Assembly (NCBI GenBank): GCA_015064545.1
Contig: SVSA01000015.1
Location: forward strand, 1-34,631
DNA length: 34,631 nucleotides
Direction: 5' to 3'
Source of the DNA: Oscillospiraceae bacterium
GTDB taxonomy: Bacteria > Bacillota > Clostridia > Oscillospirales > CAG-272
Shown: one piece after another, positions 1 to 34,631 of the stretch
Layout: each line of letters opens with the position of its first letter
How positions within the stretch are numbered: position 1 is the stretch's first letter
Translations under genes and position numbers: made by a program
Notes under the pieces: model-generated
Seen by the model: the letters and a program-made list of their open reading frames with translations, nothing else
Told to the model about the DNA's origin: nothing
Database searches by the model: none

Positions 1-840
1 GAGGTATTCGCCGGCTTCAAGGCCTTCGGGGAAGAGAATAGCGGGGCCGTTAGTGGTATCGTTTTTATCGTAGTCGGTCCACTTGCCGGACTTGTCAAAC
101 TCGATTTCCTTCATTTCCAGAACGGGAGCTCCGGCAACGGTGGTTACGTAGTTGCTGTCCCACTTGTAAACAAGGAGGTCAAACTTACCGGGTTCGCCGG
201 CGATTTGAGGATTGATACCAATCAGCTTGCCGCTGCCCTGAGTAGCGAAGCGGTAAGCGAGAGCGGCGGTACCGTTACCGTCGAAGCGTTCTTCGCCGGA
301 ACCCCACGTGTTGGCGTAGGTAACTTCGGCAGGAAGCTTAGGAGCTGCGGGAGCATCAGCAGCGAGAACGTCGGGCTTGAAGTAGCCGCCCTTTTCGAAG
401 ATGAGCTGCCACTTGAGGTTCTTGTCCATGCACTCACCGTTCTTATAAACCTTGAAGGAACCGGCGGAGCAGCCTTCGTCGGTCTTGGCATCGGTAATGT
501 AGTTGCAGATTGCCCAGCTGGTGTCCTTGAAGTTGGTCATGACGAAGAGGTATTCGCCGGCTTCAAGGCCTTCGGGGAAGAGAATAGCGGGGCCGTTAGT
601 GGTATCGTTTTTATCGTAGTCGCTCCACTTGCCGGACTTGTCAAACTCGATTTCCTTCATTTCCAGAACGGGAGCTCCGGCAATGGTGGTTTCGTAGTTG
701 CTGTCCCACTTGTAAACAAGGAGGTCAAACTTACCGGGTTCGCCGGCGATTTGAGGATTGATACCAATCAGCTTGCCGCTACCCTGCGTAGCGAAGCGGT
801 AAGCGAGAGCGGCGGTACCGTTACCGTCGAAGCGCTCAAC
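1..840. repeat. Near-identical tandem DNA repeat, period 546 bp (second copy starts at 547)
   Basis: 'gaggtattcgccggcttcaaggccttcggggaagagaatagcggggccgttagtggtatcg' at 1 and again at 547, continuing with few mismatches for about 290 bp. Confidence 0.85.
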
Positions 841-1470
841 CTCGTTTTTGCCCCAGGTGTTAACATAGGTAACCTGCTCAGGAAGGGTAGGACCTTCGGG
901 CTCGGGGGCACCGACATCTTCCGACAAAGCGGCGCCGCCCTTAAACCAGCCGCCTGCCTCGAAGACCAGCTGCCACTGAAGCGTGTTGTTGGAACCAACA
1001 CCGTTCTTGTATACCTTAAAGGCACCGTTGGGATTCGCAGAGAAGACATACTGGCAAAGAGCCCATCCACCTGCGGGAATTACGACATCGCAAATCTCGA
1101 TCAGGTATTCACCGCCGGCAGGAAGAACCTTATCAAACGTGATCGGCAGATAAGCTGTTTTACCGTCGAAGGTGAGGCCGGTCTTTGCCGTCAGGGGTTC
1201 TTGTGCAACGGTGGTTTCGTAGTTGTACTTCCACTCGTAAGCCTTTACGGAGAAGGTTACGCCGGCAGTACCGGCCGTGTAGGGTTGAATACCTACCAGG
1301 CCACCGGTTCCCTGTGTAGCAAAGCGATAGGCGATTTTGGTGCTGTTGTTCATGTCGACACGTTCTGCACTGGGGTCAGTCCAAGTTTTACCCGCACCGG
1401 CAGACACAGCAATCGCCATGACGCTGACAACCATCAGCAGGGAGAGGATAAGCGCGAGTGTCTTTTTCAT
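1..1470 (-). CDS. Secreted repeat protein, partial (C-terminus off the left edge); signal peptide plus at least three copies of a ~130-180 aa beta-rich module
   Basis: Reverse translation from ATG at 1468-1470 gives MKKTLALILSLLMVVSVMAIAVSAGAGKTW..., open to the window edge (so absent from the ORF track); SD-like GGAG upstream; repeated AYRFATQG...WxxxYETT...GEYL blocks. Confidence 0.85.
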   Translation of the reverse strand, partial: MKKTLALILSLLMVVSVMAIAVSAGAGKTWTDPSAERVDMNNSTKIAYRFATQGTGGLVGIQPYTAGTAGVTFSVKAYEWKYNYETTVAQEPLTAKTGLTFDGKTAYLPITFDKVLPAGGEYLIEICDVVIPAGGWALCQYVFSANPNGAFKVYKNGVGSNNTLQWQLVFEAGGWFKGGAALSEDVGAPEPEGPTLPEQVTYVNTWGKNEVERFDGNGTAALAYRFATQGSGKLIGINPQIAGEPGKFDLLVYKWDSNYETTIAGAPVLEMKEIEFDKSGKWSDYDKNDTTNGPAILFPEGLEAGEYLFVMTNFKDTSWAICNYITDAKTDEGCSAGSFKVYKNGECMDKNLKWQLIFEKGGYFKPDVLAADAPAAPKLPAEVTYANTWGSGEERFDGNGTAALAYRFATQGSGKLIGINPQIAGEPGKFDLLVYKWDSNYVTTVAGAPVLEMKEIEFDKSGKWTDYDKNDTTNGPAILFPEGLEAGEYL

Positions 1471-1536
1471 GTTTTTTCTCCTTTGAAAAATTTTATAGGA
1501 TTGTTTTGCGCGCATCATTTAAGCTTCGGGATCCCG

Positions 1537-2634
1537 TCACAGCAGGGAGCCGATATCGGTGATACCGAAGATGTGAGGATGGGGCTCGATGGTTTCGTGA
1601 TCGTAGGTACCGTTTCCGATAAAAAATTGGTGTCCGATCCGATGCGTCTCATCCTCACTTAGATAGCCCCGTGTAATGGAGCAATCGCAGAAGGTATTAC
1701 CGCGGGGATAGCCGTCATGCCCGAGGGCATCCAACAGCAGTCCCTTGGCGGTTTCAAAACGGTAGACATTCATATGACAACGGCGGAAGGTGAGCTTTTC
1801 GGCATAACGAAGATGCACGGCAATGCCCTGATCCCGTTGCGCCGTGTCGAAGCGGCAGCCGATAAAGCTGCTGTTACGAACCGGCTCGCCCTCGTGTCCT
1901 TCACCGCCGATGCGGAGCGAGGTCACGTTTTCGAGTTGGTTAGCACAGCCTGACTGTTGAAACAGCAGATGCGAGGAGCCGCCGTCAATATCGATGCCAA
2001 CCGATTGTTGGCCCGAGACATGAACGCGGTCGAGCACGGCAGCGTGAACTGCGTGCAGGTGAAGCACGGTTTCGGCCATGCCATTGGCGCGAAGCGACAG
2101 ACAGGCCAGCCGGCAGTCGGCGATCGGGCCGCAAACCGAAAGCATGACGCCCATCGGCTTGATGGCGGTGAGCACGGTTTGCGAGACGGTTCCGTGTCCG
2201 ACGCCGCTTCCGGTTCCGATCAAACGGATTCCGTTTTTGCGCGAGGGTGTGGTACCGTTTCCGTCACCGATGCACAGGGTTTTCGAGATGGCATAATGAC
2301 CGCCGGGCAGGATGACCTCACCGCCGGATGCCGGAAGAGCATCGATTGCCGCCTGAATGGCTGCGGTATCGTCGGTCTTGCCGTCGCCTGCGGCGCCGAA
2401 CCATTTGACATGGATGCGGTGATTTTCCCGCACGCGGACATAGCGTCCTGCTTTAGCGCCGGCGGGCGCAAAGATGGTACCGCCGTCCTCCGGCAGAGCT
2501 TCGGAAGCATCCCAGTAGAAGGTGCCTCCTCCGCCGTCCCGCGGGCTTCGGTAGCCTGCCAGCATGACCACAGCGTGCGGGACCGGCGGCAGGGTTTTCT
2601 TCATGTCCTCAACCGAAGAGAAAAGATAGGTCAT
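1537..2634 (-). CDS. Pectate lyase superfamily (right-handed beta-helix) protein without an evident signal peptide
   Basis: Start at MTYLFSSVEDMKKTLPP (ATG complement 2632-2634) rather than the longer ORF, whose N-terminal extension overlaps the upstream gene; VKWFGAAGDGKTDDTAAIQAAIDALPASGGEVILPGGHYAIS motif. Confidence 0.8.
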   Translation of the reverse strand: MTYLFSSVEDMKKTLPPVPHAVVMLAGYRSPRDGGGGTFYWDASEALPEDGGTIFAPAGAKAGRYVRVRENHRIHVKWFGAAGDGKTDDTAAIQAAIDALPASGGEVILPGGHYAISKTLCIGDGNGTTPSRKNGIRLIGTGSGVGHGTVSQTVLTAIKPMGVMLSVCGPIADCRLACLSLRANGMAETVLHLHAVHAAVLDRVHVSGQQSVGIDIDGGSSHLLFQQSGCANQLENVTSLRIGGEGHEGEPVRNSSFIGCRFDTAQRDQGIAVHLRYAEKLTFRRCHMNVYRFETAKGLLLDALGHDGYPRGNTFCDCSITRGYLSEDETHRIGHQFFIGNGTYDHETIEPHPHIFGITDIGSLL

Positions 2635-2650
2635 AGAAGGCCTCTTTCGT

Positions 2651-3931
2651 TCATCCGTCGTAGCGGATGATCTTGCCATCCTCGGTAATTCCGAAGATGT
2701 GCTTGTTAGGGAGGAAGTCTTCTTGCAGATCGTAGGTGCCGTGGCCGAGGAAGAAGTGATAGCCGATGGTGTGGCTTTCATCCTCCAAGATCGAAGAACT
2801 GGCGACCGTACAATCGTAGAAGGAATTCTGACGGGGATATCCGTCGTTTTCCAGCGCGTTGAGCCACAAGGAAGTCGATTCCTCACTGTAAGCGCTGATG
2901 TGGCAACGCTTGAAGGTCAAGCCCTCAGCGTAGCGGATATCCAGCGTTACACAGTTCGGAAGCGTGTGGGGCTCGAAGCGGGAATCCTCGAATACGGTAT
3001 CGTACACGAGCGCGCCCTTTTCGTAATTGCCCCCCAACGAGAACACGGTGGTGTTTTCGTTGATGTTGACGAAATTGACCGAGCGGAACAGATTGTCATG
3101 GCTTCCGCCGAAAGCGGGTGCCTGCGCCGTATACACGACGCCGGTGCCCTTGAAGTTGATGCCGCTGACATAACTGAGCTCGCTTTGGACGATATCGGTC
3201 ATATACAGCAGGGTATTAACATTGGCCTGTCCGTTCAGACGGATTCCTTGGATAGTGACATCGGTGATGGGGCCGTTGATCGACAGCATGGTGTCGTACT
3301 TTGCCGAGGCGAGAAGTGTTGTCTCGGCGGTAACCTCATGCCCGAAGGCCGCTCCCTGGCCGATCAGTTTGATGCCGTTTTTATCAGAGGCTTTTTCGGT
3401 GGTGCCGTTCCCGATGTGGATGGTATCGGTTACTTTGTAGCGTCCGCCGGGCAGTACCACCGTGCCGCCTTCCTTCGGAAGACTGTCGATGGCGGCTTGA
3501 ATGGCGGCAGTGTCATCATGAGCACCGTCACCTGTCGCGCCGAACCACTTGACATTTCGATGATTGTCCTCGCAAAGACGGACATAGCGTCCGACCTCTG
3601 CACCGGTGGGGGCAATCACGGTGCCGCCGTTATCGGCAGCCGTTTCGCTGCTGTCCCAGTAGAACAAGCCTTTACCGCCGTCGCCGCTGAGGTAGTATCC
3701 GGTCAGCATGACGATGGCATGATCCACGGTGGGGATGGTGTCCCGCATTTTTCGGATATTTTCCAGGACAAGGTTTGCTTCGGAGGAGGCGGCAACCGAG
3801 ATCTCGGCTGCCGCGCTTTCCTCCGTATCGTCTCCCGCGTATGTGGCGGGAGACGGGGAACGCTCATGGCATGAGGCAAGAAGCAATGTACCGATCAGTA
3901 GTATGACGAATGCCGGTCGTTTTTTCTTCAC
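2651..3931 (-). CDS. Lipoprotein with pectate lyase superfamily beta-helix domain
   Basis: Lipobox LLLASC; VKWFGATGDGAHDDTAAIQAAIDSLPKEGGTVVLPGGRY. Confidence 0.85.
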   Translation of the reverse strand: MKKKRPAFVILLIGTLLLASCHERSPSPATYAGDDTEESAAAEISVAASSEANLVLENIRKMRDTIPTVDHAIVMLTGYYLSGDGGKGLFYWDSSETAADNGGTVIAPTGAEVGRYVRLCEDNHRNVKWFGATGDGAHDDTAAIQAAIDSLPKEGGTVVLPGGRYKVTDTIHIGNGTTEKASDKNGIKLIGQGAAFGHEVTAETTLLASAKYDTMLSINGPITDVTIQGIRLNGQANVNTLLYMTDIVQSELSYVSGINFKGTGVVYTAQAPAFGGSHDNLFRSVNFVNINENTTVFSLGGNYEKGALVYDTVFEDSRFEPHTLPNCVTLDIRYAEGLTFKRCHISAYSEESTSLWLNALENDGYPRQNSFYDCTVASSSILEDESHTIGYHFFLGHGTYDLQEDFLPNKHIFGITEDGKIIRYDG

Positions 3932-3972
3932 GGGATTATGCTCTCCTCTCGTTGTAACGGGTACGGGTCAAA

Positions 3973-4680
3973 TTACTCGACGATGAACTGAGCCCAAACG
4001 CCGGCATCATCCATTTCAACACCGTTTTCGTAGGTGTAGAAGTAGGGGGAAGAGTTCATGCACCAGATTGCCGTGCCATAGTCGTGCTCGGTGTCGCCGT
4101 CGGAGGTACCGGTGAACTCAACGAGATACTCGCCGGCAGGCAGGGGCTGCTCAAAGGTAATCATGTACCAGCCGCCGTTGGGGTAACCGGTAATGGTCAG
4201 CGTAGCAACAGCTTCGCCGGCAGCGGTGGTTTCGTAGTCGGTGTTCCAAGCGAAGACAGTAACCGTGATCTGGTCGCCGTTATCGTGGTCATAGGTAGCG
4301 GTGTAGAGGTTGATGGACTTGAAGGAGCCGCCAATATTAGCAACAACACCGTACTTATTGCCGAGCTTCAGGTTCTTGTGCTCCTGCTTGCCCATGCTGA
4401 GGTAGGTGGGAACGGTACCCTTGATGGCTTCCAGGCCGGTAGCGCCTACATTGGCGGGCGGCTCTTCGGTATCGGCCTCGGTATCCTTGGTGTCAGCCTC
4501 GGTGTCCTTGGTGTCGGCCTCAGTGTCCTTGGTATCGGCTTCGGTATCCTTGGTGTCAGCTTCGGTGTCGGTGGTGTTGGCAGGTGTGTTGGTGCCGTTG
4601 TTGCAAGCTACAAGAGCCAGCGAAAGAATGGCAGCTACGATAAGGCAAAGCACGCGAAGAGTAAGGTTTTTCATAATCAT
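3973..4680 (-). CDS. Lipoprotein with TEADTKD repeat linker and one copy of the WxxxYETT module
   Basis: Lipobox ALVAC; (TEADTKD)n linker; VFAWNTDYETTAAGEAV...AGEYLVEF. Confidence 0.8.
   Translation of the reverse strand: MIMKNLTLRVLCLIVAAILSLALVACNNGTNTPANTTDTEADTKDTEADTKDTEADTKDTEADTKDTEADTEEPPANVGATGLEAIKGTVPTYLSMGKQEHKNLKLGNKYGVVANIGGSFKSINLYTATYDHDNGDQITVTVFAWNTDYETTAAGEAVATLTITGYPNGGWYMITFEQPLPAGEYLVEFTGTSDGDTEHDYGTAIWCMNSSPYFYTYENGVEMDDAGVWAQFIVE
4467..4578. repeat. 21-bp tandem repeat encoding (TEADTKD)n
   Basis: Repeated 'tcggt(a/g)tccttggt(g/a)tc(a/g)gc(c/t)' units, at least four. Confidence 0.8.
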
Positions 4681-4700
4681 GTTCTCCTTAATAGTGTATT

Positions 4701-6506
4701 TTAATTTGTTATAAACTGACCGTGCAGACCGGCATCCACACGCTCACCGTTTACGAAAGTAATGGAGGTCGAGACCGCCGCACGGGTCCAAACGGCTACG
4801 CCATAATCGCCGGCGGGAGCAGATCCTGTCGCCACGATCAGGTAATAGCCGTTGCCGAGTCCCTCAAACTCGACATCGCACATGGTGTTATCCTTGAAGT
4901 CTACCACGGAATCGGTGGCGAGAACCTCGCCCTTCAGGGTTGTTTCATAGTCGGTATTCCAACGGTACACGTCGAATTTGACGGTACCCACGTTGTTGTC
5001 ATAGCTGGACAGATAGAAGGAACCGCCGATCAGGTTGCCCTTGGCGTTGACCAGCACGGCTACCTCCTTGGCCTGCTCCTGCAACAGATTCCGATGCTTT
5101 GCCACATCCTGACCGCCGCTGCAGGTATCCACACGGCCGCCCTTTGCTAAAAGGAAGTACTCGTCAAGCGGTTGATTGTTGTCATCGGGCGTACTGCTAT
5201 TATTTTTGTGAGCAAGGAACACGTCCAGATCGTCCATGTTGAAGGTTTCGCCGGTATCGGTGACACCAATCAGCTTGTTGTGCGTGGGGATCTTCTCGTT
5301 GTCGTACGTACCGAAGCCGTAGAAATACTGCTTACGGATGGTGTGGCTGGCATCCTCCCAAACCTCATGGGATACCATCGAGCAGTCGTAGAAGGCCATG
5401 CCGCAGGGGAAATCGTGGTTGTTGAGGGCATCAAAGACTGCGCCGATCGACGAGCTGTCGTAGGTGTTGAAGTGGCAACGGTAGAAGGAAATGCTATCCA
5501 CAAATTTGAAGTGGGCGGCGATGGAGTTTTTACTCTGTGCCGTATCGAAGCGGCAATCGGTCAGAACCGACAGCCAGGTGTCATTGTTGGTGCCGTAATC
5601 GCCGTCGAAGAGGATGGCGGTGGTGTTGTCGTAGAGGCAGAAGACACCGATGGATTCAAAGCGGTTATAAATATTGTAGTTTCCGGTAGGAGCTGTACCC
5701 GCCATCACCTTGATACCAATATCGGTAAAGCCCATAGCCATAATATTATGGAAATAACCGCCGGTGAAGGAATGGAGATACAGACAGGTCTTGGCCTTGT
5801 TGTTACCGTTCAGATAGATGCCGGAAACCTCGCAGTCGGAGATACGGCCGCGGACATGAATCATCGCTTCCATCTCGGTCGTTGCCACGATGCTCGTGGA
5901 GGCAGGGGTACTGAAGGCAAAGCCGCCGCCGGTGCCAACCAGCTTGATACCGCCCTTGGAGGAAACGGTCTGGCCGGCATCGCCGTTACCCATGTTCAGG
6001 GTAGCGGAGATATGATAGGTGCCGCCCGGCAAAGCAACGGTGCCGCCGCCATTGGGGAGCGTATCGATGGCCGCCTGAATGGCCGCGGTGTCATCGGCAG
6101 AGCCGTCGCCCTTGGCACCGAACCATTTGACATTCACGTAGTTTTCCTCGTAGTCGCGAACAAAGCGTCCGCTGGCGCGGTTACCCTTGATAACCGTGGC
6201 ACCGTTTTCCTCAATTCGCGAGGTAATGTCATAGTAGAAGGTTCCACCGCCGCCGTCGCCCGAACGGTGATAGCCCTTCAGAATGACGATGGCCTTGGGT
6301 TCCTTCGGCTCAAGCTCCAGCAGATCGGCCATGGTAGAGACCACATAGCTGCCGGCACCGGAGACGGTTACCTGCTCGACCTGCTCGGTCTCGGTCTCAG
6401 TCTCGGATTCGGTGCTAGCCGATCCACTGCCGCCGTCGGAGCAGCCGGCCAAAAGAAGCGTGGTCAACAGCCCGGCACTGAGAAATGTCAGGATCATTTT
6501 TTTCAT
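4701..6506 (-). CDS. Lipoprotein: pectate lyase superfamily beta-helix plus C-terminal WxxxYETT module
   Basis: Lipobox LLLAGC; VKWFGAKGDGSADDTAAIQAAIDTLPNGGGTVALPGGTYHIS; C-terminal KFDVYRWNTDYETTLKGEVLA...AGDYGVAVWT. Confidence 0.85.
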   Translation of the reverse strand: MKKMILTFLSAGLLTTLLLAGCSDGGSGSASTESETETETEQVEQVTVSGAGSYVVSTMADLLELEPKEPKAIVILKGYHRSGDGGGGTFYYDITSRIEENGATVIKGNRASGRFVRDYEENYVNVKWFGAKGDGSADDTAAIQAAIDTLPNGGGTVALPGGTYHISATLNMGNGDAGQTVSSKGGIKLVGTGGGFAFSTPASTSIVATTEMEAMIHVRGRISDCEVSGIYLNGNNKAKTCLYLHSFTGGYFHNIMAMGFTDIGIKVMAGTAPTGNYNIYNRFESIGVFCLYDNTTAILFDGDYGTNNDTWLSVLTDCRFDTAQSKNSIAAHFKFVDSISFYRCHFNTYDSSSIGAVFDALNNHDFPCGMAFYDCSMVSHEVWEDASHTIRKQYFYGFGTYDNEKIPTHNKLIGVTDTGETFNMDDLDVFLAHKNNSSTPDDNNQPLDEYFLLAKGGRVDTCSGGQDVAKHRNLLQEQAKEVAVLVNAKGNLIGGSFYLSSYDNNVGTVKFDVYRWNTDYETTLKGEVLATDSVVDFKDNTMCDVEFEGLGNGYYLIVATGSAPAGDYGVAVWTRAAVSTSITFVNGERVDAGLHGQFITN

Positions 6507-6583
6507 TGTTGCCTCCTTGAAGCATGATAGTATAATGTGGCTGTCGCTGACAGCCGGGGGTTCGTTGCTTTTTGTCTGCCTTG

Positions 6584-7627
6584 TCAGTCAAGCAATGTGG
6601 GAAGTACAGGAATACCGTTTATAAAGGAGATTGTCTTCCCGCTTTTGACCGCATATTCGGCGGCGGCCGCCGCCTCGAAGGCTTTGGCGGCATCGGCCAT
6701 CGAGGGGAAGCCCTCGGTGCCGTTCTCAATGCGGTCGATCAGCGTCATCAGCTGTGCGTACATATTTTTGTACTCGGCCTGAATGTTGATCGTTTCGTAT
6801 ACACCCGTGTCGCTGTGGAAGACGGTGATCAGATCTCCCTCCTCCCGACATTCGGCGCGGTTGCCGGCCAAGGTCAATTCGATTCGTCCCTTGGTGCCCA
6901 CAAATTCCTTGCGGTTGTTGGAGGCGGTGTTTCGACTCCATCCGGCCTCATAATAGCCGATACAGCCGTTTTCCAGGGTAAACTGTGTCAAGGTATAGTT
7001 GATGTTGGGTGAATCGGTATCCAATGTCGAGCCGAAGGCTCGTATCTCGCGGAATTCCTGACCTGTGAACCACCGTACGACATCAAAATAGTGGATCCCG
7101 CAATCGAGGGCGGGGGTGCAGTCCTGCAAAAGCCGCTTGTAGCGCTCCCAGTTCATCGCGTGATGGTTTTGCACCATGCGAATCAGTGTCAGCTCACCGA
7201 TGGCACCACCGTGGATCAGCTCCGCCGCCTTGCGGTAGGTTTCATTATGCCGCAGCACATGAGCGATGAGCAGCTTGCCCGGGCAGGTCTCGGCCTCGGC
7301 AAAGAAGCGCCGCCCCTCTTCGGGCGTAGAAGCCGCCGGTTTCTCGCAAAGAACGTGCTTTCCCTTGCGCAAAAAGGCCAGGCTGATGGCGGGATGAGAA
7401 TCGGTATAGGTGGCGACAATTGCGATGTCGACTCGCGCATCGTCAAGATAGGGGCGCCAATCGGTACCGTATTCCTTGACGCCGTAGCGTGCCGCGGCAT
7501 AGCGCGCCGCCGCAGGATTCTGGTCAACAACGGCAACCATATGCACGTTGTCTTGAAAATGAATATCCGACAGATGCTCCAAGCCAATATGGCCGCACCC
7601 GATCAGAATAACGCCGTAAGATTTCAT
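6584..7627 (-). CDS. Gfo/Idh/MocA family oxidoreductase
   Basis: GCGHIGLEHL Rossmann motif; GKHVLCEKPAA. Confidence 0.88.
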   Translation of the reverse strand: MKSYGVILIGCGHIGLEHLSDIHFQDNVHMVAVVDQNPAAARYAAARYGVKEYGTDWRPYLDDARVDIAIVATYTDSHPAISLAFLRKGKHVLCEKPAASTPEEGRRFFAEAETCPGKLLIAHVLRHNETYRKAAELIHGGAIGELTLIRMVQNHHAMNWERYKRLLQDCTPALDCGIHYFDVVRWFTGQEFREIRAFGSTLDTDSPNINYTLTQFTLENGCIGYYEAGWSRNTASNNRKEFVGTKGRIELTLAGNRAECREEGDLITVFHSDTGVYETINIQAEYKNMYAQLMTLIDRIENGTEGFPSMADAAKAFEAAAAAEYAVKSGKTISFINGIPVLPTLLD

Positions 7628-7644
7628 GGTTAGTCCTGTTTCAT

Positions 7645-9051
7645 TTACATCATAGAATAGGTCGAAAGAAGATGTCCTTCAAGATCGGTCACAACCCGCG
7701 TGCCGCAATCAACGGTGGTCAGCTCCCGTCCGTTATAGAAGATAGCCGCCTTTTTGCCGTCGTTCTTGACGGTATAGGTGCGGTCGCCCTCGGCTTGGGT
7801 ATATTCACAGCCGCCGAGGTCGGGGTGAGTGGAGAAGACAGCATGATCGCGCAGCAGCTCGACACCGTAAAGATGGGAGGTGTATCCCATAAATGCCAGA
7901 ATGGAGGGGCCGTAATCGCCCGAGGCGGTACAGAAGGCCGCCTGCGGCTCGCCGGTGTAGGGATCAAACTGCTGGGTGAAGATGACGGGATCATTTTGCG
8001 CCAAAGCATCGCAAAGCTTGTGTCCGAACACCGAAAGCAGAGGATAGTACCCATAGTTTTCCAAGGCACGGATGGCGCGCTGATAGGTGAGTCCCTCCGG
8101 CTGGCCGCTCCAGTTATTGAAGGAATCGGAGACAAAGAGCGGATCGTTTGCCGCGATGGAGGTCAAGGGCATGGGGGTGAAAAATTCCTCGGGATTGAGC
8201 AGGTGCTTGGTCACAAAGCGATGGGCTTTTTCGGCTTCATAAGCGCCGTGGTACATGACACGCAGATTATTGTGAATCAGCGTATCAAGGAAGTTGTTGT
8301 CGCAGTCGCGATCGTAGAGCGCACCCTTTTCCTCCCACCATAAGTAGGAATTGAGGGTTCTCTTGACGGCTTCGGCACCGCTGCGCCATTTGGCCTCCTC
8401 GCCGTTGCCGAGGATAGCGGCAATTTCGGCAAGCGTTACCCGTCCGTCATAGGAGTAGGCCATGATGTCCATCGATTCAAAGGGAAATTTTGCCTGTCCG
8501 TAGGGCGGCTCGTCGCTTCCCCAGGCATCGGGACCGCCAAAAAAGCGGGTGCTGGTATCTTCGCCGGTATCCCAGACGCAGAAGGATTCGAGGCAGCCGT
8601 TTCCGTCGGTATCGCGGGTGCGCCAGAGGTAATTGTCAAAGCGCGAGAGTCCGTCGTACAGACGGTGCAAATAGTCGAGATCCTTGCCCGTCCGATACCA
8701 GACATTCAAGGCGTGATAGGGGAAACAGTAGCCCTGAAAGTGAGAATACATTAACGCGGGGCCGGTCTCGCCGAAGCGAATGACTGAAGGGAAGCGCCCG
8801 TCCTCGCGGATATAGTCAAGGAACAGATTTTGGTTGTTCCATGCGGTTTCAAGACAGCGTCCGGCGTACATATCGCCGCCCATGGGCTGTGTTTCCAGCC
8901 ATAGACCCTGATAGACGCCGCCCTCTACCAGCATTCGCTTGCCCTGCCAGGTTACGATGTTGTTCCGCCCGATTCGCTCGGCGGCATCGAATACCCGTTG
9001 CCAGGTGGCGTCGGCGGTGGAAAACCGAACGGATGTCGGTAAAAATGTCAT
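7645..9051 (-). CDS. Six-hairpin glycosidase-like protein (MGH1-like / GH63-like)
   Basis: ETAWNNQNLFLDYIREDGRFPS, WRTRDTDGNGCLESFCVWDTGED, NNWSGQPEGLTYQRAIRALENYGY. Confidence 0.65.
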   Translation of the reverse strand: MTFLPTSVRFSTADATWQRVFDAAERIGRNNIVTWQGKRMLVEGGVYQGLWLETQPMGGDMYAGRCLETAWNNQNLFLDYIREDGRFPSVIRFGETGPALMYSHFQGYCFPYHALNVWYRTGKDLDYLHRLYDGLSRFDNYLWRTRDTDGNGCLESFCVWDTGEDTSTRFFGGPDAWGSDEPPYGQAKFPFESMDIMAYSYDGRVTLAEIAAILGNGEEAKWRSGAEAVKRTLNSYLWWEEKGALYDRDCDNNFLDTLIHNNLRVMYHGAYEAEKAHRFVTKHLLNPEEFFTPMPLTSIAANDPLFVSDSFNNWSGQPEGLTYQRAIRALENYGYYPLLSVFGHKLCDALAQNDPVIFTQQFDPYTGEPQAAFCTASGDYGPSILAFMGYTSHLYGVELLRDHAVFSTHPDLGGCEYTQAEGDRTYTVKNDGKKAAIFYNGRELTTVDCGTRVVTDLEGHLLSTYSMM

Positions 9052-9093
9052 AGGGTTCCCCCTCCTTCGGGGTGATGCGTGAAGGACGATGAA

Positions 9094-10563
9094 TTACTTA
9101 TCGTCCTCCGCCATGCGCTCATAAGTGGCTTCAATCTGCCACAGCGCCGACTGATAGGCAATCTTGTTTTCGTTCCAAGCGGTATGGAAGTTATCCGCCT
9201 GCTTCTGAAGCTGATAACGGAAGAGCGCGTTCATACCGCTGAGCGTCGGACCGTAGAGAATAGCAAGGTCGCTGCGCTTGCCGGCCAGAATGAGGTCGAG
9301 CATCTCCTCGTCGTCATCGCTGTCGGTGTATTTGTCCTTCAGAGCAACATCGTAATAAGCAGGAATAACGGTGCGGTAGGTCTCACAGCAGAGAGCCTCG
9401 GTGATGTAGCCGACCATCTTCAGATCGGCCTCGGCAATCGGAATGCAGGCAACCGACCAGTTGTTGGAGCCGCCGCTGTAATAGTGTTCCTGCTCTTCAT
9501 TCAATTTGGGGTAGGGAAGAACGCCGAAGGGGTCCTTCATCTCACGCACCTGCTTGTAGAGCACCGAGAGGCTCTGGGCGCTGAGCAGGGCGTTGCCGGA
9601 GGTGAACATGCCGATCTTATTGTTGTATTCCTTATCGGTCAGAACCGCATAGGAGCCGCTGTTGTTCAAGAACAGATCATGAACCTTTTCATATACGGTA
9701 TCTGCCTTGGCCTCGTCCAGCATCAGAACCAACTCGCCGTCCTCGTTCTGTCCGGTCAAGGAAAGATTGAAGGCGTAGAGATAGGCGCTGGCATCGTGGG
9801 TGGTTGCGGTGACAAAGCCGTAAGCGTCCTCAATATCCCGCTCCTGGTTCTTGTTCACGTCGGTGTAGACGTCCTTGACCAGTGTGTTCACGTAATCGAT
9901 GGTCCATCTGTCCTCGCGGACAACATCATAGAGATTTTCAATCTTCAGATCATCGGCTCTGGCCTGATTAAACAGGTAAGCAAAGGTTCCCTGCAGGGAA
10001 GTCAGCGCAATGTCGCCGGCCGCGACATACAGGGCATCGTTGATGGTGAAGATGTCATTGACCATCGTGGTCCACCAGGGCTGTTCAAAATCGACGCCCG
10101 GCACGTCGTTGTGCCAGTCACGGAAGTAGCCCTCCATAACCAGCGTACCGGCACGCCATACCTGCATCATAATGATGTCGTAGACATCATCGCCCGCATC
10201 GTGGATGCGCATGATCTCTTTTTCATGATTCAGCTGGTTCCCCATGGGGGTGATAACCGGAACGATTTCGACATCAAAGCGTTCCTCGATTTTCAGATTA
10301 CGCTTATACACGGCGGCATCACAGACATCCTGTGTGTCGGTGGAATAAACCTCATACGCGTAGGTATCGGTGCAGGAAACACGGTACTTGGCACCGCCGA
10401 AGGAGGTTTCGGGAAGCCCGTCGGAGGCAGTCAATCTGTCATCGTCACCGGTTTCTTCGTCCCCTAAGGTGGACTTGGTTTCCTCTGTACCGGAGTTGGT
10501 CGTGCAGGCGGCACAGCCGATCAGAAGCAGCAGAGCAAAAAGAAGGCAAAGAATTTTTTTCAT
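9094..10563 (-). CDS. ABC-type extracellular solute-binding lipoprotein
   Basis: Start MKKILCLLFALLLLIGCAAC (ATG complement 10561-10563); lipobox LIGC; SBP-like layout. Confidence 0.7.
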   Translation of the reverse strand: MKKILCLLFALLLLIGCAACTTNSGTEETKSTLGDEETGDDDRLTASDGLPETSFGGAKYRVSCTDTYAYEVYSTDTQDVCDAAVYKRNLKIEERFDVEIVPVITPMGNQLNHEKEIMRIHDAGDDVYDIIMMQVWRAGTLVMEGYFRDWHNDVPGVDFEQPWWTTMVNDIFTINDALYVAAGDIALTSLQGTFAYLFNQARADDLKIENLYDVVREDRWTIDYVNTLVKDVYTDVNKNQERDIEDAYGFVTATTHDASAYLYAFNLSLTGQNEDGELVLMLDEAKADTVYEKVHDLFLNNSGSYAVLTDKEYNNKIGMFTSGNALLSAQSLSVLYKQVREMKDPFGVLPYPKLNEEQEHYYSGGSNNWSVACIPIAEADLKMVGYITEALCCETYRTVIPAYYDVALKDKYTDSDDDEEMLDLILAGKRSDLAILYGPTLSGMNALFRYQLQKQADNFHTAWNENKIAYQSALWQIEATYERMAEDDK

Positions 10564-10687
10564 AATAACTCCTTTTTGGCGCTCTCTCCCGCGCTGGCGA
10601 GGAGAGAGCATAAGGTTGTCGTTTTTTAAGGAACATGGCGAGGCTGCAGAGCCGCCTCGTCTGTAGGATCAGAATCCCGTGGGAAGA

Positions 10688-12196
10688 TCAGGCATTGTCC
10701 TCCGCCATTTTTTCGTACAGACCCTCAAGACGCATAAGCGAAGCGCGCCAACCGAAGATTCTGTCATCCAGAGCGCCGTCTACGTTGGTGTCTTGCTTGG
10801 CGATCATGTCGCGGAAGAAATAGAAGAGACGGTCGAGGCTGGGGGCAAAGAGGACGGCGAGGTCGTAGTTACGGCCGGCCATGATGATATCCAGCATCTC
10901 CGAGTCTTCTTCCAGATTGCTGGTGTACTTATCCTTCATTGAGGTTTCGTAGTAAGCGGTGATAACGGTACGGTAGGTCTCGCAGCAGAGGGATTCGGTA
11001 ACCTTACCTACCATTTCAAGACGGTCGCCGCTTACGTTGTTGGCCATGGTGAGCACCGAGAAGTTGTCGTGTGCGTTACTGTAATATTCTTCCTGATTCT
11101 CATCGAACAGGGGGTAGGGAAGCACGCCGTACTTGTCGGTCATGTCGCGGCACTGGTTGGCCAATACGTTTACGGTGGCGTCAATCAGAAGCACCTGACC
11201 GTTGGCAAACATCTTGTAGCGGTCGGCATATTCGGCGTGCGTCATCGAAATATAGGAGCTGTCGCCGTTGTTGTAGAAAAGATCGGAAATCTTTTCAACC
11301 GCGGTCTGAACGCGGTCGCGGTTGCTGTCGACCGAGATCACCAGCTCACCGTCGCTCTCAGAGGATACCAGCTGAATGCCGAAGGAGGGCAGATATGCGT
11401 CCAGATTGGTGACAATGCCGGAGGCGAAGCCGAAGATATCCTCGGTATCCTTTTGGCTGTTCTTGTTTACGTCGGTGTAGATGTCCTTGGAAATACGCTG
11501 TACATAGTCAATGGTCCATTCCTTATCGCGAACGGTCTGATAGAGGTCATCGAGACGCTTATCGGTGGCCATGGTCTGGTTGAAGAGGTAGCAGTGAGCC
11601 ATCGCCAGCGTTGTCAGCGAGATATCGCCGACGGCGGCAAAGAGCATGTCGTTGATGGTGAAGGCATTGTTGCAGCGCTGGTTCCACCAGGGCTGCTCAA
11701 AGTTAACGCCGGGAACATCGTCGTACCAGTCATAGAAATAGCCGTCGACGATCAGTGTGCCGGCACGCCAGGCGCACATCAGCACGGTATCAAAGGCGTT
11801 ATCGTTGGCCGAGATGGATCTCTTGACATCCTCCTCGTGAAGGAGCTGTCCGACACCGGAGGAGTAGCCGGTGGTGATCACCGGAACGATCTCAATGTCA
11901 TATTTGGCTTCCACACGCAAATTACGGTTGAAGACAGCGGCACCGACTGTTTCCTGGGTATCTTCGGAGAAGATTTCATACTGCTGGTTGTCGCTGATCG
12001 AAATTTTGTACTGCTGTCCGGCATAGCTGACAGCCTCAATGCCATCGGAGGCGGCGAGACGATCGTCACCGGTTTCGATGGGAGGAAGCGTGTTGGATCC
12101 GGTCTCGGTGGGGTTGCTTTCCGTTGCGCAGGAAACGGCCGAAATGGCCATAATCAGCACAAGCAGAAGAGAGACAAGCTTTGTGTAGAATTTCAT
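10688..12196 (-). CDS. ABC-type extracellular solute-binding lipoprotein, paralog of 9094..10563
   Basis: MKFYTKLVSLLLVLIMAISAVSC; shared blocks DRLAASDGIE, QPWWN..NNAFTINDML, ESLCCETYRTVITAYYE. Confidence 0.7.
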   Translation of the reverse strand: MKFYTKLVSLLLVLIMAISAVSCATESNPTETGSNTLPPIETGDDRLAASDGIEAVSYAGQQYKISISDNQQYEIFSEDTQETVGAAVFNRNLRVEAKYDIEIVPVITTGYSSGVGQLLHEEDVKRSISANDNAFDTVLMCAWRAGTLIVDGYFYDWYDDVPGVNFEQPWWNQRCNNAFTINDMLFAAVGDISLTTLAMAHCYLFNQTMATDKRLDDLYQTVRDKEWTIDYVQRISKDIYTDVNKNSQKDTEDIFGFASGIVTNLDAYLPSFGIQLVSSESDGELVISVDSNRDRVQTAVEKISDLFYNNGDSSYISMTHAEYADRYKMFANGQVLLIDATVNVLANQCRDMTDKYGVLPYPLFDENQEEYYSNAHDNFSVLTMANNVSGDRLEMVGKVTESLCCETYRTVITAYYETSMKDKYTSNLEEDSEMLDIIMAGRNYDLAVLFAPSLDRLFYFFRDMIAKQDTNVDGALDDRIFGWRASLMRLEGLYEKMAEDNA

Positions 12197-12251
12197 ACGA
12201 TTACCTCACATGTTATGAATGTTATGAATTGTAATAATGATGGTCTACGTC

Positions 12252-13091
12252 TCAAAGAGTGGGAACGGGAATCCAGGTGAAGGGCTTTTCTTGTGCTTCG
12301 AGCGCAGCAGAGCGAGCGGCCATGATTGCCAGCGTCTCATCATGAGGCACCTTGATTTCCTTCGTACGGAAGAAATCCACCAGCTCGACAATAAAATTAT
12401 GGAAGAAATCACTTGTCACATTGATATTCCGATTGCCGCCGCGCATGGTGAGCTGTGCGGCGAAGGGACCGTCGGGGAAGGAGCCCGAGATGCTTCCCAC
12501 GCGACCGTCGGCAAAGCGGATGTTCAACAGATAATAGTTTTCGCCGGTCATCATCATAACCTGCTCGGCCTTGGTCTTCATCAACATAAAGAGAGGCTCC
12601 AGCTGATGAATGGAATAGGTTTCGAAGGCCATCGGACCCCAGAAGTTTGCGGCGGTGATGGCGGCGGTGTCGATGTTCTTGTATTCATCAGCAAAGCGAA
12701 GCGCCGAGGTGGAGTAGCAGGGGGTTCCGTTGGCCTCGGCCAAGGACAAAATGCGCTTGGCGGTTGCCAGGTCGGGAGCGAAGGTCTTGTCGATGTAGAC
12801 AGGCTTGCCCGAACGCAGGGGCAGCTGCGAGAGCTCCTCGTGACGCTCACAGTTGTCGGGTGAAAGCACGACGATGGCGTCGCTCTTTTCTACCAGCTCT
12901 TCCATAGAGCTCAGCTGTTCAATCCCCATCCGCTGGCACCATGCTTCGGTGGTGACACCGGTGTGAGGGCTGGCGATCTCGGCATAGGCGTAAGCCACGG
13001 TCATCTCGCCGTTCGATGCCTCGCGGATCCAGGCGGGATACATATTGGCGTGCCACTCGTCGAGATAATAATCAATAAAACCGATCTTCAT
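12252..13091 (-). CDS. Gfo/Idh/MocA-type oxidoreductase
   Basis: GKPVYIDKTFAPDLATAKRIL; Rossmann-like N-terminus. Confidence 0.7.
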   Translation of the reverse strand: MKIGFIDYYLDEWHANMYPAWIREASNGEMTVAYAYAEIASPHTGVTTEAWCQRMGIEQLSSMEELVEKSDAIVVLSPDNCERHEELSQLPLRSGKPVYIDKTFAPDLATAKRILSLAEANGTPCYSTSALRFADEYKNIDTAAITAANFWGPMAFETYSIHQLEPLFMLMKTKAEQVMMMTGENYYLLNIRFADGRVGSISGSFPDGPFAAQLTMRGGNRNINVTSDFFHNFIVELVDFFRTKEIKVPHDETLAIMAARSAALEAQEKPFTWIPVPTL

Positions 13092-13106
13092 GCTTGAGTC
13101 CTCCTG

Positions 13107-14177
13107 TCAGAAGCCGATTTCCTTCTTTTCCTCAGCCGAACGGTAGAGGTAGTCGAGAAGCTTGGCGCTTTCCAGAATATTGTCGATATGGGTTTTGGTG
13201 TGCTCGCCGGTGTAGATCGCCTTCAGGAAGGCAGCATCCTCACAGGCGTACATATTGGGAATGTCGTACTTGGGGGTGATTTCGGTGAGCTGTCCGGCCT
13301 TGACGGTATAGAGGGTGAAATCGCCGCCGTAGTTCATGCGGACGCCACCCTTGTCGCCGAGGAAGTCGATGAACATCTCGCCCCGGTTCAGGTTCTGTGC
13401 CCAGGCGCCGTTGAAGGAGATGCTGGCCTTATCGGTACGAATATGACCGGTGATGAAGTCCTCCACGTCGTTGATGCCGTTGAGATCCATGGTTTCCTCG
13501 GCCCACATGCCGGTGTAAACATAATCCTTGATGTTCTTGGCCATCTCGCTGTAGGCGTCGCAGGTTACTGTCTTCAGCGTAGCGCCGCCAAGGATGTAGA
13601 GAATCAGGTCGAGGAAATGGATACCCCAGTCGATCAGAACGCCGCCGCCGGCCTGCTCCTTGATGGTGAAGGGGCCGCCGAGTCCGGGGATCGAGCGATG
13701 GGCGCGGAACGAGCAGTAAACATGGTAGATGGTACCAAATTCGCCGTTGCGGTTCATTTCCTCCAGAACCTCAACCGTCTTGTGATAACGGTTGCAAACA
13801 CCGATGTTCAGCAGCTTACCCTGCTTCTTGGCCTCTTCGGCCATCTCGCAGGAAAGGGCATAGTTAACCGTGATGGGCTTTTCGCAGAAAACGTGCTTGC
13901 CGGCGCGGAGCGCATCCATGGTTACGGTGTAGTGGGCATAGTTGGGGGTCAGAACCCAAACGGCCTCGACCTCGGGGTCGTTCAGGGCGATCTGGTAATC
14001 GGTGATGGCCTGCTCGGCACCGTAACGGGCAACCTTGTCCTCGGCCTTAGCCAGGATCAGGTCACAGGCATACTTGATGCGAACATTGTCCATCTGGGAG
14101 AGCGCCGGGAAATGGGCGTTTTCGGAAATTCTGCCGCAGCCAATGACGGCGATGGTTGTTTTTCTGGTTTCAGTCAT
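13107..14177 (-). CDS. Gfo/Idh/MocA family oxidoreductase
   Basis: AVIGCGRISENAHFPAL; GKHVFCEKPITVNYALSCEMAEEAKKQG; DWGIHFLDLILYILGG. Confidence 0.9.
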   Translation of the reverse strand: MTETRKTTIAVIGCGRISENAHFPALSQMDNVRIKYACDLILAKAEDKVARYGAEQAITDYQIALNDPEVEAVWVLTPNYAHYTVTMDALRAGKHVFCEKPITVNYALSCEMAEEAKKQGKLLNIGVCNRYHKTVEVLEEMNRNGEFGTIYHVYCSFRAHRSIPGLGGPFTIKEQAGGGVLIDWGIHFLDLILYILGGATLKTVTCDAYSEMAKNIKDYVYTGMWAEETMDLNGINDVEDFITGHIRTDKASISFNGAWAQNLNRGEMFIDFLGDKGGVRMNYGGDFTLYTVKAGQLTEITPKYDIPNMYACEDAAFLKAIYTGEHTKTHIDNILESAKLLDYLYRSAEEKKEIGF

Positions 14178-14568
14178 GACAGTCGTACCTTCTTTTTTAT
14201 AAATTGATTACTTTAATTTTGATTGGTTTGCAGGTGATACCGTTTCTCTGTATAAAATGTATCATATTTTATGTGTTTCTTCAATGGGCTTGTGCCATTT
14301 GGACGACAAATGCTAAATAATTGGTTCCGTATCGGCAAAGCCGCCGGTCATTTTTTGCGGTTGTCGGAAGGATCACGGCAGCGGGGCGTATGGCAGCAAC
14401 ACGGTCGGACTTCAAGCCCCTTGTCAACAAGCTTACCGTTTTATTGAATCTATCCTTAATTATTAATAGAGACAATGATACATAATAATTTTACTAAAGA
14501 GAAGGCTCAGCGTCTTTGCCATAATTGTGCCAAAAATTTAGCATTTTTGATGAATTCGCTTGCGCCTC

Positions 14569-14597
14569 TTGCGAAATAATTGAAAACCATGTATAAT
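14569..14597 (+). promoter_or_regulatory. Sigma70-type promoter for the AraC-family gene
   Basis: TTGCGA - 17 nt - TATAAT. Confidence 0.65.
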
Positions 14598-14666
14598 GAA
14601 CTTGTCATTGGTTAAGACATTCTTGTATTTGTTGCAGTTTGATACCGTCGAAAGGAAGGGATTTCT

Positions 14667-15599
14667 ATGATCGGTCAATACAATCTGTACCATTTCGAAA
14701 ACAATTTTTTTGATAACCCCAAAAATTGCGGCGGACTCCGTATTTATCAGCTCGGCGAGATGCTTTGCCGTCCCACGACGGTGGTGTCGCCTCATCAGCA
14801 GCCGTGCTATGAGCTGACCTATGTGCTTTCGGGACGCGGCAAAACGATAACCAACGGTGTCGAATGCGAGCTGTATCCGGGAGATTGTGCCATCAATTTC
14901 CCCGGTGACACGCACAGCATCGTATCGGATCCCGAGGCGCCCCTTCGCTATGCCTTCTGCGGCTTTATGGTGAACGATGAGGATCCGGTTTGCTCGGGGC
15001 TTGTGAAGGAGCTGCATCGGCTGTTCGAGGGAACCAGCGAGCGGATTCTTCACATGAAAGAAGAAAACAATGTGTTCTATGAGATCTTTGTCGAGATCAA
15101 TTCGGGCAATTTCATGGCGGCCGAGCTGATTACCGCCACGCTCTCGCGCTTTCTGATTCTCCTGATCCGCAGTAAGCGTCAGAAATCCAAGTCCTTTTAT
15201 CTGCCCCAGATCAAAAATGAGGCCATGCTGACCTATCAGATCCAGCGCTATCTTTATCACCATGCTTGTGAAATCCGTAAGCTGACCGATCTTGAGCAGA
15301 TTTTCAGCTACAATTACCATTATATTACCAAGTGCTTTAAGAAGATCGCGGGTGAAACACTCGGCGACTATCACACCAAGTGCCGGATGAATACTGCCTG
15401 CAAGATGTTGAGCGAAGGAATATCCGTTACGCAAATCAGCGAGGCTCTGCGCTATTCCTCCATTCATGTGTTTACCCGCAGCTTCAAAAACTATTTCGGC
15501 ATGACACCCAGCGAATACCGTTCCCGCTTGAAGCAATCGGTCGCGGCGGTTCGCGATGATCCGAAAGGAGACACTCCCCATGAAAGCCAGCCTGTTTAA
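14667..15599 (+). CDS. AraC family transcriptional regulator (cupin-type N-terminus)
   Basis: C-terminal double HTH: ...YHYITKCFKKIAGETLGDYHTKCRMNTACKML...SIHVFTRSFKNYFGMTPSEYR. Confidence 0.9.
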   Translation: MIGQYNLYHFENNFFDNPKNCGGLRIYQLGEMLCRPTTVVSPHQQPCYELTYVLSGRGKTITNGVECELYPGDCAINFPGDTHSIVSDPEAPLRYAFCGFMVNDEDPVCSGLVKELHRLFEGTSERILHMKEENNVFYEIFVEINSGNFMAAELITATLSRFLILLIRSKRQKSKSFYLPQIKNEAMLTYQIQRYLYHHACEIRKLTDLEQIFSYNYHYITKCFKKIAGETLGDYHTKCRMNTACKMLSEGISVTQISEALRYSSIHVFTRSFKNYFGMTPSEYRSRLKQSVAAVRDDPKGDTPHESQPV

Positions 15600-17490
15600 G
15601 ATTACCTTCGGTACGCCCGAAGCCTTCGTGCCGACCCGCTTTGCGCCTCCCTCGCGCGTTCCTGTCAAGGAGATTGATGCCGCCGCGGTGCCGGAAATTG
15701 CCTTTTCGGTTTCGCGCCGCGGTTGTAAGCTTGTCTTGCCCTTGACGGCCGCCACACAGCTGTACGGCTTTGGCCTGCAGCTTCGCTCCTTCAAGCATCG
15801 GGGTAATAAGATTACCTGCCGTGTTAACGCCGATCCCCGTTCGACCAGCGGTGACTCCCATGCACCGGTTCCGTTCTTTGTGACAAACGAAGGATGGGCG
15901 ATGTATGTGGATACCGCCCGCAATGCCGTCTTCCAGTGCGGAAGCGATCGGAATACCGGCATGGTTCTGCAAGCCGAGAGCGCGGAAAGCAAGGTCATGA
16001 ACAGCACCGACGAGCTGTATGCCGCCCGCACCTCCGCAACCTCGGTGCTTACGGTCGAGATCCCGGTGGCCGAGGGCGTCGAGGTGTACTTCATCAAGGG
16101 CGATACGGTGGGCGATATGGTGGCCGCCTATAATATGCTGTCGGGCGGCGGCTGTATGCCGCCGATGTGGGGCCTCGGTAACTTTTACCGTTGCTGCGGA
16201 CAATTCAATGAGGAGCAGGTGATGGCGATTGCCGACGGCTTCCGCTCGCTAAAGCTTCCCTGCGATATTCTCGGACTCGAGCCGGGATGGCATACCCACA
16301 GCTATTCCTGCTCCTATGTGTGGAGCGAGCGTTTCCCCCATCATAAGGAGATGCTGGAAAAGCTGACGGCTCAGGGCTTTAAGATCAATCTGTGGGAGCA
16401 TGCCTTTGCGCATCCTGCCGCTCCCATTCACGATGCCTTGATTCCGTATTCGGGCGATTATCTGGTATGGAACGGTCTGGTGCCCGATTTTTCGCTTCCC
16501 GAAGCAGTCAATATCTTTGCTGATTATCATAAGAAGCTCTGCGCCGAGGGCATTACCGGCTTTAAGCTGGACGAGTGTGACGGAAGTGATCTGACCGGCG
16601 GTTGGTCCTTCCCCGACTGTGCGATGTTCCCCTCCGGTATGGACGGTGAGCAATATCACCATCTGTTCGGAACGCTGTACAGCAAAACCATCAAGCAAGC
16701 GCTGGGTAGTAACCGTATTCTGTCCGAGGTGCGAAACCTCGGCGCGTTGGCCGCCTCGTATCCCTTTGTCCTCTACAGCGATCTGTATCAGTTTGAGGAT
16801 TTCCTGACGGGAACCGTGAATGCCGGCTTCTCGGGCCTTTTGTGGGCGCCCGAGCTTCGCCATGCCGAAAACAAGGACGACCTGATTCGCCGTCTGCAGC
16901 TGGTGGCCTTCTCGGCACAGTCGCTTGTCAATGCCTGGTATCTGGATAAGATGCCTTGGCTGGAGCTGGATGCCACCGACGAGGTGCGCGAAATCCTCGA
17001 AACCCGTATGCGCTTCCTCCCATATCTTTATACCGCCTTCTACGATTATTATACAACCGGCAAGCCTCCGGTTCGTGCTTTGGTTTGTGACTATCCTGCG
17101 GCCGGCGAGGTGAAGGATCAGTTCCTCTTCGGCGATCTTGTGGTAGCGCCTATCGCTCCCGGTAAGACCGGCCGCGATGTGTGGCTTCCCGAGGGGGAAT
17201 GGTACGGCTTCTTCGACGGCAAGCGCTACGAGGGCGGCCTCCATCACGTAGAAACCGACGGCGTACCGCTCTATGTCAAGGCAGGCACCCTCCTGCCCAT
17301 CGCCGAACCGGTTCCCTATATTGCTCCCGATACGGTGTTCGACATCACGCTGCGTGCCTTTGGCGACTGTGCCGAGGCGACCTGCCGTCTCATCGAGGAC
17401 GACGGCCTCACCGACGGCACCGACTATCGTGTTCTTACGCTCCGCCGAGGGGAAACGGTCGCGAGTAAGCGCTATCGGATTCTTCCATAA
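15580..17490 (+). CDS. Glycoside hydrolase family 31
   Basis: Start MKASLFK after AAAGGAG SD; GLGNFYRCCGQF, ITGFKLDECDGSD, FGDLVVAPIAPGKTGRDVWLPEGEWYGFFDGKRYEGG. Confidence 0.88.
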   Translation: MKASLFKITFGTPEAFVPTRFAPPSRVPVKEIDAAAVPEIAFSVSRRGCKLVLPLTAATQLYGFGLQLRSFKHRGNKITCRVNADPRSTSGDSHAPVPFFVTNEGWAMYVDTARNAVFQCGSDRNTGMVLQAESAESKVMNSTDELYAARTSATSVLTVEIPVAEGVEVYFIKGDTVGDMVAAYNMLSGGGCMPPMWGLGNFYRCCGQFNEEQVMAIADGFRSLKLPCDILGLEPGWHTHSYSCSYVWSERFPHHKEMLEKLTAQGFKINLWEHAFAHPAAPIHDALIPYSGDYLVWNGLVPDFSLPEAVNIFADYHKKLCAEGITGFKLDECDGSDLTGGWSFPDCAMFPSGMDGEQYHHLFGTLYSKTIKQALGSNRILSEVRNLGALAASYPFVLYSDLYQFEDFLTGTVNAGFSGLLWAPELRHAENKDDLIRRLQLVAFSAQSLVNAWYLDKMPWLELDATDEVREILETRMRFLPYLYTAFYDYYTTGKPPVRALVCDYPAAGEVKDQFLFGDLVVAPIAPGKTGRDVWLPEGEWYGFFDGKRYEGGLHHVETDGVPLYVKAGTLLPIAEPVPYIAPDTVFDITLRAFGDCAEATCRLIEDDGLTDGTDYRVLTLRRGETVASKRYRILP

Positions 17491-17504
17491 TGAAAAGAAA
17501 AAAT

Positions 17505-17533
17505 GCCTCCGCTGTCGCTGTGACGGCGGAGGC
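17505..17533. terminator. Intrinsic terminator-like hairpin between convergent genes
   Basis: gcctccgc...gcggaggc, flanked by A-rich and T-containing sequence. Confidence 0.55.
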
Positions 17534-17556
17534 GTTTGCTTTATGAGGCGGTACGA

Positions 17557-18537
17557 TTACGGGAGCGAAACCAGATAGGCCAGACTTTGGATGACCTTCT
17601 GAACGGCGGGGCTGTTGGCATCCAGGGTTTTTACCGGGATGATCTGAGCCTTGCCGAGAAAGAATTTAAAGCCTGAATTCAAAACACAGTTATCGATGTG
17701 CATGGATACAACGGTTTTGTTATAGGACACCGCGCGCTCCAACTCGCATTCGACAAACTGCGAGGCCTGTGAATTGGCCGACAGTAACAGCAGCATGCAG
17801 GCACAGCTTTCGATGGCATCGTTGATGACGTAGGCATATTTGGAGCCGGCAGGGATGTCGTAGGGGGCCATCCAGGTGGTGATATTGTTCTGATACAACA
17901 GCGCACGCGTGGCCTCGGCAAAGGCCAGATCCTCGCTGCCGTAGCTGATGAAAACATAAGGAGTATCCGACGGTGTGTGGGAAGACGCGGCGATCGGATC
18001 GAGGGGCGGTACGGTTGCGTCGGGCCCATTCTTCGACGGAAGCTCGTTGCGGCTGTCGTCGATGCAGGTCTTCCATCGATTATTCTGAGAGACATGGAAG
18101 GTGTACGCCAAATCGGCAGAGAGCTTTACGACGAGCTTGTTTTGCGTGGTTTCGGTGCTTTGAATGAGGTCGAGGGGAATGATAATCTTGTCCGAGGAAA
18201 GATTGATCTTGTGGGGATAGAATTCCAGTCCCTTTTCGGTAAGATACATCCAGCCGCCATTCCCGTTATGCGTTGCACTGCCGTCGCAGATCAAGCGCCG
18301 CTCGCCGGCGATTGCCTTGCGCAGCTTTCGGTATTTGATTTCCAGAAGGAAGGAAATGAGCTGCATAACGATCGGGAACATGATACCGCAGGCGACACCC
18401 CAAATCAAGCCTTGCAGCGCACCTTCCGCCATATCACCCATCGTAAAGCCGAGAAAGAGGCCGTAAAGCTGACCGCCAATGATATAGAGGCCGAGAGAGG
18501 CAAAAAAGAGATGTGAAAATTTTGGCTTGAAAATCAT
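17557..18537 (-). CDS. Membrane-anchored TIR-domain protein
   Basis: Start MIFKPKF after GGAGGATG; hydrophobic N-terminal segments; PYVFISYGSEDLAFAEATRALLYQNNITTWMAPYDIPAGSKYAYVINDAIESCACMLLLLSANSQASQFVECELERAV. Confidence 0.8.
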   Translation of the reverse strand: MIFKPKFSHLFFASLGLYIIGGQLYGLFLGFTMGDMAEGALQGLIWGVACGIMFPIVMQLISFLLEIKYRKLRKAIAGERRLICDGSATHNGNGGWMYLTEKGLEFYPHKINLSSDKIIIPLDLIQSTETTQNKLVVKLSADLAYTFHVSQNNRWKTCIDDSRNELPSKNGPDATVPPLDPIAASSHTPSDTPYVFISYGSEDLAFAEATRALLYQNNITTWMAPYDIPAGSKYAYVINDAIESCACMLLLLSANSQASQFVECELERAVSYNKTVVSMHIDNCVLNSGFKFFLGKAQIIPVKTLDANSPAVQKVIQSLAYLVSLP

Positions 18538-18744
18538 ATCATCATCCTCCCGAAACAAGAAATGTTCCTTGTTTATAGTATAGCATACCCCGTCGATTGT
18601 TGGCAAGTGCTTTTTTTGTTTTTTTTGCGGAATTTGTCGTTATGTTGCTATTGCGATCGATGCGACAAGAACGCGTGATCGGCCTCCGCGAAGCGGGCAT
18701 GAAGCTTGTCAAGGTTCATGAAGAGAAAGAAGAGTGAAAAAGTA

Positions 18745-18778
18745 AAATCGACAAGCTTCGGCAGAAGCTTGTCGATTT
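18745..18778 (-). terminator. Intrinsic terminator directly after tRNA-Leu
   Basis: 15-bp perfect stem aaatcgacaagcttc/gaagcttgtcgattt, then TTTTACTTTTTC on the minus strand. Confidence 0.8.
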
Positions 18779-18861
18779 GGTGCGGGTAACAGGGGTCGAA
18801 CCTGCACGTCGGAGACACCAGATCCTAAATCTGGCGCGTCTGCCAATTCCGCCATACCCGC
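18778..18861 (-). tRNA. tRNA-Leu (anticodon UAG), CCA encoded
   Basis: GCGGGTA/TACCCGC acceptor stem, CCAGA-TTTAGGA-TCTGG anticodon arm, long variable arm, GGTTCGACCCC T-arm, A discriminator + CCA. Confidence 0.92.
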
Positions 18862-19039
18862 AAGTAGCATCATTGTATCACACTTTTACTCGCTTGTCAA
18901 CGGGTTGCGGGTCTCTTTTCCGAAGAAGATGTTGTCTCACCGAGGATAAAACGAGGCTGATTCCGCACACGAAATCTGATGTCCATAGGCGGGGAAATGC
19001 CGAAATAAAAATTATTTTTGAAAATTCCCGCTTAGCTCT

Positions 19040-19068
19040 TGCAATTCCCGAAATTGTATGATACAATA
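19040..19068 (+). promoter_or_regulatory. Sigma70-type promoter upstream of secG
   Basis: TTGCAA - 17 nt - TACAAT. Confidence 0.6.
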
Positions 19069-19133
19069 GATAGGCTATGATAAAATACAGGTATTGTCCC
19101 TTGCCGGGACAACGGTTTTGGAGGATATAACAC

Positions 19134-19529
19134 ATGGATATTGTTATTGGTATTATTCTGATTGCGGCAGGGCTGTTTCTGATTGGCGTAGTTTTGCTCC
19201 AGTCCAACAAGGATAAGGGCCTTTCGGGTGCTCTTGCCGGCAACACCGATACGTACTACGGTAAGAATAAGGCAAAGGATGCAGACAAGCTGCTCTCCCG
19301 CATCACGATGGTGGTAGCGATTGTGTTTGCTGTTCTTGTTCTTGTGTCTTTTGTGATTCAGGACGATCAGGATCTTGAAGACCTTGCCAACCAGCTGAAG
19401 GATCAGGCAACGGCGACCGAATCGGTGACAACCGAGGACGTTTCCGACACCGAAGCCGACTCGGTTTCCGATACCGAGGCTGACTCGGAGGCTGACACCG
19501 AAAACGAGGGCACTGACACCGAGTCGTAA
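19134..19529 (+). CDS. secG: Preprotein translocase subunit SecG with acidic T/D/E-rich C-terminal extension
   Basis: VLLQSNKDKGLSGALAGNTDTYYGKNKAKDADKLLSRIT; tail SDTEADSVSDTEADSEADTENEGTDTES. Confidence 0.9.
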   Translation: MDIVIGIILIAAGLFLIGVVLLQSNKDKGLSGALAGNTDTYYGKNKAKDADKLLSRITMVVAIVFAVLVLVSFVIQDDQDLEDLANQLKDQATATESVTTEDVSDTEADSVSDTEADSEADTENEGTDTES

Positions 19530-19651
19530 GACTCACCGCGCCCTCTTCCGAACCGATAAGACGAGGGGGCAGACAGCTGTTTTCCCCCTTTTCTTTGTTT
19601 TCAGATCGGCTTCTTTACCCGCTTGTGGGATAATACTATTTGGAGGATACT

Positions 19652-20608
19652 ATGATGACAAAGCGTTTTTCCCTTGTTTTAAGCCCTAAGACCAAGTCGT
19701 CGGGACATCGCTTCTCCCGTATGATGGCTGCTGTGTTAGCGCTTATTCTCGGTTTGAGCCTTATGGCTTGTTCCAACCCGAGCACCACAGCCCCTTCCTC
19801 CTCGGAGGCGGATACCACGGATACCTCCGCTCAGGTGTCTGACACCGAAACCGAGGCCGTCTCTGACACGGATTCTGACACTACTGTTGACACCGAGGCC
19901 GTTTCTGACACCGAAACCGAAGCCGAAACCGATCCGGTTTTCCCGGATTATGAAGTGAAGACCATGTACTTCTTGGGCGACAGTATTACCTATGGATCCG
20001 GCCTGAAAAATGCGAAGCAGCGCTTCTCCTCGGTCTTGGCAGAACGCTTTGGTGCAACCGAAAAGAACTATGGCAATCCCGGCTCTCTTGTCGCTCAGGC
20101 CGGCAACAATGCCGATAATAACTATGCTCTGGTCAATCAGATTCACCGCCTCGATGCTGCCGATGTTGCCATCTTCTTCGGTGGAACCAATGACTATTTC
20201 TGGAGCACGAAGCCGATTACCGGCGGGGAAGACAAATCCTATTTCGAGTATGCCATGAAAACGGTTTGCCAGCATATTCTCGATACTCGCGAAGGAAAGA
20301 TTACGATTTTCGTAACACCCTATCCGCATAACGGTACCGGTAACTATGAAGGCGGCAGCGAATGGAATGCCTCTTCGACGCACGATACCAGTGATAAGAA
20401 TTATTTCGGACTCACCTTAGAGGATTATGTGGATACCATTGTTAAGGTTTGCAAGGAATACGGTATCCCTTGCCTCAACCTGCACGAGGACTTCGGTTTC
20501 AACTGGGAGCAGCATACGATTGACGGCTGTCATCCCAACGAGGAAGGCCACCGACTGATTGCCGATGCTATCGAGGCCAAGCTGAATGCCATGCTTGGCA
20601 AGAGCTGA
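19652..20608 (+). CDS. Lipoprotein, SGNH/GDSL hydrolase
   Basis: GGAGG SD before ATGATG; lipobox [31 protein letters not shown]. Confidence 0.88.
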
Positions 20609-20702
20609 GCGGCAAGGATCCTGTGAGGGGGAGGAACCGTATTACTATACTGTTATAAAGAAGCGTTCTTTTCCCGGCTTTTTCCCATGGTATGGACATG
20701 CG

Positions 20703-20730
20703 AGGCGCCTCTTTTCCCAAAGGGGCGCCT
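20703..20730 (+). terminator. Possible intrinsic terminator
   Basis: aggcgcc...ggcgcct stem, T-containing tail. Confidence 0.4.
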
Positions 20731-20795
20731 TTGGCTTTCATGGATCCGATTTTCGGATCCCGTCTTATTTCGATTTATCTTCAGGAGGAACCCTC

Positions 20796-22967
20796 ATGAT
20801 TACTTTGACCGAGCATGGCGTGTATTTGCTGAACGGTAAAACACCCGTCGATTCTCATCCGATGCCGATCGGTGAGGCGAAAAAAGGAACGATTGCCTAT
20901 TCGATCCTTACCGCCCACAACACCTCGAATAACGACGAGGCGCTGAAAATCCGTTTTGACGCGATGGCTTCCCACGACATTACCTATGTCGGTATCATTC
21001 AAACCGCGCGCGCCAGCGGCCTGACCGAATTCCCGATCCCCTATGTGCTCACCAACTGTCATAACAGTCTTTGCGCAGTCGGCGGCACCATTAATGAGGA
21101 CGACCATCTCTTTGGCTTGTCGGCCGCTCAGAAGTATGGCGGTATTTATGTGCCGGCCCATCAGTCTGTCATTCATTCCTATATGCGTGAAACGATGGCG
21201 GCCTGCGGCAAGATGATTCTCGGCTCGGACAGCCATACTCGTTACGGTGCGCTGGGCACGATGGCGATCGGTGAGGGTGGACCTGAGCTGGTAAAGCAGC
21301 TGCTTTGCCGTACCTACGATATTCCGATGCCCGAGGTGATTGCCGTCAATCTGGTCGGCAAGCCGCGTCCCGGTGTCGGCCCGCACGATGTCGCGATTGC
21401 GCTGATCGGAGCTGTTTTTGCTTCCGGCTTTGTCAAGAACAAGGTGTTGGAGTTTGTCGGTGAGGGCGTTGCCAATCTGCCGATTGAGTTCCGTAACGGT
21501 ATCGATGTTATGACCACCGAAACCACCTGCCTGTCTTCGATCTGGGTGACCGACGAGAAAACCGCGGCTTATTATGAAAAGCATCACCGTCCCGAGGCGT
21601 ACCGCCCGCTTTCACCGGCGTCGGTTGCCTACTACGACGGCATGGTAACCATTGATCTGTCGCGCGTGGACTGTATGATTGCGCTCCCCTGCCATCCCAG
21701 CAATGCCGTGTCGATTGAAGAATTCCGCCGTGATCCCAAGGGGGTTCTGACGCGCTTTGGTCTGACTGAGCTGATCGATAAGCTCGACGAAGACGGTCGT
21801 CTGCATGTGGATCAGGGTGTTATCGCCGGATGCGCGGGCGGTATTTATGACAATCTGGTGGCGGCAGGCGATATTCTCCGCGGCCGTACCATCGGAAACG
21901 GTGCCTTTGCGCTCTCTGCCTACCCGGCCAGCCAGCCGGTTATGACGCGCCTGATGCGTACCGGTGTGGCGGCGGATCTGTTGGACGCCGGCGTAACCCT
22001 TCGCACAGCCTTCTGCGGTCCCTGCTTCGGTGCCGGCGATGTTCCTGCGAACGGTTGTCTCAGTATACGTCACTCGACCCGTAATTTCCCGAATCGCGAG
22101 GGCTCTAAGCCCGGTAACGGTCAGAGCGCCTTCGTGGCCTTGATGGATGCCCGTTCGATTGCCGCAACGGCTAGGAACGGCGGCATTCTGACGCCTGCCA
22201 CCGATCTTGAGGTTACCTATTCCGAGCCCGATTACGTTTACGATGATGCCGCCTACCGCAGCCGCGTGTATGATGGCTACGGCAAGGCCGATCCCTCGGT
22301 AGCGCTTCGCTTCGGTCCCAATATCGCCGATTGGCCCGCTATGCCGCCGCTGGCCGATGATATTCTGATGCAGGTTTGCTCTTACATCACCGATCCCGTT
22401 ACCACAACCGACGAGCTGATCCCCTCGGGCGAAACCTCGTCGTATCGCTCCAATCCCATGAAGCTGGCCGAGTTTACGCTGTCGCGGAAGGATCCTGCCT
22501 ATGTGGCTCGCGCCAAAAAAACCGTAGCTGAGGCTCCGACTCAGGCGGTAGTGGAAGCGGTAACCGCTCTGACCGGAAAGTCTGAGCTGCCGCAGATCGG
22601 CTCGGTGGTTTACGCCCGTAAGCCCGGCGACGGCTCGGCACGCGAGCAGGCCGCCTCCTGCCAGCGCGTTCTCGGCGGCTCGGCCAATATTGCGCTCGAA
22701 TATGCCACCAAGCGTTATCGCAGTAATCTGATCAACTGGGGTATGATTCCCTTTACCGTGTCCGAGGAGCCTGCCTTTGCCGTTGGCGACTATCTTTTGG
22801 TGCGTGGCATCCGCGAGGCCCTGCTCCGCCGCGATGAAACCATCGAGGCACAGTGCTTGACGCCCGACGGTACCGTGATGGCGCTGACGCTCACGCTCCC
22901 GGTGCTGACCGATGATGAAAGACAGATCATCCTGGACGGCTGTCTGATCAATTATTATCGGGGCTAA
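20796..22967 (+). CDS. Aconitase-family hydratase (YbhJ-like)
   Basis: Start [15 protein letters not shown] after [63 protein letters not shown]. Confidence 0.85.
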
Positions 22968-22988
22968 CGGCCAAAACGGAGGTTTGTG

Positions 22989-23534
22989 ATGCTGTCTGCC
23001 TATCGTATTGACCGCAAGCATCCTGCCGCGCTGACGGCTGTGCTTCTGATGCTGGCCTCGGCTGTCGTACGTCTTGTCTATTTTTGGGGAAAAGCGCTGA
23101 CACCGGTGCTGTTGTGGGTACATCTTGTTAATGTCGTAGCTGCCGCGCTGCTCTTCGCGGTCATGATCTTAGCCTTGGGCGAACGCCATGCCTCTCTGAC
23201 CGTGATTCCGGTGGCCATGGGTGTGCTGTTTTTCATGGTCAAGGCGTTTACCTTTGAGAGCTTGTTTCACACGGTCTTCTGCTTGACGCTGTATCTTGCG
23301 GTTTTCGTGCTGTATACCTTGACGGTATTTGGCATTTTACCGACAAAGAAGCTGTTATATCCCCTGTTTGGTTTGCCATTTTTGTATCATCTTCTGGTCG
23401 AGGACATGATCAACTATGTTTTCGCCAACCCCCAACCGCCGTTGTTTGAGTGGCTTCCCGAAATCTCGGTGCTGCTGATTATGGCGGGACTCTTCTCGCT
23501 GTCGATCGCGCTGGAGCCCAAGTCAAGGGCGTGA
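22989..23534 (+). CDS. Polytopic membrane protein, unknown function
   Basis: GGAGG SD then ATG; several hydrophobic helices. Confidence 0.7.
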   Translation: MLSAYRIDRKHPAALTAVLLMLASAVVRLVYFWGKALTPVLLWVHLVNVVAAALLFAVMILALGERHASLTVIPVAMGVLFFMVKAFTFESLFHTVFCLTLYLAVFVLYTLTVFGILPTKKLLYPLFGLPFLYHLLVEDMINYVFANPQPPLFEWLPEISVLLIMAGLFSLSIALEPKSRA

Positions 23535-23569
23535 TATCGATGGCGAATCGAAAGAAAGGAGGCGATCGT

Positions 23570-24118
23570 ATGCCCGAATATTGGGATTTATATGATCAGA
23601 ATCGCCGCCCCCTGCACCGCACGCATCTGCGCGGACGCCGCTTGCAGCAGGGAACCTATCATCTTGCCGTCGGTATTTGGACGGTCAATATAAAAAATGA
23701 AATTTTGCTAACCCTTCGTGCGCCCGAAAAGCCGGATTGGCCCGGCAAATGGGAGAACACCGCCGGTTCGGTTTTGGCCGGCGAAACCGCACAGGAGGGG
23801 GCTATCCGGGAGCTTTACGAGGAAACCGGTATTCGCGTTACTGCGGAAGAGCTTGTCCTGCTCGGAACCGAGTGCGGGCGAAACACCATCGGTGATTGCT
23901 ATATCGTGCGAAAGGCTGTCTCCCTTTCCGATCTGCGCTTACAGCCGGGGGAAACCTGCGACGCGCGCTTTGTGACGCTCGAGACGCTGGATGCCATGAT
24001 TCGCGAGGATCTGGTAGCGCCGCCGGTTTACGAGCGCTTGGCCAAGATCCGTCCCCGCTTTGAGGCTTTTCTTCGCTCAGAGCCTTTTCCCAATGATCCG
24101 AAAGGAGATACTGTATGA
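23570..24118 (+). CDS. NUDIX hydrolase
   Basis: Start MPEYWDLYDQNRRPLHRTHLRG after AAAGGAGG; Nudix box GSVLAGETAQEGAIRELYEETGI. Confidence 0.9.
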   Translation: MPEYWDLYDQNRRPLHRTHLRGRRLQQGTYHLAVGIWTVNIKNEILLTLRAPEKPDWPGKWENTAGSVLAGETAQEGAIRELYEETGIRVTAEELVLLGTECGRNTIGDCYIVRKAVSLSDLRLQPGETCDARFVTLETLDAMIREDLVAPPVYERLAKIRPRFEAFLRSEPFPNDPKGDTV

Positions 24119-25278
24119 AATCCGTTCCCTTTTTGCCTGCCGATATTCTGATTCCCAAAACCGATGCCCGTCGCTGGGCGGTTGTCGCCTGTGACCAATA
24201 TACCTCCGAGCCTGCCTATTGGGAGGCTGTGGATGCCGAGGTCGGCGATGCTCCCTCGACGCTTCGGATCACGCTTCCCGAGGTATATCTTGAGAAAGAG
24301 GATGTGGCCGAGCGAATTGATACCATCAACCGTACGATGGACGACTATCTGTCGCGTGGGCTCTTTACCCTTTATCCCGATGCTATGGTTCTGGTCGAGC
24401 GTACCTTGGCCGACGGACGGGTGCGCCGCGGACTGGTTGGTGCGGTCGATCTGACGGCCTACGACTATGCGGCAGACTCCCATTCGCCCATTCGTGCGAC
24501 TGAGGGTACCGTGCTTTCCCGTATCCCGCCCCGCGTGGCGATTCGCCGTGATGCTCCGCTGGAGCTGCCCCATATTATGATCCTGATTGATGATCCCGAG
24601 CAGACCGTGATTCCGAAGCAATCGGACGGCAAGGTGCTGTATGATACCGATTTGATGCAGAACGGCGGCCATTTGCGCGGTCGACTGTTAGCGAAGGAAG
24701 CCATCGATTCTGTGCTTGCGGCGCTTGCCAAGCAGGCGGAAACCAAGGAGCTGCTGTTTGCGATGGGCGATGGCAATCATTCGCTGGCCACCGCCAAGGC
24801 CTGCTATCGGGAGGACTGTCCCGCCTCGCGCTATGCCTTGGCCGAAATTGTGAATATTCACGATCCGGCGCTCGACTTTGAGCCGATTTACCGGATTCTG
24901 TTCGGTGTCGATCCCGAAGCGCTGCTTACGGAAGCCAAGGCGCACTTTGCCTCCCATACGGAGCATTCGGTGACCTGCTTCTTTGACGGCAAAACCGATG
25001 CCTTCTCTGTGGATGGCTTGGTAGCCGGCGTGTTGCAGGAGTTTTTGGATGCCTATGTGGCGGCACATCCCGAGGCTACGGTCGATTATATTCACGGTGA
25101 AGAATCCCTGAAGGCGCTGTCAGCCCGTCCCGATGCGGTTGGCTTCCTGTTCGAGGGGATTGCCAAACACGAGCTCTTTCCCTATGTGGAGGCTCACGGT
25201 GCCTTACCCCGCAAAACCTTCTCGATGGGAGAGGCGCACGATAAGCGGTATTACATGGAGTGCCGCAAAATCCGATAA
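24115..25278 (+). CDS. DUF1015 family protein
   Basis: FLPADILIPKTDARRWAVVACDQYTSEPAYW, GDGNHSLATAKACY, VEAHGALPRKTFSMGEAHDKRYYMECRKI. Confidence 0.85.
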   Translation: MKSVPFLPADILIPKTDARRWAVVACDQYTSEPAYWEAVDAEVGDAPSTLRITLPEVYLEKEDVAERIDTINRTMDDYLSRGLFTLYPDAMVLVERTLADGRVRRGLVGAVDLTAYDYAADSHSPIRATEGTVLSRIPPRVAIRRDAPLELPHIMILIDDPEQTVIPKQSDGKVLYDTDLMQNGGHLRGRLLAKEAIDSVLAALAKQAETKELLFAMGDGNHSLATAKACYREDCPASRYALAEIVNIHDPALDFEPIYRILFGVDPEALLTEAKAHFASHTEHSVTCFFDGKTDAFSVDGLVAGVLQEFLDAYVAAHPEATVDYIHGEESLKALSARPDAVGFLFEGIAKHELFPYVEAHGALPRKTFSMGEAHDKRYYMECRKIR

Positions 25279-25288
25279 CCGAAAACGA

Positions 25289-25319
25289 AAGGCCGAAGCC
25301 TGTCAGGGCTTCGGCCTTT
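25289..25319. terminator. Bidirectional intrinsic terminator
   Basis: aaaggccgaagcc tgtcag ggcttcggccttt. Confidence 0.8.
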
Positions 25320-25330
25320 ATGAGGCGGGA

Positions 25331-25651
25331 TCAGCGGCAACCGCAATGGTTGTTGCCGCGACAGCCGCAACCGCAATGGCCGGAAAGCGAATTGTCAAGA
25401 CCGCGGAGAATACGGAAAGCGGTATTGACAAAGCCATCGGCCGCACAGCCGAGCAGGTTGTTGCTGCAACCGCAGGTGTTTCCGCAGCCACAGTCGCCGA
25501 CACCGCCGACTTGGTTGTTATCACAGCCGCAGCTGTTGTTTCCGACGTAGTTGTCATTACAACCGCAGCTGTTGTTACCGATCTGGTTGTTATGACAGCC
25601 GTCGTTGTCGCCGTCGTAATGATAAGCGTGGTATCTGTTGCAAGAGAGCAT
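25331..25651 (-). CDS. Small Cys/Gly/Asn-rich repeat protein (about 106 aa)
   Basis: MLSCNRYHAYHYDGDNDGCHNNQIGNNSCGCNDNYVGNNSCGCDNNQVGGVGDCGCGNTCGCSNN...SGHCGCGCRGNNHCGCR; AAGGAAAGG upstream of ATG; terminator downstream. Confidence 0.65.
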   Translation of the reverse strand: MLSCNRYHAYHYDGDNDGCHNNQIGNNSCGCNDNYVGNNSCGCDNNQVGGVGDCGCGNTCGCSNNLLGCAADGFVNTAFRILRGLDNSLSGHCGCGCRGNNHCGCR

Positions 25652-25768
25652 TCTTTCTGTCTGCCTTTCCTTGAGTGTTCCGAGACACCGTTTGGTGTTC
25701 TCGGTACAGCATATGCCGTCCACGCAGTTTCGTTACCGAGGATTAGTCAAAAAAAGTCGAATTACCGA

Positions 25769-25796
25769 TTGCTTTTTCGAAAAACTATGCTATAAT
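25769..25796 (+). promoter_or_regulatory. Sigma70-type promoter upstream of the YhbY-like gene
   Basis: TTGCTT - 16 nt - TATAAT. Confidence 0.6.
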
Positions 25797-25841
25797 ATTA
25801 TCGAATCTCACCGAACACTACCGATCAAGAAAGGATTCATC

Positions 25842-26114
25842 ATGACAGGAAAAGAACGTGCTGCCTTCCGTGCCATGGCCAACAGTCTGCAGACCATTCA
25901 GCAGGTTGGTCATAACGGAATTGGCGAAGAACTGATAAAAAATATCGATGCGGCCCTGACCGCCCGCGAGCTGATTAAGCTCCGCGTTCTCGAGACCTGC
26001 CCCCATACCGCGCGCGAAGCGGCGGATATCTTAGCCGAAGCAACCGGCGCCGAGGTTATTCAGGTGATCGGCTACCGCTTTGTCCTGTACCGCAAAAATC
26101 CCGATAAGGAATAA
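25842..26114 (+). CDS. YhbY/CRS1-type RNA-binding protein
   Basis: MTGKERAAFRAMANSLQTIQQVGHNGIGEELIKNIDAALTARELIKLRVLE. Confidence 0.88.
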   Translation: MTGKERAAFRAMANSLQTIQQVGHNGIGEELIKNIDAALTARELIKLRVLETCPHTAREAADILAEATGAEVIQVIGYRFVLYRKNPDKE

Positions 26115-26291
26115 TTCGAACGGCGTTTTCTATGGGAGGATACCCTATGATCCCGGCGCTCCTTCCTTTGTCTATCAGGGAAAGCCGGGCATTTTCTTTG
26201 CGGTTGAGCTGGGCGTACTCTTGCAGCCATTTTGCCCGCCTACCTGTATTTATGGCTGTTTTACGGCATCTGATGCCGCTTTTGGTAAGAA

Positions 26292-26328
26292 ACACGGTGC
26301 TGTCCCACGGGGGACGCACCGTGTCTTT
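26292..26328 (+). terminator. Intrinsic terminator
   Basis: acacggtgc tgtcccacgggggac gcaccgtgt cttttg. Confidence 0.7.
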
Positions 26329-26429
26329 TGCTTTTTGGGAATCTGGAACCTTTTGCTTCTCTGTCCATATACTGATCGTAGCAGTCGCGATGATTGCAAA
26401 AACTGAAAAAGGAACAGTGAATACACGAT

Positions 26430-26699
26430 ATGGACAGAAATAACCGTTACGCCAGACGCTGTGGCGTACCGACCGACGCCCGTTCCGGTGAGAGGAGACT
26501 CGGAGGGGAGAGGGTGTCTTCGCCGATGCCGTCTGCCCCGACCGACCGTTGCCTCTGCGACAGTCAGCCGATCGCCTTGGCAATGTCATATGTCAAGAAG
26601 CAGCCCTATGATGGGGTGTTTGATGCCGGAAGAGCATGGCAGCATGGCACACTCTTTCCGTCGCTCGTCATGCCGTATGTGGGAGGTCGATCACGATGA
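26430..26699 (+). CDS. cotJA: Spore coat associated protein CotJA
   Basis: AMSYVKKQPYDGVFDAGRAWQHGTLFPSLVMPYVGGRSR; first gene of a three-gene cotJ-type operon. Confidence 0.75.
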   Translation: MDRNNRYARRCGVPTDARSGERRLGGERVSSPMPSAPTDRCLCDSQPIALAMSYVKKQPYDGVFDAGRAWQHGTLFPSLVMPYVGGRSR

Positions 26700-26983
26700 A
26701 TAACGGATATACCAACCGAAACAGCGCCATGAGCCGCAAGGAGCTGTGGGATGCCATCGGATCGGTCAGCTTTGCCATGGATGAGCTCCGTCTTTTCCTT
26801 GATACGCATCCCGATTGTGCTGAGGCACTGTCGCTCTTTAGCGAGTACAGCAACGCAAGACACGAGCTTCTTGTCCGCTATACGCAGACCTTTGGACCGT
26901 TGGATTCCTATACGCCGGGAACCGAAAACGGCTGGACCTGGAATTGCGGGCCGATGCCTTGGAGCACGGAGGTGATGGACTAA
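26696..26983 (+). CDS. cotJB: Spore coat protein CotJB
   Basis: SFAMDELRLFLDTHPDCAEALSLFSEYSNARHELLVRYTQTFGPL...WTWNCGPMPWSTEV; ATGA overlap with cotJA. Confidence 0.85.
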   Translation: MNNGYTNRNSAMSRKELWDAIGSVSFAMDELRLFLDTHPDCAEALSLFSEYSNARHELLVRYTQTFGPLDSYTPGTENGWTWNCGPMPWSTEVMD

Positions 26984-27576
26984 TGTGGGGTTATGAAAAA
27001 CGCTTGCAATATCCGGTGAATATCAAAAAGCCCGATGCCCGCGCGGCCAAGGTGATTCTGACACAGTACGGCGGCCCCGACGGTGAGCTCGGTGCCTCCT
27101 TGCGCTATCTCTCGCAACGCTTTGCGATGCCGAATGCCAGAGTAGCCGGTCTTTTGACCGATATCGGCACCGAAGAATTGGCCCATTTGGAAATTATCGG
27201 TGCGATTGTGGCACAGTTAACGCGCCATCTTTCCACCGATGAGATCATTCGACAGGGCTTTGATGCTTACTTTGTCGATCATACCGTCGGCATTTATCCC
27301 GCCTCGGCTGCCGGTGTGCCCTTTACGGCTGCTTATCTGCAGTCCAAGGGCGATCCGATTACCGATTTGATCGAGGATATGGGGGCCGAGCAAAAGGCAC
27401 GTACCACCTATGATAATATTCTGAAATTAGTGGACGATCCCGATATCATCGATCCGATCCGCTTCCTGCGCCAACGCGAGATTGTGCATTTTCAGCGCTT
27501 CGGCGAACGAGTACAATCAAGGTGGAATGAGTGCGGAGCTGCTGACAAAAAAATGAAGAGATACAAATCGTTTTAG
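26983..27576 (+). CDS. cotJC: CotJC, manganese catalase-like spore coat protein
   Basis: MWGYEKRLQYPVNIKKPDARAAKVILTQYGGPDGELGASLRYLSQRF...GTEELAHLEII; TAATG overlap with cotJB. Confidence 0.92.
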   Translation: MWGYEKRLQYPVNIKKPDARAAKVILTQYGGPDGELGASLRYLSQRFAMPNARVAGLLTDIGTEELAHLEIIGAIVAQLTRHLSTDEIIRQGFDAYFVDHTVGIYPASAAGVPFTAAYLQSKGDPITDLIEDMGAEQKARTTYDNILKLVDDPDIIDPIRFLRQREIVHFQRFGERVQSRWNECGAADKKMKRYKSF

Positions 27577-27590
27577 ATTTGTATCTCTTT
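27556..27590 (+). terminator. Intrinsic terminator overlapping the cotJC stop codon
   Basis: aagagatacaaatc gtttta gatttgtatctctttt. Confidence 0.75.
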
Positions 27591-27609
27591 TCAATCTATA
27601 AAATCAAGA

Positions 27610-27633
27610 GGACTCTGCTCAACAGCAGAGTCC
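27610..27633 (+). terminator. Second tandem hairpin after cotJC
   Basis: ggactctgct caac agcagagtcc ttatt. Confidence 0.55.
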
Positions 27634-27872
27634 TTATTATTTTGTCAAAACCTCACCTATCAGCTAAAAAACCAATAAGAGAATTTTTTACACTTGTCGG
27701 GTGATTGTCAAAATATCATCATACCATACTTTGACCATATCCTAAAAACATTTGCCTTTAGAAATAAAAATTAAGAATCCATAGCTACCTCCATTCTAAA
27801 TTCCCCACCGCAAATATATTATAGTACATTTTATGCTGGTTGTCAAGTATTTGTTGAAATTAATTTGCAAAT

Positions 27873-28700
27873 TTAATTTACAAAACGTGTATTTGAATTT
27901 TCTTCGCCTTCAAAATCCCAAGATAACAAATATTTATAACCCCACACTGGATATTCTTCGGAGATAGATAATGTTCTTGTTTGAACATCATAATGCATAC
28001 GTGAAGTTTTTGGTTTGTTTTCATAATCCTCACTATAAATTGGATTATCAGATGAATAATTGTCAAAAATCTTATATTTTAAATTTATTGGAGTTACATC
28101 ATTACTAAATACGACTTTGAGAACCAATTTCTTCGTTTTATGTATGATATTGGATGACAGAAAAGGTAAGGCTTTTTTATCAGGATCTTTCAAATTATCA
28201 ATTTGAATTTGAATTTTCCTCTCAGAAGACTTTGCCATAGGGTCAAAGTTAATACTATAACAATGCCAGTTTTCTTCGCGTTTTAATATCATTTGGCTAT
28301 CACAAGTAAAACACCTTATAGAAATATCATCAAGTTTTTGTTCAACAGACCATTTGAACTTGTCTGAAAAAGAGGATATATCGTTAGTATTTGCCTTTAT
28401 TTTATGAGTTTTAGTATATTTCAATTCAGTACGATTAACATATTGATATACACATTCTTTTTCAAGAACGGTAAATGATTTTCTTGTAAAAAGGTATTTA
28501 ATTCTACTATTTAAGCCATACCTTGCATTAAAGTGAGAGAAAACAATTGCAAGTACAATTAAAACAATAGTAATGACGAGAAAGATGATAGCAATATTGG
28601 AAATATATAAGCTCATTGATTTTATGGATTTAATGGCTATATCTCCAATAGTTATCAAGCCCGACACTAAACTAATCCAATATAGAATCTTATTTCCCAT
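27873..28700 (-). CDS. Two-TM membrane protein with C-terminal beta-rich soluble domain, unknown function
   Basis: Hydrophobic segments WISLVSGLITIG... and LYISNIAIIFLVITIVLIVLAIVF; GGGGAGAG SD; TAATG coupling to the upstream PDF-like gene. Confidence 0.75.
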   Translation of the reverse strand: MGNKILYWISLVSGLITIGDIAIKSIKSMSLYISNIAIIFLVITIVLIVLAIVFSHFNARYGLNSRIKYLFTRKSFTVLEKECVYQYVNRTELKYTKTHKIKANTNDISSFSDKFKWSVEQKLDDISIRCFTCDSQMILKREENWHCYSINFDPMAKSSERKIQIQIDNLKDPDKKALPFLSSNIIHKTKKLVLKVVFSNDVTPINLKYKIFDNYSSDNPIYSEDYENKPKTSRMHYDVQTRTLSISEEYPVWGYKYLLSWDFEGEENSNTRFVN

Positions 28701-29257
28701 TAACACTCTCCCCACAGTTTATTTACAATTTCTGTTGCGATTAAATTCGGACGTCCATGATAATCATCAACACAACTGCAATGTTCCGTAGATACATGAC
28801 AAATTCCATTTAAATGATCAATTTCATGCTGAAAAACAGTGCTTTTAAATCCTTCTATTGTTTCCTCTATTTCTTCTCCCATTACGTTTTGATATCGAAC
28901 TTTAATTTTTTTATAACGTTGCGTGGTTACAATTGCATCTGGAAAACTCAAACATACTTCTTTTGATTCAGTTAGTTCCCCAATTCCTTGGTATTCGGGA
29001 TTTATAAGAACAATAGGGTTTTTGCCATCCCTTTTGGTATCTATAACACAAATTCTTATAAGTAAGCCAACCTGGTTCGCAGCCAATCCTACGCCTGTTG
29101 GATTAGAGTACAATGTTTCAAACATATCGTGAACAATTTTCTTTAATGAAAATTGAGGATAGTTTTTAATATCAATTTCACGGGCACGTTCGAACAAAAC
29201 AGACTCTCTTAAAGCCAGATCATCTTTAAATATTTGAATTACTGTTAATGCTGCCAT
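28700..29257 (-). CDS. Peptide deformylase-family protein (divergent)
   Basis: GVGLAANQVG, EVCLSFPD (EGCLS-like), FQHEIDHLNG metal-binding motif; AGGAGG SD. Confidence 0.85.
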   Translation of the reverse strand: MAALTVIQIFKDDLALRESVLFERAREIDIKNYPQFSLKKIVHDMFETLYSNPTGVGLAANQVGLLIRICVIDTKRDGKNPIVLINPEYQGIGELTESKEVCLSFPDAIVTTQRYKKIKVRYQNVMGEEIEETIEGFKSTVFQHEIDHLNGICHVSTEHCSCVDDYHGRPNLIATEIVNKLWGEC

Positions 29258-29285
29258 AACTTATACCTCCTATTTTTGTATAATT

Positions 29286-29314
29286 ATTATACCATATTTT
29301 ACTACAAAAATCAA
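29286..29314 (-). promoter_or_regulatory. Extended -10 sigma70 promoter for the PDF/2-TM operon
   Basis: Minus strand TTGATT - 17 nt ending TGG - TATAAT. Confidence 0.75.
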
Positions 29315-29382
29315 CATAATTAGCAGAAATTTTTGGTTAAAATTTTTATGTTTAATATCTTATTTAAAATTCTCCACTTATC

Positions 29383-29411
29383 TTGATTTATTCATAAAAA
29401 TGTGGTATACT
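29383..29411 (+). promoter_or_regulatory. Sigma70 promoter for structured leader/lipoprotein gene
   Basis: TTGATT - 17 nt ending TGG - TATACT. Confidence 0.7.
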
Positions 29412-29417
29412 AATACT

Positions 29418-29613
29418 GCTAAACCAACTTAATAACTTCAAAAGACACCTGTTTTTCTATGGGGATACTATACCCTTTTTGTCTTTTACATAGTGAATTT
29501 GATAAAAATGCAAATTCCGCTTGTAAAAGACAGGGTGATCTTGTTATTTCAAGTTGGTTTAGCGACTTGGAGTTTGCGTTTTTTGTGCGTTGGCTCCGGT
29601 CAGCGCACTTTTT
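29418..29613 (+). ncRNA. Structured leader or small ncRNA candidate: nested hairpin plus terminator
   Basis: gctaaaccaactt(29418-29430)/aagttggtttagc(29551-29563); gtcttttaca(29481-29490)/tgtaaaagac(29522-29531); gaattt/aaattc; terminator-like stem 29585-29608 followed by TTTTT. Confidence 0.55.
29585..29613 (+). terminator. Terminator-like hairpin just upstream of the lipoprotein SD
   Basis: gtgcg t tggc tccg gtca g cgcac TTTTT. Confidence 0.5.
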
Positions 29614-29630
29614 AATTTCAGGAGGACAGT

Positions 29631-31907
29631 ATGAAAAGAATTATAACTTCGTTGTTCACACTTATTGTAGCTTTCACTATGATATTGGGGCTGACTTCTT
29701 GCAAGAGTGAAGAAGAAAAATTAGTAGATCAGCCTTCTGAATCTTATATTATAGAATGCTTACAAAAAGTACCTTGCATCATAGAAATTGAAGCGGTTAC
29801 CGAAGATAACGACCCCATAGGTCAATTAAATAAGCCCGGTGGATATACAGCTCTCGTGTATTTCTCATACGAACTGGTTGATCAGGAAGAAGTATATGGA
29901 GATGATTTGATAGACAAAGGCACAGATGCTGGCGGATGTATAGAGGTTTATACTACAGAAAAGGATGCTAATAAGAGAAACGAATATTTGGCAGCATTTG
30001 ATGGCGGAGTTCTGACTTCCGGCTCTCATACCGTGGTTGGTACAATCGTAGTTAGAACTTCTGATGAATTAACTGCAACTCAACAAAAATTATTAGAATC
30101 AAACATTATCGCTGCTTTGCAAGGTCAAGATGACAAAATTGTTGCTCCAAAAACCAATTCAAATAATAATGACAGCAACGATGATTCTAATAATGACGAT
30201 GATCCCCCTGCTCAACCAAGCGGTAATACAAAAGAAGATGGCGTAAACGATGCTGAAAAATTTGCAAACGAGTTTGCAACAGAATATCCTAACGATTATT
30301 TAACTCCTAATTACATAACGGAATATTTAAGAGATGTATTGGGGTACTCTGAAACGATAGCGGTTTACGCTACGGAGAACTGTAATATCAGTTGGGCGAC
30401 TCATGCTAAAAAATATGCTCAAGTTTATTTGACCTATGAAGAAGAATTCGGCAGACCTGCGAGCTGGTGGAATCCTTCGGATATTGAGGATATGTTGCTG
30501 GAGGATGGTTTTTCTTATGACACCATTGATGCAACGATGGCAACCATTGATTGGACAGCCCAATCAAAAAAATATGTAAAGCATTTGTCTGAATTTTACG
30601 ATACATTTAATCGTCTTGATGCAAGAGGTTATTTGGAAGATATCGCTGCTAATGAAGCTGGTGTGAACTATCTTTTAGAAAATAGCGGCGTGAATTGGAA
30701 ACAACACGCGCTAAACATGGCAAACGAATTGTGGACAGAATATAGTTCGCAAGGATATTATGAAGATAAAACTGTAGAGTTTATTCTGACAGACATACGC
30801 GAAGAGCTATCTTCCATTTGGGAATATACCCAAGCAGAAATTGATTATGCTATTCAAAACATTACCATAGATAGATGCCGTCATACAAATTTACAGACAT
30901 TAAGTGCTGTTGCCGCAACATGTACGGCTACGGGATTGACCGAGGGCAAAAAATGCAAGGATTGTGGTGAAACTATAATAGAACAATCTACAATCCCTGC
31001 AAGCCACACAGAAGTTGTGGATGAAGCGGTATCTGCCACTTGTGAAAATACTGGATTATCAGAGGGTTCACACTGTTCTAAATGCGGAGAAATAATTGTT
31101 GCACAGCAAGTGCTTTCCATTGTAAATCACTCATTTAACAGTGGTTACTGCCGATACTGCGAATGTGAAGAATATACAACTGGACTTGTATTTACAGAAA
31201 TTACAGGAGGATATGCTGTCACTGGATACAATGGAACAGCCTATTCCATTAAAATTCCTTCTGTATATAAAGATAAAGCAGTTGTTTATATAGACGATTC
31301 TGCTTTTAAAGGAAAATCTTCAATCACTTCGGTTGCTATGGGGGATAATATTACGAGCATGGGAACCAAAGTGTTTAGCAATTGTACCTCTCTTACATCT
31401 ATCAAATTAAGTGAGAATCTAAGTGCTATAGGCGACTATGCATTTGAAGGATGTTCAAAACTATCAAGTGTATCCGTGCCTAATTCGGTGGAAAAAATCG
31501 GAAACTATGCATTTAGCGGTTGTACAAAGCTAAGCAAAGTTGTTTTTGGAACAGGATTAAAAACAATAGGAAAATATTCATTCTCAAACTGTTCGGCTTT
31601 AGAATATGGTAATAGTTATACCAAGTTTACAATCCCCGACACAGTCGAAAGAATCGAAAAAGGAGCATTCAATAATTGCACCACTCTATCAAACAAAGGC
31701 ATGCTTTACATTCCTTCGTCTGTTACATATATTGAGTGTGGCGCTTTTACTGGATTTGAACTAAACGATATTGGTTTTAGTGATGGCACAGGATGGTATT
31801 ATTACAAATCAGAAACAGCCACGGGAACAAGTGTGGATATGAGATATACTTCTAATAGCTACACATACTTGAGCAAAACATATTCAGGCTATCTAATAAA
31901 AAAATAA
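29631..31907 (+). CDS. Lipoprotein: Ltp-like N-terminal repeats, CxxCG modules, BspA-type leucine-rich repeats
   Basis: Lipobox GLTSC; repeated W..HA.KYA / W..QSKKY / W.QHALNMA; CKDCGETI, CSKCGEII; YAFEGCSKLSSVSVPNSVEKIGNYAFSGCTKLSKV. Confidence 0.85.
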   Translation: MKRIITSLFTLIVAFTMILGLTSCKSEEEKLVDQPSESYIIECLQKVPCIIEIEAVTEDNDPIGQLNKPGGYTALVYFSYELVDQEEVYGDDLIDKGTDAGGCIEVYTTEKDANKRNEYLAAFDGGVLTSGSHTVVGTIVVRTSDELTATQQKLLESNIIAALQGQDDKIVAPKTNSNNNDSNDDSNNDDDPPAQPSGNTKEDGVNDAEKFANEFATEYPNDYLTPNYITEYLRDVLGYSETIAVYATENCNISWATHAKKYAQVYLTYEEEFGRPASWWNPSDIEDMLLEDGFSYDTIDATMATIDWTAQSKKYVKHLSEFYDTFNRLDARGYLEDIAANEAGVNYLLENSGVNWKQHALNMANELWTEYSSQGYYEDKTVEFILTDIREELSSIWEYTQAEIDYAIQNITIDRCRHTNLQTLSAVAATCTATGLTEGKKCKDCGETIIEQSTIPASHTEVVDEAVSATCENTGLSEGSHCSKCGEIIVAQQVLSIVNHSFNSGYCRYCECEEYTTGLVFTEITGGYAVTGYNGTAYSIKIPSVYKDKAVVYIDDSAFKGKSSITSVAMGDNITSMGTKVFSNCTSLTSIKLSENLSAIGDYAFEGCSKLSSVSVPNSVEKIGNYAFSGCTKLSKVVFGTGLKTIGKYSFSNCSALEYGNSYTKFTIPDTVERIEKGAFNNCTTLSNKGMLYIPSSVTYIECGAFTGFELNDIGFSDGTGWYYYKSETATGTSVDMRYTSNSYTYLSKTYSGYLIKK

Positions 31908-31921
31908 TCACCCAAAATGTT

Positions 31922-31951
31922 GGAGGCAAGTGCGAATCTTGCCTCCGATTA
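31922..31951 (+). terminator. Intrinsic terminator after the lipoprotein gene
   Basis: ggaggcaag tgcgaat cttgcctcc gatta. Confidence 0.65.
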
Positions 31952-32054
31952 TCTTTATATTCCTCTCAATTTGTATTCTCTCTAATATAATGCATTGAAA
32001 ATCATCAATATTTATGTTATAATACTGTCAAAGAATTCGAGGTGGAATTATAAA

Positions 32055-32948
32055 ATGGCAGATACAACCGTTCATCAACACTATGTTTGGCGATATTATT
32101 TAAGGCAATGGGCAACCAACGAACAGATTATATGTTTGCGAGATGGAAATAAAATATTCCCTGTCAACTTGATGAAGATAGCACAAGAAAAATTGTTTTA
32201 TCAATTTTGCGAATCATCCGAAACCGATTTTTTAATCGCTCGTCATATGGCGGACGATTGCTCCATTAAGCTTATAGAGGTTTATGAAAGTATCAACGCA
32301 TTTTTGCGTAGCGCAAGAGAAAACGGAGATGACGCATTATATCAAGATATACTTGAGTTTTGTAAGGACTTTGATGAAAAATTCTACAATTGCCCCGTTG
32401 AAAAAGCATTAAAATTACCATTAGAGAAACTATATGCAAAAGATTTTTCTTTTTTGGATAATCAGGATACCAAAATCCCGTTTTGCAATGCAATAGCAGA
32501 ACAATATTGTCGAACAAACATGATGAAAACAGGATTTATTCGTAGTATAAAAGAATCAAATATCGAAGGGGCTAATCCACACAATGTATGGTTCTTAATT
32601 CGTCATAGTTTGGCGTGCAAAATAGGGATGGCTCTTGCCTTTAAGGAATATCGTTTTTGCTTATTAGAAAGCTCGGATGTTCCGCTTATTACAGGAGATC
32701 AGCCAATTATAAATGTTTATGCCGACTATAGAGAACCTAAAGGAATTGCAGAACAGTGTGATTTATATTATCCAATAACTCCACAATTGGCTTTGTTCAT
32801 CACCGATAAGGATATTGTTGAAAACAAGGGCATGATTTTTCTATCACGAGAGCAAGCAATGAAATTAAACGATCTCATAGTTGCCGCATCTCACAGCCAA
32901 GTCTTTGCAGCAAACAATGATGACCTCTTAAAATATAAAACAACATAA
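32055..32948 (+). CDS. DUF4238-like protein
   Basis: Start MADTTVHQHYVWRYYLRQWATNEQI; LITGDQPIINVYAD...DLYYPITPQLALFIT pattern. Confidence 0.7.
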   Translation: MADTTVHQHYVWRYYLRQWATNEQIICLRDGNKIFPVNLMKIAQEKLFYQFCESSETDFLIARHMADDCSIKLIEVYESINAFLRSARENGDDALYQDILEFCKDFDEKFYNCPVEKALKLPLEKLYAKDFSFLDNQDTKIPFCNAIAEQYCRTNMMKTGFIRSIKESNIEGANPHNVWFLIRHSLACKIGMALAFKEYRFCLLESSDVPLITGDQPIINVYADYREPKGIAEQCDLYYPITPQLALFITDKDIVENKGMIFLSREQAMKLNDLIVAASHSQVFAANNDDLLKYKTT

Positions 32949-32957
32949 TACACTTCG

Positions 32958-32985
32958 GGAGCGAGAAAACAATCTCGCTCCTTTT
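32958..32985 (+). terminator. Intrinsic terminator
   Basis: ggagcgaga aaacaa tctcgctcc tttt. Confidence 0.85.
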
Positions 32986-33062
32986 ATATCTAACAAGATA
33001 AATAAAAGAAATAACTGATTTACACCAATTTTGCCTTTTTTCTGCCATCTCATTTTCACCCG

Positions 33063-33091
33063 TTGACTTGAGTATATGGGTATGGTATAAT
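33063..33091 (+). promoter_or_regulatory. Near-consensus extended -10 promoter
   Basis: TTGACT - 17 nt ending TGG - TATAAT. Confidence 0.8.
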
Positions 33092-33095
33092 AAAT

Positions 33096-33317
33096 GTGGA
33101 ACGGGAGATCGCTCCTACCACTTGTGGCGGCAACCGGTATTTTTTCACAGACTCGCTCTGTATAGTTTCCTGCGTGTTATCACGAATAATTTCAGACCGC
33201 CCGCGCCTTATAATTCGAGGGTAAGTTGCGCCGCCCTCTTCCGGCTTGCGTTCAGCAAGAAAAATTTATCAGACTGTAAAAAACAGAACTATGGCTTCGC
33301 TTCCCCTGGGGAAGCAT
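33096..33317 (+). ncRNA. Structured RNA candidate A (about 220 nt), raiA-size class; identity unassigned
   Basis: Strong promoter immediately upstream, no plausible ORF, helices gtgg(33096)/ccac(33118), gggag/ctcct, ggcggcaac(33126-33134)/gttgcgccgcc(33225-33235), acaga/tctgt, cttgc/gcaag, and hairpin gcttcccctggggaagc. Confidence 0.5.
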
Positions 33318-33341
33318 AAGAAAAAAGCCCCCAAACCCCCA

Positions 33342-33370
33342 TTGACAAAAACACTCCTTTTTGGTATAAT
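33342..33370 (+). promoter_or_regulatory. Perfect consensus sigma70 promoter
   Basis: TTGACA - 17 nt ending TGG - TATAAT. Confidence 0.9.
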
Positions 33371-33375
33371 AAAGG

Positions 33376-33870
33376 TGCAGAGGGCTAGAACCCCTGGATT
33401 GATTTTTGTGCGCCGTCCAATAGGACACATTTTCGCGGCTATGCCGTGTAGCACATCTGGTTAGGATTGTATTTATGTGTTGTGTTAGGATACCGTGGGC
33501 TTTTTGCTCGCAATGCACACGTTGTTATTTTTGTATGCGGTTATGATGCAACTATCATAACCATGTTTTGAGAATGGATCAATTTACGGGGTAAGTGTTT
33601 CTTCTCCCCTGCGAAGAAAGTTTATATCTTGCCATTGAGCAGGAACAGTTTATCAGAGCCGTATGGCAAGCTATTTCCGGGCAACCGTTGCAAATAGCTA
33701 TTTTCAAGGATTCAGGCGCATTCACGCGCAAATTGTGTTGAGGGCAGTTTTTACGGGATAACTATGCCCGTAAAAGTATCAGGGTAATTTTCATAATTAC
33801 CACAATGAATTTCATAGCGACATCGCCGCAAAAGTGTGAAAGTACAGGAAAAAGATTTCTGTGCTTTTTT
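33376..33870 (+). ncRNA. Large structured RNA candidate B (about 495 nt) with its own promoter and terminator
   Basis: Promoter 33342-33370, terminator 33839-33870, and at least eight helices in between, including a three-way junction and an H-type pseudoknot; no plausible ORF. Confidence 0.65.
33839..33870 (+). terminator. Intrinsic terminator of RNA candidate B
   Basis: aagtacag gaaaaagattt ctgtgctt + TTTT. Confidence 0.75.
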
Positions 33871-33942
33871 CGTTGTCAGCGATGCGTACCGGAGGCGGAT
33901 TTTTACGTTCCGTTTTTGCCGTTATGAAAGGAGGTGGTGCTT

Positions 33943-34062
33943 ATGAAAATTACCCTTTTTGTATTTTTCATATATTCTTGCACATTGAACAAACATATCA
34001 ACCATCGCCTCCGTCGCGCATCCGTTAAACTCACACAGAAAAGCGTAGGGCTTAGCTGCTAA
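33943..34062 (+). CDS. Small ORF, 39 aa, with very strong SD
   Basis: gaaaggaggtggtgcttATG; MKITLFVFFIYSCTLNKHINHRLRRASVKLTQKSVGLSC*. Confidence 0.35.
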   Translation: MKITLFVFFIYSCTLNKHINHRLRRASVKLTQKSVGLSC

Positions 34063-34099
34063 CAATCGTTATCCGGAAATCGTAACGCTATCCAAGACG

Positions 34100-34426
34100 T
34101 TGCAACGGTTAAGAGAAAGTAATCCCAAAATAACACAGGCATCTCTTATACGAGATGGATATTTTCAAAGAACAAGAATCAATCGTATATTCAGAAACAG
34201 TAATGACAAGGGCGGACCGTTCCCTATAACCGTAAAGGATATCGTCACTCTCGCAATCGCTTATAAGCTAAACGAGGAGCAGACAAGAGAACTTTTATTC
34301 AGCGCATTCCCAGATTTCAGATTTTATGAGATGTTCGTAAAAAATCAAATGAGTCTGGCAGATGCAAACGAAATCTTAGACGAGCAAGCTCTTGACTTGC
34401 TTGGTACGTCAATCTTAGATGATTGA
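34100..34426 (+). CDS. HTH-like small protein; true N-terminus uncertain
   Basis: Frame open from 34049 but no ATG/GTG; TTG at 34100 lacks an SD; RESNPKITQASLIRDGYFQRTRINRIF...KDIVTLAIAYKLNEEQTRELLFSAFPDF. Confidence 0.5.
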   Translation: MQRLRESNPKITQASLIRDGYFQRTRINRIFRNSNDKGGPFPITVKDIVTLAIAYKLNEEQTRELLFSAFPDFRFYEMFVKNQMSLADANEILDEQALDLLGTSILDD

Positions 34427-34556
34427 AAAAATGATAAAGTTTCCTCGCGCCGCTTCCCTTGGGGAAGCAGGAAACGCTTTGACATCAGGTATAATGGTGT
34501 CAGGTTAAAGTTGCGCAACCAAAACCAATTTTTTATTTACGAAAGGAGAAAAAAGT

Positions 34557-34631
34557 ATGCTAAACATCAGAGATCTTAAAATCGATCCCGCCTCGCTCGG
34601 TGAGAAAAAGCTCCTTGTGGAGATCATTCCC
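34557..34631 (+). CDS. Partial CDS running off the right edge, unknown
   Basis: gaaaggag SD; MLNIRDLKIDPASLGEKKLLVEIIP... Confidence 0.6.
   Translation, partial: MLNIRDLKIDPASLGEKKLLVEIIP

What the first reader, a model, noticed from the sequence alone, without database searches (positions are those of the whole stretch)
29383..29630. Nested 146-nt hairpin leader followed by a terminator, starting at the predicted TSS of the lipoprotein gene
TTGATT-17-TATACT places the TSS at about 29418, exactly where gctaaaccaactt begins; it pairs perfectly with aagttggtttagc (29551-29563), extended by aataac/gttatt. Inside are gtcttttaca/tgtaaaagac and gaattt/aaattc. A terminator-like stem plus TTTTT (29585-29613) lies between this fold and the SD at 29621. 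Either a stand-alone small RNA (the closed-end, bulged rod is reminiscent of 6S) or a terminator-controlled riboregulator.
Basis: partly seen in the sequence, partly recalled or inferred. Interest (0 to 1): 0.7.

Follow-up and report, generated by a model that had tools for sequence, protein, structure and literature searches.

The report
New gut-Clostridia RNA gene switch
The hairpin is one copy of an apparently undescribed RNA switch, found in up to ten or more copies per genome in many uncultured gut Clostridia, that seems to decide whether RNA polymerase stops before or reads into genes that are often for surface lipoproteins and small exported proteins.

Summary
The 146-nt nested hairpin starts at the predicted +1 and is followed by a strong terminator close before the Shine-Dalgarno (fold z = -7.8, 0/200 shuffles). 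It is not 6S RNA and not a MITE. It is one member of a large RNA family with no Rfam 15 match. The own genome holds 3 copies, 89/196 relatives and 67/291 genomes of the class carry it, and no other genome of a 299-genome phylum sample does. Nearly every member has its own promoter, a first helix P1 beginning at +1, a variable rod, a terminator and then a same-strand gene. A loop strand S pairs with a strand D just after P1 (15 bp, pseudoknot with P1). D also pairs with the terminator's 5' half (antiterminator). S otherwise sits in the rod's tip hairpin. These states exclude each other: a transcription attenuator. Downstream genes are diverse but enriched in signal peptides (86/184 versus 56/431), lipoproteins and BspA leucine-rich repeats. 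The trigger (metabolite, protein or other) is unknown, and no transcript data exist. A new RNA family of a known kind: an orphan, riboswitch-like attenuator.

The parts
29383..29411 (+). sigma-70-type promoter TTGATT-17-TATACT; predicted +1 at about 29418
   Evidence: 107 of 120 homologues have TTGACA/TATAAT-like boxes, P1 mostly starting 4-7 nt after the -10
29418..29430 (+). P1 5' arm (RNA 5' end)
   Evidence: pairs with 29551-29563; covariation
29551..29563 (+). P1 3' arm
   Evidence: P1+terminator: 97.8% of cells paired, 228 double-change cells, 0/500 shuffles
29431..29548 (+). variable rod inside P1: P2 (aataac/gttatt and on), 5'-side bulge with GGGGATACTATACCC (29461-29475), P3 (29481-29490 / 29522-29531)
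   Evidence: same rod shape with different sequences in homologues
29495..29517 (+). P4 tip hairpin GAATTT(29495-29500)/AAATTC(29512-29517), holding strand S
29504..29518 (+). strand S, AAAAATGCAAATTCC, in loop and 3' arm of P4
   Evidence: complementary to D over 15 bp; S:D covariation 0/500 shuffles on all five measures
29569..29583 (+). strand D, GGAGTTTGCGTTTTT, just 3' of P1
   Evidence: pairs with S (pseudoknot with P1)
29563..29601 (+). antiterminator: CUUGGAG (29566-29572) with CUCCGG (29594-29599), extended in the local fold
   Evidence: -15.8 kcal/mol in the window; covariation
29585..29613 (+). intrinsic terminator, stem 29585-29608 plus T5
   Evidence: -16.6 kcal/mol; covariation
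29620..29625 (+). Shine-Dalgarno AGGAGG
29631..31907 (+). regulated gene: 758-aa BspA-type leucine-rich-repeat lipoprotein
   Evidence: PF13306 LRR_5 E 1.4e-39; lipobox LTSC seen in the sequence

Best explanation
A cis-acting transcription attenuator, riboswitch-like in layout. RNA starts at 29418 and folds into a rod closed by P1, with strand S held in the P4 tip hairpin. Downstream strand D can pair with S or with the 5' half of the terminator (antiterminator). If S captures D, the antiterminator cannot form, the terminator closes and transcription stops after about 195 nt (OFF). If S stays in P4, D pairs with the terminator arm and polymerase reads into the gene (ON). Shown by comparative sequence: P1, rod shape, terminator, S:D and antiterminator, and gene orientation. 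Inferred: that the switch works co-transcriptionally, the ON/OFF assignment, and that a signal acting on the rod (small molecule or protein) sets the choice. I favour a widely used intracellular signal over a pathway metabolite, because the controlled genes are diverse and surface-biased.
For: Fold z -7.8, -7.5 and -7.3 in the three own-genome copies. 127 filtered members from a pattern that fixes only S and D, with 0 matches to the reversed control pattern in the relatives; 89/196 relatives by covariance model. S:D on the CM-aligned set A5, whose model contains no S:D pairs: 97.0% paired, 8 of 15 pairs with double changes, 31 double-change cells, 0/500 shuffles, slid controls 28-64%. Striking swaps: AAAAAGTACAAG/CTTGTACTTTTT and AAAAATGCCGG/CCGGCGTTTTT. 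A shorter subfamily keeps the same scheme. Antiterminator: 96.8% paired, 48 double-change cells, 0/500. Energies are balanced: antiterminator -16.8, S:D -16.5, terminator -14.5 kcal/mol on average; -15.8, -16.8, -16.6 in the window. Same-strand genes with SD usually start about 55 nt after the core. Signal peptides 86/184 against 56/431 (p 3e-18), lipoproteins 42/184 against 17/431 (p 6e-12).
Against: No transcript, probing or binding data. No ligand or trans factor identified. Few conserved unpaired nucleotides outside S, D and the GGGGAUA-UAUACCC bulge, so an aptamer core is not obvious. S and D were fixed in the first search pattern, so only A4, A5 and A7 test them. The shuffle control ignores relatedness; on the 20-member A7 alone S:D is supported less evenly (0/500 on the covariation score, 67/500 and 228/500 on two other measures). 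A straight rod would hold S too far from D, so S:D needs the rod to bend.
Confidence: 0.78

Rival explanations
1. The same attenuator is worked by a protein (antiterminator or anti-antiterminator) that binds the rod or its bulge, not by a small molecule. This is a variant of the best explanation, differing in the trigger only.
For: Diverse downstream genes and a long, variable rod with a few fixed loop motifs fit protein recognition.
Against: LoaP, the known NusG paralogue that acts on leader hairpins, is unlikely: NusG is single-copy in nearly all of the 98 relatives searched, carriers included. No candidate protein found; not searched exhaustively.
Confidence: 0.3
2. Stand-alone small RNA (6S-like or other) that merely lies in front of a gene.
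For: Own promoter, closed rod and terminator give a discrete RNA of about 195 nt; the terminated product may also act in trans.
Against: SD a few bases after the terminator and no room for a promoter; genes overwhelmingly on the same strand; separate 6S candidates in most same-genus genomes; antiterminator covariation has no purpose in a stand-alone RNA. S does not recur elsewhere in the genome and D only once, with a mismatch.
Confidence: 0.07
3. Mobile DNA element (MITE or cassette) whose inverted repeats fold.
For: Many copies, tandem copies (L214, G372:C14), a copy in a phage scaffold, the same gene family following related leaders in several genomes.
Against: Own-genome copies only about 68% identical; helices kept by compensatory changes; promoter, terminator and gene in fixed order. 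Leader plus gene may still travel together.
Confidence: 0.05
4. Passive leader: constitutive partial terminator with a 5' rod that only stabilises the RNA.
For: The 5' end sealed in P1 could protect from 5' decay; no signal known.
Against: Conserved mutually exclusive pairings with balanced energies are not needed for that.
Confidence: 0.08

Closest known systems
Transcription-terminating riboswitches with a pseudoknotted aptamer (fluoride/crcB, preQ1, SAM-II type layouts; from general knowledge)
   Same: 5' leader, structured domain, pseudoknot strand competing with antiterminator, terminator just before the SD
   Different: No Rfam 15 match; long rod from +1; unknown ligand; very diverse surface-biased genes
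Orphan terminator-linked motifs of the Breaker surveys, e.g. trpB motif (PMC11109978)
   Same: Bacillota leaders with covarying hairpin, terminator and antiterminator, varied downstream genes
   Different: trpB motif also occurs in Fusobacteria and favours amino-acid transporter genes; ours is restricted to one class and to other genes. Sequences could not be compared directly (figure and supplement not held)
6S RNA (RF00013)
   Same: Closed rod with bulges, about 195 nt
   Different: No CM match; separate 6S candidates in most same-genus genomes; followed by terminator, SD and gene
LoaP/dfn-hairpin leaders (PMC12691694)
   Same: Leader hairpin plus terminator; UNCG-type loop, here in the terminator
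   Different: Relatives nearly all have a single NusG

Membership tests
6S RNA (RF00013) | covariance-model match above gathering score | tested here: not met
   separate 6S candidates in 6 of 8 same-genus genomes searched, 2 above the cut-off
6S RNA (RF00013) | open-promoter-like central bubble that binds RNA polymerase | not testable with these tools
   no binding data
Any of the 4227 Rfam 15 families | match at gathering score | tested here: not met
   window and 19 homologous loci; only chance miRNA matches at E > 1
Transcription attenuator | intrinsic terminator between leader and SD | tested here: met
   covariation
Transcription attenuator | mutually exclusive antiterminator | tested here: met
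   (comparative only)
Transcription attenuator | regulated read-through in cells | not testable with these tools
   no transcript data
Riboswitch | conserved structured leader on same strand as gene | tested here: met
Riboswitch | direct ligand binding | not testable with these tools
   needs in-line probing or similar
LoaP-regulated leader | NusG paralogue in the genome | tested here: not met
   one PF02357 gene in nearly all relatives, own genome included
MITE | many near-identical copies in one genome | tested here: not met
   3 copies, about 68% identity
T-box leader | Rfam T-box model match | tested here: not met

The most novel reading that the evidence does not exclude
A new riboswitch class for a widespread intracellular signal, with probably thousands of copies in gut Clostridia (ten or more per genome in some), that coordinates surface lipoproteins, leucine-rich-repeat proteins and small exported or cysteine-rich proteins.
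Probability: 0.4. Interest if true: 0.88.

Novelty: new variant of a known kind. Interest (0 to 1): 0.72.

Why it matters
It would be one of the more abundant undescribed cis-regulatory RNAs in uncultured gut Clostridia, and it names a regulon of surface and unknown proteins in organisms that cannot be grown. The covarying S/D/terminator swap gives precise mutants to test, and the family gives a handle on an unknown signal.

Tried and rejected
Rfam at gathering threshold and with E up to 5 on the leader: nothing but chance miRNA matches. 6S: separate gene. LoaP: single NusG. Trans RNA sharing S or D in the own genome: S only in the three elements, D once more with a mismatch (genome 82% complete). 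Plasmids: no match; phages: one scaffold copy. Common gene function to name the ligand: families too diverse. Papers: no description found in the searched open-access library; supplements and subscription journals not searched.

Full report
What is there. The leader 29418-29615 folds at -71.2 kcal/mol, z -7.8, 0 of 200 shuffles as stable. Terminator 29585-29613 ends a few bases before the SD of a 758-aa BspA-type leucine-rich-repeat lipoprotein gene. The upstream neighbour is a divergent peptide deformylase gene, so the gene can be reached from this promoter only by reading through the terminator.

Relatives. The own genome has two more copies, before a hexapeptide acetyltransferase and another LRR_5 protein. 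The pattern TGCAAATTCC-N38-68-GGRGTTTGC hits 17 of 146 relatives, with no match to the reversed control pattern, and more than 120 stretches of the GTDB species collection, mostly gut Clostridia MAGs plus a few chance hits that lack all other features. Filtering leaves 127 members. A covariance model R1 finds the family in 89/196 relatives, 66/148 of the good-quality ones, and 67/291 genomes of the class. In a sample of 299 genomes of the phylum only the own genome matched, with R1 and also with the model R2 of the short subfamily. Genomes hold up to 10 copies with R1 and at least 12 with R2; the tool scored at most 12 candidates per genome, so true numbers may be higher.

Common anatomy. In 107 of 120 members a sigma-70-like promoter is found, and P1 usually starts 4-7 nt after the -10 box, i.e. 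at +1. Then come a variable rod with a long 5'-side bulge, the tip hairpin P4, the P1 3' arm, strand D, a terminator with mostly a CUUCGG loop, SD and a same-strand gene usually about 55 nt after the core.

The switch. Strand S (AAAAAUGCAAAUUCC, 29504-29518) is complementary to D (GGAGUUUGCGUUUUU, 29569-29583) over 15 bp. Because S and D were fixed in the first search, I tested them on CM hits aligned by R1, which contains no S:D pairs: 97.0% of cells pair, 31 cells have changes on both sides, 0/500 shuffles reach any measure, slid controls give 28-64%. In variants the own S:D duplex averages -20.6 against -17.7 kcal/mol for swapped partners. The shorter subfamily (about 160 nt) shows the scheme more plainly: AAAAAUGCAC pairs with upstream GUGUAUUUUU or downstream GUGCAUUUUU, though with 20 sequences some shuffle measures there are not exceptional. 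D's first half also pairs with the terminator's CUUCGGU region: 10 pairs, 96.8% paired, 48 double-change cells; 6 pairs on A5. Mean energies are antiterminator -16.8, S:D -16.5, terminator -14.5 kcal/mol, a balanced switch. Freeing S from P4 costs the window rod about 8 kcal/mol.

How it likely works (inferred). D emerges before the terminator's 3' arm. If D is free, the antiterminator forms first and polymerase reads on; if S captures D, the terminator closes. What decides is unknown; I place about 0.4 on a small molecule and 0.3 on a protein. S:D together with P1 is a pseudoknot and requires the rod to bend, presumably at the bulge; this is a plausible point of control, not shown.

Genes. 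Among 184 distinct downstream proteins 86 have a signal-peptide-like start and 42 a lipobox, against 56 and 17 of 431 neighbouring proteins (my own regex predictor, so proportions are rough). LRR_5 is the commonest Pfam family (17/80 and 4/84); others include zinc ribbons, SHOCT, LiaF-like, AMP-binding, S-layer, TnpV, EcoRI-type methylase, and a recurrent small cysteine-rich protein without Pfam match.

Novelty. No Rfam 15 family matches, and no paper found describes it. The kind (attenuator, orphan riboswitch-like leader) is known; the family, and the S/D swap on a rod that starts at +1, appear new. Limits: no expression data, class-level distribution from samples, shuffle controls ignore relatedness, absence from literature tested only in an open-access library.

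Noticed in passing
L005 1595-2056 and L237 392-853 (G010 C42 and C53): Two leaders of one genome have the terminator loop (CTTC) interrupted by the same sequence TCTTGATGTCCCATAAC..., followed by a TnpV-like ORF: a transposon seems to insert into the terminator hairpin.
   Followed up: partly
L214 304-517 and 618-827; also G444:C80, G372:C14, G300:C29, G364:C22: Tandem leaders; in L214 the first is followed by a very short ORF, as if leader plus gene had been duplicated and one gene lost.
   Followed up: partly
L214, L236, L238, L240, L242, L245, L249, L252, L255, L256: A small cysteine-rich protein (CLGNGEQGFECCCDECDYYLLCF) recurs behind the leader in many genomes; one member scanned has no Pfam match.
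   Followed up: no
L295 338-532 (MT835503.1), L241, L261: A human-gut phage scaffold carries the leader; its gene's start resembles the EcoRI-type adenine methylases found behind two chromosomal leaders.
   Followed up: partly
window 29461-29475: The GGGGAUACUAUACCC bulge is among the better conserved parts of the rod in the long subfamily; role unexplained.
   Followed up: no

Follow-up and report, generated by a model that had tools for sequence, protein, structure and literature searches.

A conserved structured RNA just inside an integrative element in Oscillospiraceae, a candidate family absent from Rfam

The window analysed here, a 34,631-bp stretch of an Oscillospiraceae bacterium, is the whole of contig SVSA01000015.1 (assembly GCA_015064545.1) of an incomplete genome, and it ends before the rep gene of an integrative element. 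Within this element we found a structured RNA of about 170 bases, named RNA B, whose predicted promoter lies some 40 bp in from the left end and points inward. By comparison of three genomes, RNA B is a real, narrowly distributed structured RNA of a mobile element and a candidate family absent from Rfam. The promoters, RNAs, terminator and ORFs given below for the element in the window are on the + strand.

The first-pass annotation had proposed a structured RNA candidate with a near-perfect promoter and no good ORF at 33063-33317. The promoter (33063-33091) reads TTGACT-17-TATAAT with an extended -10 element (TG) and agrees with the consensus at 11 of 12 positions; its hexamers and spacing are identical in G259 and G762, the two other genomes that carry B. 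Protein coding by B was rejected, since the 83-amino-acid ORF that crosses it begins within the promoter and its frame is disrupted in G259 by a 1-nt deletion. The proposal stood as to the candidate RNA and its promoter, while its 3' boundary had to be drawn back to 33264; the position of B and A at the end of an integrative mobile element had escaped it. Identity between the window and G762 is 45% at the left end of the element, 74% in the B promoter, 71% in hairpin 1 and 82% in the B core (97% for the core in G259), then 42% in the spacer that separates B from the following leader A, 68% in the promoter of A and 72-79% over the rest of A. Because the core is 82% identical to G762 and the two flanks only about 42-45%, the unit is taken as 33093-33264, an island of identity that a covariance model matches in G762 with E 1.4e-21. 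The hairpin at 33299-33315, formerly counted as the 3' part of B, lies outside this unit, is missing from the G762 locus and has a second copy at 34452. Judged by conservation above the flanks and by the helices kept in all three copies, the structured RNA domain at 33093-33264 is real and conserved.

Every helix and hairpin drawn by the first-pass annotation was found in place. Hairpin 1 (33096-33121), at the predicted transcript start, is the most variable part of B: the window differs from G259 at 8 of 29 positions there, against one aligned difference in the final 108 bases of the core. Two pairs of this hairpin are altered on both sides across the three copies, one of them appearing as U-A, U-G and C-G. 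A long-range helix with a 2-nt bulge joins GGCGGCAAC (33126-33134), invariant in the three copies, to GTTGCGCCGCC (33225-33235), from which G762 lacks one G, a change taken up as a bulge; the helix is intact in 3/3 copies and every alignment cell that holds letters pairs. Inside the multibranch loop, the hairpin ACAGA/TCTGT (33147-33161) has changes in G259 in its loop only and is shortened in G762. The hairpin CGTG-TTAT-CACG (33173-33184) keeps an invariant stem with a different loop in G762. The hairpin GCCTT-ATAATTCG-AGGGT (33205-33222) has an invariant loop, and reciprocal exchanges between copies (U-G to U-A and U-A to U-G) preserve its pairing. By the 3' edge of the unit, the hairpin CTTGC/GCAAG (33245-33259) has an invariant stem and a loop that is shorter in G762. 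At varying positions of B, the non-Watson-Crick pairs are mostly G-U when read on the + strand, which is the transcribed strand.

The folding energy of the 33096-33318 transcript was no better than that of shuffled sequences (z -0.34), and the long-range helix had a probability of 3% when all 223 nt were folded, of 12% in G259 and of 25% in the trimmed stretch 33096-33240. For these two reasons the structure could not be claimed from folding alone. That B is more than chance is indicated by comparison, because a block with the intact helix recurs in G259 and in the diverged G762 while its flanks have decayed. For the helices of the first-pass annotation, 94.7% of cells in the three copies hold standard pairs, and pairing falls to about 33-55% when the partners are slid by 1-3 columns, a control that flatters the structure since the latter was derived from the same sequences. 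Covariation is suggestive only: with three sequences it was not significant, shuffles reaching the observed value in 105/500 and 271/500 cases. A fold from RNAalifold with partly different pairs is about equally consistent with the three copies.

The first-pass annotation had suggested the raiA-motif class for B and had named 6S and other models as a check. The raiA-motif RNA (ModT, RF03072) is a structured RNA of about 200 nt known in Bacillota (PMC11706538). B is structured and similar in size, but it turned up in a single kind of mobile element and cmscan gave no RF03072 match, at the gathering score or up to E 10. The 6S RNAs (RF00013 and relatives) and all other families were rejected likewise, no Rfam 15 model matching 33093-33264 up to E 10. 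The covariance model, built from the window and G259 copies, found the third copy, G762, among 395 family genomes. In all, blastn was run on 295, 394 and 69 genomes and the model on 395, 30 and 394 genomes (the sets overlap), and B was found in 3 genomes among the several hundred searched. Weak blastn matches across the order looked unrelated when read, and weak model matches in G775, G083 and G090, with 19 bits or less, were not accepted. Phage and plasmid collections gave no blastn match. Viral contigs searched by Rep and by four patterns of B yielded no relative, the matches being judged chance by BLAST, model search or reading, and a single pattern written for the leader A motif gave no match there.

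The edge of the inserted element was placed at 33020 because similarity between the window and G259 stops there: to the right of about 33020, as far as the contig end, the two share about 90-92% identity, insertions in leader A aside, while the sequences further left are unrelated. The first stretch (33020-33058) is a probable integrase arm or att region; when inverted it resembles, by eye, what follows the integrase at the right-hand end of the element in G259 and G279. In both of these genomes a tyrosine integrase adjoins ychF, a gene that was named by its sequence. Att sites in the form of clear direct repeats were not found. Beyond leader A, the window holds a 108-amino-acid ORF (34100-34426), a possible regulator with no family match and 92% DNA identity in G259, and the start of a conserved gene for a 102-amino-acid protein (34557-34631), which the contig end truncates. 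The G259 element goes on to encode the 102-amino-acid protein, Rep, an FtsK-like ATPase and the tyrosine integrase, and ends beside ychF. Its Rep matches Pfam Viral_Rep (8e-10) and, over residues 7-297, PDB 7lar, an ATP-dependent helicase Rep (8e-17), and just before rep there is a hairpin origin whose loop carries TAGTATTAC, with GTAGCA repeats coming after it. Two marks of an integrated pCRESS plasmid, a CRESS-virus-related Rep with HUH nuclease and helicase domains and a hairpin origin with a nonanucleotide, are found in G259. Kazlauskas et al. (2019; PMC6668415) describe integrated pCRESS plasmids as site-specifically integrated elements with an HUH-helicase Rep, and the G259 element has their layout. 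The host element is probably a small integrated pCRESS plasmid replicating by a circovirus-like Rep; the window element is identified by homology, because its copy is cut before Rep.

Several further observations were made on these elements and their neighbours. Perfect hairpins with TAGTATTAC and GTAGCA repeats, similar to circovirus and geminivirus origins, occur in L068 (~5276), L069 (~371), L070 (~50) and L093 (~5442), and AAGTATTAC replaces TAGTATTAC at the same origin position in L035 and L072. A palindrome, GGTTAAAGTTGCGCAACC, is located at 34503-34526, just after the promoter preceding the 102-amino-acid protein gene; GCGC-centred sequences like it occupy the matching position in L072, L076 and L093, and it may be a regulator site. 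The left end of the element is adjoined by a DUF4238 protein gene (31995-32948), with a different gene there in G259. In L073 and L074 (~6240-6270) relatives of the element directly abut a CRISPR array at the end where its final repeat is cut short, and the spacers differ between the genomes.

RNA B is followed by an unconserved spacer (33265-33341) holding the palindrome GCTTCCCCTGGGGAAGC (33299-33315). In both the window and G259 the palindrome GCTTCCCYNRGGGAAGC occurs twice, at 33299-33315 and 34452-34468, each time shortly before a promoter, and the pair is possibly an operator. The leader A promoter (33342-33370) reads TTGACA-17-TATAAT with an extended -10, matches the consensus at 12/12 positions and is kept in G259 and G762. 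Leader A contains a 72-nt three-way junction (33403-33474; model R3, E 7e-17), for which eight aligned units show compensatory changes in some pairs. Its form is GTGC, two hairpins and GCAC, then a GTTA-rich tail with a TTGTA end. It was also seen in L013, L093, L014, L035 and L086, including loci of different gene content, and as tandem repeats in G259. Three genomes, G142, G188 and G673, have the junction but not B. In two further, apparently phage-like loci the junction starts a promoter-driven transcript and is followed by a hairpin and T tract, and its neighbourhood in L014 includes a serine-recombinase-like ORF and a nuclease-like ORF (judged from sequence). Leader A ends in an intrinsic terminator (33838-33868; 13-bp stem and T tract), whose stem is kept in G762 despite 39% sequence identity to the window. 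Downstream is a 39-amino-acid ORF (33943-34062) with a maskable ribosome-binding site, which can pair downstream while the upstream strand GGAGGCGG competes (by eye). The layout of this small ORF (27-39 codons) recurs in L013, L035, L072-L074, L076 and L093 with differing peptide sequences. The G762 locus runs in the order tRNA-Ser, B promoter, B, A promoter, A, terminator, small ORF, ORF and 102-amino-acid gene, and the succession from the B promoter to the small ORF is common to all three copies.

In none of the three copies does the interval from B to A hold a predicted + strand terminator; the terminator common to all closes leader A, ahead of the small ORF. B therefore probably reads through into A, and the two are probably one leader rather than two separate RNAs. 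We tentatively prefer, with a little less than even confidence, the reading that B is the 5' domain of a single long untranslated leader that controls the element genes in cis. Transcription would start at the B promoter, run inward through B into A and meet in turn the terminator, the small ORF with its sequestered ribosome-binding site and the replication and transfer genes. B would fold or bind a factor while emerging from RNA polymerase and would change the share of transcription that passes the terminator, as antitermination and attenuation leaders do.

Structured RNAs at the start of long transcripts with terminators downstream are found in the HK022 put sites, EAR and LoaP-dependent leaders. 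The position of B, at the very start of a predicted long transcript with a terminator downstream, likewise fits a processive antiterminator RNA; we know of no sequence or structure match between B and these leaders, and no NusG paralog or other factor was identified for B. Gram-positive plasmids have attenuated replication leaders, which are untranslated and carry an intrinsic terminator ahead of the replication genes. The B-A leader shares this arrangement but is much longer and has two tandem promoters, and no antisense RNA was found.

The strong promoter of its own and the sharp end of conservation at 33264, where an unconserved spacer begins that leads to another promoter, would also suit a stand-alone trans-acting small RNA, separately transcribed, processed near 33264-33330 and directed at other transcripts or at proteins, for example in copy-number or exclusion control. 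We regard this as somewhat unlikely, since no copy has a terminator after B and B always lies directly upstream of A; the two co-occur in 3/3 B loci, in the same order. Nor does B contain a stretch of at least 8 bases complementary to leader A, and an antisense role against A was rejected on this ground.

B might instead act as DNA, as a single-strand origin or a similar structured site: folded on the displaced strand, it would prime second-strand synthesis in rolling-circle replication. The G259 element, with its CRESS Rep and textbook hairpin origin, should need a lagging-strand start, and such origins consist of several stem-loops in a structured non-coding block, sso1 of ICEBs1 being an example (PMC4595007). 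Unlike sso1, B bears a near-consensus promoter for double-stranded DNA that aims into the structure at constant spacing in all copies. Related rolling-circle elements are without B: leaders of elements with a 71%-identical Rep lack it, so that B is dispensable for this class of element. TAGCGT, which we take to be the ssoA box, is also absent from B. An origin function for B thus appears quite improbable. Least probable is that B and A arose by duplication and B is a decaying, functionless extra copy of the leader: two similar stretches do occur in shared order (23 nt around the -10 and start, and TTCAGCAAGAAAAATTTATCAGA versus TTGAGCAGGAACAGTTTATCAGA), but the three-way-junction model finds no match in B, which was rejected as a further copy of that motif, and the B core is conserved at least as well as leader A (82% versus 72-79% to G762).

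The cis-leader reading can be widened to a proposal that we put forward only as an unlikely one, namely that integrative CRESS plasmids have in B and A a new RNA-based control system, in which two different structured RNA modules, each with its own promoter, set terminator read-through, and that the three-way junction is an interchangeable antitermination part common to unrelated phage-like elements. If such a control system were true, terminator read-through would decide between silence of the element and its excision and replication. Bacterial plasmids with CRESS Reps have been proposed as the origin of the replication genes of CRESS-DNA viruses (PMC6668415), and a limited literature search found no account of how integrated pCRESS plasmids keep their genes off. 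RNA B adds a candidate to the known RNA families, and since the promoter, boundaries and terminator of this conserved RNA leader are defined, the silencing of pCRESS genes becomes open to reporter testing.

Follow-up and report, generated by a model that had tools for sequence, protein, structure and literature searches.

A promoter-proximal structured RNA family of mobile elements in gut Clostridia and its proposed role in processive antitermination

To our knowledge, RNA-based antiterminators of the processive kind are rare (HK022 put, EAR and Tn916 canT). HK022 put brings about readthrough in cis without added factors and contacts the beta' zinc-binding domain, and lambda nut is an RNA site which acts together with the protein N. 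The put RNAs are about 70-80 nt long and act on RNA polymerase, putL being located just downstream of PL (PMC9378689). Tn916 canT, a 452-nt RNA, acts on several terminators in cis and needs no other Tn916 genes (PMC11658703). The conjugation operon of pLS20 is headed by conAn, which consists of the conAn2 RNA and the ConAn1 protein; EAR, cited in the same source, is an RNA-based processive antiterminator in the leaders of Bacillus exopolysaccharide operons (PMC8955417).

The RNA analyzed here is located in the window, by which we mean the whole stretch of DNA studied (34,631 nt). An earlier note on this DNA had claimed a perfect promoter at 33342-33370, an intrinsic terminator at 33839-33870 and no credible ORF in between. 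The promoter was confirmed as a 12/12 match and the terminator as a 13-pair hairpin with a T run; overlapping frames of 72-88 aa found in the RNA are not preserved in its homologs, where indels are not multiples of three, which bears out the third claim. A blastn search over 397 genomes of the family found the window RNA in four other genera, the sources being goat colon (L042), roe deer cecum (L043) and sheep colon (L044 and L045). L042, L043 and L044 have the large form, built of the same blocks, with L043 ending at a contig edge. The parts of the window RNA are as follows.

33342..33370, + strand: promoter of the large RNA, TTGACA-17-TATAAT, matching sigma-70 in 12/12 positions, with an extended -10 (TG ahead of the -10)
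33377..33870, + strand: large leader RNA of about 494 nt, an enlarged member of the module family; homologous RNAs with conserved blocks in L042, L043 and L044
33394..33474, + strand: 5' module, a three-way junction plus outer helix; 80.9 bits with covariance model R2, 47 copies, covariation
33475..33538, + strand: degenerate second module copy retaining the GCACACGUUGUUAUUUUUGUAUG 3' part; weak covariance model match at 33490-33538, E 0.036 unfiltered
33585..33619, + strand: H-type pseudoknot, GGGG/CCCC with UUUCUUC/GAAGAAA; both helices present in L043 and L042 (by inspection)
33838..33870, + strand: intrinsic terminator separating the RNA from the genes downstream; hairpin of 13 pairs (33838-33868) and T run

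In the window the RNA takes an enlarged form: a degenerate second module and a pseudoknot are present, and the terminator is placed at the 3' end of the RNA. The covariance model recognized one strong and one degenerate module copy in it, and three strong copies in the single RNA of L042. The forward-strand fold of the window RNA is more stable than those of dinucleotide shuffles (z -2.75). Since the same is true of the opposite strand (z -3.42), an RNA cannot be established by folding energy alone. Comparison of homologs identified a conserved unit of about 80 nt (window 33394-33474) which forms a three-way junction. Its helices are P1 (UGUGC/GCACA), P2 (GUCC/GGAC), a variable covarying P3 and an outer P0 (UUGAU/GUUAR). 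The junction drawn earlier (gtgc/gcac enclosing gtcc-aata-ggac and cggc-tat-gccg) is conserved and covaries, and P0 extends it. The pseudoknot drawn from gggg/cccc and tttcttc/gaagaaa is likewise kept in L043 and L042, and in L044 it takes a shortened form, GGGG/CCCC being replaced by GGGAG/CUCCC and the second helix being reduced in length (by inspection). Two further stems drawn, the hairpin 33539-33562 and ctattt/aaatag, are reduced or absent in L044 and L042 and proved not to be general.

Among 41 distinct aligned module copies, 93.5% of alignment cells pair and 74 cells are doubly compensated, compared with a shuffled mean of 25.7 (0/500 shuffles); this alignment was fitted to the covariance model, which favours the structure. 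Versions of the structure slid along the alignment gave at most 16 doubly changed cells. The first seven copies, aligned independently, showed weaker covariation in the same direction, and RNAalifold on three full-length RNAs, in which the 5' module of L044 was misaligned, gave no useful covariation. Overall, the conserved structured RNA family is almost certainly real. It is new with respect to Rfam; an unnamed computational prediction of it may exist in a human-microbiome structured-RNA study (PMC8040213).

Whole-RNA blastn did not find the window RNA in the nearest relatives of its genome, the matches obtained there being promoter-sized or coding chance matches which were discarded on inspection. 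No match to it was found in phage and plasmid collections. The exact window motif was not found in the genome contigs, and a relaxed motif scan of them returned five loci, adding L049. In L045 and L049 only the first 80 nt or so (window 33394-33474) are shared, followed by different sequence and terminators, which indicates that the 5' domain is a portable module. A first covariance model detected 15 module copies in 11/397 genomes of the family. A second one, built from these copies, detected the module in 17/396 genomes of the order but in only 2/300 genomes of the phylum, one of the two belonging to the window itself and the second being marginal. The module was also found in IMG/VR contigs, in human-gut phage records and on plasmids of Vescimonas fastidiosa MM35 and Subdoligranulum variabile. 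In total, covariance-model searches gave 47 copies, carried by integrative elements, plasmids or phage-like contigs from gut Clostridia. The majority of relatives are short leaders close to the promoter with a terminator behind them, with about 130-250 nt up to the terminators, and the conserved unit is only about 80 nt, so that large size is not what defines the family. The form of about 495 nt is an enlarged version observed in only one element type.

The position of the module relative to the promoter is fixed. In 32/42 copies the -10 hexamer ends 5-6 nt ahead of the module, which places the module start at about +1 of the transcript, and a promoter of at least 9/12 was found for 37/42 copies. 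In 33/42 copies an intrinsic terminator of -15 kcal/mol or better followed on the module's strand at a distance of no more than 160 nt, compared with 0/42 on the opposite strand and 21/210 in shuffles. Ahead of the first large gene, many operons carry a pair of leader terminators, one at about +120 to +155 and the other at about +200 to +320. In L107, L108 and L120 only 43-44 nt separate the terminator from the start of the first gene, which leaves no room for another promoter. Further internal terminators are located 26-43 nt ahead of the next start codon. Tight operon-internal terminators (75 nt or less to the next start) were found in 9/95 codirectional gene pairs and in 5/201 pairs of control regions from the same genomes (p = 0.012); several of the loci are near-duplicates, so this excess is modest and supportive only, and weak sub-threshold promoters may remain inside the operons. 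Tight terminators alone are enriched, the total of intergenic terminators in the operons showing no significant excess (11/95 vs 20/201). The large-form copies (n=4) are arranged differently: their module begins 23-25 nt after the -10 (23 nt in the window) and is preceded by a small hairpin. The window, L042, L043 and L044 copies have no terminator directly after the module, that of the window RNA lying about 365 nt past it. Many module promoters (L059, L064, L089 and others) contain a palindrome (ACACAATATATTGTGT) in the -35/-10 spacer, which is likely to be a repressor operator; the window promoter is without it.

Every module context with recognizable genes was mobile, and the mobile-element setting claimed earlier for the window is correct. 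In one type of element the module adjoins genes for a tyrosine or serine recombinase, an excisionase and/or an HTH protein, and the operon continues with genes for a YqaJ exonuclease, a RecD-like helicase, a primase-like protein and a ligase. A second type of operon opens with an SSB-like protein. The window-type operon encodes an HTH protein, a small unknown protein, Rep (PF02407) and FtsK, and in L116 it ends with Tn916-type Xis and integrase. The L044 element adjoins a tRNA-Ser gene (by inspection), and several genomes have inward-facing module pairs on one contig, 2 to 72 kb apart. Three further observations were made in module-led operons and elements. An Arg/Lys-rich ORF of 52-54 aa is located right after the leader terminators (L106, 286-450 past the module start; equivalents in L045, L059, L062 and L064). 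A homolog of the AcrIIA9 anti-CRISPR family is encoded in a module-led operon of the V. fastidiosa MM35 plasmid pMM35_02 (L139, 13197-14045); the module of this plasmid is located at about 135,754-135,856. A match to the Rfam ssNA-helicase RNA (RF03070), incomplete at the end of the locus, lies downstream of the module in L060 (3038-3075), an integrative element of the same type.

In these operons the RNA is made first and is followed by terminators which the only visible promoter of the operon must cross, which is the layout of RNA-based antitermination. By analogy, the module is probably a nascent-RNA processive antiterminator, comparable in its mode of action to HK022 put or Tn916 canT and unrelated to them in sequence. 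The window RNA would then be the nascent leader of the replication/transfer operon of a mobile element. Its 5' module would fold on leaving RNA polymerase and most likely stay bound to the enzyme. The modified polymerase would resist the intrinsic terminators between the promoter and the genes as well as those inside the operon, the action being RNA-based and in cis. Terminators would block stray transcription, and transcripts from the element's own promoter would pass. The RNA family itself, its fixed position at the promoter, the terminators after the module and the association with mobile elements are direct observations; polymerase binding and readthrough by the module are inferred from the known systems.

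Covariance models of the module did not match Tn916 canT (L067 2166-2617, 452 nt), and the module model matched neither the HK022 genome nor 50 kb of pLS20, so the module was not assigned to canT, conAn or put. The resemblance to canT lies in a structured RNA (about 450 nt in canT) upstream of DNA-processing and transfer genes (in canT, after circularization) of a Gram-positive integrative element, and in a noncoding RNA which heads the operon with a terminator in between (window 33377-34631; gene order of L042, L044 and L116). In addition, Xis and integrase of the window-type element, as seen in L116, are of the Tn916 type. However, canT is located at the far end of Tn916 and reaches its genes only after excision. 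As with HK022 put, the RNA lies just downstream of an early promoter and ahead of terminators, starting at about +1 in 32/42 copies, and the inward-facing pairs in elements with two module copies recall putL and putR; put, in contrast, has two stem-loops where the module forms a three-way junction plus outer helix, and the hosts are different. The conAn RNA of pLS20 similarly heads a Gram-positive conjugation operon which is long and contains internal terminators, but it requires a protein partner. EAR, too, is a processive RNA antiterminator situated in the leader of a long operon, although it belongs to chromosomal operons of Bacilli, and the window RNA gave no match to the Rfam eps leader at E up to 10.

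The earlier note had proposed a member or relative of ROOL or, alternatively, a new class. ROOL, GOLLD and OLE are also large ornate bacterial RNAs, some of them associated with mobile elements, and the size, ornate pairing and mobile context of the window RNA would suit these families or HEARO. However, cmscan with all 4227 Rfam families detected no ROOL, GOLLD, OLE or HEARO at E up to 10, and on the window RNA alone gave only sub-threshold chance matches to unrelated small families. Scans of the window RNA and 12 homologs at gathering and permissive thresholds found nothing for the module. Moreover, the conserved unit is a short promoter-proximal module, and relatives with the conserved core measure only 130-250 nt or so up to the terminators. 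Membership of or kinship with these families is hardly credible, and it was the second proposal that held, as homologs exist, covary, are absent from Rfam and keep a fixed genomic position. Nearly all copies have a promoter and a terminator of their own, which together with the large structured form in the window could indicate a stand-alone small RNA which ends at its terminator and regulates genes of the element or host in trans, the downstream genes being expressed otherwise. We consider this unlikely, since the module lies ahead of element genes on its own strand in the operons examined, several first genes lie too close to the terminator for a promoter, and conservation is concentrated at the 5' end beside the promoter rather than in a free region for binding targets.

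A leader sensing a ligand, a protein or an antisense RNA, in the manner of a single-site attenuator or riboswitch, would control the adjacent terminator only. The terminator right after the module at the operon head could be explained in this way, and the palindromic operator-like promoter spacers suggest layered control. However, the module and the first terminator hairpin fold together in 23/29 cases, with compatible helices and no arm in common, which disfavours an ordinary mutually exclusive attenuator; the second leader terminators and the tight operon-internal ones would also need to be bypassed, and the window form has no adjacent terminator. Single-site control is thus rather improbable. 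It is very doubtful, too, that the module is the RNA site of an antiterminator which requires an element-encoded protein, as in lambda nut/N or conAn2/ConAn1. The bipartite nature of pLS20 conAn (PMC8955417) and the Arg/Lys-rich 52-54 aa protein encoded just past the leader terminators in YqaJ-type operons agree with such a requirement, but no small basic protein near the module is common to YqaJ-, SSB- and Rep/FtsK-type operons, and where one is present it lies downstream of the terminators.

Returning to RNA-based antitermination, we lean slightly towards a wider picture in which an unnamed family of antiterminator RNAs would control early, replication and transfer operons in many plasmids and in many integrative and phage-like elements from gut Oscillospiraceae and related Clostridia, one element type having enlarged it by module duplication to a multi-domain RNA of about 500-690 nt. 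If true, this would make it possible to test directly how RNA polymerase is reprogrammed by a nascent RNA outside Enterobacteria and Bacilli. The family is compact and strongly covarying, its position at +1 is fixed, its terminators are matched, and dozens of natural variants exist. Such control would also explain how genes of gut mobile elements are kept silent under stray transcription, and how one promoter switches on replication, transfer and anti-defence genes (one operon containing the AcrIIA9 homolog).

The other features of the window near the RNA are as follows.

33063..33091, + strand: promoter of the adjacent leader RNA1, TTGACT-17-TATAAT, 11/12; conserved in L042, L043 and L044
33098..33340, + strand: RNA1, a conserved noncoding leader in tandem upstream; 91% identical in L042 and 72% in L044
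33885..34035, + strand: long-range inverted repeat (GATGCG..CGGAGGCG / CGCCTCCGTCGCGCATC) around a Shine-Dalgarno sequence and a small ORF
33943..34062, + strand: 39-aa ORF with a strong Shine-Dalgarno sequence; equivalents in L042, L044 and L060, no Pfam match
34100..34426, + strand: 108-aa protein, with an uncertain start codon, where related elements have their HTH gene
34557..34631, + strand: start of the small MLNIRDLKIDP gene, first in the Rep-FtsK module and truncated where the contig ends

The module model did not match RNA1, and a hairpin motif, CTTGC..AGCAAGAA.A.TTTATCAGA, is common to RNA1 and the main RNA (E 0.002). The layout of the inverted repeat is kept in L044 and L060, where the arms are changed and still complementary, and in L060 the 3' arm could also pair with the Shine-Dalgarno sequence. 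The arrangement of repeat, Shine-Dalgarno and 39-codon ORF (33885-34062) looks like a translational attenuator, and the ORF possibly encodes a leader peptide. The 108-aa protein had no Pfam match; its positional equivalents in L044 and L116 are Cro/C1 HTH proteins. The complete MLNIRDLKIDP gene, followed by Rep and FtsK, is present in L042 and L116. A suspected assignment of its product as a DUF961-type protein (Tn916 orf22/23) was not adopted, Pfam and NCBIfam giving no support. Upstream of the RNA the cargo varies, with DUF4238 in the window (31995-32948), DUF2971 in L042 (7302-8303) and, by sequence, dynamin-like GTPases in L043 (3244-7037); this end of the element is possibly a defence hotspot. 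A gene for an LRR surface protein recurs in the window and L042. At 1537-6506 the window encodes several tandem secreted-type proteins on the minus strand, with a repeated pectate-lyase-like motif, VKWFGA.GDG..DDTAAIQAAID.
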